Shown in pieces: positions 1-52,658 of a stretch of 52,658 bases of DNA. Source of the DNA: Planctomycetota bacterium (GTDB taxonomy: Bacteria; Planctomycetota; Planctomycetia; Gemmatales; Gemmataceae); NCBI GenBank assembly GCA_021413735.1, contig JAIOPV010000168.1, forward strand, positions 1 through 52,658, in the 5' to 3' direction. The position numbers and the translations under genes are program-made. The number at the start of each line of letters is the position of its first letter. The first letter of the stretch is position 1. The notes under the pieces are model-generated. The model saw nothing but the letters and a program-made list of their open reading frames with translations, was not told the DNA's origin and ran no database searches.

Positions 1-2199
1 TTGTGTCGGCCCTTGAAGCTGGTCCGTCCCGTCATCTCCGCGATCGTCGATCATGATGCGGAAGCCGCCTGCACGGCCGAGTCGCGGCACGGCTGGTGCG
101 CCAAACACGTTCACCAGTGCCTCGGGTGCGGCTTTTGCAAACGTATCCCGGAGCTTCATCATGAGCGCATCGGCCCTGAGTTTCGGCGATTGCCGATGAT
201 CGAACCCGTCCAGAATCACGAACATCGAGCCAAAGTTCGAGCCGTAAGCACTCAGCACGAAGGAGTTGCCAGCGATGGCGTTCACGAACTTGACCGGTTT
301 GATCTTCTCTCCAGTCTCCGTCTCGACTTCCATGTCCAGCGCAATGCGACTGAGCTGCGAGACAACGTTCTGAGTGCGTTCCGCGCTGGCCGCGTCGGGC
401 AACTGAATACTGCACACCAGATAACCCTTGTCCTGCTGCGGGATGAAGCCGGTTGGCATGGTCTGAAACGCGACGATGCCACCCGCCACGATCGCGCCGT
501 AACCGACCAGCACCAGCAGCGGCACCCTCAGGAACAAGCCGACGAGCTTCACGTAACCGCGACCAGAGAGGTTGAACGACCAGTCGAACGCCCTTCCGAT
601 GAGAGCGAACGGGAACATGACAGCCGACGACACAATCGTGAGGATGCTGCGACGTTTCACCGTCTTCGATTCCCCACGCAGCAGCAACGCACACAGCGCC
701 GGGCTGAGCGTCAGCGAGTTGAACGTCGAGATCAGCGTGCTCGCGGCGATGGTCAACGCGAACTGCTTGAAGAAGGCACCGACGATGCCCGAGATGAAGA
801 CGCATGGGAAGAACACGAACGACAACACCACGCCGACGGCGATGATCGGGCCGCTGACTTCACTCATCGCCCGGATCGTGGCTTCGCGTGGTGTGAACCC
901 CTGTTCCAACTGGTGCTGCACGGCTTCCACGACAACGATGGCATCGTCCACCACGATGCCGACCGCGAGGATCAGCCCGAACAGTGTGAGCAAATTCACG
1001 GAGAATCCGACCGCAGCCATTGCCGCGAAGGTGCCGATGATCGCGACCGGAACCGCTGCCAGCGGAATGATCGCGGCTCGCCACGACTGGAGGAACAGCA
1101 ACACCACAATCGACACGAGGATGATCGCATCGCGAAGGGAATAGAACACTTCGCGGATCGACTCCCGAATGAACGGCGTGGTGTCGTATCCGATTTCGTA
1201 GTTGATTCCCGGCGGGAAGTCTTTGCTCAATCGCTCCATCGTGCTGGTGACAGCGTCGCGAGTCTCCAAAGCGTTGCAGTCCGGCAGCACGAAGATCGCG
1301 AGACCGACGGTGGGCTTATCGTTGAACCGGTTGGCGACATCCTGCACGCGAGCGCCGAGCTCCACTCGCTTGGCGACATCCTTGACGCGAACGAGTTGCC
1401 CTTTCGGGCCGACCTTCACGACGATCTTGCCGAACTCTTCCGTATCGGTCAGTCGGCCGACGCCGTTGATGGTGAACTGGTGCGGTTGGTCGCTTCCGGT
1501 GGGCGGTTGCCCGATCTGCCCCGAAGCGAGCGGCAGGTTCTGAGCGCGAATCGCAGCCACGACGTCCGGCGCAGTGAGATTCATTCCCGCGAGGCGCTCG
1601 GGATCGAGCCAGACTCGCATTGCGTAGTCACGCAACCCGAACACGGTCACGTCGCTGAGCCCGGGTTGCCGTTGGAGTTCCTCGCGGAGTTTCAACACTG
1701 CGTAATTGCTGAGGAACAACTGATCGTAGCGCCCGTTTGGGAACCCGGCTTCCGGCTCAGGCGGCGACGTGATGCCAACGGTCAGTAGCAGCTCCGGCGA
1801 TCGCTTTCGAGTGGTGACCCCGGTGGCGCGAACCACGTCGGGCAACTGCGGCGTGGCCAGGTTCACGCGGTTCTGCACACGCACCTGAGCCATGTTCAGG
1901 TCGCTGCCTGGCTTAAACGTGATGGTGCAGGTGTAGCTGCCCTCGCTTGTGCATTGCGAGTTCATGTACAGCATGTCTTCGACGCCATTCACCTGCTGTT
2001 CGATCGGCGACGCGATGGACTGCGAAACGACGAGAGCGCTGGCACCCGGATAGTTGCAGTCGATCTGAATGGTGGGTGGCGCGACGTCGGGGTATTGAGC
2101 GATGGGCAGCGTGGTCAACGCCACGGCACCGGCCAAGGTGATGAACACCGAGAGCACGGCAGCGAAGATCGGGCGGTCGATGAAAAACCTTGGGATCAT
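1..2199 (-). CDS. RND efflux pump inner-membrane permease, HAE1/AcrB type (3' end beyond window)
   Basis: Proton-driven inner-membrane pump subunit that exports drugs or other hydrophobic compounds through a tripartite complex. I translated 733 codons on the minus strand from ATG at 2199 to the window edge; HAE1 pumps are about 1050 residues, so roughly the last third is missing. The N-terminus (MIPRFFIDRPIFA) is the standard HAE1 start with the first transmembrane helix. Further on are the porter-domain stretch VNGVEDMLYM, the motif VRVWLDPERL-like segment, GIVVDDAIVVVEAV in the TM4 region that carries the proton-relay aspartates, and FNSLTLSPALCALLL. It lies 99 bp downstream of the adaptor gene at 2299-3555, so the two probably form one transcript. 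The transported substrate cannot be told from the sequence. Confidence 0.95.
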   Translation of the reverse strand, partial: MIPRFFIDRPIFAAVLSVFITLAGAVALTTLPIAQYPDVAPPTIQIDCNYPGASALVVSQSIASPIEQQVNGVEDMLYMNSQCTSEGSYTCTITFKPGSDLNMAQVRVQNRVNLATPQLPDVVRATGVTTRKRSPELLLTVGITSPPEPEAGFPNGRYDQLFLSNYAVLKLREELQRQPGLSDVTVFGLRDYAMRVWLDPERLAGMNLTAPDVVAAIRAQNLPLASGQIGQPPTGSDQPHQFTINGVGRLTDTEEFGKIVVKVGPKGQLVRVKDVAKRVELGARVQDVANRFNDKPTVGLAIFVLPDCNALETRDAVTSTMERLSKDFPPGINYEIGYDTTPFIRESIREVFYSLRDAIILVSIVVLLFLQSWRAAIIPLAAVPVAIIGTFAAMAAVGFSVNLLTLFGLILAVGIVVDDAIVVVEAVQHQLEQGFTPREATIRAMSEVSGPIIAVGVVLSFVFFPCVFISGIVGAFFKQFALTIAASTLISTFNSLTLSPALCALLLRGESKTVKRRSILTIVSSAVMFPFALIGRAFDWSFNLSGRGYVKLVGLFLRVPLLVLVGYGAIVAGGIVAFQTMPTGFIPQQDKGYLVCSIQLPDAASAERTQNVVSQLSRIALDMEVETETGEKIKPVKFVNAIAGNSFVLSAYGSNFGSMFVILDGFDHRQSPKLRADALMMKLRDTFAKAAPEALVNVFGAPAVPRLGRAGGFRIMIDDRGDDGTDQLQGPTQ

Positions 2200-2239
2200 C
2201 GCTCGAAGTCGATTGGTGGTTGGGGAATGCCGTTTAGCA

Positions 2240-2286
2240 CCCGCCCCATCGGGGCGGGATTTGGGACGCAGCCCCGTTGGGGCTGC
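2240..2286. repeat. Tandem pair of perfect short hairpins between adaptor and permease
   Basis: Two perfect palindromes lie 9 bp apart in the adaptor-permease spacer. The first (2240-2258) has 8-bp arms CCCGCCCC/GGGGCGGG around a 3-nt loop; the second (2268-2286) has 8-bp arms GCAGCCCC/GGGGCTGC around a 3-nt loop. Neither is followed by a T-run on the minus strand. They could act as an mRNA-stabilising or attenuating element between adaptor and permease, or be copies of a dispersed REP-like element. Confidence 0.6.
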
Positions 2287-2298
2287 CGCAACAGATCG

Positions 2299-3555
2299 TC
2301 AATCCACTTTCGTGTGCGGTTGCTTCGAGTGCGGCGGCGGGGCAAGTTCGGGGTGGGTATTCAGCACTGGGTCGGGCGTAAAGCGGAAGGGCTTGGCGGT
2401 CGTGGCAACAACCTCCGAACCCGTGCGCACCCGCAACAAACCCTCAACCACAATGCGATCATCGGGACTGATCCGGTGTTCCGGCTTCATCAGTTGGTTT
2501 TCGATCACCCGGAACTCGCCGTGCTGTGCGCCAATCTCGACATCACGCTGCTCGACCTTGTTATCCGCAGTCACCACGAACAGATACTTTCGCCCTTGGT
2601 TCGTGCCGAGCGCTCTCTCTGGAACCAAGACGGCTTTTCGAGGATTGCCGATTGGCAGCCGAATCCGCACGAACTGCCCAGGGGAAAGCATGTAGCGAGG
2701 TTGCCGTTCGATCTCCGGGTTATGCAACAACGCACGCAACCGAAGCGTTCCGGTGCCCACGTCAATCTGGTTGTCGCGGAACACGATGTGCCCGGTCAAC
2801 GAGAACGTGTCGTCGTCGCCTGCCAGCCCAATCTGAACGTGCCGCGTCGATTCTCGGGACGACTTGATTTCACCCTTCTTGATGAGATCGCGAAGTCGCA
2901 TCACCGTTCGTTCGTCGATGTCGAATGCAACGTAAATCGGATCGAGCGCGACAATCGTGGTGAGCATCGTGTCGTCGGCTTTGACGAGGTTCCCGGGGTC
3001 TACCATTCGCTTGCTGAGTCGGCCCGAGAACGGCGCGGCGATGTGTGTGAACTTCAGGTTCGTTTCGGCCAATTCCAGCGCCGCGGCAGCGTAAGCGATG
3101 TCGGCTTCGGCCTCATCGTACTGCCCCTGAGCGATGTCGAGCGCATCCTTTCCGACGATGCCCTTATCGTAGCTCGCCTTCACTCGCTCAAAGAGCAACG
3201 CAGACGTTTTGAAACGCTTCTCGGCTTTCCCAAGGGCCGCGTAGCCACGGTCGTACTCGGCCTTGTAGACACGCGGGTCGATGTCGAACAGCGGTTCGCC
3301 CGCTGACACATCGGTGCCATCGTCAAAGTGAATCTTCGCGAGATACCCAGTGACGCGGGACCGTAACTCGACCATCTTGTACGGTTCCGTTCGCCCCGTG
3401 AAGTCCTCGTAGTCCGTAATCATCCGGCTGATGGGATTGGTCACGGTAACGGTTTGGGCTTTTGCCGGAGCGGGGTCGGGGGTCTTGCGAGCACACCCTG
3501 AGAGGGTTGCTGCCACGGCGAGGAGAATGGAAACGGAACGAAGGAGAATCGTCAT
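2299..3555 (-). CDS. RND efflux periplasmic adaptor (membrane fusion protein), lipoprotein
   Basis: Links the inner-membrane RND pump to an outer-membrane channel. The reading frame extends upstream to 3744, but the start was placed at ATG 3555 because the protein then begins with a lipoprotein signal peptide and a lipobox ending at Cys21 (LSGC). The 418-residue protein shows the usual hairpin order: barrel-sandwich half (VTGYLAKIHFDDGTDV), a coiled-coil hairpin around residues 95-165, the second lipoyl half (ITHIAAPFSG-like), and beta-barrel and membrane-proximal domains (SPGQFVRIRLPIG; LVPERALG). The C-terminus is a His/Pro-rich tail. It is co-directional with the permease downstream and an ECF sigma factor upstream. 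No outer-membrane factor gene is nearby. Confidence 0.93.
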   Translation of the reverse strand: MTILLRSVSILLAVAATLSGCARKTPDPAPAKAQTVTVTNPISRMITDYEDFTGRTEPYKMVELRSRVTGYLAKIHFDDGTDVSAGEPLFDIDPRVYKAEYDRGYAALGKAEKRFKTSALLFERVKASYDKGIVGKDALDIAQGQYDEAEADIAYAAAALELAETNLKFTHIAAPFSGRLSKRMVDPGNLVKADDTMLTTIVALDPIYVAFDIDERTVMRLRDLIKKGEIKSSRESTRHVQIGLAGDDDTFSLTGHIVFRDNQIDVGTGTLRLRALLHNPEIERQPRYMLSPGQFVRIRLPIGNPRKAVLVPERALGTNQGRKYLFVVTADNKVEQRDVEIGAQHGEFRVIENQLMKPEHRISPDDRIVVEGLLRVRTGSEVVATTAKPFRFTPDPVLNTHPELAPPPHSKQPHTKVD

Positions 3556-3838
3556 GAGTCCGCCGGAGAAAAAAAAGAGGCTGGCGATAACGGGTACAGC
3601 AGTAAGGCCTGCAAACTTACACAAAAGCTGAAAGAACCAGTGGCGTAATGAACGAAATCGCTGAGGACAATTGGTAAAGGTGTTTCCCCCTGGTATGGCT
3701 GTTGGGCAACGATTTTTGCTCCCGCCGGTCCAAGCAGCCAACACAGGGGGTCTTCATGACTCGCAGACCAACCTGAGTGTTCGATTCTTTCCGCCACCAC
3801 TTTTTGGAGCTGCTGACCAATTTTTGGTCTGGGTGGGA

Positions 3839-4447
3839 TCACTTCGCAGCGGGGGCGATTCCGAGCAGCATGGCCACGTGTTCGCGAACCGACGCCAACA
3901 CGCGGTAGACAGTCCGCTCGTCTTTTCCAATCCGCGCCCCGATCTCGGCAACCTGATAACCCTGAAGGCGAAGGGTCAGCACTTCCTGATCTTCAGGCTT
4001 CAGTTTCTTGAGCAATTCGCGGAGCGTATCCTCGGCGGCGGCCTTCTCGTCGGCTGTCGGATCCAGCCCGGCTGCTTCCCACTTGGGACCATCTCCCGCG
4101 TCGTTGCCCCCGTCGGCCGCGGATTCTCGCCGCACGTCTCGCTTCTCCGCGAGATACTTCCGAATCCGCCGATCCACCTTGCAGACCGTCAGATAAGTGA
4201 GCAACGTTCCGAGTTCATCCCACCCTTCAGGCTCGAACTCACCTTTCTTCTGTCGATTGAAAAAGCTCTTGAAGGCGCTTTGAACGGCGTCGTCTTCGTC
4301 TTCCTTGGCTCGAACCGACGTCGGTAAGCGAGACGCCGCGAGCCCGATCAGTCGCCGTGCGTATTTCTGGACCACCGCAGACGCAGCTGCTTGATCGCCG
4401 GATCGGAGCAACTCCATGATCTCTTTGAACGGCGGCTCTTTCGCCAC
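3839..4447 (-). CDS. ECF-family RNA polymerase sigma factor
   Basis: A 202-residue ECF-like sigma factor of the planctomycete type. Region 2 spans about residues 15-95 (DAVQSAFKSFFNR corresponds to the core-binding and -10 recognition helices). A charged, Asp/Gly-rich linker lies around 105-130. Region 4 spans about 135-195 (LKPEDQEVLTLRLQGYQVAEIG, then an HTH with RTVYRVLASVREH). The start is GTG at 4447, chosen because AAGGA lies 7 nt upstream. No anti-sigma gene is adjacent. The next gene on the same strand, 283 bp away, encodes the efflux adaptor, so control of that pump is possible but unproven. Confidence 0.88.
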   Translation of the reverse strand: MAKEPPFKEIMELLRSGDQAAASAVVQKYARRLIGLAASRLPTSVRAKEDEDDAVQSAFKSFFNRQKKGEFEPEGWDELGTLLTYLTVCKVDRRIRKYLAEKRDVRRESAADGGNDAGDGPKWEAAGLDPTADEKAAAEDTLRELLKKLKPEDQEVLTLRLQGYQVAEIGARIGKDERTVYRVLASVREHVAMLLGIAPAAK

Positions 4448-4533
4448 GACGGATTCCTTGCAAAGATAGCACCTCGTGTGCTGACTAATTGTAACCCATC
4501 ACTGGCGGCATTGAAAGAATCCAGGCAATCGGA

Positions 4534-5184
4534 GTGGCGATTGTGGAGATTCGGTTCGCGAATGTGTCGAAGGTGTACGCCGGCGGGGTGCGGGCGCTGG
4601 AGAGCATTTCCCTCATCGTTTCGACGGGCGAGTTCGTTGCCATCGTGGGACCAAGCGGTTGCGGGAAGACGACTCTGCTTCGTCTCGCTGCGGGATTGGA
4701 AGAACCCACTTCGGGCGATGTGCGACACGATGAACGTCTCGTGACCGATATTCCGCCTGAAGCTCGCGGGGTGGCGATGGCGTTCCAGGTGCCGGCACTG
4801 TATCCGCATCTCACGGTCGGCGAGAATCTGGCGTTCCCGCTGCGATTTCACACGGTTTCAGCCGAAGAGGCGACCCGACGAGTCCACGACATCGCGTTGT
4901 CGCTGGATATTGCTGAGAAACTTCAGCGGATGCCGCATGAACTCTCCGGCGGGCAGCGTCAGCGGGTCGCGTTGGGGCGGTGCCTCGTTCGTCAGCCGCG
5001 ATTGTTGCTGCTCGACGAACCGCTCGGCCAGTTGGATGTGCCGTTGCGGGCCACGGTGCGGGAAGTCATCGTGCGAATGTGCCGTGAACGAGCAACGACG
5101 GTGTTATGGGTGACGCATGATCCGGCCGAGGCCGCGGTCGTTGGCGATCGGGTGATAGAGATTCAGGGTGGGCGGCTGATGTGA
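4534..5184 (+). CDS. ABC transporter ATP-binding protein (CUT/nitrate-type), orphan
   Basis: ATPase subunit of an ABC importer, 216 residues. It contains all nucleotide-binding motifs: Walker A GPSGCGKTT (about residue 39), Q-loop in AMAFQVP, signature LSGGQRQR, Walker B LLLLDEP followed by the D-loop LGQLD, and the switch histidine in WVTHD. It resembles MalK/SsuB-like ATPases but stops right after the nucleotide-binding domain, with no C-terminal regulatory OB fold. Two GTG starts are possible, 4534 and 4543; GGAG at 4531 is better spaced for 4543. No permease or binding-protein gene lies beside it, so its partners must be encoded elsewhere or it acts alone. Confidence 0.9.
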   Translation: MAIVEIRFANVSKVYAGGVRALESISLIVSTGEFVAIVGPSGCGKTTLLRLAAGLEEPTSGDVRHDERLVTDIPPEARGVAMAFQVPALYPHLTVGENLAFPLRFHTVSAEEATRRVHDIALSLDIAEKLQRMPHELSGGQRQRVALGRCLVRQPRLLLLDEPLGQLDVPLRATVREVIVRMCRERATTVLWVTHDPAEAAVVGDRVIEIQGGRLM

Positions 5185-5200
5185 AACGCGGTTAGTTTGA

Positions 5201-5243
5201 CGCTTGCGGCGTTGCGAAAGTGGGGAACGCTACGCCGCAAGCG
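5201..5243. repeat. Dispersed hairpin repeat, copy A
   Basis: Inverted repeat with 12-bp perfect arms: CGCTTGCGGCGT at 5201-5212 and its complement at 5232-5243, separated by 19 nt. A second copy of the same element lies at 8861-8911. It starts 16 nt after the ABC ATPase stop codon, in the convergent spacer before the histidine kinase. Confidence 0.75.
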
Positions 5244-5276
5244 GCAAATACCCCGAGGGTTCCATTTTCCTTGGTA

Positions 5277-5298
5277 GGTGGGGCAAGAGTGCCCCGCC
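5277..5298. terminator. Possible bidirectional transcription terminator hairpin
   Basis: A 9-bp stem (one G-U pair) with a 4-nt loop AGAG; core GGGGCA/TGCCCC. It lies between the convergent ABC ATPase and histidine kinase genes. No long T-run follows, so this could equally be a short palindromic repeat. Confidence 0.35.
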
Positions 5299-5332
5299 CA
5301 CAAATCCCAAACCACAGAATTAAACAAATACC

Positions 5333-6934
5333 CTATGCCTGTGGAAGCTGACGAGCGAGGAGTAACTGCAACTCGCCCGGTTCGACGGGTTTCGTCAGAT
5401 GAGCGTCGAAACCCGCTTCCGCCGCACGCCGTCGATCTTCCGGCTGACTGTGCCCCGTCAACGCGATGAGTAACACCTTATTCCCCAGCTTGGCTCGCAA
5501 CTGCTCGGCGACGATGTAGCCGTTCAATCCGGGCAGCCCGATGTCGATCAGAGCGACCTCAGGACGAACCTTCAACGCCATCTCCACTCCCCGCGGTCCA
5601 TCTTCTGCCGTGTCCACGCGGTGCCCCAGCAGTTCCAACAACATCGCCAGGCTTTCACGACCGTCCTCGTTATCCTCAACAATCAGGATGTGGCGACTCT
5701 GCGACTCACCCTCTTTGGTTGGCGGTTTCGGTGCTTCCTGGGGGAGTGCAACGCACGGGAACCGAACGATGAATTCGCTCCCTCGTCCGACGCCGGGGCT
5801 CGTTGCGGTGATGGTTCCACCCTGCAATTCCACAAGTCGCCGCACGAGGGTCAACCCGATTCCCAGACCACCCTGCGGACGTTCCGGGCCGATGTCGAGT
5901 TGCGTGAAGAGGTCGAAAATCTGTGGGAGCAGTTCGGAGGGAATGCCGATGCCGTTGTCGATCACGCTCACGACGACTTCCGCAGCCTCACGGGACACCG
6001 CGAGGATGATCTCGCCACCTTCGGGAGTATACTTCGCCGCGTTGTTCAGCAGGTTCACGAAGATTTGAATCAGCCGTGCCTGATCGGCAACGACGGGAAT
6101 TCGCTCCGGCGGAATCTGCACGGTCAGCCTGTGCCTGCGGGTCTCCAGTAGCGGCGCGTTCATCTGAACGGCCTGTTCGAGAACCTGTCGCAAATCGAGA
6201 GCGTCCTGCCGTAGCACCAGCTTGTTTTGCCCGATTCGGGCCACATCAAGGAGATCGTCCACCAATCGCGTCATCTGGCGGATTTGCCGCTCCATCATCT
6301 CGTGGACTCGCCGAACGGTTGTTGGCGAATCTCCACTGAGGCGGACCACTTCCAGGGCATTCCAAAGCGGCGCGAGTGGGTTGCGAAGTTCGTGCGCCAG
6401 GGTCGCCAGGAATTCGTTCTTCCTTCGATCCGCAACTTTCAGTGCCTCGCCGTGCGATCGAACCCCCGCTTCCAGTTTCTGGAATTGTTCCTCGCGGAAG
6501 TGAACATATCGTTGGACGCTGACCTCGATCGCTTCATCGAGCGCAAGGCCGACCGCCTGAAGTTCGATCAACCGGAGTGAGCGATCAAGAGCCTCATCGA
6601 GATATTCGAGCACGACGAGCCGCAGGATTCGGTAATCGCGAACCACTTCGGTCAGCGACCATCCGGTTTGCCAGCGCTGTTCAGCGTGAAGGTGTGCGAG
6701 TCGGCAATGGGGTGGTGTTGATCCGTCGCTGGCTTCAGCGAGTCCGTTGCCGAGTTCTTCCAGGAATGTCGGCAGTTCATCGAGCAACACCGAGTGATGC
6801 ACCCGTTGGGCAGTCGGTTGTTCCTCGACGGCACGTCGAGCCCAGCGGTCGACTATGACAGTGACATCCCGCCGAATGACTGCTCCGATTTCGGCGTATC
6901 GCCCAGATCGGATTACGGTGGCGTCTGTTGACAC
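5333..6934 (-). CDS. Hybrid sensor histidine kinase with RsbRD-like N-terminus and C-terminal receiver
   Basis: A 533-residue soluble hybrid kinase. Residues about 12-145 form a helical domain like the N-terminal domain of RsbRD/RsbT co-antagonist proteins (DRWARRAVEEQP; GWSLTEVVRDYRILR). A HisKA domain follows with phospho-acceptor His181 in LATLAHELRNPL, then a HATPase domain (N-box VNLLNNAAKY, G1 VIDNGIGIP, G2 GGLGIGLTLVRRLVE). The receiver domain spans about residues 412-530, with acidic patch VEDNED, acceptor Asp in ALIDIGLPG and Lys in HLTKPVEP. Start is GTG 6934 with GGAGG upstream. No transmembrane segment is visible, so it should sense a cytoplasmic signal. It is divergent from the FHA-kinase gene, with a 174-bp shared promoter region. 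Confidence 0.92.
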   Translation of the reverse strand: MSTDATVIRSGRYAEIGAVIRRDVTVIVDRWARRAVEEQPTAQRVHHSVLLDELPTFLEELGNGLAEASDGSTPPHCRLAHLHAEQRWQTGWSLTEVVRDYRILRLVVLEYLDEALDRSLRLIELQAVGLALDEAIEVSVQRYVHFREEQFQKLEAGVRSHGEALKVADRRKNEFLATLAHELRNPLAPLWNALEVVRLSGDSPTTVRRVHEMMERQIRQMTRLVDDLLDVARIGQNKLVLRQDALDLRQVLEQAVQMNAPLLETRRHRLTVQIPPERIPVVADQARLIQIFVNLLNNAAKYTPEGGEIILAVSREAAEVVVSVIDNGIGIPSELLPQIFDLFTQLDIGPERPQGGLGIGLTLVRRLVELQGGTITATSPGVGRGSEFIVRFPCVALPQEAPKPPTKEGESQSRHILIVEDNEDGRESLAMLLELLGHRVDTAEDGPRGVEMALKVRPEVALIDIGLPGLNGYIVAEQLRAKLGNKVLLIALTGHSQPEDRRRAAEAGFDAHLTKPVEPGELQLLLARQLPQA

Positions 6935-7108
6935 GATTCATGGCCCTCCGCAGGCTGCGGTGGTCAGGTGTGAGTTCGGTGATTCGGAGATGTCGCAATT
7001 GTACCAGGTAATGATGGCGGAGTTGGCAGTCAGAGTCCAGTCACGATTCTCTGTTGCCCCGGACAGGCACCCGAAGTACGGTATCTTCGTCGCCTGGAGG
7101 ATTTGGTA

Positions 7109-8842
7109 GTGCCCCGATTGATCGTGCTCCGCGGGGTTGACGAGGGAAAGCAGTTCGACCTGACCGGTTCGCCGATCACGGTTGGCCGACACTCCTCGAA
7201 CGAAGTTGCCCTGCACGATACCCAGATTTCCCGCCGACACCTCGAATTGCGAGCGGTTGGGAACGGCTATCAGTTGTTCGACCTCGGCAGCGGGAACGGC
7301 ACCCTGCTGAACGGTCGCACGATTCAGGAAGCGCCACTTCGCAGCGGAGACACCATCTCGGTCGGCCAGTCGGTGTTGATGTATACAGCGGCCCGGAACG
7401 ATTCGGCCGAATCCGGCAACGACCTCACCGAGCGTGTGCGGTTAGTGCCCAGCGCCGACAACATGAATTTCCCCTCCGCGGTTGTTCGCACGATTTCGGC
7501 CGACATCGGCAGCCAGATTCTCTCTCGCCCGAATACCGCCAGTACCGACTGGCTCCGCACACGCCTCGCGAGCCTCGCCGCTCTCTACGAAACTGCCGAG
7601 GCTGTCAGCCACATCCTCGACGTCGATCAACTTCTCGCGACGGTGATGGAACTCGTTTTGCGGTCGGTGAACGCCGATCACGGCTGTTTCATGCTTCGCA
7701 CCGAGGCGGGAACCCTTGTTCCGAAGGCCGTTCGTTATCGCGATGGCGTGAACCGAGCCGAAGAACTCGCCGTGAGCCGAACGATTGTCGATCAGGTTCT
7801 CAAAGACGGGCAGGGCGTTCTCGTTTCCGATGTGCAGGCCGATTCGCGATACCGCGGCGTCGAAAGCCTCCACAAGCACAACATCCGCGAAGCAATCTGC
7901 GTGCAGATGAAAGGCCGACGCGAACCCGTCGGCGTGCTGTTCCTCGACACGCAATCGACGCTCAAGCAGTTCGTGAGCGGCGGCAAGGAATCCGGCAAGT
8001 TCACCGAAGACCATCTCACGCTGGCAAGTGCCATCGCTCACCAGGCGGCGATCGCCGTGGAGGAGAGTCGGTATCACCAGGCGCTCGTGAACGCCGAACG
8101 GCTCGCGGCGGTGGGGCAAACGATCGCGGCGATGTCGCACCACATCAAGAACATCATGCAGAGCGTGCGATTTGGTGCCGACATGGTTCGCACTGCGTTC
8201 AAGGAGGACGACCGCGACCTGTTGAAGAAGGGCTGGAAGATGGTCGAGCGGAATCAGGGCCGCATCGACGAGTTGATTCTCGATATGCTCAGTTACTCGA
8301 AGGAACGCGAGCCGTCGGTTGAGCCGACGGATTTGAACAAGCTCTGCGAGGAAGTTGTGGAGTTGGTTCGCGGACGAGCAGAGGCACGCGGAGTCGTGTT
8401 GGAATGGCGACCCGGCACGGGCGTCGGTGCGGTCCCATGCGATCCCGATGGAATCTATCGCGCCGTGTTGAACATCGTCGGCAACGCGGTTGACGCAGTG
8501 GAGGATCGACCAAGCCCGAAGGTCGCGGTTCAGGCGATTCTGGAACCGCCGGGCGACTGGGCGAAGGTGATCGTGGTGGATAACGGCGAAGGGATTCCGG
8601 CGGAGATCCTTGAGGAGATTTTCAAGCCGTTCGTGAGTACGAAGGGAAGCCGCGGCACGGGTCTGGGGCTTCCTGTGAGCCGGAAGATTCTCCGCGAACA
8701 CGGCGGCGACATCATCGTGCAGAGCGTTCTGGATAAGGGCAGCAAGTTCTCGTTGCGTATCCCGATGAAGTCCGCGTTCGCAGGAGACGCCTCCGGTGGC
8801 ACGGTCCCCCACCCCTCGCTGAAGCCGCCCGACATCTTGTGA
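7109..8842 (+). CDS. FHA-GAF sensor histidine kinase
   Basis: A 577-residue cytoplasmic kinase with three parts. An N-terminal FHA domain (about residues 3-92) carries GRHSSNEVAL, SRRHLEL and LGSGNGTLLNG, the conserved phosphothreonine-binding residues. A GAF domain spans about 150-315 (LLATVMELVLRSV; VGVLFLDTQST). A histidine kinase core follows with His344 in AAMSHHIKN and a HATPase domain (G2 SRGTGLGLPVSRKIL). GTG at 7109 was chosen over TTG 7103 because GGAGG sits 8 nt upstream. The FHA domain suggests an input from phosphothreonine proteins, linking the Ser/Thr kinases common in this genome to His-Asp signalling; this link is an inference. No receiver or output gene is adjacent. Confidence 0.93.
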   Translation: MPRLIVLRGVDEGKQFDLTGSPITVGRHSSNEVALHDTQISRRHLELRAVGNGYQLFDLGSGNGTLLNGRTIQEAPLRSGDTISVGQSVLMYTAARNDSAESGNDLTERVRLVPSADNMNFPSAVVRTISADIGSQILSRPNTASTDWLRTRLASLAALYETAEAVSHILDVDQLLATVMELVLRSVNADHGCFMLRTEAGTLVPKAVRYRDGVNRAEELAVSRTIVDQVLKDGQGVLVSDVQADSRYRGVESLHKHNIREAICVQMKGRREPVGVLFLDTQSTLKQFVSGGKESGKFTEDHLTLASAIAHQAAIAVEESRYHQALVNAERLAAVGQTIAAMSHHIKNIMQSVRFGADMVRTAFKEDDRDLLKKGWKMVERNQGRIDELILDMLSYSKEREPSVEPTDLNKLCEEVVELVRGRAEARGVVLEWRPGTGVGAVPCDPDGIYRAVLNIVGNAVDAVEDRPSPKVAVQAILEPPGDWAKVIVVDNGEGIPAEILEEIFKPFVSTKGSRGTGLGLPVSRKILREHGGDIIVQSVLDKGSKFSLRIPMKSAFAGDASGGTVPHPSLKPPDIL

Positions 8843-8860
8843 TTGCAATTCTTGGTATTA

Positions 8861-8911
8861 GCCGCTTGCGGCGTGGCGCTCTCAAAGTGCGAGCGCTACG
8901 CCGCAAGCGGC
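8861..8911. repeat. Dispersed hairpin repeat, copy B
   Basis: Second copy of the element at 5201-5243. It has 14-bp perfect arms, GCCGCTTGCGGCGT at 8861-8874 and its complement at 8898-8911. The bases GCTACGCCGCAAGCGG before and in the right arm are shared with copy A. It begins 18 nt after the stop codon of the FHA kinase gene. Confidence 0.75.
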
Positions 8912-9077
8912 GAATACTCCACATCTAACCGGCAAAATCGACGCTTTGGTCTGTGCTTCCGAAGCAGTTGCGGGTAAGTTCCTCGCCTCGGACGTGGACG
9001 CCGTTCCACTGATCGGTTAGGGTACAAGTGTCGAGGTGTGTCCGTCCCGACTACATTGCGGTCACGGAAGGAGTCTC

Positions 9078-11303
9078 ATGCCTGCCACGCCAACGCGACC
9101 GCTCCCACCACAACTGCTCGCCGCTGTCCGCAAACACTGGGGCTTCACCACACTCCGACCGCTTCAAGAACAGGCCATTCGCGCATCGCTCGCCGGTCGC
9201 GATTCGCTTGTCGTGATGCCGACCGGCGGCGGTAAGTCGCTCTGCTTTCAGGCGCCTGCAGTCATTCGCGACGGGCTTACGGTCGTGGTTTCGCCGCTCA
9301 TCGCACTCATGAAGGATCAGGTCGACGGCCTCACCAGGATTGGGGTTCCCGCTGTCAGGCTCGATAGCACGCTGACCGCGAACGAACGCATCACCACCGC
9401 CGACCGCATTCGTCGCGGCAGCGTTCGGCTGGTGTTCACTTCACCGGAGCGTCTCGTCAACACGGACGTGTATCAACTCCTCCGCGATGCCGGGGCACAC
9501 ACGGTTGCGGTCGATGAAGCGCATTGCGTCAGCCATTGGGGACACGACTTCCGGCCGGAGTATCGTCAGCTTGCACGCCTGCGGGAGTTCTTCCCGAAAG
9601 CCTCCGTTCACGGCTATACCGCGACCGCCACGGAACGAGTGCGACAAGACATTGCCCAGCAGCTCGGGTTGAACTCGCCGGACATCCTCGTCGGCAACTT
9701 CGACCGTCCCAATCTCACGTATCGCGTGCTTCCCAGGCTCGATCTGCTTCCGCAAGTTCGCAAGGTGATCGACCGTCATCCGGGTGATGCGGGCATCGTC
9801 TACTGTCTGCGGCGCAAGGATGTCGATGAGATGACCCTGGCGTTGACCACCGCCGGCTATCGAGCCGTGCCGTATCACGCCGGCATGACGCCCGAAGCTC
9901 GTCGCATCACGCAGGAATCGTTCGCAGCGGAAGAAGCGGATGTCGTGGTGGCGACGGTCGCGTTCGGTATGGGCATCGACCGCTCGAACGTGCGGTATGT
10001 GATTCACGCGGCGATGCCGAAGACGATCGAACATTACCAGCAGGAGACGGGCCGTGGCGGTCGCGACGGTCTGCCGGCGGAATGCGTGATGCTCTACTCA
10101 GGGGCGGATTTTCTCACGCTCAAGGCGATCATTGAGAAGTCGGCCGAGGAAGCGCAGGCTCCTCCCGAGTTCACGGCTGCAAGCGTGAAACATCTCGACG
10201 AGATGGCTCGCTACTGTCGCGGAGCCGCGTGCAGGCATAAGGCGCTCGTGCAGTACTTCGGCCAGGGTTACGACAACGAGAATTGCGGAGCGTGCGACCT
10301 CTGCCTTGGCGACACGCAGGAAGTTCCCGACGCGATAACGGTGGCGCAGAAAATTCTGTCGTGCATTGCGCGAGTGAAGGAAAGTTTCGGCATCGCTCAT
10401 GTGATTGACGTGCTTCGCGGTGGCAAAACCGAGTCGATTCGTTCACGCGGTCACGACAAACTCACGACCTACGGGCTGTTGAAAGACACGCCAAAAGCGG
10501 ACCTGCGAGATTGGATCTATCAGCTCATTGGGCAAGACGTGCTCGTGCAGGCCGGTGATGAGTACCCGCTGCTGAAGCTGAACGCAGGCTCGTGGGCAGT
10601 GATGAGGGGCACGCAAACGGTGCGGTTGATTCAACTCGCGCGCAGCGAGAAACGAAGCAAGACGACAGCGTCAGCAGCGCAACCTATCGCGATGCCGGCT
10701 GGCTCGGATCCGGAACTGTTCGAGTTGTTGCGTCAGTTGCGACGGCGGGAAGCATCGAGTGCTGGCGTGAAGCCCGAGTTGGTGTTCAGCGATAACGTGC
10801 TGGCAGAGATGGCTCGCGGTCGTCCGACAACCGTGGACGCACTTCGCCGAGTCTCCGGTGTGGGCGACTACCGACTGCAATCGTTCGGCCAGGCGTTCCT
10901 CGATGCGATCGCGTTTCACTGTCGCCGTACGGGCCTTTCGACCGACGTGCCAGCCCCGCGAACGTTCAACGGTCCATCCGCGAAGCCAGCGAGTTCGGCC
11001 GCACCGTCGGCGAAGAAATCGCTTGCGTTCAAGCTGTTCCGTGGTGGTGCGTCGGTCGCTGCTGTGGTGAAGCAAACGGAACTCACGCCGTCAACGATCA
11101 ACGAGTATCTCGCGGAGTTCGTGATGGCGGAGAAGCCGGCTTCGATCTTCGGTTGGGTGCCGGAAGATGTGTGCGAGCGGGTCGCGGCCGCCGCGGATAT
11201 CCACGGCACAGCGAGACTCAAGCCGGTGTTCCTGGAACTGAACGAGGAAGTGAGTTACGACCACATCCGGGTCGTGTTCGCGTTCATGGCAACGCAGGGT
11301 TGA
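9078..11303 (+). CDS. recQ: ATP-dependent DNA helicase RecQ
   Basis: A 741-residue 3'-5' DNA helicase for recombination and replication-fork repair. The start is ATG 9078 behind GGAAGGAG; the frame is open further upstream but lacks a better start. Domains in order: RecA-like 1 with motif 0 LRPLQEQAI, Walker A MPTGGGKS and DEAH box AVDEAHCVSHWGHDF; RecA-like 2 with motif VI QETGRGGRDG; the zinc-binding RecQ-C subdomain with four cysteines (CRGAACRH ... CGACDLC); a winged helix; an HRDC domain (about residues 550-625); and a C-terminal helix-turn-helix-like extension of about 100 residues (about 640-741). The extension resembles the HTH domain found at the end of some RecQ and YpbB proteins. 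Confidence 0.95.
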   Translation: MPATPTRPLPPQLLAAVRKHWGFTTLRPLQEQAIRASLAGRDSLVVMPTGGGKSLCFQAPAVIRDGLTVVVSPLIALMKDQVDGLTRIGVPAVRLDSTLTANERITTADRIRRGSVRLVFTSPERLVNTDVYQLLRDAGAHTVAVDEAHCVSHWGHDFRPEYRQLARLREFFPKASVHGYTATATERVRQDIAQQLGLNSPDILVGNFDRPNLTYRVLPRLDLLPQVRKVIDRHPGDAGIVYCLRRKDVDEMTLALTTAGYRAVPYHAGMTPEARRITQESFAAEEADVVVATVAFGMGIDRSNVRYVIHAAMPKTIEHYQQETGRGGRDGLPAECVMLYSGADFLTLKAIIEKSAEEAQAPPEFTAASVKHLDEMARYCRGAACRHKALVQYFGQGYDNENCGACDLCLGDTQEVPDAITVAQKILSCIARVKESFGIAHVIDVLRGGKTESIRSRGHDKLTTYGLLKDTPKADLRDWIYQLIGQDVLVQAGDEYPLLKLNAGSWAVMRGTQTVRLIQLARSEKRSKTTASAAQPIAMPAGSDPELFELLRQLRRREASSAGVKPELVFSDNVLAEMARGRPTTVDALRRVSGVGDYRLQSFGQAFLDAIAFHCRRTGLSTDVPAPRTFNGPSAKPASSAAPSAKKSLAFKLFRGGASVAAVVKQTELTPSTINEYLAEFVMAEKPASIFGWVPEDVCERVAAAADIHGTARLKPVFLELNEEVSYDHIRVVFAFMATQG

Positions 11304-11600
11304 CTGCTCATCACGTCTTGCCGAGAAGTAAATCCACGACCCAACAGGTGTTGACGGTTCTCTCCGCCGGCATCCTCGCGGCCGTCGGATGGGACATTCG
11401 CTATCCGGCTCAACCGTGGAGAATCACCTCACGAAGTCACTGGGTTCGCGATTCGTTCGTTGCAAGAGCAGGTGGGAGCGTCAGCATCCCGCCGAAGAAC
11501 CACGCGAGGAGGACGACCTGACTCGCAGTGCTCGAAGAGTTGGGCCGACAAGGTGGTTTCAGGTCTGAACGAACTTAACTTCCCCTTTGCACTGCCGTTC

Positions 11601-14600
11601 TCAGCGGCGTTCGCGGAACCTTTGGATGACGGAGTAGAAGACGGGCGTCAAGAAGATGCCGAAGACTGTGACGCCGAGCATACCGCTGAACACGGCTGTC
11701 CCAAGTGATCGCCGCATCTCGGCGCCCGCGCCCGTTCCCGTGAGTAATGGCACCACACCGAGGATGAACGCGAAGCTCGTCATAAGGATCGGTCGAAGCC
11801 GCTGGCGACTCGCTTCCATTGCGGCATCGAACCGGCTCATCCCTGCCTCCCGTTTCTGCTTCGCGAATTCCACAATCAGAATCGCATTCTTCGTCGCAAG
11901 TCCGACGAGCACCACCAGGCCGATCTGGCTGAAGATGTTCAAATCGAGTGACGTCACCAGCAACCCGGCGACGGCACACAGCAGGCACATCGGCACGATC
12001 AACACGATGGCCAGCGGCAGAAGCCAGCTTTCATAGAGTGCTGCGAGTACCAGGAAAGCCACGAGAATGCTCAGGCCGAACACGAGCAACGTGGTATCGC
12101 CACGGAATTCCGCGACGCCAGGCACCTCAACGCGAGTGTTCGCAGCCTCCTTCTGCTGGTAGGCCATGTCGGTCCATTCGTAACTGAGCCCGGGCGGCAG
12201 GTCGCGCTTCGCCAGTGCTTCCATCTTGTCGATCGCCTGTCCCGTACTGATGAGGAACGGAATCGTGAAGCCGTTGATGTCCGCCGAGGGATACATCTGA
12301 TAACGGTTCACTTTGATGGCACCCTGGGCGGGTTCAACCTTGATGAGCCCGGCCAGCGGAATCATCTCACCCGGTTTTCCATTCTTCGACGGTCCACGAA
12401 CCTTGATGCGATACAGGTCGTCGATCGAATTGCGGAAGACCCCCTCGGCTTGCAATGTCACTTGCCAGGTGCGGTTATCGAGCGTGATATCGTTGACGTA
12501 GACCTGGCCTGTGTAGGATTGCAGCGCATCATTCACGGCCTGCACGGAGACGCCCATCTTTTCGATGCGATCGCGATCGACACGCAAGAACAGTTGAGGG
12601 CTGTTGGAACGGAAGCTGCTGAATGCGGCGGGAATGCCGGAGGGCTTGCCGTCGGGGTTTGGCTTGGTCGCCTCCCCGGCGATTGCCCACGTTACACCTT
12701 CGAGCGTCTCAGGGCCGAGGTTTCCCTTGTCGAGAATCTGCATCTTGAAGCCGCCAGCGTTGCCGAGCCCACGAATGGGCGGCGCTCCGAACGCCGTCGC
12801 TGTGCCCTCCTTCAGTTCCCTGAACTTAACATTGAGTTCGCGCATCACGTCATCGGCAGGCCGCGTCTTGCGATCTCCATACGGCGTGAGGATCACGAAC
12901 ATGCCGCCGTTGTTCGGGATGTTGGCATTCGCAAAGATCGAGTACCCGGCAATCTCGACTGTGTGAGCCACGCCATCGGTCTCACGACAGATCTGCGAGA
13001 CTTTCGCCATGAGCTTCTCACTTCGTTCGAGTGACGATCCCTCCGGCAGTTCGACGTTCAACACGAGGTAGCCCTGGTCTTGCTGCGGGATGAAGCCGCT
13101 GGGAACGGTGCGGAAGCCAAGATAGGTGAGGACCAGGAGCCCGCCGTACACAAGCAGCACGATGAGCGTCAACCGGATGAGCCAGCCGACGGTCGCGCCG
13201 TAGAGATTGGTGCCGCGGTCGAAGGCCCAGTTGAAGCCACGGAAGAGCCACCAGCCGAGCAGATAGAAGAGTGCCTTGTCGAGTAGGTCGCGCTTGGCAT
13301 GGTGACTGCGGAGCAAGAGCGGGCAAAGCGCTGGGCTGAGCGTGAGCGAGTTGAACGCCGAGATCACCGTACTCACGGCGATGGTGACCGCAAACTGCTT
13401 GAAGAACTGGCCGGTAAGCCCCGGGATCACCGCGGCCGGGACGAACACGGCACAGAGAACCAGTGACACGCCGATGATCGCGCGAGCCACTTCGGTCATC
13501 GCCTGCCTGGTCGCGTCTTCTGGACTGAGTCCGCGGGCGAGGTGAAACTCCACGGCTTCCACGACGACAATTGCATCGTCAACGACGATGCCGATCGCGA
13601 GCACCATGCCGAAGAGCGTGAGGTTGTTGATCGAGTAACCGAGCATGAACATGATGGCGAGCGTACCGACGAGCGCGACCGGAACCGCCAGCATGGGGAT
13701 CAGTGCCGCACGCCAGTTCTGGAGGAAGATCAACACCACGATGAACACGAGGACGATGGCCTCGATCAGCGAGTGGACCACAGCGCTAACAGACGCCTGG
13801 ATGAATTCGGTCGGGTCGAAGGCGATGTCGTACTCGATGTCGGCGGGCCAGCCGGGATCGGCACGAAGTCTCTTCATCTTCTCGCGGACATCGCGGGCGG
13901 TGTTAAAGGCGTTGGCACCGGGAAGTTGAAAAATTCGGATGCCGACCGCGGGCCGGCCATCCAGCGCGCTCGATGAGTCATAGGCCTTGGCGCCGAGTTC
14001 GACGCGAGCCACGTCGGTGAGTCGCACCAACGCTTCGCCATTGGGCCCGGTCTTTAGCACGATGTCCTTGAACTGCTGCTCGGTCTTGAGCCGCCCCTGT
14101 GTGTTGATGACAAGTTGGTAGTTTTGCCCCCTCGGCACCGGGGGCTGACCAATCTGTCCGGCTGCCACCTGCACGTTTTGCTTGCGGATCGCATCCACCA
14201 CTTCCGAAGGTGCCAGATCGAAGTCGGTCATGCGTTCCGGATTCAGCCAGACTCGCATGGCGTAATCGCGGTTGCCGAACATGCCGACATCGCCGACGCC
14301 GTCAATGCGGGCCAGCTCGTCATTCACCTGTAAGTTCGCGTGCCGGCTCACGGCCAGTTGCTGCTCGAAAACCTCCTGATCCGTCTTCGCCTTTTCCTTC
14401 GCGAAGAGATTCACCACCAGCAGAATCGCGGTCGATTGCTTCTTGGTGACGACGCCAAGCCGGCGGACATCTTCCGGCAATTTCGGCGTGGCGATGGCGA
14501 CGCGATTCTGAACGAGCACCTGGGCGAAATCGGGGTTGGTACCCGGCTTGAAGGTGACGGTAAGGCGCATCGAGCCATCGTTGGTGCACTGGCTCTCCAT

Positions 14601-14834
14601 GTAGAGCATGCCTTCGACGCCGTTGACTTCGAGTTCGATCGGTGAGGCCACGGTTTCGGAGACCGTGCGGGCATCGGCACCGGGGTAGATCGCGGAAATC
14701 ACAACCTGCGGGGGTACGACCTCGGGATATTGCGCGATGGGGAGTTGCGTGAGCGCGAGCAATCCGGCCAGGAGAGTCAGAATCGAGATGACGATCGCGA
14801 ATACTGGCCGCGTAATGAAAAAGTGAGCGAACAT
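11601..14834 (-). CDS. RND efflux pump inner-membrane permease, HAE1/AcrB type
   Basis: Full-length 1077-residue tripartite efflux permease, the usual family size. It starts MFAHFFITRPVFA at ATG 14834. Two repeats each carry six transmembrane helices and a large periplasmic loop. The first half has GIVVDDAIVVVEAVEFH with the TM4 aspartates of the proton relay and FNSLTLSPALCPLLL; the second has GLATKNAILIVEFAKQ and RLRPILMTSFAFILGV. It follows its adaptor by 65 bp and lies at the distal end of a same-strand cluster with a two-component system and a PepSY-like protein. It is clearly related to, but distinct from, the permease at 1-2199 (for example extra loop residues around 700-760). Confidence 0.96.
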   Translation of the reverse strand: MFAHFFITRPVFAIVISILTLLAGLLALTQLPIAQYPEVVPPQVVISAIYPGADARTVSETVASPIELEVNGVEGMLYMESQCTNDGSMRLTVTFKPGTNPDFAQVLVQNRVAIATPKLPEDVRRLGVVTKKQSTAILLVVNLFAKEKAKTDQEVFEQQLAVSRHANLQVNDELARIDGVGDVGMFGNRDYAMRVWLNPERMTDFDLAPSEVVDAIRKQNVQVAAGQIGQPPVPRGQNYQLVINTQGRLKTEQQFKDIVLKTGPNGEALVRLTDVARVELGAKAYDSSSALDGRPAVGIRIFQLPGANAFNTARDVREKMKRLRADPGWPADIEYDIAFDPTEFIQASVSAVVHSLIEAIVLVFIVVLIFLQNWRAALIPMLAVPVALVGTLAIMFMLGYSINNLTLFGMVLAIGIVVDDAIVVVEAVEFHLARGLSPEDATRQAMTEVARAIIGVSLVLCAVFVPAAVIPGLTGQFFKQFAVTIAVSTVISAFNSLTLSPALCPLLLRSHHAKRDLLDKALFYLLGWWLFRGFNWAFDRGTNLYGATVGWLIRLTLIVLLVYGGLLVLTYLGFRTVPSGFIPQQDQGYLVLNVELPEGSSLERSEKLMAKVSQICRETDGVAHTVEIAGYSIFANANIPNNGGMFVILTPYGDRKTRPADDVMRELNVKFRELKEGTATAFGAPPIRGLGNAGGFKMQILDKGNLGPETLEGVTWAIAGEATKPNPDGKPSGIPAAFSSFRSNSPQLFLRVDRDRIEKMGVSVQAVNDALQSYTGQVYVNDITLDNRTWQVTLQAEGVFRNSIDDLYRIKVRGPSKNGKPGEMIPLAGLIKVEPAQGAIKVNRYQMYPSADINGFTIPFLISTGQAIDKMEALAKRDLPPGLSYEWTDMAYQQKEAANTRVEVPGVAEFRGDTTLLVFGLSILVAFLVLAALYESWLLPLAIVLIVPMCLLCAVAGLLVTSLDLNIFSQIGLVVLVGLATKNAILIVEFAKQKREAGMSRFDAAMEASRQRLRPILMTSFAFILGVVPLLTGTGAGAEMRRSLGTAVFSGMLGVTVFGIFLTPVFYSVIQRFRERR

Positions 14835-14899
14835 GGTCGAACTCGTGGGACGAGCGGTGTGTCCACCCTCACTCCGTTGGAGAAAGGGTCCGAATCGTG

Positions 14900-16135
14900 T
14901 TACTTGATTTGAACCTTGATCCCCGGCCGCACGCGGAGCAGATTATCCACGATGACGCGGTCGGCTGTTGTTAGCCCTTTCTCGATGATGACGAGACCGC
15001 CAAACGAATCGCCCGTCTCGATTTCGCGAAGCTGGGCCTGATCCCCGTCGGGAGTCGATGCGGCCACGTAGACGTAGCGCTTGCGTTGTTGCGAGAAGAC
15101 GGCAGTCTCGGGAATCGTGAGGGCTTCGCGTGGCGCCCCTGCACTGGCGCGGACCAAAATCGAGTCGCCGCCGGAGAGAATCATGCTCGGGTTGGGAAAT
15201 GTGGCACGAATCGTCCTCGTGCCGGTGCGGCGTTCGATCTCTGGATCGATGAACTCCACCGCTTGACCCGGTTGATCGAGTGGAGGGTAGGTCCTGCCGT
15301 TCTTCGTCGTGATCCAGATCCGAAGCGGTGTCGTAGGATTGCGGGGATCGGGGATGGTCTTCTTCTCGTAGATTTCACCCCGGTACCAGAGTGAGGTCAG
15401 TTCATCCACGTCGAACAGGGCATATATCGGATCAACCGGCGACACTTCGACGAGCTCGGTTTTGTAAGCATCCACGATGCTGCGCTCCGCCACTTTCGCC
15501 TGACGGACGAGGCCTGACGTGGGAGCATAAATGGAACAGTAGTGGAGATTCTCAGTAGCTTTGGCCTCGGCGGCGATCGCAGCCTCGCGGTTGGCCCGGG
15601 CAAGATCGAGCTGCGCCTTTGAAACATCGACCGTGGCGACCGCTTTGTCGAGGTCGGTCTTCGATCCCACCGAGTTCTTGAATGCCTGATCCACACGTGC
15701 GAACTCGGCTTCGGCCAATTTGATTTGAGCCTGCGAGTTCTTGATGTCGGCTTCCGCCTTGGCGATATCGGCCTTCGCCTTCTTGAGATCCGCCTCGAAT
15801 TGAACCTTGTCGATCTCGAAGAGCAACGTGCCTGGGCGAACCACGATTCCAAAGAGGCGAGTCGCCCCGATTACCCGTTCGCCGTCGGTGAAGGCCCGGC
15901 GAATCAGCATCCCGCTCACCTGCGGGACCACCATCACGGGATCCTTGGTGATGAGTCGGCCGGTGAACTCTTTCACTGGCGAGTAGGTTCGCATTGCCGG
16001 GGACTGAACGGCTACCTGCGGCGCGTCCGGAGGGGCGAGTGGCGGAGCCTGTTTGCCGCAACCGAATCCGACGAGCACGCAACACAACGCGAGCCGCAAG
16101 CAGGCGACCAACCACCTGGGAGTACGACGTGCCAT
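14900..16135 (-). CDS. RND efflux periplasmic adaptor (membrane fusion protein), lipoprotein
   Basis: Adaptor partner of the permease at 11601-14834. The frame is open to 16171, but ATG 16135 has GGAG 7 nt upstream and begins a lipoprotein signal (lipobox GFGC, Cys26). The 411-residue protein has the lipoyl-half motifs, an extended alpha-hairpin around residues 100-175 rich in Ala/Lys/Glu (KADIAKAEADIKNSQAQ), the second lipoyl half (YAPTSGLVRQAKV), a beta-barrel with VDPIYALFDVDE, and a membrane-proximal end (TIPETAVFSQQ). The same-strand histidine kinase lies 275 bp upstream. Confidence 0.94.
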   Translation of the reverse strand: MARRTPRWLVACLRLALCCVLVGFGCGKQAPPLAPPDAPQVAVQSPAMRTYSPVKEFTGRLITKDPVMVVPQVSGMLIRRAFTDGERVIGATRLFGIVVRPGTLLFEIDKVQFEADLKKAKADIAKAEADIKNSQAQIKLAEAEFARVDQAFKNSVGSKTDLDKAVATVDVSKAQLDLARANREAAIAAEAKATENLHYCSIYAPTSGLVRQAKVAERSIVDAYKTELVEVSPVDPIYALFDVDELTSLWYRGEIYEKKTIPDPRNPTTPLRIWITTKNGRTYPPLDQPGQAVEFIDPEIERRTGTRTIRATFPNPSMILSGGDSILVRASAGAPREALTIPETAVFSQQRKRYVYVAASTPDGDQAQLREIETGDSFGGLVIIEKGLTTADRVIVDNLLRVRPGIKVQIK

Positions 16136-16326
16136 CTTGGTCTCCAAGGGCGAGTGGTCTACCCAGGTCAATATCGAACAGAACCTGGCGACGTAATAGT
16201 CTAGTAGCAGGAAGAGCCCGGTCTTGCAGAGTAAACCTCACGGAAATGAAACACCGGTTCTCATCTAATCACTTTTCACTCTCGGATGCTTTGTTGAATT
16301 GATAGGTGTTTGTGAGCGTCGAGCCG

Positions 16327-16389
16327 TCAGGCCAATGGTGGATTTGGTCAGGCTAACGGTGGATTTGGTCAGGCCGACGGTTGTTTTAC
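16327..16389. repeat. Three-copy 21-bp direct repeat
   Basis: Three head-to-tail 21-bp units begin TCAGGC; units 1 and 2 differ at two positions (both contain GGTGGATTTGG) and unit 3 is degenerate. It lies in the 275-bp spacer between the histidine kinase and adaptor genes. It could hold regulator binding sites, as OmpR-type regulators bind direct repeats about two helical turns apart, but no binding motif is known here. Confidence 0.45.
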
Positions 16390-16410
16390 GCCCACCGTCG
16401 AGCTTCCAGC

Positions 16411-17901
16411 TCATTGGGCTCGCTGCAATGGCCCAGTGCTGCGAACGCTTGAACTCACGACAACTTCGGATGCCGCGTCGTCGGATTCGGTTGCCGGAAG
16501 GTGAACTCGAAATCGGCTGCCCTGTCCAGATTCGCTCTCAGCGTCTATTGAACCGCCCATCGCGCCCGCAATCCTCGCGGCAACAGCAAGCCCAAGTCCC
16601 GTTCCTGGAACGCCTCGTTTGCGAGCTGCTTCTGAGCGGAAGAATGGACGGAATAGCTGTGGAAGTTCGTCGGCAGTGACCCCGCACCCGTGATCCGCAA
16701 CCTCGACCCAAACCCCCTTTGGCTCTCGACCGGTCCGAATGGTCACGGGCGTCCCTGGCTCGCTGTACTTCATGGCGTTGTCGAGCAGGGCGTCGAGTAG
16801 TTCGCCAAACAGGTCCGGGTGGATTGCGGCGTGTGTTGCCCCTACTTGGTCCTTCTCGAACACCAAATCTCCAACTCGTGCGTGTTCAGCCCACGCCACC
16901 AACCTTCCAGGCAACCACTCCACCAAGTCCACCCGCTCCAGATTCGGAAATCCCGCATCGGACTCCGACCGAGCGAGGAACAGCAACCCCTCGACGACAC
17001 GCCGGAGCCGACCCGCTTGCGTGAGCACCGATCCCAGCACCCGCCGGTATTCTTCGGGTTCACGCTCTCGTCGCAAGGCCACCTCCAACTGCCCGATCAC
17101 GGCAGTCAGGGGTGTCCGCAGTTGATGCGAGGCTTCGCCGGCAAATCGTCGCTCACGCTCGAATGCTTCTCCCAACCGGTCCAGTAATCCGTTGAACGCA
17201 CGCCCCAAATTGTCCAACTCATCAGCCGTATTCGGCGTCGGCAGCCGCTCGGTCAGGTCTGCCGTTCTCATCAGACGTGCGGCCTCGGCCATTTGCACAA
17301 CGGGGGCCAATGCCCGTTGGCAGACATACCGGGCAGCCACCAGTGCCACGCCCAGTACGGTAACCGTGAGGACCACCAGAGTTACAGCAAGCACCCGCAG
17401 CGTCCCGTGGACGGGGTCGAGTGGCACGACCACGGTCAGAATCAGTTCCCGGTGCCTCCCCGGTCTGAGTGCGGCGGTTGGCGAGAACTCCCTCGTCAGG
17501 CGAACTCTCGCGACCTGCCACGCTCGCCCGGCATGGTTGAACCGGCGTGGGTTGCGGTGGCCGGATTGAAAACCCGCGTTCGCTTCGGCAAGAAACTCTT
17601 CCACGCCCGGTTGTGGCGAGTGGTCGATGACCTGCCCACCTTCGGTTGTGACCGCCCAGTAGAGTTGATCGCCAAATGGACCGGTGGCCAGGGTCAGGGG
17701 GCGGCTCGCGGGTTCCCACTCCACCCCGTCGGGTTCGATCTCGGCAGCGGATGCCAGTGTGCGTGTCGCTGCACCGAGTTGGTCGTCGAGTTGGTTGGTG
17801 AGGTGCCGGTCGGCCAGGAGATAGAGGGCCGCCGAGAACACGGTCAGGACGGCAGCGAGCGTCGTGATGAAGAACAGCGTCAATCGGCGGGTCATGGTCA
17901 C
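16411..17901 (-). CDS. HAMP-containing sensor histidine kinase of a two-component system
   Basis: Classic membrane sensor kinase of 496 residues. TM1 spans about 8-30, a periplasmic domain about 31-165, and TM2 about 168-192. A HAMP linker follows (about 195-248), then HisKA with phospho-acceptor His in GEASHQLRTPL (about 258-262), and HATPase with N-box LLDALLDNAMKYSE, G1 VADHGCGV and G2 GVPGTGLGLAVA. Its GTG start at 17901 overlaps the regulator's TGA stop by 4 nt, which indicates translational coupling; ATG 17895 is an alternative start. With the regulator upstream and an efflux adaptor and pump downstream, it probably controls the pump in response to an envelope or exogenous stimulus. Confidence 0.94.
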   Translation of the reverse strand: MTMTRRLTLFFITTLAAVLTVFSAALYLLADRHLTNQLDDQLGAATRTLASAAEIEPDGVEWEPASRPLTLATGPFGDQLYWAVTTEGGQVIDHSPQPGVEEFLAEANAGFQSGHRNPRRFNHAGRAWQVARVRLTREFSPTAALRPGRHRELILTVVVPLDPVHGTLRVLAVTLVVLTVTVLGVALVAARYVCQRALAPVVQMAEAARLMRTADLTERLPTPNTADELDNLGRAFNGLLDRLGEAFERERRFAGEASHQLRTPLTAVIGQLEVALRREREPEEYRRVLGSVLTQAGRLRRVVEGLLFLARSESDAGFPNLERVDLVEWLPGRLVAWAEHARVGDLVFEKDQVGATHAAIHPDLFGELLDALLDNAMKYSEPGTPVTIRTGREPKGVWVEVADHGCGVTADELPQLFRPFFRSEAARKRGVPGTGLGLAVAARIAGAMGGSIDAESESGQGSRFRVHLPATESDDAASEVVVSSSVRSTGPLQRAQ

Positions 17902-18578
17902 GTCATCTCCTCGCCAAAATAGTATCCACGTCCGCGAACGGTGTGGATCAGCCTCCCGCCATTGACTTCGAGTTTCTTCCGCAGGCTCACGACGTGAACT
18001 TCCAGCGTGTTCGACAGCCCATCGTACCGCTCATCCCAGACCTGCTCATAGATTCGCGTGCGACTCAAGACTTCGTCGGGGTGGCGAAGGAAGAACAGCA
18101 GCAGCGCCTCTTCCTTTGCAGTCAGGTCGAGTTTCTTTCCCGCTCGTTCAACGCGATGAGTGGCAAGGTCGAAATGGACATCGGTATGGGCGACAACGGT
18201 GTTTGCGATTACGCTCGGGCGGCGTGCGAGAGCGCGAACGCGAGCGAGTAGTTCCTCGAACGCGAACGGCTTGCACAGGTAATCGTCGGCGCCGCTATCG
18301 AGACCCCGCACGCGGTCGGAAACGGCGTCGCGGGCGGTCAGGAACAGGACCGGAGTATCGCGGCCAGACTGACGGAATTTCCTCAGGAGAGTCAGCCCGT
18401 CCACGCCCGGCAGCCACCAGTCGAGCAGGATTACGTCCCATGTGCCGGTCGTCAGGTGGTGTCCGCCCGCATCGCCATCGGTAGCCCACTCGACGTTGAA
18501 CCCCTCCTCCCGAAGCCCGCGGGCGATGAAATCGCCAATAGCCTGTTCGTCCTCGATCAGCAGCAGCCGGATACCCAT
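17898..18578 (-). CDS. OmpR/PhoB-family response regulator
   Basis: DNA-binding partner of the overlapping sensor kinase, 226 residues. The receiver domain covers about 1-118: acidic pair in LLLIEDEQ, acceptor Asp in VILLDWWLPG, Thr in LFLTARD and Lys in YLCKPFAF. The winged-helix domain covers about 130-224, ending SNTLEVHVVSLRKKLE ... IHTVRGRGYYFGE, typical of QseB/TctD-like regulators. The frame extends to 18683, but ATG 18578 starts exactly at the conserved MGIRLLLIEDE. It lies 101 bp downstream of the PepSY-like gene. Confidence 0.95.
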   Translation of the reverse strand: MGIRLLLIEDEQAIGDFIARGLREEGFNVEWATDGDAGGHHLTTGTWDVILLDWWLPGVDGLTLLRKFRQSGRDTPVLFLTARDAVSDRVRGLDSGADDYLCKPFAFEELLARVRALARRPSVIANTVVAHTDVHFDLATHRVERAGKKLDLTAKEEALLLFFLRHPDEVLSRTRIYEQVWDERYDGLSNTLEVHVVSLRKKLEVNGGRLIHTVRGRGYYFGEEMT

Positions 18579-18679
18579 TTCCGTCACCGAGGCAGGAGTA
18601 CGGCGTAACGCAACCTTGTGAACTCCAGAACGCACACGCATCGCGAATGCCGTTGCACCGTCGGCACTCGCATCTTGGG

Positions 18680-19180
18680 TCACTTCTGTTCTTTCTTTTC
18701 GGGTTTCTTCTCCTCCACTTTCTTAACCTTCCCATCAACGGCGATCTGGACCTCAATTTCCTTCTTGTCGGCGGTCACAAGAAGAGCCTCGTAGAAATCG
18801 ATGACTTCTTTCCCCTCCTTTACCGCCGTAACTTCTTCAAAGATCTTGACCGTGGCCTTCGGGTACTGTTTGTCGAGCGTCTCGGCGACGGCCTTGGGCA
18901 AGTCCTTGGCGTCAATTTGCTTCTCGATTACGGTGATGGTTCCCTCCGGGGTGAGGGTCACGTCAATCGTCTTACCGCCCTCTTTCAGTTCGACCTCATA
19001 CACGGTCTTCCCGTTTTCCGCCTCCTTGCTCGCACCGACGGCTTCCGCTTTCGGAAACCGCTTCTTCGCGGCCTCCAGGACAGCCTTGGGAACCTTGTCG
19101 AGTGGAACCTTTTCCTCGTCTGCGCGGACCGGGTGAGCCAGGACAAACAGGGCCACGGTTGCCATTGCCAGACGACGCAT
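18680..19180 (-). CDS. Secreted PepSY-like domain protein
   Basis: A 166-residue exported protein. ATG 19180 has AGGAG 6 nt upstream, and the product begins with a signal peptide (MRRLAMATVALFVLAHPVRA). The mature part looks like two PepSY-like units: the first has KVPKAVLEAAKKRFPKAEAV and GKTVYEVELKEGGK, the second DLPKAVAETLDKQYPKATV and FYEALLVTADKKEIEV. The C-terminus is a Lys/Glu-rich tail. PepSY-like proteins are periplasmic and often encoded beside two-component systems or peptidases. Its place directly before the regulator-kinase-efflux genes suggests it modulates or reports to the sensor; this is an inference. Confidence 0.8.
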   Translation of the reverse strand: MRRLAMATVALFVLAHPVRADEEKVPLDKVPKAVLEAAKKRFPKAEAVGASKEAENGKTVYEVELKEGGKTIDVTLTPEGTITVIEKQIDAKDLPKAVAETLDKQYPKATVKIFEEVTAVKEGKEVIDFYEALLVTADKKEIEVQIAVDGKVKKVEEKKPEKKEQK

Positions 19181-19375
19181 CACGCACTCCTGTTGGGAAC
19201 GAGCCGGCGGGTCTTCCACCGACCACGCAGAGTCTACCGTAACGCGATGAACCGGAAGTGAAGCGAAGATAAGAAAGAATTTACCCTGGGGTCACGGTCC
19301 GCTCAGGTTCGCGGGGTACTCTCCGTCACAGCGGTCTGGGCGAGGTTCGTTTGGATCGCTCAACGGAGGCTCAGG

Positions 19376-20428
19376 ATGGATAGCACGCACTCGCGAATGG
19401 CAGCCTGCTCGCACTTCCTTCACAGGCACTTCCTCTGGCTGTTGGTTGTGGCTTACACCCTTGCGGCGATCGCACCGAGCGTTGGCCAAGGGGTCTGTGC
19501 GGCAGCGGGAGTGACGCAGGTGGCCGGTCACAAGTTCCGAGTCTCGGCCCCGGCGATGATGCTGGCCTTCCTTCTGTTCGGAGCGGGACTCGCGGTCCAG
19601 GGCAAGCACCTCCGAGACGTCTTCCGGCGACCGATCACGCTCGCCGTGGGGCTGACCGCGAGCCTCGTGGTTCCAGTTTTGGTTTTGTTAGCGGCCTCGC
19701 CCCTGCTTGCCTTCTGGGACGACCCGGAAGAGGTCCGCGACCTCATCGTCGGCCTCGCGGTGGTCGCGTCGATGCCGGTCGCCGGTTCGTCGGCCGGTTG
19801 GTCGCGAGCGGCCGATGGCGACTGCGCGTTATCGCTGGGGTTGGTCCTGCTGTCAACGTTCCTGAGTCCGCTCACGACTCCGCTCGTGCTGCAAGCGGCG
19901 GGGGCACTGGCTCCATTCGATGCGGGGGGCGACTTGGCGAAGTTGGCGGATTCGGGCGGTACCGGAACGTTCGTGACGCTGTGGGTTGTGGCTCCCGTGC
20001 TGCTTGGGTTATTGACTCGCGTGTCCGTCGGGGCAGTGCGAGCGGATGGGGTGGGTCCAGCTCTGAAATTCGCGGCGTCGCTGGTGCTTCTGGTCCTTTG
20101 TTATGCGAACGCCTCGACCTGCCTACCGAGTGCAATGGCGAACCCGGACTGGGATTTCCTGGCTCTGGTGGTTGGAGCGGCGGGAGCGATGAGTGGTGCA
20201 GGATTCGTTGCTGGCTTCGGGGCGGCGCGGGTCGTGAGTGCGGACGCGACCCGGCGGGCGTCGCTGGTGTTCGGGGTCGGCATGGCCAACAACGGAGCCG
20301 GGTTGGCGTTGGCGGCTGGTGCTTTGGCGGGTTCGCCGATGGCGCTGCTCCCGGTGGTCGCGGTCAACTTGGTCCAGCACCTGGCGGCGGGGGCAGCAAG
20401 TTGGCGGCTTGGGCGGGTGCGGAACTGA
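19376..20428 (+). CDS. Bile acid:sodium symporter family (BASS/SBF) transporter
   Basis: A 350-residue membrane protein with about nine to ten hydrophobic segments, consistent with the BASS family, whose bacterial members cotransport organic anions with sodium. Recognisable features are the early AFLLFGAGLAVQGKHL segment, VVASMPVAGSSAGWSRAADGD in the first crossover region, and VFGVGMANNGAGLALAA with VAVNLVQHLAAGA near the end, matching the family's two broken-helix crossover motifs. ATG 19376 has GGAGG upstream. It is divergent from the PepSY-like gene with a 195-bp gap. The substrate is unknown. Confidence 0.83.
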   Translation: MDSTHSRMAACSHFLHRHFLWLLVVAYTLAAIAPSVGQGVCAAAGVTQVAGHKFRVSAPAMMLAFLLFGAGLAVQGKHLRDVFRRPITLAVGLTASLVVPVLVLLAASPLLAFWDDPEEVRDLIVGLAVVASMPVAGSSAGWSRAADGDCALSLGLVLLSTFLSPLTTPLVLQAAGALAPFDAGGDLAKLADSGGTGTFVTLWVVAPVLLGLLTRVSVGAVRADGVGPALKFAASLVLLVLCYANASTCLPSAMANPDWDFLALVVGAAGAMSGAGFVAGFGAARVVSADATRRASLVFGVGMANNGAGLALAAGALAGSPMALLPVVAVNLVQHLAAGAASWRLGRVRN

Positions 20429-20646
20429 CGCGGCGATTGCTGTTCGAACGTGGGTGGGCAGGTGCAAGGTTTTCTTCCGAAGCCCGACGACGCCGAATCA
20501 CTCACACTTCTGGTTCACGAGACCTTGGCAGGCACATTCCTCTTGCCGAAAGTGCCTCCTGACGAACGATGCGAGAGGGGTTGATGGTCCGGAAATTCAA
20601 AGAACTCAAGCGACGCGTGTCAGACGGACATCGGGAGAGCCCCTCG

Positions 20647-23451
20647 TTATTGTTCCAGAACATCCCACACTTTCTGAGCCAGGCTCGCCGGCGTGAATGG
20701 CTTTTGCAGAAACGCCGTGTCGGCCTGCAAGACGCCGTGCCGCACGACCGCGTCGTCGGTGTATCCCGACACGTACAACACCTTCATCTCGGGCCGCACG
20801 GCGACGAGTTGTTCGGCCAGTTGCCGACCGCTGATTCCGGGCATCACCACGTCAGTCACCAACAGGTGAATCGTCCCCTTGTGTTCCGTGGCGACGGCGA
20901 GCGCTTTCTCACCGTTGCTCGCTTCCAGAATCTTGTAGCCATGCATTCCCAACACGCGACGAGCCAAGGCCCTCAGTGCTGGCTCGTCCTCGGTCAAGAG
21001 AATCGTCTGCGTGCCGCGAACCACGGTGCGCGGTCGAGGGACAACTCCTGACCCTGGCATATCCGGGATACGCGGGAGATAAATCTTGAAGGTCGTACCA
21101 CACCCCAGTTCGGTGTAAACCGCGAGATGGCCTTCGCTCTGCTTGACGATCCCAAAGACGGTTGCCAAACCCAATCCCGTCCCACGCCCTCGTTCCTTGG
21201 TCGTAAAGAACGGCTCGAAGATGCGAGCCTTGGTCGTCGCATCCATGCCTGTGCCAGTGTCGGCGACGGCCAGAAGAACATAGGGTCCGGATCGGAGGTC
21301 GGTGTACATTTGTGTGTAGCTGTCATCCAGTTCGGTGTTCGACGTCTCAATGGTCAATTTGCCGCCCCGTGGCATGGCATCGCGAGCGTTCACGGCGAGG
21401 TTGATGATGACTTGTTCGATCTGGCCCTGATCGGCTTTCACTCGTCCAAGCGCCGGGTCCAGAATCGCGGCCACATTGATATCTTCACCGATCAGACGAC
21501 CCAACATTCGTTCTGTGTCGGCGACGATGATGTTTAGATTCAGCACCTTGGGTTCCAGCACGGCTTTGCGGCTGAAGGCGAGCAGTTGTCGGGTCAACCC
21601 TGTCGCCCGCTCTCCTGCATGGCTGATCTCCCGGACGAACTCTCGCACGGGACTGTTCTCCAGAACCTGGGCGTGAATCATCTCGCTGTAGCCATTGATG
21701 ATCGTGAGGAGATTGTTGAAATCGTGCGCAACACCGCCAGCCAGTTGACCGACGGCGTCCATCTTCTGCGATTGCCGCAACTGTTCCTCTAAACTCTTCC
21801 GCTCGGTCACGTCCTGGGCAAGGCACAAGAAGCCCGTGCAATTCCCACCCTCCATCAACGGAGTGTTGAACCACTGGCAATGGATCGTGCGGCCGTCTTT
21901 GGTCAGGTTCTCGATAAGCACATGGGCATTCATGTCGCCAGATCGCATGCGATTGCGAATTATTTCCGCCTGTGGCCAGTTTGATTTTGGAACGATCTGC
22001 TCAAAGGGCGGCCCTTGTCCGAGCATCTCTTCCTTGCTGTGCCCGAAGATGCGCTCAGCCGTCAGATTCCAGTCGATGATGCGAAAATCGGCATCGAACA
22101 ACAAATATGCCAGCGGCATCCGTTCGATGTGGAGTTGGAGACGAGCGAGTAAGGCGTCCCGCTGTGCCGCGACACGCCGCTTCTCAGTGATGTCCTCGAC
22201 GACACCAACAATCCGCACGATCTGATCATTCTCCTTGACCGGATAGCCTCTGGCCCAAACCCAACGCATCGAACCATCGGGGCGGAGGATTCGATACTCC
22301 GAGTCGATGTGACCAGTTCGGTACATCTGGGCGTCCGCTTGCCACCACATTTCCAGGTCCTGAGGATGGACGCCTTGCACGTAAGTAGAAGGGTTGTCGA
22401 GAAGACTTTGACAGGTGCGACCCCACATCTGCTCGTAGCCGGAACTGATGTAAACAACCTTCGCTTCCTTGATATCGACCATCCACAAAACCTGTTGGAT
22501 GTTCGCTGTCAGCTCCTGGATCCGGGCTTCGCTTTGCCGCAACGACGCTTCAGTTCGCTTTCGCTCGATGTACTGCGCGAGTTGGCTGCCGATCGCCATC
22601 ATCATTTTGAGCTTTTCGTCGTCGGGCTGTTTGATCTCACGATGCATGAATTCGATAATGCCGAGGGTCTCTGTCCCCAACACGATCGGGAAGCCAAAGG
22701 CCGCGTGCAGACCGGCAGCGGCGGCAAACGGCGCACGGGGAAAGGTGAGATCTTTGGCGAAATCCGCAACCCAAACCGGCTGACGGCTACCCCAGATCCG
22801 CCCGAGAAACCCGTTATCGGTAGCAAAGGTGCTGTGGCGGTTAAACTCTTCAAACTCAGTGGCAGGAGCCAACGGGTTCGACCAACAATCGACGCAGTGC
22901 AAAACATTCCTGGTTGCGTCAAATTGCCAAAGTGCACCGAAATCCCAGCTCAGACTATCGCAGATGGCACGCAGGATTTTGGAACAAGCCGTGGCCAGCG
23001 AAGGTGACTCCGCGAGCGCTCGCGTGACCGCGTGTTGTGCCAGCAACCGCCGCTCAGCATGAAGCGTCTCGCGGAGGAGAGCCCTTGTCTCCAAGGTCTG
23101 CGTCACGGCCTGGCCAAGTCTTCCCATCCGGTCTTTGATGACGTAATCGGTCGCGCCGTGCTTCATGATCTGAACCGCACGTTCCTCGCCAATGCTGCCC
23201 GAAACGACGATGAAGGGGATGGCGAGCCCGCACTCTCGCATGATCTCCAGAGCCCGCAACGCATCGAAGTGGGGCATGGAGAAATCGGCGAGGATGATCT
23301 CGGGAGCCTTCTGCAACTGGGCTCGGTAATCCTCTTCTGTTTCGACACACTCTGAGGTCGGATCGTAGCCAGCACGGCGAAGCGCGTGCAGCATCAACTC
23401 GGCATCGGAGGGGTTGTCTTCCAGAATCAGAACGCGCAGTGCCGTGGCCAT
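20647..23451 (-). CDS. Hybrid histidine kinase REC-GAF-PAS-PAS-HisKA-HATPase-REC
   Basis: A 934-residue cytoplasmic hybrid kinase with no transmembrane segments. An N-terminal receiver covers about 5-122 (LEDNPSD; acceptor Asp in ILADFSMPHF; Lys in YVIKDRMG). A GAF domain follows (about 140-305), then two PAS domains (about 315-430 with a PAC-like GVVEDITEK, and 440-560 with LAQDVTERK). The kinase core has phospho-acceptor His in GGVAHDFNNLL and G2 RGRGTGLGLATVFGI. A C-terminal receiver covers about 815-930 (LLTEDEPALR; VTDVVMPGISG; FLQKPFTP). It lies 45 bp downstream of a single-domain receiver gene, as the last gene of a same-strand signalling cluster. Because it has a receiver at both ends, it can take phosphoryl groups from other kinases as well as pass them on. 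Confidence 0.94.
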   Translation of the reverse strand: MATALRVLILEDNPSDAELMLHALRRAGYDPTSECVETEEDYRAQLQKAPEIILADFSMPHFDALRALEIMRECGLAIPFIVVSGSIGEERAVQIMKHGATDYVIKDRMGRLGQAVTQTLETRALLRETLHAERRLLAQHAVTRALAESPSLATACSKILRAICDSLSWDFGALWQFDATRNVLHCVDCWSNPLAPATEFEEFNRHSTFATDNGFLGRIWGSRQPVWVADFAKDLTFPRAPFAAAAGLHAAFGFPIVLGTETLGIIEFMHREIKQPDDEKLKMMMAIGSQLAQYIERKRTEASLRQSEARIQELTANIQQVLWMVDIKEAKVVYISSGYEQMWGRTCQSLLDNPSTYVQGVHPQDLEMWWQADAQMYRTGHIDSEYRILRPDGSMRWVWARGYPVKENDQIVRIVGVVEDITEKRRVAAQRDALLARLQLHIERMPLAYLLFDADFRIIDWNLTAERIFGHSKEEMLGQGPPFEQIVPKSNWPQAEIIRNRMRSGDMNAHVLIENLTKDGRTIHCQWFNTPLMEGGNCTGFLCLAQDVTERKSLEEQLRQSQKMDAVGQLAGGVAHDFNNLLTIINGYSEMIHAQVLENSPVREFVREISHAGERATGLTRQLLAFSRKAVLEPKVLNLNIIVADTERMLGRLIGEDINVAAILDPALGRVKADQGQIEQVIINLAVNARDAMPRGGKLTIETSNTELDDSYTQMYTDLRSGPYVLLAVADTGTGMDATTKARIFEPFFTTKERGRGTGLGLATVFGIVKQSEGHLAVYTELGCGTTFKIYLPRIPDMPGSGVVPRPRTVVRGTQTILLTEDEPALRALARRVLGMHGYKILEASNGEKALAVATEHKGTIHLLVTDVVMPGISGRQLAEQLVAVRPEMKVLYVSGYTDDAVVRHGVLQADTAFLQKPFTPASLAQKVWDVLEQ

Positions 23452-23496
23452 GTCTGGTCCCGCGGGGTGATTGACTGGTCCGGATCCTGATTCGCC

Positions 23497-23937
23497 TCAC
23501 TCCGCCGGTTGCTTGTTGACAAGCAGCCAGTAGTAGCCGAGGTGTCGAGCGGTTTCACTGAACTGCTCAAAGTCCACCGGTTTAACGATGTAGCTGTTCA
23601 CGCCCAGTTCATAGCTCTCGATGATGTCGCGTTCTTCCGCCGACGATGTGAGCATCACCACTGGAATTAGCTTGGTTCGCGGGTCGGCTCGAATCTCACG
23701 GAGCACGTCCATGCCGTCCACGAGTGGCAACTTTTTGTCGAGCAGTATCACACGTGGGTTTTCAAAGGTGCGTGTGGCGTATGCACCAGTGCAAAAGACG
23801 AACTCCAACGCCTCTGCACCGTCCCGCACGACGTGAACCTTGTTGGCGAGGTTATGCTTCCTGAATGCATGAAGCGCCAGCAGTTCATCGTTGGGATTGT
23901 CTTCGACGAGCAGTATTTCCACGCTTTTCTCATCCAC
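23497..23937 (-). CDS. Single-domain response regulator (Rcp1-like CheY family)
   Basis: A 146-residue receiver with no output domain, of the Rcp1-like type associated with phytochrome-class kinases. It contains EILLVEDNPND, the acceptor Asp in VILLDKKLPLVDG, Thr in VVMLTSSAEE and Lys in YIVKPVDF. It has the insertion typical of Rcp1-like proteins (EFVFCTGAYATR) before the phosphorylation site. GTG 23937 has AAGGA 7 nt upstream. It sits between the coiled-coil kinase and the hybrid kinase, so it can act as a phosphate shuttle between them. Confidence 0.92.
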   Translation of the reverse strand: MDEKSVEILLVEDNPNDELLALHAFRKHNLANKVHVVRDGAEALEFVFCTGAYATRTFENPRVILLDKKLPLVDGMDVLREIRADPRTKLIPVVMLTSSAEERDIIESYELGVNSYIVKPVDFEQFSETARHLGYYWLLVNKQPAE

Positions 23938-24074
23938 GGATAGTTCCTTTTAGAGTTTGGTGGTGTTGTCTGTTTTGGGGGCACAGACATTCCTCTCTGT
24001 GTGGCCTGGAAGACGCCGGCAAGAATGCCGATGCCCCGAAAGACTAAAACAAGCACAAGGAGCCGGATTGTTCC

Positions 24075-25688
24075 TCAGTCGAGAGTGAAAAAAAACGTGG
24101 CTCCCTGGTTGACCTGGGCCTCACCCCAGACGCGACCACTGTGGCGATGGACAATCCGTTGCACGATGGCCAACCCCACACCGGTGCCGTTATAATCGCT
24201 CGCACGATGCAACCGCTGGAAGACGCCGAAGAGTTTGCTCGCGTACTTCATGTCGAATCCGGCGCCGTTGTCTTTGACTATGTAAACCGTTTCTGCGTCG
24301 AGTCCGGAGGAGTTGGGAACGAGGGGGCCGGTCAATTTCCGTGGCTGCTTTCGGCAACCGATCTCAATTCGCGCGTCCACCCGTTTGCTCGTGTACTTGA
24401 TCGCGTTGGAAAGCAGATTCATCCAGACTTGCTTGAGCAAGGTTGGATCGGCCTGACAGACTGGCAAGTCGCCGATCACAATGTCAAGCTGCCGTCCGGC
24501 GTGTTCGCCCTGCATCTCTGTCAGGCAGAGTCGCACCAACTTGCTCGTATCGACGGCTTGCTTGGTGAGCCCCAATCGACCCAACCGCGAGAACGCGAGC
24601 AGATCGTCCACCAACTGACCCATCTGCCGGGTATTGTCTCGCACCATCTTCAGGTAGTTTTTGGCTTCATCTGGGAGCGGATCGGAATAGTCTTCGAGCA
24701 GAATCCGAGAGAAACCGTCGATCGCTCGCAGCGGGGCACGCAAATCGTGTGAGACGGAATAGGAGAACGACTCGAGTTCTTTGTTGGCCAACACCAATTG
24801 GTCGGTACGTTCGAGGACTCGCTGTTCCAACTCCGTGTTGAGTTTGCGAATCAGCTTGTCCGATTTCATCAACGTCTCGATCCGCGATATTTCCACGGAA
24901 AGAGCGAGGTTGCGAGCATCCTGTTTGAGTCCTTTGATTTCCGTATTGGAGTGCAGAAGGGTTTCTTCACGTTCACTCTCCACGGAAACAGCCAACTCGC
25001 GAGCCCTCTGACCCAGAGCGGCGATTTTCGTATCGGATTGCAGGCGCGTTTCTTTGCGTCCCGATTCCACGGACACAGCGATGTCGCGGGCCTTCTGCCC
25101 CAGTGCAGCGATCTCCGTGTCGGATTGCAGGAGAGTCTTTGCACGCACGGTCTCCACGGACACAGCGAGGTCTCGCGCCTGTTGCCCGAGCGCCTCGATC
25201 TCCGTCTCGGATTGAAGGAGGGTCACCTCTCGGACCGTTTCCACGGACACAGCGAGGTCGCGGGCCTTCTGCCCGAGTGCGGCGATCTCGGACTCGGATC
25301 GCAATCGCGTCTCTTTGCGAACGGTTTCGACGAACAGCGCCAAGTCCCTGGCCTTCTGCCCGAGCGCTTCAATCTCTGTCTCGGATTGCAAGCGAGTTTG
25401 GTTTTGGAGTGTCTCAACAAAATCGGCGAGATCGCGAGCTTTCTGTTCCAACGCTTCGGTTTTCTTGTCCGCTTGCAACAGCGTTTGCTGTCGTGTTGTT
25501 TCGACGAAGGTGGCGAGATCGCGAGCTTTTTCTTCCAACGCTTCGATTCTCGCATTCGATTGTGCAAGCGTCTGCTGACGCACCATTTCGACCGAATCGG
25601 CCAGATCGCGGGCCTGCTGTTCCAGCGATTTGATCGTCGGTTCCTCAGGGAAGCCAATCTCCTGGTCAACTGGTTCGTGGATGGACAT
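24075..25688 (-). CDS. Sensor histidine kinase with nine tandem 29-residue coiled-coil repeats
   Basis: A 537-residue cytoplasmic kinase. ATG 25688 was chosen (AAGGA 9 nt upstream); the frame continues to 25748. Residues 19-279 are nine contiguous 29-residue repeats with consensus ALGQKARDLAVSVETVR followed by TLLQS-T/E, strongly helical and without Pro or Gly-rich breaks. A further coiled coil (NTELEQRVLERTDQL) leads into a phytochrome-type HisKA with SYSVSHDLRAPLRAI and a HATPase domain (LLSNAIKYTSK; VKDNGAGFD; NGTGVGLAIVQRIVHRH). There is no recognisable sensor domain, receiver or membrane segment. It is the first gene of the cluster with the receiver (137 bp on) and hybrid kinase. The repeats may set a long rod geometry or be a protein-interaction platform; their ligand is unknown. 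Confidence 0.9.
   Translation of the reverse strand: MSIHEPVDQEIGFPEEPTIKSLEQQARDLADSVEMVRQQTLAQSNARIEALEEKARDLATFVETTRQQTLLQADKKTEALEQKARDLADFVETLQNQTRLQSETEIEALGQKARDLALFVETVRKETRLRSESEIAALGQKARDLAVSVETVREVTLLQSETEIEALGQQARDLAVSVETVRAKTLLQSDTEIAALGQKARDIAVSVESGRKETRLQSDTKIAALGQRARELAVSVESEREETLLHSNTEIKGLKQDARNLALSVEISRIETLMKSDKLIRKLNTELEQRVLERTDQLVLANKELESFSYSVSHDLRAPLRAIDGFSRILLEDYSDPLPDEAKNYLKMVRDNTRQMGQLVDDLLAFSRLGRLGLTKQAVDTSKLVRLCLTEMQGEHAGRQLDIVIGDLPVCQADPTLLKQVWMNLLSNAIKYTSKRVDARIEIGCRKQPRKLTGPLVPNSSGLDAETVYIVKDNGAGFDMKYASKLFGVFQRLHRASDYNGTGVGLAIVQRIVHRHSGRVWGEAQVNQGATFFFTLD
24852..25634 (-). repeat. Nine-copy 87-bp tandem repeat inside a histidine kinase gene
   Basis: DNA encoding the nine 29-residue repeats, in frame and without interruption (9 x 87 = 783 bp). 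The copies are diverged but share codons for ARDLA and SVE. Copies 4-7 are most alike, which fits expansion by recent duplication. Confidence 0.85.
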
Positions 25689-26383
25689 ACCTTTGATTCC
25701 TTGGTTGCGTGGCGGAAGTACGGGAAATCGTGTGATTCCCACACCCACGGTGCACGGAGCGGGCCGCTGGATTCAGAAGCGTGATAGTTTTGGTGGAGTC
25801 GGAGGTGTTCAACCCAGCGCCAGCCCAAGTGATGGGAGTGCGTTCCCGATCCCGTTCCTCATGGGCTACGCGGGATACGCTGCCACCAGGGTGGTCGGCT
25901 TGAGGCGGAATTTCCTGATCCCACGAACTGAGATTTGGTCAGGTCGTTGAGAAGTGACAGAGGTCAAAGGGTGAGACGCAGGGGATAGTATATGGATTAT
26001 CTGAGGAATTACGCCGTTGGTTGTTCCTGCTGCGTTTTGAGTCTCGATAGCTTGGGTCGCCAACCGCCTCGGATTTCAACAGAAAAAGAGCGGTTCTGAA
26101 ACAAGCGAGGAACACGGTGGTCGCCCGTCTTCCAGTGTCGGGGAATGGTTCTGGTTCAGACATCGACAACTCCAGCCTTTCTCGCGTGCGATCCACGCCA
26201 TCATCCCACCACGGAACCACGCGCAGTGCCAGAAAGTTACGCCGTTACCCCGTTGAAATCCGGCTCGTCGCTCCCAAAAAATACTCCGACGAAGAGTGAC
26301 GGAGGGTCGCTCAAAAGCAACACAACCGTGAGCCTCGCTGATACAACGGTGTGATCCGTTTTGAAACCTGGGCGTCTGACATC
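25689..26383. other. Intergenic region between divergent genes, no gene recognised
   Basis: About 700 bp between the coiled-coil kinase (minus) and the bestrophin-like gene (plus). Only short overlapping ORFs without SD sites or protein-like composition are present. An AT-richer stretch near 25980-26020 could hold promoters. No repeat or RNA fold was recognised. Confidence 0.5.
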
Positions 26384-27271
26384 ATGATCGAATACAACCG
26401 CTACAGTTGGTGGCACACCGTCTTCTCGTTCAGTGGGACGGCATTGCCGCGAGCACTCGGACGGGTCGCGATCTTCGCTCTCTATACGGCGGCAATCCAA
26501 TTCATCGTCGAGGTCGGGACGTACGTCGGCTGGTTCACGGAACAACATTCCATTTCGCTCGATCCGATTGCGCACGCGGTGCTCGGTTCGCTCCTTGGGT
26601 TCCTCATCGTTTTCAGGATGAACGGCTCGAATGATCGCTATTGGGAAGGTCGTTCGCACTGGGGAATGCTCATCAACTGTAGCCGGAATCTCGTCCGAGC
26701 AGGGGGTGCGAATACTGAGTCGGGGCTCGACCTCGCGGGGCTTGTGACCGGCTATGTGATCGCCGTTCGGCAATCACTCCGAGGATCGCGAGACCTGGAT
26801 GAGGCATCGGCGTATCTCCCAGACAACGTGTTGCAGGACGCCGAGCGGTTCGGTAATCAACCGACTGCGATTGCCGCTGCGATCTCTGCGTGGATTGTGC
26901 GTGAACATCGGGCCGGAAAAATCGACGGCGTGATGGCTGTGTATTTGGAAGAGTTGCTATCGCGAATGGTCGATGCCCAGGGTGGCTGTGAGAAGATCCA
27001 AAAGACACCGATGCCGTTCGTCTACGCCGTCATGATTAAGCAACTGATTCTCGCGTATCTCTTGACGCTCCCGCTGGTGATGGCTGAGCGGTGTGGGTGG
27101 TGGTCTCCGCTGTTGATGGCCATCGTTTCACTTGGGTTGTTCGGAATGGAAGAAGCGAGCGTCGAGACGGAAGATCCGTTCGGGAAAGACGAGAACTGCC
27201 TGGATTTGGAGACGTTCACGCTCACGATCGCACGGGACGCTGGTCAACTTGCGACGCCGCGGAATTCATAA
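26384..27271 (+). CDS. Bestrophin-like (UPF0187 family) membrane channel protein
   Basis: A 295-residue membrane protein of the bestrophin family, which forms pentameric ion channels. The N-terminus MIEYNRYSWWHTVFSFSGTA, a family-typical opening, supports ATG 26384 over the in-frame GTG 26351. Other family features are GFLIVFRMNGSNDRYWEGR, the conserved post-TM2 region with Asn, Asp and Trp, and the C-terminal acidic EEASVETEDPFGKDENCLDL, which matches the bestrophin signature for the calcium-clasp/DPFG region. Four hydrophobic helices are visible. No neighbouring gene suggests a physiological partner. Confidence 0.85.
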   Translation: MIEYNRYSWWHTVFSFSGTALPRALGRVAIFALYTAAIQFIVEVGTYVGWFTEQHSISLDPIAHAVLGSLLGFLIVFRMNGSNDRYWEGRSHWGMLINCSRNLVRAGGANTESGLDLAGLVTGYVIAVRQSLRGSRDLDEASAYLPDNVLQDAERFGNQPTAIAAAISAWIVREHRAGKIDGVMAVYLEELLSRMVDAQGGCEKIQKTPMPFVYAVMIKQLILAYLLTLPLVMAERCGWWSPLLMAIVSLGLFGMEEASVETEDPFGKDENCLDLETFTLTIARDAGQLATPRNS

Positions 27272-27318
27272 CCCCTGCTGGTCCTCGCTCTGTCTTTCCT
27301 CCGTGGACCGCGGCCGGG

Positions 27319-29502
27319 TCACTTCCCCCCGGATTTCGTAAACGGGAGCGGATCTTCGAGGTCGGGAATGCCGTCCTCGTCCGCGTCGTTCTCGGGCTTG
27401 AGATAGTTCTTCAGGTCCGGCAATCGTTCCGGTCGTGCTCGCACGGCAGCCCAAAGGACACGAGCCAGTTCGTATCGCTGCAATGGCTGCAAACCATCCT
27501 TCGCAAGCCCCGGTGGTGAAGTCAGGCCGAGGGCGGTAAGCCCGTCGGACAAAGATTTCCAGTTCGCCGGCCCGGCTCGATCGATTGGCACGTACAGAAC
27601 CTTCTCATTCGGCACGACGACCAAAGCAGACACGCGACCCAGGATCGTCACAAGTTCTTTCTTCGTGACGACGTCGTGTGGCCGGAAGTCCAGGCTATCC
27701 GCGTCACCGGGCCAGATGCCCCGAACGGCAAGGTGGTTCACGGACTCGAAGTGCTGATCGTCCGTGCCCAGGTCGTGATACGGCCAGAGCAGCACGCCTG
27801 GCGCACCGCCCGGTGGCCTCACGAGCAACCGCTGAACGTCGCGGACACACTTCCAATCCCGAGCGATCTCGCGAGGTTGTTTACCGTCCTTCAAGCACAC
27901 CGCGGCAACCGTGCCCGCCGCCTGCCCACACAGCACCATCTGCCCGTGTACCCGGACCGCCGCGCTCACCAATGATGTCACGCCGATATTCTTCGACGAT
28001 CCGAGCAAGCCATCGACCTCAACCGGAACGAGCGACCGAAGCGGAAGCATCGCACGGTCCGTGTCGGTGTGCCAGTTCCGATTCGCGGTGTGGACGAACT
28101 GCCACGGCCCGCTGTTCCTGCCGTCGAGGAACTTCCGGCGAGTCGGGTGGAAGTCGATGTTGAACTGGAACCCGAACACGCCGTCCGGCACCATGGACTT
28201 CGCCCATCGCGGGTTCCGGTCTGCCGCCCGGATGTCAGTTTCGCGGAGCATGTAGAGGGCTTCCAGTCGCAGCCCCTCGCGAACGTAGGGCTTGGGCGGC
28301 AGTCGATCCGGGGTGCCGAACTCGTCGGTCAGCCGCGTATATCGGAAGCTCTCCGGGTAGTCGCGCACGCGGTCGTGAACCTTCGTCTGAAGGTGGTACA
28401 GCATCCCAAGCGTATGCCGTTTCGCGTCGGCGAATACGATCTTCCGCTGAGCGGTTGTCATGTCCACGAGGTTCTTCTTGGACGCACCCGATTCCGTGGC
28501 TTCGAGCGCATCTGCGACTGACTTTGGGAAGCCGTACAGCGGGTAGTCCTGCACTGGCCAGTTGAGGAACGTCGCCTCGGTGCCAGCCGCGAAGCCGTTG
28601 TGCCGTCGGTCCACGAGGCGGCGATGAGTGTAGATACTCCACCCCGCCTTCGAGTAGACCCCGTCCACACCATCCCAGTCCACGAATGGTGGAGTCGTGT
28701 CGAGCGAGGCGAACGACCGCGGATCGTACCCCTCGGGTTTCGCGATGGTCGAATCCTTGCCCGCTTCCCGCAGGACAACGCACCACGAAAGCGGGTTCAT
28801 CTCGTTGCGGTCGTCACTGAGTGGCCCTTCGGGCGCCCCGGGCTCTCCGAACCGCTTCTTGAGGTCCGGTCCTGCCGCGTACTTGGCTCCGCTCAATCGA
28901 ATCACGTCGCCCCAATCGGAGCAATCGATGGTCAACTTGGGAGTCACAACGAGTGTCTTCTTGGGGTCGTCGGGGGAAATGAACTCGACGGCCACGATGG
29001 CGTTCTTCTCCGTCCGCACGCGAACAGGCTCCCACGGACGAAGGTGGGTGATGCGACCCGTCGTGACGTCTTTGGGTTTTTCGTGAGCGGCGATGAGATC
29101 GGCGAACAGTTTCGCAGCAGCGGCCGGCTCGATGGTGTCTGTGCCGCACCAGGCATTGCCGGGGTTGGTAATCCCGTACCGCGTCGCGTTCCGTTTGCGG
29201 ATCTCGCTGACGATTTCGAGGAACAAGCCAGAGCGGGGAAAGTTGACACGCTTTCCCCGGTACGTGGTCCATTCATCGAGACAACCGACGCCCTCGGCAC
29301 TGAACTGGCCACCCAGCCATTCGATGTCGTTCACGAGGACGACGTGAGGAACGCCGAGGCGGACCGCCTGGATCGCGGCAGCAACTCCCGATTCGTTACC
29401 GCCGACGATGAGCAGATCACACGCGACGGGTTCGGCTGCACGGATGGGCGCACCGGAAGTGAGCAGCAATGCGAGGGGGAGGAGTGTGTATCGGGAACGC
29501 AT
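27319..29502 (-). CDS. Secreted FAD-dependent oxidoreductase with C-terminal SLH-like region and Ca-binding motif
   Basis: A 727-residue exported flavoprotein of the FAD_oxidored type, common in planctomycetes. A signal peptide covers about 1-22. A Rossmann dinucleotide-binding segment follows (DLLIVGGNESGVAAAIQAV), then the family's GGQFSAEGVGC motif and late FAD contacts (GSSKNIGVTSLVSAAVRVHG; CGQAAGTVAAVCL). After about residue 575 two SLH-like stretches appear (LAVRGIWPGDADSLDFRP; RYELARVLWAAV), and the tail has a thrombospondin-3-like calcium motif DADEDGIPDLED. The SLH-like part may hold the enzyme at the cell surface. The substrate is unknown. It lies 29 bp downstream of the DUF6817-like gene, probably in one transcript. 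Confidence 0.85.
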   Translation of the reverse strand: MRSRYTLLPLALLLTSGAPIRAAEPVACDLLIVGGNESGVAAAIQAVRLGVPHVVLVNDIEWLGGQFSAEGVGCLDEWTTYRGKRVNFPRSGLFLEIVSEIRKRNATRYGITNPGNAWCGTDTIEPAAAAKLFADLIAAHEKPKDVTTGRITHLRPWEPVRVRTEKNAIVAVEFISPDDPKKTLVVTPKLTIDCSDWGDVIRLSGAKYAAGPDLKKRFGEPGAPEGPLSDDRNEMNPLSWCVVLREAGKDSTIAKPEGYDPRSFASLDTTPPFVDWDGVDGVYSKAGWSIYTHRRLVDRRHNGFAAGTEATFLNWPVQDYPLYGFPKSVADALEATESGASKKNLVDMTTAQRKIVFADAKRHTLGMLYHLQTKVHDRVRDYPESFRYTRLTDEFGTPDRLPPKPYVREGLRLEALYMLRETDIRAADRNPRWAKSMVPDGVFGFQFNIDFHPTRRKFLDGRNSGPWQFVHTANRNWHTDTDRAMLPLRSLVPVEVDGLLGSSKNIGVTSLVSAAVRVHGQMVLCGQAAGTVAAVCLKDGKQPREIARDWKCVRDVQRLLVRPPGGAPGVLLWPYHDLGTDDQHFESVNHLAVRGIWPGDADSLDFRPHDVVTKKELVTILGRVSALVVVPNEKVLYVPIDRAGPANWKSLSDGLTALGLTSPPGLAKDGLQPLQRYELARVLWAAVRARPERLPDLKNYLKPENDADEDGIPDLEDPLPFTKSGGK

Positions 29503-29531
29503 TGCACTCTCTGGGGTTGGGTGATCGCGAA

Positions 29532-30086
29532 TCAGACTGGTGGAGTGGATTCGGTGGCGAACACGCGGTCGTATGTAGCCACAGCTTCACGACCGAGCCG
29601 TTCCGCTATTCGCCGGTATGCCGCTCGGCGGTAGTTGTAGCCACGCCGAGATCGGGGCACCTGTTCCAACCAATCATAGAGTTGGACGCGGCACAAGTCG
29701 TCGAAGTCCGCGCGGTCGAGGGGAATCTCAGCGCCCGTGAGTCGGTCGCGCATTGGGTATGGCGACTCGGTGCGTTCGAGGCAAGCATCGAAGGATGCCC
29801 GGTCCATCGCGCAGTTGAGATATGCGAGCCGTTCCGCTCGTTCGCCGATGAGGGCGCTGACTTCGGCCCGACGGTCGATGGGCAACTGGAATCTTTGGAA
29901 CTCCTCCGTGCCGTAGACCGAGTGGAACAGGCCGGCCCGGCAAGTATCGAGGTTGCAACCATGTTCCTCCAGCAACCGGTGGACGGCGAGGAGGTGGCCC
30001 ATGTACGTCTTGCCGGTGTGGGATAAGTCGCCGATGCCCTCTTGCACGAGGAAGGCCGTCATCTGTTTGTAGATCGGGTCGGCCAT
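29532..30086 (-). CDS. DUF6817-like, HD-type helical protein of unknown function
   Basis: A 184-residue cytoplasmic protein. The start at ATG 30086 has GGAGG 5 nt upstream; an in-frame GTG at 30098 lacks one. Distinctive conserved-looking stretches are HTGKTYMGHLLAVHRLLEE, CRAGLFHSVYGTEEFQ and IGERAERLAYLNCAMDRASF. The spaced His/Asp residues resemble HD-type metal-binding helices. I recall this pattern from proteins annotated DUF6817, but the assignment is from memory. It sits directly before the FAD oxidoreductase. No function is assigned. Confidence 0.75.
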   Translation of the reverse strand: MADPIYKQMTAFLVQEGIGDLSHTGKTYMGHLLAVHRLLEEHGCNLDTCRAGLFHSVYGTEEFQRFQLPIDRRAEVSALIGERAERLAYLNCAMDRASFDACLERTESPYPMRDRLTGAEIPLDRADFDDLCRVQLYDWLEQVPRSRRGYNYRRAAYRRIAERLGREAVATYDRVFATESTPPV

Positions 30087-30187
30087 GTCGTCCTCCACGA
30101 GTTGTCAGCGTAACCGATTCGTATTTGGTGTCGGTTCCAAAGAACAGGATATATTTCGCGAGGCTACATATGAGGGCAACGTGGGAT

Positions 30188-30249
30188 GGCGAGCCGCGAC
30201 CGCAAGGGAGCGGGACACGCTAATCGCTCCCTTGCGGTCGCGGCTCGCC
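30188..30249. repeat. 25-bp perfect inverted repeat upstream of bacterioferritin
   Basis: Perfect palindrome with 25-bp arms at 30188-30212 and 30225-30249 and a 12-nt loop (GGACACGCTAAT). The arm core reads GAGCCGCGACCGCAAGGGAG. It lies in the 338-bp divergent spacer, 175 bp upstream of the bacterioferritin start. The near-perfect symmetry and high GC suggest a mobile or REP-like palindrome; a transcription-blocking hairpin between divergent genes is also possible. Confidence 0.85.
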
Positions 30250-30424
30250 TGAACGCCTCATTCTCAATCGGCCGCAGCAGAGCACTAACGGGGTTGTGTG
30301 AGAGTCCGTCTCAACACGCACGACAAGTACGCGATGTCGCACTGATTCGGAGTTGCCCCCTTCGTGACAGCGAGATATCACACACAGAACTAACCGTTCC
30401 GCTCTCGCTCCATGAGACCCAACC

Positions 30425-30910
30425 ATGCAAGGCAACATCGACATCATCAACGCGCTCAATGGTGCCCTCACCATCGAACTCACGGCTATCAACCAGTATT
30501 TCATTCAAGCCAAGATGTGCAAGAACTGGGGCTTCATGAAGCTCGCTGCCAAGCACTACGAAGAATCCATCGGCGAAATGAAGCACGCCGACAAGCTCAT
30601 CGAGCGAATCCTCTTCCTCGACGGAACGCCAGAGATTGCACGATACGATGTGATTCGCGTTGGCACGACCGTCAAGGAGCAGTTCGAGAACGATCTGAAG
30701 CTCGAAACGAGCGGCGTGAAGGCTTACAACGAACTGGTGAATCAGGCGATCAAGTTGCTCGACAACGGCACGCACAAACTCGCTCTGGACATCTTGACGG
30801 AGTCCGAGGAACACGTCGATTGGCTCGAAACACAGCTTGGCTTGATCGAGAAGGTCGGCGAGCAGAACTACTTGACCGAGCAGATGGCGGGCGACGAAGA
30901 CGAAGCGTAA
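30425..30910 (+). CDS. bfr: Bacterioferritin
   Basis: A 161-residue heme-containing ferritin that oxidises and stores iron in a 24-subunit shell. It contains most ferroxidase-site residues in E. coli numbering: Glu18, Tyr25, Glu51, His54, Glu94 and His130. The heme ligand Met52 is in IGEMKHAD, the characteristic bacterioferritin motif. The position equivalent to Glu127 is Ser in LTESEEHVDW, with Glu at 126 and 128 instead. The upstream sequence lacks an obvious SD but the start MQGNIDIINALN matches the family. Its 3' end overlaps the convergent Bfd gene by 43 nt. Confidence 0.95.
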   Translation: MQGNIDIINALNGALTIELTAINQYFIQAKMCKNWGFMKLAAKHYEESIGEMKHADKLIERILFLDGTPEIARYDVIRVGTTVKEQFENDLKLETSGVKAYNELVNQAIKLLDNGTHKLALDILTESEEHVDWLETQLGLIEKVGEQNYLTEQMAGDEDEA

Positions 30911-31155
30911 ACCGCGAGATATCCCGCGATTTCCCGGTGACAGCAGCAACAGCCGTCACCGGCTTCGGTCGCTTGCCGCACTTCATGAACCGTCCGCAGC
31001 CCGAGAGTAATCACGGCGCTGATGATGGTTTCTTCAGTCACACCCAAACATCTGCAAACGACGCGGTCCGGGCAACTGCCAATGGCAGTGCAACTGCGGC
31101 ATTCGCCGGCGCAAGCAGCGGGTGTTTCGGTTTCCGTGGAGAGTTCAAGTTCCAT
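30868..31155 (-). CDS. bfd: Bacterioferritin-associated ferredoxin-like [2Fe-2S] protein (Bfd domain)
   Basis: A 95-residue protein whose Bfd domain carries the C-x-C-x32-C-x2-C cluster motif (Cys34, Cys36, Cys69, Cys72) in VVCRCLGVTEETI ... GDGCCCCHREIAGYL. Bfd donates electrons to bacterioferritin to release stored iron as Fe(II). The N-terminal 30 residues add four more cysteines (C15-x3-C19-x2-C22-x5-C28), not present in classical 64-residue Bfd, and Cys70/71 are also extra. It is encoded convergently with bacterioferritin, overlapping 43 nt at the 3' ends, so the two transcripts may be complementary there. The start codon lacks a strong SD. Confidence 0.87.
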   Translation of the reverse strand: MELELSTETETPAACAGECRSCTAIGSCPDRVVCRCLGVTEETIISAVITLGLRTVHEVRQATEAGDGCCCCHREIAGYLAVYASSSSPAICSVK

Positions 31156-31315
31156 GACGCGGGACGCGGTGGGTGGGATTGATATTGAGATTGCGTCTCA
31201 AAGAATCATACTCTGACGTTTCGGCCGTTGCAACCCCTCAAAATGGAAAAGGCAGCTACCCCACATGGTTTGCTGCCGGTAAAGTCAGTGACTTTCCCGG
31301 GAGCATCGGGCGAAC

Positions 31316-31577
31316 GTGGTCGGCGAACGATGGTTTTACCGCGACGAAGAAGATTGGATCGCGATTGCCGAGCGTCTCAAACAGACTCCCTGTCCCACTG
31401 CAAGACCGTCGGCCTGCTTATTCGGCACGGCGCACTCCACGGATTTGACGACAGCAACTCCCACTGCAAAACGATCCGGGCACGGCGGATCTTTCCAGCA
31501 ATCGTCATCAGCGTCGCGGCTGTGGGCGGACCTACCGTGCAAGTACCTTTCCAGACCCACGTTTGCGGCTGATTTGA
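31316..31577 (+). pseudogene. Decayed zinc-motif ORF, two frameshifts
   Basis: Three consecutive frames give one continuous protein-like text. The first reads VVGERWFYRDEEDWIAIAER and ends LKQTPCP. The second reads CKTVGLLIRHGALHGFDDSN ... KTIRARRIF. The third reads SNRHQRRGCGRTYR up to TGA 31575-31577. One base appears lost at CCCAC near 31400, so CPHC became CP/C, and another near 31490. The C-P-[H]-C ... C/S-N-R-x4-RGCGRT pattern looks like a zinc-binding N-terminal domain of planctomycete hypothetical or transposase-related proteins. This is a degenerate, non-functional remnant; the rest of the 600-bp spacer (31156-31758) shows no gene. Confidence 0.55.
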
Positions 31578-31758
31578 CGCATCTTGCTCAGGCACCAGAT
31601 CTCGTGGCAGCAACCCCCCGCTCATACCGGTGAGGACGAGTCCAGCCTCGGGCAGTAGACACGTCCCCTGTCCCCGACCGCTTTGCGAGCCGAACCCGAG
31701 TGAATTCGGCCGTTCCCGCGGAGAACCACAAGACATCGCTGATACCATGGAGAAGTAA

Positions 31759-33495
31759 TCAGTAGAAAAGAAACGGCCACCAGTTCTTCATCATCTGTCC
31801 GCCATCGGCCTTCTGCTTGTTGTTCCAACCGGGCATGTTCTGCCGCCAATACACCAACCACGCACCCATGCAGTCCGGGGCGACATCGCGGTAGTTGCGG
31901 ATCTTCGCGCGGGTGTAAGGCTCAGCCCTGTCTTGGCCATCGGTCCCGCTGCCAATCCGCCAGTCGGCCATGGTGCAGAGGACCGGTTCCTCGTTGTCGA
32001 GATCGTAGTGATTCCGTGCATTTGGTGGGAAGTGTGCATTCCCACCAACGGGGATGTAATTCTCGACGCGGTGCTCCTTGCCGCCGTGGCTGATGATGGC
32101 GGTCCTCGCGTCGGGATAACGGATTTGCTTTCCGGAGTAATTCACTCCGTACAGATCACGGAAGGGCAACTTGTACCGAGAATCCAAGTTGAAGTCGGCG
32201 TACTCGTTGAAGTATCTGGTGAAGTACGGGATCGCGCCGCTGTTCGCGGTTCCTTCGAAGCCGTGTGCCAGACTCTCTAGGAAACAGCCGATTCCTCGCG
32301 ACGCGTTCACGCACCCGATCCGGCAACTGCGGCCGACCCACGGTTGCTCGTCATCCCCTCCGTTACCCGCCTGCACCCACCTGTTCTCGATCCGTTCAAA
32401 TCTCTCCGTATATCTCGGCTTCTCCTCAACGACCTCGTACGATCCGACGTGCGGGATCGCGCTCACGTTCCCCGATTCGAAGAACCAAACTTCGTGGACG
32501 TATCCACCATCCAGAAGTTCATCCAGTCGCAGGAATCGCTTCGGGTCACGCGGGTCGGGGACGGCATAGTGTGCGGCGAACGCTTCGTTGAAGTACTCGC
32601 GATACTTCATGTTGAAGCCCCGCTTTGCGGCGGGGTTCTTGATCGGGATATGGCGGCTGTTACCAGTCGCTCTGTCTGCGTCGCGAAGATCGACGAACTT
32701 GAACACCTCGTACTTCAGGAACGCCGGAGCCTTCGCATCCACCGATCCGTGGTAGCGGGATGATTCAGCGAGGGCTTCGATGAGGCGGTTCGTGAGGCGG
32801 TCGAGTTGATCGCGTTTGTGCTCGTTGGAGAAGTTGATCAGAAGCAACCGCGGGTTCATCTGCCGGATCTTATCGTGGTTCTTCACAATCCAGGGATCGC
32901 TGTTCGCCCGGCTTGTCGTGTTCGGCCACACGGTTTCGTCGTTTGGGTCGGACCACGGCCCCGGCGATTTCTCAAGGCCCTTCGGCGCGGTGATCTTCGC
33001 GGGCCACGGCCTGCGGTTGCTCGTGTGGAAGAGGATTCGGTCGGCAATGGCTTCTGCTGTGGCGGTCGTGGTGCCTTTGACAGCCTGCGCGGCTCGGTAT
33101 CGCTCGAGTGCAACCTTGGGATCGGGCTCCAGATCGCCGAGCCATGCGAGCGAGGTCGCCGTGAGGTTCGGAAACTCCGTGTACTTCTCCGCAGCCTCCC
33201 GCAACGCCTCGGTCTTGGTGGGCTCCTGTCCGCCGAGAACCTGCTTCATGTAGGAATCGAACGGCCGGTGTTTCAGGATCGCTTCGACGTGCCCCAGGGA
33301 CTTCTTGCCGTCGATCCCGAGGTAGAGGTGACGCAGTTCATTGTGCAGCCGCCAGTCAAACTCCTTGCTCGCCGCAAGCTCCTTTTCCAGCTTGAGGATT
33401 TTGGTCGCCGGTGAGTCCTGTCCGTCCGCGGCCGCCGACCACGCCAGCGCACTTGCCAGAAGAACCCAGCACCCTCGATTTTGACGCGGTGGCAT
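31759..33495 (-). CDS. Secreted protein of unknown function
   Basis: A 578-residue protein with a signal peptide (CWVLLASALAWSAAADG, about 8-26) and no transmembrane segment after it. No domain was recognised. The first 160 residues are helical and could be TPR-like (AILKHRPFDSYMKQVL; ALERYRAAQAV). The rest is rich in aromatic residues and contains segments such as GGYVHEVWFFESGNVS, RIGCVNASRGIGCFLESLAHGFEG and a C-terminus ending NWWPFLFY. Four cysteines in the mature part could form disulfides. ATG 33495 starts 10 nt after the stop of the SUMF1/LRR kinase, with GAGG upstream, so it is the last gene of the kinase operon and may be a periplasmic ligand or substrate of those kinases; this is an inference. 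Confidence 0.8.
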   Translation of the reverse strand: MPPRQNRGCWVLLASALAWSAAADGQDSPATKILKLEKELAASKEFDWRLHNELRHLYLGIDGKKSLGHVEAILKHRPFDSYMKQVLGGQEPTKTEALREAAEKYTEFPNLTATSLAWLGDLEPDPKVALERYRAAQAVKGTTTATAEAIADRILFHTSNRRPWPAKITAPKGLEKSPGPWSDPNDETVWPNTTSRANSDPWIVKNHDKIRQMNPRLLLINFSNEHKRDQLDRLTNRLIEALAESSRYHGSVDAKAPAFLKYEVFKFVDLRDADRATGNSRHIPIKNPAAKRGFNMKYREYFNEAFAAHYAVPDPRDPKRFLRLDELLDGGYVHEVWFFESGNVSAIPHVGSYEVVEEKPRYTERFERIENRWVQAGNGGDDEQPWVGRSCRIGCVNASRGIGCFLESLAHGFEGTANSGAIPYFTRYFNEYADFNLDSRYKLPFRDLYGVNYSGKQIRYPDARTAIISHGGKEHRVENYIPVGGNAHFPPNARNHYDLDNEEPVLCTMADWRIGSGTDGQDRAEPYTRAKIRNYRDVAPDCMGAWLVYWRQNMPGWNNKQKADGGQMMKNWWPFLFY

Positions 33496-33504
33496 GTGCC
33501 GTCC

Positions 33505-36318
33505 TCATGGAGTCGCCTTCGATTCGATTTCGCAGGTTGGAAGTGCCGATTTGAGCTTGGCAAGCCCGTTGTCGGAGATCGTCGTGCCGACCAGTTGCAG
33601 GCGAGTGAGTCCTTTTAACTGCCCGAGGCGTTCGACGGCGTCGTCACCGAGACGCTTCCCGGTGAGGGTCAACGCTTTCAACGCGGGCAACTTCTCCAGG
33701 TGCCGAATTGATTGCGTGTCGGAAACCGATGCCTCCAGGGAGAGCTCTTGCAATTTGCTGAGTCCGCCAACCTCTGACAGAAGTGCATCCCCGTGACTGT
33801 ACGGGCCAACGGTCAGGTGTGTCAGTGTGCGGAGCCGGCCGACGTACTTCGCGAGTTCCTCGCCTGCCCGGGCGGTTCTCATTCGAAGATGGGTCAACCC
33901 CGATAATCTAACGGCCCACGCGAGGTGTTCGCCCGTGAACCAGGGGATATCATCGAATGTGAGTCCGTCGACGCGGAAGTTCGCGGCTGGGAGGTCGTCG
34001 CCGCGAGTAACCGGCTTCGTCTCGGTGCCGACCGCAACTTCGAGGGCCGCACCATTCCGCAGAAGAATCTCGGCCGCAGCTCGTTCGTCAGCGTCGGGAA
34101 GTTCGGAGGGAATCGGCTCGGCAGCGACGCGAAAACCCGTCCGATCCGCGGGCACGTGCGGCGGCTCCGAGTGCCCTCGCGAAGCCGAACGCCCGTCTGC
34201 CACACCCCAGGTGTAACTCGCGCCGCGAACGCTCCTCCTCGTTTCCTTCCCCTTCCAGGTCAGCGGATTCAGTCGATCCTCCTCACGATAACTCTGCTCG
34301 TAGGAATCCAACACCCACTCATCAACGTTGCCGATCATGTCGTGCAAGCCGAACGGGTTCGCTGGGTATTCCCCGACCTGGGTCGGTTCGGATAACCCGA
34401 CCAGTGAAGTTCTCGCGTCCTCTTTGCGGACCTTGTCGCCCGTGTAGTACGCTGTGGTGGTGCCTCCGCGGATCGCCCGCTCCCACTCGGCGTCGGAGGC
34501 GAGGCGGTAGATACGCGAGTCCTTGCGACTGAGCCAGAGGCAAAACGCGATGGCGTCGTCCCAGTTCACGCAGACCACCGGGTGCCGGTCCGTTTGTTCC
34601 CAGCGGGGCTCACGCCAGGTGTAGCCGCCCTTCGACTGAAAGCTGTTGCCCGCAGTGTTCAGGCGGAAGGCATAGCTACCGGGGCGTTCCGCGAAGGTGC
34701 GGTACCCGCTGGCGTCCGTGAAGCGGCGGAACTCACCCACAGTGACTTCATACTGCCCGAGATAGAACGGCTGACTGATCCGGACCTTGCGTTGTGGCCC
34801 TTCGTCTGCTTTGCGTCCTGGTTCCGTGCTGGGCGATCCCTGTGTGAACGTGCCTTCCGGGATCAACACTATTCCCATCCCGACGCTGTTCTCGAACACC
34901 TTTCGGCGTGCCAACTTCTCGGCCTGGGCAACATCATCGCTCGGCGGCATGCCTGATTCGGATTGCTGCGGAGTTGGTGGCGGCTGTGAGACGATCGCGA
35001 AAGCGGCGGCCGCAACCGCGACGCAAGCGATTCCTGCCACCACTCGTCGCGGCCACCGACGAGATCGCCTCGAAAGGGGCAACAGGTTGACGTTCACCAG
35101 TGTCGTACTCGACGACGCTTTCGCCGCATCCGGCCCGAGGTTCGCGGCAATCGCGTCGAGGGCCTCCACGACCTGATGCGTCGATTCGAACCGGTCCGCG
35201 GGAGCCTTCTGGAGCAATCGGAGGACAACCTCGCCGAGTTCCGCCGGGATCGCCGTGTCGAGGCTATCGGGTGATGGCGGCGTGTGATCGAGAATGCGGC
35301 GGAACGTCCCGAGCTTGCTGCGGTCCCGAAACGGGTTGATGCCGACCAGCATTTCATACAGGACGCAACCGAGGGCGAACTGGTCCGCTTGAAGATCGAC
35401 GTGCTTGCTGGAGCGGACCTGCTCCGGTGCCATGTACGCGGGGGTGCCCATCACGGCCCGCGTCACCGTCAGCCCGGCGCCAACATCGGTGATGCGTGCG
35501 AGGCCAAAGTCGATCAACTTTGCCTGGTCCGAACCCGCGACCAGCCAGATGTTACTCGGCTTCACATCCCGGTGAACTAGCCCTGCATCGTGCGCCGCTG
35601 CCAAGCCCGAAGCCACTTGCCTGGCCACTCGCACGGCCCTGGCAATCGACAGCCGCTTCTCGCGGTCCATCCGATCCTGAAGGTTTTCCCCTTTCAAGAG
35701 GGCCATACACAGGTAGAGAACCCCGCGATCATCACCGACATCGTGAACGGTGACGACGTGCTCCGAGTCAAGCGTGGCCAGCGCACGCGCCTCGCGGACG
35801 AACCGGGCACGTGCGACCGGATCGAACGAGCGGGCATCGGTCATGACCTTCAGTGCGACTGTCCGCCGGAGGTTCACGTCCTCGGCTCGGAACACGGTTC
35901 CCATGCCGCCCGCGCCGAGTTGTTCAAAGATTCGGTACTTCCCAAGACGTCCCAACTCACCCGGCCCCTCGGCAGGGGAGAGAAACGAGTAGTCCTCGGG
36001 GGTTAAAACGCGAGCGTTCTGCTGGGGTGGGGCTTCCGTTCTTGTGGCATCTTCTCCCGCGACTTGCTCGACCTCGATGGCGACGGTTTCACCGAGAGGG
36101 GGCGGTGGCTCTGGAGCGTGCGTGGCCGTCGCCCGATCCCACTCGTTCGACGGCGGAGCGGCAAGGTGATCCCCGGTCAGGGTGGGCAAGCCCTCGGGAA
36201 CGAACACCGCCGTCCTGGGTTCGCCGTCGAGCGTGGCCCCGCACTGTGGGCAGTTCTCACCCATCTCGACCGCTCCTGGCGAGTAGCGGCAGGACTGACA
36301 GCAGCGTTCACTTGCCAT
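33505..36318 (-). CDS. Ser/Thr protein kinase with zinc ribbon, SUMF1-like and leucine-rich-repeat domains
   Basis: A 937-residue membrane kinase; ATG 36318 was chosen because the upstream extension to 36444 is compositionally unlike a protein. Residues 5-30 are a zinc-ribbon-like CQSC/CPQC pair. A Hanks-type kinase spans about 128-392 (glycine loop GAGGMG, Lys157, catalytic HRDVKPSN at about 249, DFG at 270, APE at about 297). A transmembrane helix lies at about 424-443. The exported half has a SUMF1/formylglycine-generating-enzyme-like domain (about 477-720: MGIVLIPEGTFTQGS; GQYEVTVGEFRRF; DMIGNVDEWVLD) and then leucine-rich repeats (about 770-930). The RGASYTWGVADGRS segment lacks the catalytic cysteines of true FGE, so this domain probably binds rather than oxidises. 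Confidence 0.92.
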   Translation of the reverse strand: MASERCCQSCRYSPGAVEMGENCPQCGATLDGEPRTAVFVPEGLPTLTGDHLAAPPSNEWDRATATHAPEPPPPLGETVAIEVEQVAGEDATRTEAPPQQNARVLTPEDYSFLSPAEGPGELGRLGKYRIFEQLGAGGMGTVFRAEDVNLRRTVALKVMTDARSFDPVARARFVREARALATLDSEHVVTVHDVGDDRGVLYLCMALLKGENLQDRMDREKRLSIARAVRVARQVASGLAAAHDAGLVHRDVKPSNIWLVAGSDQAKLIDFGLARITDVGAGLTVTRAVMGTPAYMAPEQVRSSKHVDLQADQFALGCVLYEMLVGINPFRDRSKLGTFRRILDHTPPSPDSLDTAIPAELGEVVLRLLQKAPADRFESTHQVVEALDAIAANLGPDAAKASSSTTLVNVNLLPLSRRSRRWPRRVVAGIACVAVAAAAFAIVSQPPPTPQQSESGMPPSDDVAQAEKLARRKVFENSVGMGIVLIPEGTFTQGSPSTEPGRKADEGPQRKVRISQPFYLGQYEVTVGEFRRFTDASGYRTFAERPGSYAFRLNTAGNSFQSKGGYTWREPRWEQTDRHPVVCVNWDDAIAFCLWLSRKDSRIYRLASDAEWERAIRGGTTTAYYTGDKVRKEDARTSLVGLSEPTQVGEYPANPFGLHDMIGNVDEWVLDSYEQSYREEDRLNPLTWKGKETRRSVRGASYTWGVADGRSASRGHSEPPHVPADRTGFRVAAEPIPSELPDADERAAAEILLRNGAALEVAVGTETKPVTRGDDLPAANFRVDGLTFDDIPWFTGEHLAWAVRLSGLTHLRMRTARAGEELAKYVGRLRTLTHLTVGPYSHGDALLSEVGGLSKLQELSLEASVSDTQSIRHLEKLPALKALTLTGKRLGDDAVERLGQLKGLTRLQLVGTTISDNGLAKLKSALPTCEIESKATP

Positions 36319-36344
36319 GTGACTCTCACGCTTCCTGACGCCCG

Positions 36345-39300
36345 TTACGGGGCTCTCGTTGCCGGGGTCCGGGGAAGTGGTGCCTGTTCCACGATCCGCA
36401 GAATGTGAACCAATCCGTCCGGCCCGGCCACAACAAGGTGACACCCATCCGGGGCGAACTCCATCGCATTTATCACGCGATCCGCAGTTGCAAGGCGGAT
36501 GACGCGAGGATTGGGATCGAGACCGGCCTTGCCCTTCATGAGCGTCCAGACGCGAACGGTACCATCGGGGCCGGCTGTGGCCAAGAGCCGACCGTCGGAA
36601 CGAACCCGCATTGCGTTGATTGGGCTCGGGGTCCGAACGACAACCCCCGGTTGGCCCTCTGCACTCCAGAACCTGAGCGTGCTATCGGCGCTGGAACTGA
36701 CAATCTCACCCGAGGGGAGAATTGCCACGGAGGAAATCACCGGAGGGGCGCTTCCATTATCGTATGCCTGCATCACCCGGGGAGTCCCACCCGCCAAAGG
36801 CCAGACGCGGACGGTCCCGTCGCTGCCGCCGGTTGCCAGGATTGTTCCGTCCGAATTATAAGCCACGCCGAATACCTGTCCGACGTGACCAACCAACAGG
36901 CGAGACATTGGTGATTTCGTCGACGGCCACCCAGGAAAATTGAGTGATTCCGGCGCCAATCTTACGGGCGGGGTGAAGATGCCGATGTGGCCTGCGGAAT
37001 CGGACGCGGCGAATGATTCCCCGTCCGGGGACGTCGCGACCGACAGGGGTGTTGCCAGACTTCCCCACTCCCCAACAGGTCGCTGGGTTGTGATGTCCCT
37101 GAGTCGAAAGATGCTATCCCGTCCGACGCTGAGGAACGCCTTTCCATCCGCCAGGAAGGCGAGCCCTGCAGCGATCCCACGATGCCCCGGATACTCCCTG
37201 CCTCGACCGTCCACTGGGTTCCAAAGCCGCACCCTACCGAAGCCATCCGCAGATGCGACCGATTTGCCATCCCCTGAGACAGCAAGTCGGAAGATTGATG
37301 CGTTGTGGCCCTCCATCAACTTTGGCTTCTTGTCGGGAGAAGTCACATCATATATCCAAAGGACCCGGTCTGGCCCTCCCCCTCCGATGATCTGCTTCCC
37401 GTCCGGGCTCAGGCAGTAAGTGACGAAGCCCGTCCGAGATACCAGTTCGACTTGTGATTCTCGCATGCCGTCCTTCGCTCGCCAGCGGACGGCGAACTGC
37501 GGCGCTGCAGGATCGGTCAGTTCGTGCTTCGCGGTCCAAAGTGATGCCCCGTCCGGGGTGAACGCCAGCAAGCCTACGCCGGGCGTGTTTGACTGCCAGA
37601 TCCGGGTGGTCTTCGTGAGGTCGTCCCCGATACGCCAGACCACGGTCCCTCGTTCTGTTCCACCCGCCAGGAATTGCTTGTCGGGGCTCAGCGTCAGGAA
37701 GAGACGCATAGTTGGCTCGGCGGGGTGTGTCAGGGTGTGCAGCAACTGCCCCGTCGCAACGGACAAGAACCGCACCTTCGCATCGGAACACCCAACCGCG
37801 AGGACTTCCCCACCGTTCAAGAATGCGACACCTCCCGCACCAACGGGCACGTCAAACTGACGCTGCTTCCCGGATTTGAGGTCGATCAAATTGATCTCAC
37901 CCTTTGGCAAAATGACCGAGGTCGCCAGGTACTTTCCGTCAGGGCTGAGCGCTGTCCTCCATGTCAATCCCGATGTATCGAAGCGTTGTTTCTCCCGCCC
38001 GGTTTCCACATCCCAGAGGCGAATGGTCCTGTCGTGACCGACGGACACGATCATGTCAGCCGTCGGATTAAACCGGACACTGCAGCACTGTGCGCGGTGC
38101 CCAACGAACCGGCGGACGAGGTTTCCCGTTCTTGCGTCGAAGAGAAACAAGTCGCTTCCGCTAACCGAGATGTAGAGCCTCCCGTCGGGGCTGAAATCGC
38201 CAAGTTCGGCGTTACCCGTCACTCGGTAGCGAGTTCCCCCCAATAACGCGACCGTTTCTGGAGGGACCTCACTCCCATCCGCTTTCATCGCAGCGACCCA
38301 GGGCTTCGGGAGAGCATCCGGACCGAACGTCGGCGACAGTGGCGGCTCAACGACAACCGGCGGTGCGATTGGAGTGCTTGGAATCGGTTGCAAGTTCGCA
38401 CCCGTTGCCACGGTCAACGGCCGGAAGGTCGTCGCCAGCGGAGACTGTGAGGTGTTCACCGCACACAAGCCCACTCGGACGCGATCAGGGGCCGCCCAGG
38501 TCACTGCGGGGAAGATCTGTTCGATCACTCCGCTGGCCTGTGTCGTCTGGATTCCCACAGTGGCCCGCCACTCGGCTCCGCGACGCGACAACCGAAGCGA
38601 GACAGATTTCGTATCGTCAGGGAGGATACGACCTTCGTTCGTGGCAGTGCGGAGGTGGTGGAGCACGCGATAAGAAACGTAACCACGGCGAGGTGCCCCT
38701 GGGCGGTAAACACGTTCCAACCGGATCCACTTCTCTGGACCGATGCTCACGAGGATTCCCGCGCTGCGGTAGCCGGAATTGGGGGGCTGTTCATTGTCGG
38801 GCACTCCGATCAGGTCTTCGACCACCGGCAGTGTGATGTCAAAATCGCCCTCGACAGGCTGGAGCACTCGCGGTGAGTTCACCGTGCCATGCTCGTTCAG
38901 ATCGAAGTTTCCGCCTGGAAGCGTGAACGTGAGACCCCTGGGCGATGGTGTGATGGAGACCTTGCTCGTCGGATTGATGACCTGACCCCAGTTTGGGATG
39001 TCGGTGGCCGGCGTGGGCGTTGAATTGAGCAACTGAATCCGACCGTCCCGTCGCGCGGCAGCGACCCTGGTCCCGTCGGGAGAGCGTGCCAGACGGTGAA
39101 TGGGTTGCCCCAACTCCCAGTGACGCAGTGGGTCGCCCGTCTCAACATCCCACTCGATCACCCGGCCATCCCAGCCACCAGTGAACAGTCGCTTGTTGCC
39201 TGAAAGGAACACCGCTCCGCTCACTTCCCCGGTGTGTCCGTAAAGCGTGTGCCGCTCGGTGCCTGTGCGAAGATCCCAAATCTTCACTGTTCCATTCGCA

Positions 39301-41075
39301 CTGGCTGAGGCCAATGTGTTGTCGTCGTCCGAGACGGCAAGCCACCATAGGCGGGGTTGCCCTGTCTTGATGCGAGAATTCACCTCATTGCGAGTGTAGT
39401 CCCAAACGAGAACCTCGCCGGACGGCACCCCGACGAGGAGAGTCTTGTTGTCTGACAGGTAGGCCAGTGCCGTGTCGCCCCCCGGAAGGCCCCGGAGAAT
39501 GGCGATTTCTATGCCCGTCTCCAGATTCCAAACCCGAATCGTCGAGTCGAAACTTCCCGATGCCGCTGTCTTCCCATCAGGGGATACTGCCAAACTCAAA
39601 ACCAGTTGGGTGTGCCCACGCAAGGTCCAGCGCTCTTGGCCGCTCTCGCTGTCCCAGACTTTCACGGTTCCGTCGAAGGCGGCGCTGACAAACGTTTTAC
39701 CCCCAGCGGCGAAACCGAGACCGTTAACCTGTCCGGTGTGGGCGATTAGGTTTCGACGGAGTTCGCCAGTTGTTGCATCCCAGATTTTGATTGCCCCGTC
39801 CTTTCCCCCACTCACAAGGGTGGCCCCGTCGGGAGAGAAAGTAAGCCCGGCGGCTTGTTCAACGTGGCTCGTCTTGTTGTTGCCGATCACTTCGAGCGGT
39901 TTGGGAACTGCAGGTCGGGTGGGCGTTGGTTGCGGTGTGGTCGGCTGGGCCGGCTGCACGGGGTTGACTGCCGGTTCGGCCTCAGCTGTGAGAACGGGTT
40001 GCGGCTTGTCGTTGAACTGCACAACGCCGGCGACCCCAACGGAAGCGAGAAGCAACACGGTCAGGGCCGCCAAACGCTTCCTCGCACGAGTTCGGCGGGG
40101 GCGCCGCAACCGCGGCGAACGTCCTTCTGCGATTGCGGTCAGTATCCGATCGACTTCGGCGGCTGACTTCGGTCGGTCGTTGGGCTTCTTCTCCATCAGC
40201 CATTCGACTAATTCACCAAACGCCGGAGGCAAGTCCGGCCGAAGCACGTGGATCGGCGTCGGAACGTGATCGACGGCAGCCAACATCGCCGAGACAATGT
40301 CCTCCCCTTGGAACGGCACCTCACCGGTGGCCGCTCGGTAGAGGACGCACCCCAAGCTGAACAGGTCGCTGCGTGGATTGACACTCTCTTCCTGAGCCTG
40401 TTCGGGCGACAGGTAGCCGGGTGTGCCGACGAGTTGAGCGGTCACCGCAGCCGCCGTCTGGGAGTCGTCCCACTGCACGAGCCCGTAATCCAGCAACCGG
40501 ACGCACCGCGTAGGAATCGTGCAATTCGGGTCGGCGACCTCGGTATCGCCTTCGAGTGAAGTGGACGAGCGTTCCTCGTCGAGCATCAAGTTGGCCGGCT
40601 TGACGTCGCGGTGAATCAGGCCGACTCCGTGAAGCGCGACCAGGGCCCGCGCGGCCCCCTGCCCGACATGCAACAACTCGGGAAGGTTGAGTTTTCCGAC
40701 CCGCTTCAATCGGGCTTCCAGCGACTCCCCCCGGATCAATTCCATGACCGTGTACAGGGTTCCACTCGTCAGGCCGAACGAGTGAATTGCGACAAGGTTC
40801 TCGTGACCAACCCCGCGCAACAGCCCACTCTGGCGAACAAATCGTTCTCGGGTTACGGGGTCGTTTGTGAGCGACGGCCTGAGGACTTTGACCGCAACGG
40901 GAGCGCCGGAGTCGTGCGCCTCGGCTGCGAACACCACTCCGGTACCACCGCTTCCGAGAACGGAAAGCAATCGAAACCCGGCGAGGCGCCCGAATTCCCC
41001 TTCGCTGGTGGGAGGTTCCAAAGTGGGCAGCACTTCAGCCAGCGCGTCGACTTTGGCGGTGGACGAGAAAGTCAT
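36345..41075 (-). CDS. Giant membrane Ser/Thr kinase with 21 WD40 repeats
   Basis: A 1576-residue kinase. The Hanks-type kinase spans about 33-315: glycine loop GSGGTG, Lys63, HRDVKPAN (155-162), then DYG at 196-198 where DFG is usual, and SPE in the activation loop. A Pro/Arg-rich linker follows, with a transmembrane helix at about 335-352. The exported part starts with seven WD40 repeats (AGLTFSPDGATLVSGGKDG ... IKIWD onward), then a beta-rich domain of about 190 residues resembling a lectin-like sandwich (FTLPGGNFDLNEHG; VSLRLSRRGAEWRATVG), then fourteen more WD40 repeats. The total of 21 fits three seven-bladed propellers. ATG 41075 has only weak SD; the frame is open to 41636. An AT-rich stretch at 41110-41190 could hold the promoter. 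The next gene follows after 26 bp. Confidence 0.93.
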   Translation of the reverse strand: MTFSSTAKVDALAEVLPTLEPPTSEGEFGRLAGFRLLSVLGSGGTGVVFAAEAHDSGAPVAVKVLRPSLTNDPVTRERFVRQSGLLRGVGHENLVAIHSFGLTSGTLYTVMELIRGESLEARLKRVGKLNLPELLHVGQGAARALVALHGVGLIHRDVKPANLMLDEERSSTSLEGDTEVADPNCTIPTRCVRLLDYGLVQWDDSQTAAAVTAQLVGTPGYLSPEQAQEESVNPRSDLFSLGCVLYRAATGEVPFQGEDIVSAMLAAVDHVPTPIHVLRPDLPPAFGELVEWLMEKKPNDRPKSAAEVDRILTAIAEGRSPRLRRPRRTRARKRLAALTVLLLASVGVAGVVQFNDKPQPVLTAEAEPAVNPVQPAQPTTPQPTPTRPAVPKPLEVIGNNKTSHVEQAAGLTFSPDGATLVSGGKDGAIKIWDATTGELRRNLIAHTGQVNGLGFAAGGKTFVSAAFDGTVKVWDSESGQERWTLRGHTQLVLSLAVSPDGKTAASGSFDSTIRVWNLETGIEIAILRGLPGGDTALAYLSDNKTLLVGVPSGEVLVWDYTRNEVNSRIKTGQPRLWWLAVSDDDNTLASASANGTVKIWDLRTGTERHTLYGHTGEVSGAVFLSGNKRLFTGGWDGRVIEWDVETGDPLRHWELGQPIHRLARSPDGTRVAAARRDGRIQLLNSTPTPATDIPNWGQVINPTSKVSITPSPRGLTFTLPGGNFDLNEHGTVNSPRVLQPVEGDFDITLPVVEDLIGVPDNEQPPNSGYRSAGILVSIGPEKWIRLERVYRPGAPRRGYVSYRVLHHLRTATNEGRILPDDTKSVSLRLSRRGAEWRATVGIQTTQASGVIEQIFPAVTWAAPDRVRVGLCAVNTSQSPLATTFRPLTVATGANLQPIPSTPIAPPVVVEPPLSPTFGPDALPKPWVAAMKADGSEVPPETVALLGGTRYRVTGNAELGDFSPDGRLYISVSGSDLFLFDARTGNLVRRFVGHRAQCCSVRFNPTADMIVSVGHDRTIRLWDVETGREKQRFDTSGLTWRTALSPDGKYLATSVILPKGEINLIDLKSGKQRQFDVPVGAGGVAFLNGGEVLAVGCSDAKVRFLSVATGQLLHTLTHPAEPTMRLFLTLSPDKQFLAGGTERGTVVWRIGDDLTKTTRIWQSNTPGVGLLAFTPDGASLWTAKHELTDPAAPQFAVRWRAKDGMRESQVELVSRTGFVTYCLSPDGKQIIGGGGPDRVLWIYDVTSPDKKPKLMEGHNASIFRLAVSGDGKSVASADGFGRVRLWNPVDGRGREYPGHRGIAAGLAFLADGKAFLSVGRDSIFRLRDITTQRPVGEWGSLATPLSVATSPDGESFAASDSAGHIGIFTPPVRLAPESLNFPGWPSTKSPMSRLLVGHVGQVFGVAYNSDGTILATGGSDGTVRVWPLAGGTPRVMQAYDNGSAPPVISSVAILPSGEIVSSSADSTLRFWSAEGQPGVVVRTPSPINAMRVRSDGRLLATAGPDGTVRVWTLMKGKAGLDPNPRVIRLATADRVINAMEFAPDGCHLVVAGPDGLVHILRIVEQAPLPRTPATRAP

Positions 41076-41185
41076 GTCGATTCTTGCCGAAGATCGCGGA
41101 CTATTGAGGCTTTTAATCCTAGTTGAGCGTCGCGGATCGAGCAAGCGTTCCGTGTTTGGTCTATTATTCGTTTTTAAATTAATCA

Positions 41186-41438
41186 CTACCTTGAGTTGAT
41201 GCAGATCAAATCGTTGTCGCCAAAGTCGTATGGGTACCGAAACTTCTTGACACTCCTCATAACGGGGGATTGCGCCGAGGCGTCGTAGCAGGCTCTCGCG
41301 AGACCGCAAAGCCATTCCTGGTTTTTGAGGTCTGAAGGACCGAGCTCCCTCAGCCCAGGCCACTGGCCTGGGATCGGTGGACACGGCCCAATATTTCATC
41401 GCAGCGAAAATCTCTCGTCCCAGCCGTTTGGCATTCAT
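41186..41438 (-). pseudogene. Possible frameshifted small gene upstream of the WD40 kinase
   Basis: ATG 41438 has GAAGGAG 8 nt upstream and opens MNAKRLGREIFAAMKYWAVS. Within a perfect 8-bp palindrome at about 41354-41372 (CCCAGGCC/GGCCTGGG) the good-looking frame shifts by +1. It continues with LKNQEWLCGLARACYDASAQ, then VKKFRYPYDFGDNDLICINS, and a TAG at 41186-41188. The total of 253 nt is one base more than a multiple of three. Codon third positions are G/C-rich in both halves. It may be a broken gene, a sequencing error, or chance. No homologue is known to me. Confidence 0.3.
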
Positions 41439-41482
41439 CAACGACACTCCTTCCCTTATCCTTCTGGGTAGGAGGTCTGCGT

Positions 41483-43501
41483 ATGAGTACCGTTGCCGAG
41501 TCGCTGCCCGCTGCTGAGCACACACACCCTGTGCGGAAGATCGAGAACGTTCCAGGCCGGCTCGGCTCACATGCCGCGAATATGGTGCGTGCTCGCATTG
41601 CGATGCCCTGGCGACGACGACTCGCGAAAGCCGCACTGTACATCCCCAAAGTTCGTTACTGGGAAGACCAGTTCATCGGCCTGTCTGACGAGGGCATGCT
41701 GACGAAGAGCATGGAGCTGCGTGGCAAGGCACGCGGCAACTATGGACTCGATAAGCTGCTGCCGGAAGCGTTTGGGTTGGTCAGCGTTGCCATTCAGCGA
41801 GCGCTCGGCATCCGACCGTTCGACGTTCAGCTCGCGGGCGGTGCGGTTATCCACTTTGGCGGGTTGGTCGAACTCGCCACCGGTGAAGGCAAGACCGTCA
41901 CCGCGTCGCTGCCGACGTATCTGAACGCGCTCGTCGGCAAGGGCGTTCACGTCACCACGGTCAACGACTACCTCGCACAGCGCGACGCGGAATGGATCGG
42001 GCCGGTGTACACGAAACTCGGCCTCAGTGTCGGCTGTCTGTTCCAGAAGATGGAAGACGCTCCCCGGATCGAAGCATACCGTCGAGACGTGACCTACGGA
42101 ACCGCGGCCGAGTTCGGCTTCGACTTCCTGCGAGATCGCCTGAAGGTGCGAGGCGGACAAACAACCACAACGCCGTTCTGGACACCCTGGCTGCCTGGCG
42201 CGGGGGCTGCTCGCCTCGATCCGCGAGTTCAGCGTGCGCTACATTACGCGATCGTCGACGAAGCCGACAGCATCTTCATCGACGAAGCGAAAACGCCGCT
42301 GATTATTGCGAACCCCACCAGACTCGCCGAACCGGAAGAACGGCTCATCTATGAGTGGGCCGACAAGGTCGCCCGTGAACTCGTGCGGAACGAGCACTTC
42401 ACGCTCGACATGAAGAAGGACAAACTCGAACTGACCGACGCCGGCCGCAAGCAAGTGCGTTACTCCGACCCACCGAGCGGAAAGCACGCGAAGGCAATGG
42501 ACAAGATTCTCGATGCCGTCGAGAAGGCGCTTCAGGCTCACTACCGCTTCATTCGCGACCAGCAGTACATCATCAGCAGCGAGAACAAGATCGTTATCAT
42601 CGAGGAAGGCACCGGTCGGCCGATGCCCGACCGGCACTGGCGCGATGGGCTACACCAAGCGGTTGAAGCCAAGGAGAAGGTGCCGATCAACATGCCGAGC
42701 GAGCACGCGGCACAGATCACGTTCCAGAACTTCTACCGGCTGTACGGCAAACTCGGCGGCATGAGCGGAACGTTGATGCCGAACTTCTGGGAGATTCGGA
42801 AGGTGTATCGGCTCTGGACAACGAGCGGCCCCACGAACCGCCCGACGAAGCGAGTCGTTCTGCCCGACGAAGTGTATCCCACCGAAGACGCGAAGTTCGA
42901 CGCCGTCGTGAAGAAGACTCGCGAGATGTTGGTGTCGGGGCGTCCCGTGCTGATCGGCACCCGAACCGTCGACGCGAGCAAGAAGCTCTCGGCGAAACTG
43001 ACGGCTGGCGGTGTCACACATCAAGTGCTGAATGCCGAGCAGACGGAACGCGAAGCCGAGATTGTTTCCTTGGCGGGCCAGCCCGGTGCGGTGACAGTGG
43101 CGACGAACATGGCCGGCCGCGGAACCGACATCAAACTCGGGATCGGCGTTGCTGAGGCGGGTGGGTTGCACGTCATCGGCACGGAGCGTCACGAGGCCGA
43201 GCGAGTGGATCGACAGCTCATCGGGCGTGCCGGTCGGCAAGGCGACCCTGGAAGCGCACAGTTTTTGGTGTCGCTGGAAGATCAGTTACTCGAAGGGTTG
43301 GGCAATGCTCGACAGGCTGAACTGATGGCGTTCGGCAAACGCGGTGGCGATAAGAACTGGAATGCGTATGCGCCGTTGTTTCGCATGGCGCAGACGAAGA
43401 TCGAACGCCGCCATTATCGACAGCGTCTCGATCTGAAGAATCACGACAAGCATCGCCAGGAGATGCTCAAGGACATCGGCGCAGACCCGTATGTCGATTG
43501 A
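41483..43501 (+). CDS. SecA-like ATPase lacking the C-terminal scaffold and wing domains
   Basis: A 672-residue SecA-family motor; ordinary SecA has about 830-900 residues or more. It has NBD1 with Walker A ATGEGKT (132-138), TTVNDYLAQRDAEW and DEAD-like Walker B IVDEADSIFIDEAKTPLI, a preprotein-crosslinking domain (about 235-380) and NBD2 (VLIGTRTVDASKKLS; ATNMAGRGTDIKLG; GLHVIGTERHEAERVDRQLIGRAGRQGDPG). It ends 40 residues after the start of the usual helical scaffold (AQTKIERRHYRQ ...), so the two-helix finger, wing domain and zinc C-tail are missing. ATG 41483 has AGGAGG upstream. It may be a second, specialised SecA; the housekeeping SecA should be elsewhere. It is convergent with the next gene, 3 nt between stop codons. 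Confidence 0.9.
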   Translation: MSTVAESLPAAEHTHPVRKIENVPGRLGSHAANMVRARIAMPWRRRLAKAALYIPKVRYWEDQFIGLSDEGMLTKSMELRGKARGNYGLDKLLPEAFGLVSVAIQRALGIRPFDVQLAGGAVIHFGGLVELATGEGKTVTASLPTYLNALVGKGVHVTTVNDYLAQRDAEWIGPVYTKLGLSVGCLFQKMEDAPRIEAYRRDVTYGTAAEFGFDFLRDRLKVRGGQTTTTPFWTPWLPGAGAARLDPRVQRALHYAIVDEADSIFIDEAKTPLIIANPTRLAEPEERLIYEWADKVARELVRNEHFTLDMKKDKLELTDAGRKQVRYSDPPSGKHAKAMDKILDAVEKALQAHYRFIRDQQYIISSENKIVIIEEGTGRPMPDRHWRDGLHQAVEAKEKVPINMPSEHAAQITFQNFYRLYGKLGGMSGTLMPNFWEIRKVYRLWTTSGPTNRPTKRVVLPDEVYPTEDAKFDAVVKKTREMLVSGRPVLIGTRTVDASKKLSAKLTAGGVTHQVLNAEQTEREAEIVSLAGQPGAVTVATNMAGRGTDIKLGIGVAEAGGLHVIGTERHEAERVDRQLIGRAGRQGDPGSAQFLVSLEDQLLEGLGNARQAELMAFGKRGGDKNWNAYAPLFRMAQTKIERRHYRQRLDLKNHDKHRQEMLKDIGADPYVD

Positions 43502-43504
43502 GCG

Positions 43505-44029
43505 TCACACCGGCTTCGCCTTCGAGGGCGCGGCCTTGGGTGCTGGTGCCGGCTTCGGCGCAGCTGCAACTGCGGTCGGCTTCACCGGAGTTGCCGCTGT
43601 CGCTGCGGGCTTTGCTGCTGCCGCTGGGGCAGGCGTTGCCGCTGCCGGCGTGGCCTTTCCCGCTCCGCGAGCCAAGAGCCAGTTCCGAGCCAACGCAAGC
43701 GTCACCCCTTGCGGACCTTCGCCAACCGCTTCGACTGTCGTTCCATCGGCGATCAGCGTGCCGGTCCAGGTGTTATCCGCTCGCCGAACCATCGAAATCT
43801 GCGCTCCAGTGGGGAGCGACTTGAACGCTTCGCCTTTCTTCGGCAGCGTCGCAGCGATCCGTTGCTCTTCAACGAGTTTTGCCACGCACACTGGGCAACG
43901 CGTCTTCTGGAATTTCGCTTTACGCTGTTCCCGGTACTTATCGACCGTGTAGTGCTGAAATTCCTGAAGACATCCACACGCACGGGCGACCATTGGCCGT
44001 GCTATGATCTCCCCAGACGGAACACCCAT
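43505..44029 (-). CDS. Hypothetical CxxC protein with Ala/Pro/Lys-rich tail
   Basis: A 174-residue protein of unknown function. ATG 44029 has GGGAG 8 nt upstream and is preferred over GTG 44059. The ordered part (about 14-120) has ACGCLQEFQHY and KTRCPVCVAKL, a CxC...CxxC set that could bind zinc, then a small beta-like segment (GAQISMVRRADNTWTGTLIADG). From about residue 123 it is a tail of Ala, Pro, Lys and Thr repeats (PAPAAAAKPAATAATPVKPT), like the disordered histone-H1-like tails of many bacterial proteins. It may bind nucleic acid through the basic tail; this is an inference. It is convergent with the SecA-like gene. Confidence 0.7.
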   Translation of the reverse strand: MGVPSGEIIARPMVARACGCLQEFQHYTVDKYREQRKAKFQKTRCPVCVAKLVEEQRIAATLPKKGEAFKSLPTGAQISMVRRADNTWTGTLIADGTTVEAVGEGPQGVTLALARNWLLARGAGKATPAAATPAPAAAAKPAATAATPVKPTAVAAAPKPAPAPKAAPSKAKPV

Positions 44030-44248
44030 CGCGAAATCTCCCTCACCGGATGAAGTCACAGGTCGCGCGCAATCTGGCGCGATCCGCTAACACTGCACAA
44101 TAACGTCGCTCGACCGATTCAGAAACTAAGGAATGTCGAACGGTGGGTTTGAACTGTCGGAAAATCCCTCTCCGACCGCACCACCGCGATTATACCCGCG
44201 CGGTGCCAGGTTCTTGCACCGCTCAGTCCGGAGAGGTACGCTGATACG

Positions 44249-45612
44249 ATGAACACACATTATCCCAATTCGACATCGCGCCGCGACTTCCTATTTCAGT
44301 CTGGCGGCGGGCTTGGCGGCATCGCTCTGAACTGGCTTTTGAGCCAGGAATCGCGGGGGGCTGACACAAAACTTCCGGCGTCGAAGAATCCGCTTGCAGC
44401 GAAGGCTCCCCACTTCGCGGCGAAGGCGAAGCGGGTCATCTTCATGTTCATGGTCGGCGGTCCGAGCCAGATGGATCTGTTCGACCCAAAGCCGGCTCTC
44501 GCCAAATGGGCGGGCAAACCACTTCCCGAAAGCACCGGCCGCCCGAAAAGTCAGTTCACGAGCGGCGGCGAAGTCGTCCTCCCGAGTACACGGAAATTCG
44601 CGAAGCACGGCAAGAGTGGCCTTGAGATATCCGATCTGCTACCGAACCTCGCAACGTGTGCCGACGATCTCTGTTTGCTGCGTTCGTGCTACGGAACCAG
44701 CACGATTCATGCTCCGGCGATCTACGAATTGCACAGCGGCCGCACGCTGATGGGCTTCCCGAGTCTGGGCAGTTGGGTCACTTATGGTCTGGGCAGCGTT
44801 AGCGAAAACCTGCCCGCGTACTGCGTGATGCCACAACCCGAGGGCGTGCCGGAAGGCGGTGCTCCGTGCTGGTCGGCGGCGTTCCTGCCTGCGGTGTATC
44901 AGGGCACGCTGCTGCGACGTGGGGCAAATCCGATTCAGAATCTGCGACCGCCGGCGGATGTCGGAGCCGACGAAAACCGTCGTTCGTTCGACCTCGTGAA
45001 CAAGCTGAATGCGTTGAACACTCCCGCGGGCGATTCGGAACTCGACGCTCGCGCTTCGAACTATGAGTTGGCGTTCCGGATGCAGCAGCACGCACCGGAA
45101 GCGGTCGATCTCTCGAGCTGGCACGTCGGCTGTTGGAACGCGGCGTGCGATTCGTGACGGTGTATTCGGGTGGCGGTCCGTTGGTGACGCAGTGGGACGC
45201 GCACGACGACGTGAACGCGAACCACGAGAAGATGTGCGGCCACGTCGACAAGCCGATTGCGGCGTTGCTGAAGGATTTGAAGCAGCGTGACATGCTGAAG
45301 GACACGCTGGTGGTGTGGTGTAGCGAGTTCGGCCGCACGCCGAACAGTCAGGGCGGCAAGGGTCGCGACCACAACCCGCTGGGGTACACGATGTGGCTGG
45401 CTGGCGGCGGCTCGAAGGGCGGCGTGGCTGTCGGCGAGACCGACGATTTCGGGCTGAAGACAGTGGGGAAGGCGACGTCGGTGAATGACTTCCACGCGAC
45501 GATCTTGCACCTACTGGGACTGGATCACGAGCAGTTGACGTACCTGCATTCGGGCCGCGACGAACGCCTTACCGACGTCGGCGGCTTCGTGGTCGATGAA
45601 GCCTTGGCGTGA
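44249..45612 (+). pseudogene. DUF1501 protein gene broken by internal deletion and frameshift
   Basis: The family is an exported planctomycete sulfatase-like/alkaline-phosphatase-fold protein. The first part (44249-45157) starts with a twin-arginine-like leader (SRRDFLFQSGGGLGGIALNW) and the family motifs RVIFMFMVGGPSQMDLFDPKP and SCYGTSTIHAPAIYELHSGR. After EAVDLS at about 45114 the frame turns to nonsense and stops at 45157. The normal text resumes in another frame at 45115 with [20 protein letters not shown] and runs through [23 protein letters not shown] to the stop at 45612. In intact members about 20-25 residues lie between these points, so about 60-75 bp are lost. The two halves (about 289 and 165 residues) sum to just under the usual 460-480 residues. 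Production of a functional protein is unlikely. Confidence 0.85.
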
Positions 45613-45651
45613 AACCGGGAGTGGAGTACGCCGAGTGCTGTTGTCTTTTGT

Positions 45652-45886
45652 CTTCGCCCTGAAGGGGCGGAACAACATAGCCCGGGGCAAGCCGAAGGCG
45701 ACGCCCCGGGAATACCACAAATCCCATGATCCACCCTGAAAGGGTGGGACAAGAGCCGCAGTCCATTGGAGAATGCAAACGTGTCGCACCCTTGCAGGGT
45801 GCGTGCGTTTCGGTGGTTGGTCCCGGGGCTGCGACCGCTTCGCAGCCTTGCCCCGGGCTATGTTGTCACGCCCCTTCAGGGCGAAG
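45652..45886. repeat. 235-bp composite inverted-repeat element
   Basis: Outer arms of 40 bp at 45652-45691 and 45847-45886 are complementary at 38 of 40 positions, each containing ACAACATAGCCCGGGG in one orientation. Inside are further short palindromes with 3-nt loops: CCACCCT/AGGGTGG at 45731-45747 and GCACCCT/AGGGTGC at 45786-45802. No transposase ORF lies within it. It fills the spacer between the broken DUF1501 gene and the next ORF. Together these suggest a non-autonomous mobile element or a nested palindrome island. Confidence 0.8.
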
Positions 45887-45919
45887 GGCACTCGCGGTGA
45901 TCCACTCGTTGGAAATGGG

Positions 45920-46378
45920 ATGATTCACCGAACACTCACGCCGAGCACAGAAGCTCGGCACTTGGAATGGCGAGTCCTATATAGCGTCCGAAAGCACGGC
46001 GGTTACTTCGTTCACGTCCGATACACACTGGCACGAGGAACTATCCCGGGCCTCGAACTAATCACGCCGGCTGGAGTGGCAATCTGGACCGTACCTCCAT
46101 CCGAGTGGGATCGGTTACCTCGTGCGAGTGAATTGCCGGCGGCTTGGGAATCTGTGGGTGCGCGACCTCTCCTTCCAGACAACGAACTGTGGCTTGGGCC
46201 GATCCTGCGAGGGTTGGCTGAGCGGGTCGAATGGTGGGCAAAGGAGAAGCAAACGGCGATCAACGCTCTGCTTTCAGTGACGGCGGTTCGGATTCATCCA
46301 ACGGATACGAGTACGGGAATTTGCGAACAGGCCGGGCGTGAGATCATCGATGACATGGTCGAGCTGTTGACCCGCTGA
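45920..46378 (+). CDS. Hypothetical protein, 152 residues
   Basis: A cytoplasmic protein with no signal peptide or membrane segment. The frame is open to 45773 but the upstream part is repeat-derived, so ATG 45920 is used. Notable segments are HLEWRVLYSVRKHGGYFVHV, WTVPPSEWDRLP and AERVEWWAKEKQTAINALL; the content is mixed alpha/beta. The protein ends EIIDDMVELLTR. No domain was recognised. It is co-directional with the DUF1559 gene 120 bp downstream but likely separate. GC-rich codon use resembles its neighbours, which supports it being a real gene. Confidence 0.6.
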   Translation: MIHRTLTPSTEARHLEWRVLYSVRKHGGYFVHVRYTLARGTIPGLELITPAGVAIWTVPPSEWDRLPRASELPAAWESVGARPLLPDNELWLGPILRGLAERVEWWAKEKQTAINALLSVTAVRIHPTDTSTGICEQAGREIIDDMVELLTR

Positions 46379-46498
46379 CATTTCCACTCCTTCGCGAAAT
46401 CCCAGAAAATTTCTTGGCGGACTCCCGCCATCGTTTACGCACTTCCTCCCGACGCCCGGCACAACAGCCGGGAAAACTCACACGCTCGGGAGCCAGTC

Positions 46499-47404
46499 AT
46501 GTCGAATCGCCTCCGTCGCGGCTTCACGCTCATCGAACTTCTCGTTGTCATCGCGATTATCGCCGTACTCATCGGCCTGTTGCTGCCGGCCGTGCAGAAA
46601 GTTCGCGAAGCTGCGTCTCGCATGAAGTGCCAGAATAACCTCAAACAAATCGGGCTTGCGTTGCACAGCTACCACTCCGCATGCGGCGTGCTTCCACCGG
46701 GGTACATCTCGAACAATCCCCCGACCAACTCCACAAACTGGTGCCAACTTCCTTCAAACGCTCTCCGTGGGCAGGGTGCTCCGTGGACCGTTCTGATTCT
46801 GCCGTACCTCGAACAGAACGCCCTCTACAGCAAGATGAACCTGAACGTTCCCTTCACGGATGGCACGGTCTTCCTCATCTCGCCGAACCTCGACGTCATC
46901 ACGCCGATGAGCGTTTACACTTGCCCGTCCGATCCTCGTTTCCAGAAGAATGCTCTCTTGAATAGCTACAACGGCGTGTCGGGTGGCGGCACGGCTCCGA
47001 GCTGTTCGAATGCATCGTGCGGTGTTATCGGATCACGTGGTTTCTTCATCAACGGCGTGCTGTACGCTGGCTCGCGGATCAGCCTGGAATCGATCACCGA
47101 CGGCACCAGCAACGTGTTCATGGTGGGCGAATCGCGTTACGGCGATGCTCAATGGGCCACCAGCGCCAAGCAAGATAACTGCGCTCACGCTCGCAACCTG
47201 ACCGGAACCCTGGACCCGCTCAACAAGTACACGGGCCAGGGCGACTGGGAAACAACCAGCTTCAGCAGTGTTCACACAGGTGGAGCCGGCTTCACGATGG
47301 CAGATGGGTCGGTCCAGTTCATCCGCGATTCAATCGACATCAACGTCTACCGCCAACTCGGACAACGCAGCGACGGCCTACCTGTCAGCGGATTCAATCA
47401 GTGA
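46499..47404 (+). CDS. DUF1559 type IV pilin-like (pseudopilin) protein
   Basis: A 301-residue protein of the DUF1559 family, hugely expanded in planctomycetes. The prepilin leader RRGFTLIELLVVIAIIAVL has the peptidase site after Gly8 and the +5 Glu, followed by the hydrophobic helix. The family helix LLPAVQKVREAASRMKCQNN and LKQIGLALHSYH come next. The globular part ends with HTGGAGFTMADGSVQFI, the conserved DUF1559 C-terminal signature. GGGAG lies 7 nt before ATG 46499. The protein would be exported and held in the inner membrane or assembled by type II secretion/pilus machinery. Its stop is 14 nt from that of the convergent kinase gene. Confidence 0.95.
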   Translation: MSNRLRRGFTLIELLVVIAIIAVLIGLLLPAVQKVREAASRMKCQNNLKQIGLALHSYHSACGVLPPGYISNNPPTNSTNWCQLPSNALRGQGAPWTVLILPYLEQNALYSKMNLNVPFTDGTVFLISPNLDVITPMSVYTCPSDPRFQKNALLNSYNGVSGGGTAPSCSNASCGVIGSRGFFINGVLYAGSRISLESITDGTSNVFMVGESRYGDAQWATSAKQDNCAHARNLTGTLDPLNKYTGQGDWETTSFSSVHTGGAGFTMADGSVQFIRDSIDINVYRQLGQRSDGLPVSGFNQ

Positions 47405-47418
47405 ATCGGGAATCGTGC

Positions 47419-49281
47419 TCACGCATACTTGCGGGTGCCAGCGCGACGGCTCACGGTCACTACGAAGATCACCGTCAGCCCCAGCAGCGAACCCGCCACA
47501 ATTCCCACGAGCAAGAACGTCTCGTGCAAGCCGGCACGAATGCGGTCCGCGTCGCGATCCAACGGACGAATGATCTCCACGACGCCGCGAACCTCACCCA
47601 CCTTCCAGTCGAGCTTCGGGCTGTTCACGACATCCTTGTTGTGACAACCCAGACACGACTCCTTCAGCTTTCGAGCAATCGCGTAACGCAGCACTGGCCG
47701 GCCTTCGTATTCCTCGAACTGATACACCGGGTCGTCTGGCTTCTCGCGAAGTCGACTCAGGGCGTCACGTTCGAAGGCGTCCATCGGGGCGCGATTCGTG
47801 CGGAACTTCCAGGGGTAGTCGCTGTAGAGGCGAACTTGCATCCCGGATTCGCTGCGTTCGCTGATGTGCTTGCCGAGGTCGATGGTTAATGTCGCCGGCA
47901 GCGGCAGCGAGTCCTTCCGCGTGCTGTAATCGTAAGCCACCTTCGCGTGAGCGCGATCAACCGCCGCCGAGTAGAACTCGTTCAGGCTCTCCAAAGTCTC
48001 GGCTTGCTGTGCAGCCCCTTCAAGTGCGGTCGAACGCACCAGTCGCTCGTTCAGTCGCGACAGATGCCACAGCCCCACCGCTGAGCCAATCGTCAGCGCG
48101 ACCAGCACGCCGACCGGTCCGGGGTTGCGTCGGCACCACCGCCAGGAGCGTTCCACCCATCCAATCGGGCGAGCCTTGATCGGCAACCCATCGAGGAAGC
48201 GGCGAAGATCGTCGGCCAGTTCGCGGGCAGTGCCGTATCGACGTCCGGGAGCCTTCGCGAGCGCCTTGAGGCAAATCGTTTCGAGATCGCGGGGAATCTT
48301 GTCGTTGAGCCGTCGCGGGGCACGCGGTTCGTCCTGTAGCACTTGCAGCAACATCATTCGGCGATTGCCCTGGAAGGGGCGTTCGCGCGTCAGCAGTTCA
48401 TACAGGATCACGCCAAGGCTGTAGACATCGGTGCGTGCATCGACGCTATGCGATTCGCCGCGGGCCTGTTCCGGTGACATATACGCGGGCGTGCCGAGAA
48501 CCTCGCCTTCCGAGGTCATCGTGACGTCGTCGGCTTCCCGTTTCGCGAGGCCGAAGTCGGTAATGTGCGGCTTGCTGTCAGAGTCGAGGAGAATGTTCGA
48601 CGGTTTCACATCGCGGTGAACGATACCGAGTCTGTGGGCCGCTTCGAGGCTGTCGGCGACTTCGGCGATCAGTCTCGCGGCAGATTGCGGATCGAAGGGG
48701 CGTTCTTCGAGACGTTCCGCGAGCGTCTTGCCGCGAATCAACTCGGCGACGATGTAGCACACACCCTCGGGAGTCTGCCCGGCTTCGTAAAGCGAGACAA
48801 TTCCCGGATGCTTGAGCTGTGCGGCGCTGCGGGCTTCGCGAAGGAAGCGTTCCGTTTCGCCTGCACCCGCCAGCCGACCGGAACGCAGAATCTTCACGGC
48901 CACATCGCGTTCGAGTTCTTTGTCGAACGCGCGAAACACCGTGCCGAACGAGCCGCGGCCGAGTTCTTCGCACAGTTCGAACTTGCCGACCTGTCGCGGT
49001 GGCTCGCCGGCGAATCCGATGATCGGCACGCACGAATCGAGCGCACCTTGGGCGGCTGTCATCAGCGCGGCGGGAACCTCCACACTGCTCGGACCCATCG
49101 GCTGACGCAACGCAGTGACCAGAGCATCGGTGTGCGCTTCGAGCGTTCGCAATGTCGCTTCGCAATGTGGGCAGTGTTCGACATGATCCGCAACGCGAGA
49201 AAATGCGATCGCATCCAGATCGCCAACGGCGAACCGGGAGAGGTCGTCCTGGTCTGGGCAGGTTGTGTTCCGCACGATCAC
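47419..49281 (-). CDS. Transmembrane Ser/Thr kinase with anti-sigma-type zinc motif and heme-c-type (DUF3365) sensor
   Basis: A 620-residue kinase with three fused parts. Residues 21-45 contain H33-x3-C37-x2-C40, the zinc-binding anti-sigma (ZAS/zf-HC2) motif. A Hanks-type kinase spans about 98-365 (glycine loop GRGSFG, Lys130, HRDVKPSN at about 222, DFG at 242). TM1 is at about 388-408. The exported sensor (about 415-587) resembles the DUF3365 family (ESLNEFYSAAV; YSDYPWKFRTNRAP; FERDALSRLREKP) and holds CLGCH at 543-547, a covalent c-type heme motif. TM2 is at about 589-611 with a short cytoplasmic tail. GTG 49281 is used; GTG 49275 with GGAG is an alternative. It is divergent from an ECF sigma factor 138 bp away, its likely regulatory target. 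Confidence 0.92.
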   Translation of the reverse strand: MIVRNTTCPDQDDLSRFAVGDLDAIAFSRVADHVEHCPHCEATLRTLEAHTDALVTALRQPMGPSSVEVPAALMTAAQGALDSCVPIIGFAGEPPRQVGKFELCEELGRGSFGTVFRAFDKELERDVAVKILRSGRLAGAGETERFLREARSAAQLKHPGIVSLYEAGQTPEGVCYIVAELIRGKTLAERLEERPFDPQSAARLIAEVADSLEAAHRLGIVHRDVKPSNILLDSDSKPHITDFGLAKREADDVTMTSEGEVLGTPAYMSPEQARGESHSVDARTDVYSLGVILYELLTRERPFQGNRRMMLLQVLQDEPRAPRRLNDKIPRDLETICLKALAKAPGRRYGTARELADDLRRFLDGLPIKARPIGWVERSWRWCRRNPGPVGVLVALTIGSAVGLWHLSRLNERLVRSTALEGAAQQAETLESLNEFYSAAVDRAHAKVAYDYSTRKDSLPLPATLTIDLGKHISERSESGMQVRLYSDYPWKFRTNRAPMDAFERDALSRLREKPDDPVYQFEEYEGRPVLRYAIARKLKESCLGCHNKDVVNSPKLDWKVGEVRGVVEIIRPLDRDADRIRAGLHETFLLVGIVAGSLLGLTVIFVVTVSRRAGTRKYA

Positions 49282-49419
49282 TCCGCGACGCGAGGCGGGA
49301 GCAGAGGCGTCACCATTCTAACGATATGGCGTTACACAGTGGTTCTTCATCGACATTGCTCCAACCGTGGCGCACACTGTAACGAAGCCTCCCCATTGCT
49401 GTCCGCTGCCGGGCACGCC

Positions 49420-50043
49420 ATGAAGAACGCGAGAACCATCAACGGGAACGATCAAGCCTCTGAGATGGGCACGCACCGGAGCCTGCTCGACGGAGCACGC
49501 GCCCGAGATGCTGCCGCATGGGAACGACTCGTTACGCTGTACGCGCCGCTCGTGTTGTCGTGGTGCCGGGGTTGGGGGCTGAAGCCGGACGATGCCGCCG
49601 ATGTGTTTCAAGAAGTGTTCCAGTCCGTTGCGACTCACCTCGATGGCTTCCGTCGCGAACGACCCAGCGACACGTTCCGCGGTTGGCTCCGCACGATCAC
49701 TCGCAACAAAGTGAACGATCACTTCCGACGCAGAGAGAAGGAACCAGCCGGTGTGGGTGGCAGCGAAGCCCGCGATCTGCTGGCCCAGGTGCCCGGAGCG
49801 TTGCCTACTGACGAGGTTGTCGTTGCGGACGAAGCGGAAGGAGCGTTGCTGCATCGGGCGCTGGAGTTGCTTCGCGCCGAGTTCGAGCCGAAGACCTGGC
49901 AGGCGTTCTGGCAGACAGCGGTTGAAGGGCGAGCCGCAACGGACGTGGCAGCGGATTTGTCGATGAGTCCGGGTGCGGTGCGAGTGGCGAAGTCTCGAGT
50001 TCTCCACCGTCTCCGCACGGATTTGGGCGAGTTGCTGGATTAA
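49420..50043 (+). CDS. ECF-family RNA polymerase sigma factor (partner of heme-motif kinase)
   Basis: A 207-residue ECF sigma factor. Region 2 covers about 20-95 (WERLVTLYAPLVLSWCRGWG; DAADVFQEVFQSVATHL, the DAxDxxQE-type helix; RGWLRTITRNKVNDHFRR). Region 4 covers about 140-200 (WQAFWQTAVEGRAATDVAAD and MSPGAVRVAKSRVLHRLR). ATG 49420 is used; ATG 49465 is possible and neither has a strong SD. The frame continues upstream to 48565 but overlaps the kinase gene and is a shadow. Divergence from a kinase with a zinc anti-sigma motif suggests a sigma/kinase pair: the kinase may bind and phosphorylate this factor. Confidence 0.9.
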   Translation: MKNARTINGNDQASEMGTHRSLLDGARARDAAAWERLVTLYAPLVLSWCRGWGLKPDDAADVFQEVFQSVATHLDGFRRERPSDTFRGWLRTITRNKVNDHFRRREKEPAGVGGSEARDLLAQVPGALPTDEVVVADEAEGALLHRALELLRAEFEPKTWQAFWQTAVEGRAATDVAADLSMSPGAVRVAKSRVLHRLRTDLGELLD

Positions 50044-50160
50044 GAAGTGGTGGCGGAATGAGTGGAATGGTTGCTGGTGTTGGAGGAAGGTTGTTCCCGG
50101 GTTGACCCTACCCAACGCAATGTGATACGTGATACTTGCAATCGCACGGCACCCCCAAAA

Positions 50161-50224
50161 AAACGTTTCGAGTTGACACCAGAGTCTCCGTTGTGCGGAG
50201 GTCCAGTGTCAACTCGAAACGTTT
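50161..50224. terminator. Bidirectional terminator-like inverted repeat
   Basis: Perfect 19-bp arms at 50161-50179 and 50206-50224 (AAACGTTTCGAGTTGACAC and complement) surround a loop with a second stem CTCCG/CGGAG. It lies 118 nt after the sigma-factor stop and 21 nt before the stop of the convergent gene at 50245. A run of A upstream (50157-50163) gives a U-run for the minus-strand transcript. The function as a terminator is inferred. Confidence 0.7.
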
Positions 50225-50244
50225 AACTCGTTACCCGAAACCGA

Positions 50245-52245
50245 TTACTGATTCGCCTGCGTCGCGATCTTGTGCAGCATCTCCTGCAACACCTTCTGCC
50301 GCTCGGAAAGCAACTTCAGGTCGGCTTGCACTGCAGGATCCTTCGCCTGCACGCCCGGATCTTGCTTCTCGTGAGAGATCGTCCGCTTGTTGACCTGCTC
50401 CTGCAGCGACTTAATCAGCTTCAACTCGTTGATGAGGTCGATCAACTTGTTGTTCGGCTTGCCTGGCTCCTTCGGGTCGCCTGGCTTGCCCTTCGAGTCC
50501 TGAAGATCTTGCTTGGCCTTCTTCAGTGCTTCTTTCATCAGCGTCAGTTGTTCAATGATCTGCTCTTCGATCAACTGAGTGCCTTCGGATTCCGTCATCC
50601 GGCGGCCTTCAACCCGACCTTCGTTCAGACGCTTCTGAACAGCGATCATGTCCTGGCGAACTTCGGCGAGAACGCCAGCGAACACCACGGCCGAACCTTC
50701 GCCTTCCATCAACTTGAGAGCCTTGTCGGCTTCCACAACGATGGCCTGTTCCTTGTCGGCTTCCGACTGCGACTTCTGAACGTCAGCGGTCGTCTTCTGG
50801 TTGTTGTTCTTCGTCACGTCGTTGTGAATCTTCTTGGTCGCTTCGTACACTTCGATCTGCATGCGAAGCATGCGGCCAACACGTTCTTCGAGGTTCGCGA
50901 GGAGCTTTTCCAGTTCCTTCTCGCGGAGTTGCTTCAGACGCTTTTCGAGTTCCTTCAGAGCGGCTTCGAGCTTCTTGATGGCTTCGTCTTGCTTCTTGGT
51001 CGCTTCTTTGGGGTCGCCCTTCTTGATGTCCTGCTCGGCGCCTTCCTGTTGCGGAACGGCCTGCTGAACGTTCTCCTGAGCGTCGTCTTTCGGCTTCGGC
51101 GGGCCACCCGGGCTTGGCTGACCGCTCGGAGGCGGGCCACCTGGGCTTGGCTTCGACGCGCTCGGTGGGCTTGGCATACCACCCATCGGCATGCCTTCGC
51201 TGCTCATCGGCTTGCCTTCGCCACCGGGCATCCCGTCTGACGGCTTCGGATCGCCTTTACCTTCGCCTGCTGCCTTGCTCTCGCTTGGCTTCGGATCGCC
51301 TGGCTTCGGATCCTTCGGGTCCATTGGCATGCCGCCCATCGGCATACCCATCGGCTTTGGTTCGCCACCGGCCTTCGGGTCGGCGCCATCCTTCGGCGAA
51401 GGCTTGTCGTCGCCAGCAGGCTTGCCACCCATCGGCATCGGCTTCGGTTCGCCGCCAGCCTTCGGGTCGCCCATGCCACCCATCATCGGGTCGCCCGCGT
51501 TCGGCTTGGCGTCGTTCTTGGTCTCGCCGGTGTCAGGCTTGTTCTCGGGCTTGGCTTCGCCTGGCTTCGTTTCGGGCTTCGGTTCAGCCTTCGGATCCTT
51601 CGCTTCTGGGTTGCCGCTCGCGTTCGGGTTCTTCGGGTCGGCTTTCGGGTCCTGGCCTGGGAACTTGTTCGCGGTTTCAGCGGTGCGTGCCGCCAGATCC
51701 TTTTGATCCTTCGCGATCGTGTCCTTGTTGCCCTTGCCTTCGGTGCGAGCGAGAATGTTTTCCTGATCTCGCTTGTGCTTCGCGATCTCGTCGCGGAGTT
51801 TCGTGAGTTCGAGGATCTCACGCTTGATGCGGGCGGCATCGTCCTCGGTTTCGAGGGTCAGGAGGATCTCCTCAAGGGCCGCGATCAACTTCGCGTCCTT
51901 GTTGGGGAGCACCTTGATGTCGCCACCGCCCGCGAGACCCTTGACGATCTCTTCAAACAGGTTCTTGACGCCCTTTTCATCAGCGATCTTGAGTGCGGCT
52001 CGCAGAGTTTTGGCTCGTTCTTTTTCGTCGACGTTGTCGCTCTTTTCCCAACGTTGAGCGAGGCGGAGCAGATCATCCGCGAACCGTTGGTAGAGCTTGG
52101 CGTTGTCCTGTTGCGAGCCGCGGATGTCGCCCGGTTTGATCTCCGGAGCGGTCTTGGGCGGCTGCGCGAGCAGGACCGAAGTCAGCGAGAATGCGCCGAA
52201 TGTAGCCGCGAACGCGAGCGGCATAATCGGCAACCGGCGAATCAT
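50245..52245 (-). CDS. Large secreted low-complexity and coiled-coil protein
   Basis: A 666-residue protein with an N-terminal signal (LAFAATFGAFSLTSVLLAQ, about 10-28). It has three parts. A helical domain spans about 30-190 (LYQRFADDLLRLAQRW; LIAALEEILLTLETED). A disordered region of about 210 residues (195-400) is rich in Pro, Lys, Gly, Asp and Met with repeats such as DPKAGGEPKP and MPMGG. A coiled-coil region (about 415-660) is rich in Glu, Lys and Gln (AIKKLEAALKELEKRLKQL; ALKKAKQDLQD). ATG 52245 has GGAGGAAG upstream. The domain pattern resembles planctomycete envelope or periplasmic scaffold proteins; no enzyme motif is visible and the function is unknown. Confidence 0.85.
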   Translation of the reverse strand: MIRRLPIMPLAFAATFGAFSLTSVLLAQPPKTAPEIKPGDIRGSQQDNAKLYQRFADDLLRLAQRWEKSDNVDEKERAKTLRAALKIADEKGVKNLFEEIVKGLAGGGDIKVLPNKDAKLIAALEEILLTLETEDDAARIKREILELTKLRDEIAKHKRDQENILARTEGKGNKDTIAKDQKDLAARTAETANKFPGQDPKADPKNPNASGNPEAKDPKAEPKPETKPGEAKPENKPDTGETKNDAKPNAGDPMMGGMGDPKAGGEPKPMPMGGKPAGDDKPSPKDGADPKAGGEPKPMGMPMGGMPMDPKDPKPGDPKPSESKAAGEGKGDPKPSDGMPGGEGKPMSSEGMPMGGMPSPPSASKPSPGGPPPSGQPSPGGPPKPKDDAQENVQQAVPQQEGAEQDIKKGDPKEATKKQDEAIKKLEAALKELEKRLKQLREKELEKLLANLEERVGRMLRMQIEVYEATKKIHNDVTKNNNQKTTADVQKSQSEADKEQAIVVEADKALKLMEGEGSAVVFAGVLAEVRQDMIAVQKRLNEGRVEGRRMTESEGTQLIEEQIIEQLTLMKEALKKAKQDLQDSKGKPGDPKEPGKPNNKLIDLINELKLIKSLQEQVNKRTISHEKQDPGVQAKDPAVQADLKLLSERQKVLQEMLHKIATQANQ

Positions 52246-52399
52246 GGAACTTCCTCCGGATACGGTGGCACTGTCAATCAGGCTGCCATTCTGACGATCC
52301 AGCTGAACCGAACCAACCCTGATCCTGGAAAAACCGTGTGTCGAAACAGTTCCGTTACATTCCTGTTACGAACGAAACCGGCGAGCGGGATACCTTCTT

Positions 52400-52634
52400 G
52401 GTTTTAGCCCTGGAAGGGCGTCGGATGGTAGCCAGGGGTGGAGCGAAGCGCAACCCCTGGTCCGAAGCGAATCGAGGTCACCGGTCGCCGAGTGTTTCCG
52501 GGATGGTGCGTGTCGGGATTGTGTGCATTTTGGACTCGGGCGTGTTCAGCGTTTTGGGTGTTTGGTTCACGTTTCCAGGGTTACGCTTCGCTCCACCCCT
52601 GGCTACCATCCGACGCCCTTCCAGGGCTAAAACC
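52400..52634. repeat. 235-bp inverted-repeat element with 56-bp arms
   Basis: Arms of 56 bp at 52400-52455 and 52579-52634 are complementary at 55 of 56 positions. The arms carry GCCCTGGAAGGGCG and TAGCCAGGGGTGG as internal short palindromes. The 123-bp centre has no ORF. It lies upstream of the secreted protein gene in the last 413 bp of the window, where no gene is seen. It has the same total length (235 bp) as the element at 45652-45886 but a different arm sequence. Confidence 0.85.
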
Positions 52635-52658
52635 AAAACACTGATACGTCACCCCGCT

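Follow-up and report, generated by a model that had tools for sequence, protein, structure and literature searches.

A planctomycete membrane protein that appears to join a c-type haem sensor, a Hanks-type kinase and an anti-sigma-like zinc domain beside a divergent ECF sigma factor gene

The window that we analyzed is a stretch of 52,658 nucleotides from a 9.8-Mb draft planctomycete genome. An initial annotation had drawn attention to positions 47419..50043, where it placed a kinase with an H-x3-C-x2-C anti-sigma-type motif, two membrane helices and a sensor bearing CLGCH, next to an ECF sigma factor gene. These limits are correct, with the kinase gene on the reverse strand and the end of the sigma factor gene on the forward strand (Table 1), and Pfam, hydropathy and conservation bear out each of the named parts. 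A single membrane protein thus appears to unite an outside haem sensor, a protein kinase and an anti-sigma-type zinc domain.

Table 1. Positions of the genes, domains and sites discussed (window coordinates unless a locus or contig is named)
Feature	Residues	Coordinates	Strand	Basis or remark
Zinc domain/Hanks kinase/sCache_heme gene		47419..49281	-	GTG start, 620 aa
Class I (zinc) anti-sigma-like domain	1-85	49027..49281	-	profile, model, conservation
Putative zinc ligands C8, H33, C37, C40		within 49162-49260	-	
Hanks-type kinase	102-352	48226..48978	-	Pfam Pkinase 5.1e-51
First membrane segment	389-408	48058..48117	-	modest hydropathy peak 1.71
Tll0287/sCache_heme extracytoplasmic sensor	409-583	47533..48057	-	
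CLGCH, predicted covalent c-haem motif	543-547	47641..47655	-	conservation
Second membrane segment	584-612	47446..47532	-	hydropathy peak 2.68
Operator-like TGTAAC-N7-CGTT/TAACG-N6-CGTTA, upstream of kinase gene		49319..49336	-	
TCGACA-N17-CACACT, sigma70-like promoter candidate for sigma factor gene		49350..49378	+	conservation
ECF sigma factor gene		49420..50043	+	207 aa from ATG 49420
Genes for ~508-aa exported protein		L094:5766-7292, L092:1584-3113, L093:6051-7589, L095:5784-7310, L097:4764-6299		
Gene for ~508-aa exported protein, cut		L007:3496-4614		
50% relative of exported protein, own genome		C168:66344-67885		

The central domain has the Pkinase fold and the catalytic Lys, HRD and DFG elements of a Hanks-type Ser/Thr kinase, and it retains K130, E149, D224, N229 and D242. 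Across 91 aligned rows, K130, D224 and N229 are invariant and D242 is conserved at 0.989. We took hydropathy windows above 1.6 as membrane segments. With such segments on both sides of the sensor, a cytoplasmic kinase would place the CLGCH side beyond the membrane. The window holds two further Hanks kinase genes on the reverse strand, one with WD40 propellers and no HxxxCxxC in its first 400 residues (36345-41636) and one with FGE-sulfatase/LRR parts (33505-36444). It also holds a DUF1501 gene split into two overlapping frames (44249-45612, forward strand; profile positions 1-210 and 241-389).

The sensor matched the Pfam family Tll0287-like (formerly DUF3365, PF11845) over residues 415-573 at 6.9e-17, with 62.7 bits against a cut-off of 24.1. 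The family has since been recast as a haem-c Cache domain (PMC12889525), and the window protein has the conserved CxxCH within a Cache fold that marks sCache_heme. The motif was kept in 119/119 homologues among the matches listed, and C543, C546 and H547 are invariant in the 91 aligned rows, a level of conservation that rules out a chance CxxCH. The proposal of a c-type haem had depended on such conservation and on cytochrome c maturation genes elsewhere in the genome; we found ResB/CcsA-type genes there. A covalent c-haem site at CLGCH is therefore supported at the level of sequence. When the sensor was searched against the PDB as a single sequence, no true relative came up.

It is rather unlikely, in our estimate, that the sensor responds to redox state or carries electrons, with no sensing of NO. 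Such a role would fit the stand-alone members of the family, which act as redox proteins (PMC12889525), and it would give a use to an extra cysteine that lies about 115 residues before CxxCH in 61/119 close kinase homologues among the matches listed, as a possible second redox or ligand residue. However, the window sensor has a serine at that position, and the cysteines of CxxCH are its only ones. Moreover, the extra cysteine (column 73) is not aligned with the cysteine of the stand-alone CQxEAP proteins (column 118), so that we do not equate it with their axial cysteine; our claim goes no further than the absence from the window sensor of any cysteine beyond CxxCH. Against a purely redox role there is also the assignment of the signalling-fused members to the NO-binding type (PMC12889525, a preprint). 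In that source NO-sensor properties are described for one signalling-type member, and the NO specificity is based on one Pseudomonas protein.

At the N terminus, H-x3-C-x2-C reads HVEHCPHC (residues 33-40), with Cys8 upstream. Among the matches listed, 91/119 homologues have C-x24-H-x3-C-x2-C within their first 110 residues; of the 28 that miss it, 18 have fewer than 560 aa, and a single longer protein carries it further in. C37 and C40 are invariant in the 91 aligned rows, with H33 at 0.989 and C8 at 0.967. A profile of the domain matched the anti-sigma factors DdvA, ChrR, RsiW and RslA in the PDB. The predicted model also matched mainly anti-sigma structures, with weak Foldseek E-values (best 0.15; no match at E <= 0.001 for this model or that of the sensor). 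The domain thus combines the Hx3Cx2C motif and upstream ligand of class I zinc anti-sigma factors with their helical fold. Such a motif is short on its own, yet profile and model both point to anti-sigma factors. Together with its conservation and the ECF association described below, they rule out a chance motif. The case for an anti-sigma-type domain is now stronger than when it was first put forward, given the PDB profile matches, the model and the ECF association.

The divergent gene encodes an ECF sigma factor with sigma2 and sigma4 only. TIGR02937 (sigma70-ECF) matched residues 18-185 with 63.3 bits, over its cut-off, and in Pfam Sigma70_r2 was over the cut-off (8.4e-14) with region 4 at sub-threshold level only. 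The best start is ATG 49420, in agreement with the N termini of orthologues. Between this gene and a convergent gene at 50245-52245 lies a long, terminator-like inverted repeat (50165-50221; GTTTCGAGTTGACAC...GTGTCAACTCGAAAC).

We then asked how often this pair recurs, a search that the initial annotation had proposed. From the matches listed for 102 genomes of the order we examined 15 kinase-sensor proteins, counting that of the window. Eight of these have the zinc domain, and seven of the eight, again with the window, have a divergent ECF gene; upstream of the eighth (L096) the contig extends for 3.8 kb, in which no ECF match was seen. No zinc domain is present in the other seven, of which L102 is cut by the contig end; the fetched stretches of the six with a visible N terminus held no ECF match. 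In one of these six (L098) a short HNLSCPAC, to which the zinc query had no match, lies close to the start. Thus, the sensor kinase also occurs without an anti-sigma-type output. The six best non-self matches of the sigma factor in the order (64-74% identical) are partners of these kinases. As a supporting hint only, 20/120 contigs in the kinase list have a contig of equal size in the sigma list (119 of 120 sigma rows), against a mean of 1.2 and a maximum of 3 in shifted controls. The sigma factor encoded back to back with the kinase is probably the target of its control. A second arrangement was seen at L185:1-1730, where a kinase/sCache_heme frame, with a low-complexity insert in its sensor and its N terminus beyond the contig, overlaps a same-strand ECF gene.

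The region between the two genes is also conserved. TCGACA-N17-CA[CA]ACT precedes the sigma factor gene in 6/7 divergent pairs, and [TC]GTAAC-N7-CGTT lies 22-132 bp upstream of 8/8 kinase orthologue genes. ECF promoters generally have a longer spacer than the N7 of TGTAAC-N7-CGTT, which rules the latter out as an AAC/CGT ECF promoter, and we term it operator-like because of this short spacer. In the own genome, neither the plain motif (11 sites against 12 for a reversed-pattern control) nor the palindrome TAACG-N6-CGTTA (4 against 7) is enriched. A stricter form, TGTAACGC-N5-CGTT, gave 20 sites in 8 kinase-bearing genomes and 9 in 22 others, counted by eye after the pattern had been seen; four of the nine are in one genome (G094), two of them being one palindrome on both strands, an apparent repeat. 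The strict form occurs at window 49319-49336 and at L167, L247, L238, L237, L235 and L242, with genes for kinases, exported proteins and CxxCH proteins. The CxxCH-protein genes preceded by the operator-like motif, in three genomes (L247, L238, L237), encode signal-like N termini. For the CxxCH protein behind it in the own genome, squalene-hopene-cyclase-like matches stayed below threshold. As a lead, the strict form may mark shared regulation of these three kinds of gene.

The exported protein, of about 508 aa and with a twin-arginine-like N terminus (by eye), is encoded directly downstream of the kinase in 6/8 orthologues; no such gene follows the kinase directly in the window. Two members scanned had no Pfam match at 0.01, and the best NCBIfam match, EboA at 0.059, was far under the cut-off of that model. 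The own-genome relative on C168 has the operator-like motif 65 bp before its start.

Kinases that bear the zinc motif and adjoin an ECF gene proved frequent both in this genome and in related ones, and are not confined to this locus. We examined 12 ECF paralogues in the own genome, leaving out the four weakest matches (L145-L148). Nine adjoin a kinase with an N-terminal HxxxCxxC. Of the other three, one adjoins a kinase without the motif (L163), one has a kinase that also lacks the motif 794 bp off (L165), and around the last (L161) no kinase was matched. The L163 kinase (L163:5821-9213) has an N terminus that resembles the zinc domain without its ligands and is perhaps, from its sequence, a zinc-free anti-sigma version. 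At 20 loci in other genomes, a zinc-motif kinase adjoins 14/21 ECF genes, a kinase without a detectable zinc domain adjoins two (L185, truncated, and L187), and a lone zinc-domain frame lies beside one (L199); the remaining four, several of them near a contig end, have neither a zinc-domain nor a kinase neighbour. As a control we took 22 kinases at 20 loci from the listed kinase matches. Both zinc-motif kinases among them have an adjacent ECF gene, as against an ECF-like match within 600 bp for 1/20 kinases without the motif (Fisher 0.013), in a choice that was not blind to the zinc domain since two of the chosen matches already aligned from residue 6.

In these Gemmataceae pairs, the N-terminal motif and the kinase are placed as in the window protein and a related ECF gene adjoins, whereas the C terminus is WD40-, TPR-, LRR- or FGE-like (by eye) in place of the haem sensor. 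The other pairs of the own genome also lie on one strand, unlike the divergent window pair. A constant zinc domain with a variable C terminus fits a fixed sigma-binding part with an exchangeable input. Distances between sigma factors correlated better with those between zinc domains than with those between kinases (r 0.72 against 0.52 in 29 pairs with a recognizable motif; 0.68 against 0.31 with a single haem representative), although such correlations are inflated by shared ancestry. In the nine own-genome pairs the order was reversed, at 0.25 for zinc domains (257/2000 shuffles as high) and 0.37 for kinases (14/2000).

We therefore favor, at a probability of roughly 0.55, an anti-sigma factor that is anchored in the membrane, includes its own kinase and c-haem sensor, and governs the divergent ECF sigma factor. 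At rest, the cytoplasmic N-terminal zinc domain would keep the sigma factor at the membrane, and the sensor, outside the membrane between the two helices, would bear a covalent c-haem at CLGCH. A change at the haem, most likely NO binding and otherwise its redox state, would shift the flanking helices and make the kinase, on the cytoplasmic side, more or less active. The kinase may then phosphorylate either the zinc domain or linker of its own chain or the sigma factor, which would thereby be freed or activated. The route from haem to kinase to sigma factor proposed at the outset stands as regards its parts, the predicted covalent-haem site, the haem-attachment genes and the conserved divergent partner. 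Computation supports the domains, that site and those genes, the anti-sigma fold and the zinc domain-ECF association; sigma binding, NO as the signal, which way the switch works and what the kinase phosphorylates are steps that we infer. Several results count against this explanation: the weak Foldseek values, the PDB search in which the single sensor sequence met no true relative, the derivation of NO specificity from one Pseudomonas protein, L096 without an ECF gene, the reversed own-genome correlation, the 7/15 proteins without a zinc domain and the known ECF-kinase cases that work by phosphorylation of the sigma factor.

Those cases bear on an unlikely alternative, in which the kinase activates the sigma factor by phosphorylation, on the model of PknT and EcfP, and the zinc domain serves only for docking and does not inhibit. 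According to PMC8999054, the sigma factor is activated through its phosphorylation in three studied ECF-kinase cases, EcfP being phosphorylated in sigma2.2, and six ECF groups, some planctomycete, are predicted to be activated in this way because they are encoded beside a kinase. However, EcfP lacks DAED and has STTA instead, whereas two acidic residues are kept, as D[AT]AD, in 7/7 of the partner sigma factors here, which rules out an intrinsically inactive sigma factor of the ECF43 type with DAED replaced. The anti-sigma fold in the model of the zinc domain further argues against phosphorylation alone, and the two mechanisms can coexist. It is highly improbable that the zinc domain is itself the redox switch, as in ChrR and RsrA, with the haem sensor and kinase in a separate pathway. 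According to PMC7406223, some zinc anti-sigma domains sense redox directly and some do not; among class I anti-sigma factors bound to the membrane, about half keep the motif, which suggests a structural role. In that paper, anti-sigma helix 1 lies on sigma4 and helix 4 on sigma2. In the ECF-linked relatives here it is the C terminus that varies. Equally doubtful is an ordinary haem-sensing kinase with other targets and an incidental zinc motif and ECF neighbour, which would suit the kinase-sensor proteins without a zinc domain or ECF match and L096 but not the near-invariant zinc ligands or the co-occurrence of motif and ECF gene.

If the favored anti-sigma reading is true, a single chain would form a direct gas- or redox-to-transcription route. 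We tentatively propose, at a little under even odds, that a signal outside the membrane would reach RNA polymerase through one chain: a periplasmic sensor that reads NO (or redox state) at a c-haem, then a kinase, then an anti-sigma domain that yields the sigma factor on phosphorylation. More widely, the kinases would themselves be anti-sigma factors whose C-terminal inputs can be exchanged, and would in this way control those planctomycete ECF factors for which phosphorylation with no anti-sigma factor has been assumed. Since most kinases that we found beside ECF genes carry an anti-sigma-like motif, this offers a testable answer to how kinase-linked planctomycete ECF factors are restrained. 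If the planctomycete ECF groups resemble these pairs, the premise of phosphorylation control without an anti-sigma factor would need revision. With the N-terminal motif, kinase and adjoining ECF gene constant and the C termini different, the set provides many natural comparisons.

The window zinc domain shares with ChrR, RsiW, RslA and DdvA the Cys8/His33/Cys37/Cys40 pattern, the helical fold and an adjoining partner ECF gene. It differs in being fused to a kinase, and its sigma binding is putative; to our knowledge, none of those four is a kinase. We found no report of a kinase, a zinc anti-sigma domain and haem in one protein in a search that covered few subscription papers. The sCache_heme signalling proteins (PF11845; Deshpande et al. 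2026, PMC12889525) likewise have a CxxCH haem-c Cache domain between helices and a signalling output. The outputs named there are histidine kinases, MCPs, GGDEF/EAL proteins and cyclases, and not the Hanks kinase and anti-sigma-like domain seen here; 'serine', 'sigma' and 'planctomycet' are absent from the main text of that paper. The kinase-linked ECF factors of PMC8999054 (ECF43, with EcfP-PknT and EcfK-PknS, and ECF59, 61, 62 and 217) resemble the window pair in that a Hanks kinase gene adjoins the ECF gene, and some of these groups include planctomycete cases. In contrast to EcfP as presented there, the sigma2.2 of the window sigma factor is not STTA, and the window kinase bears its own anti-sigma-like domain.
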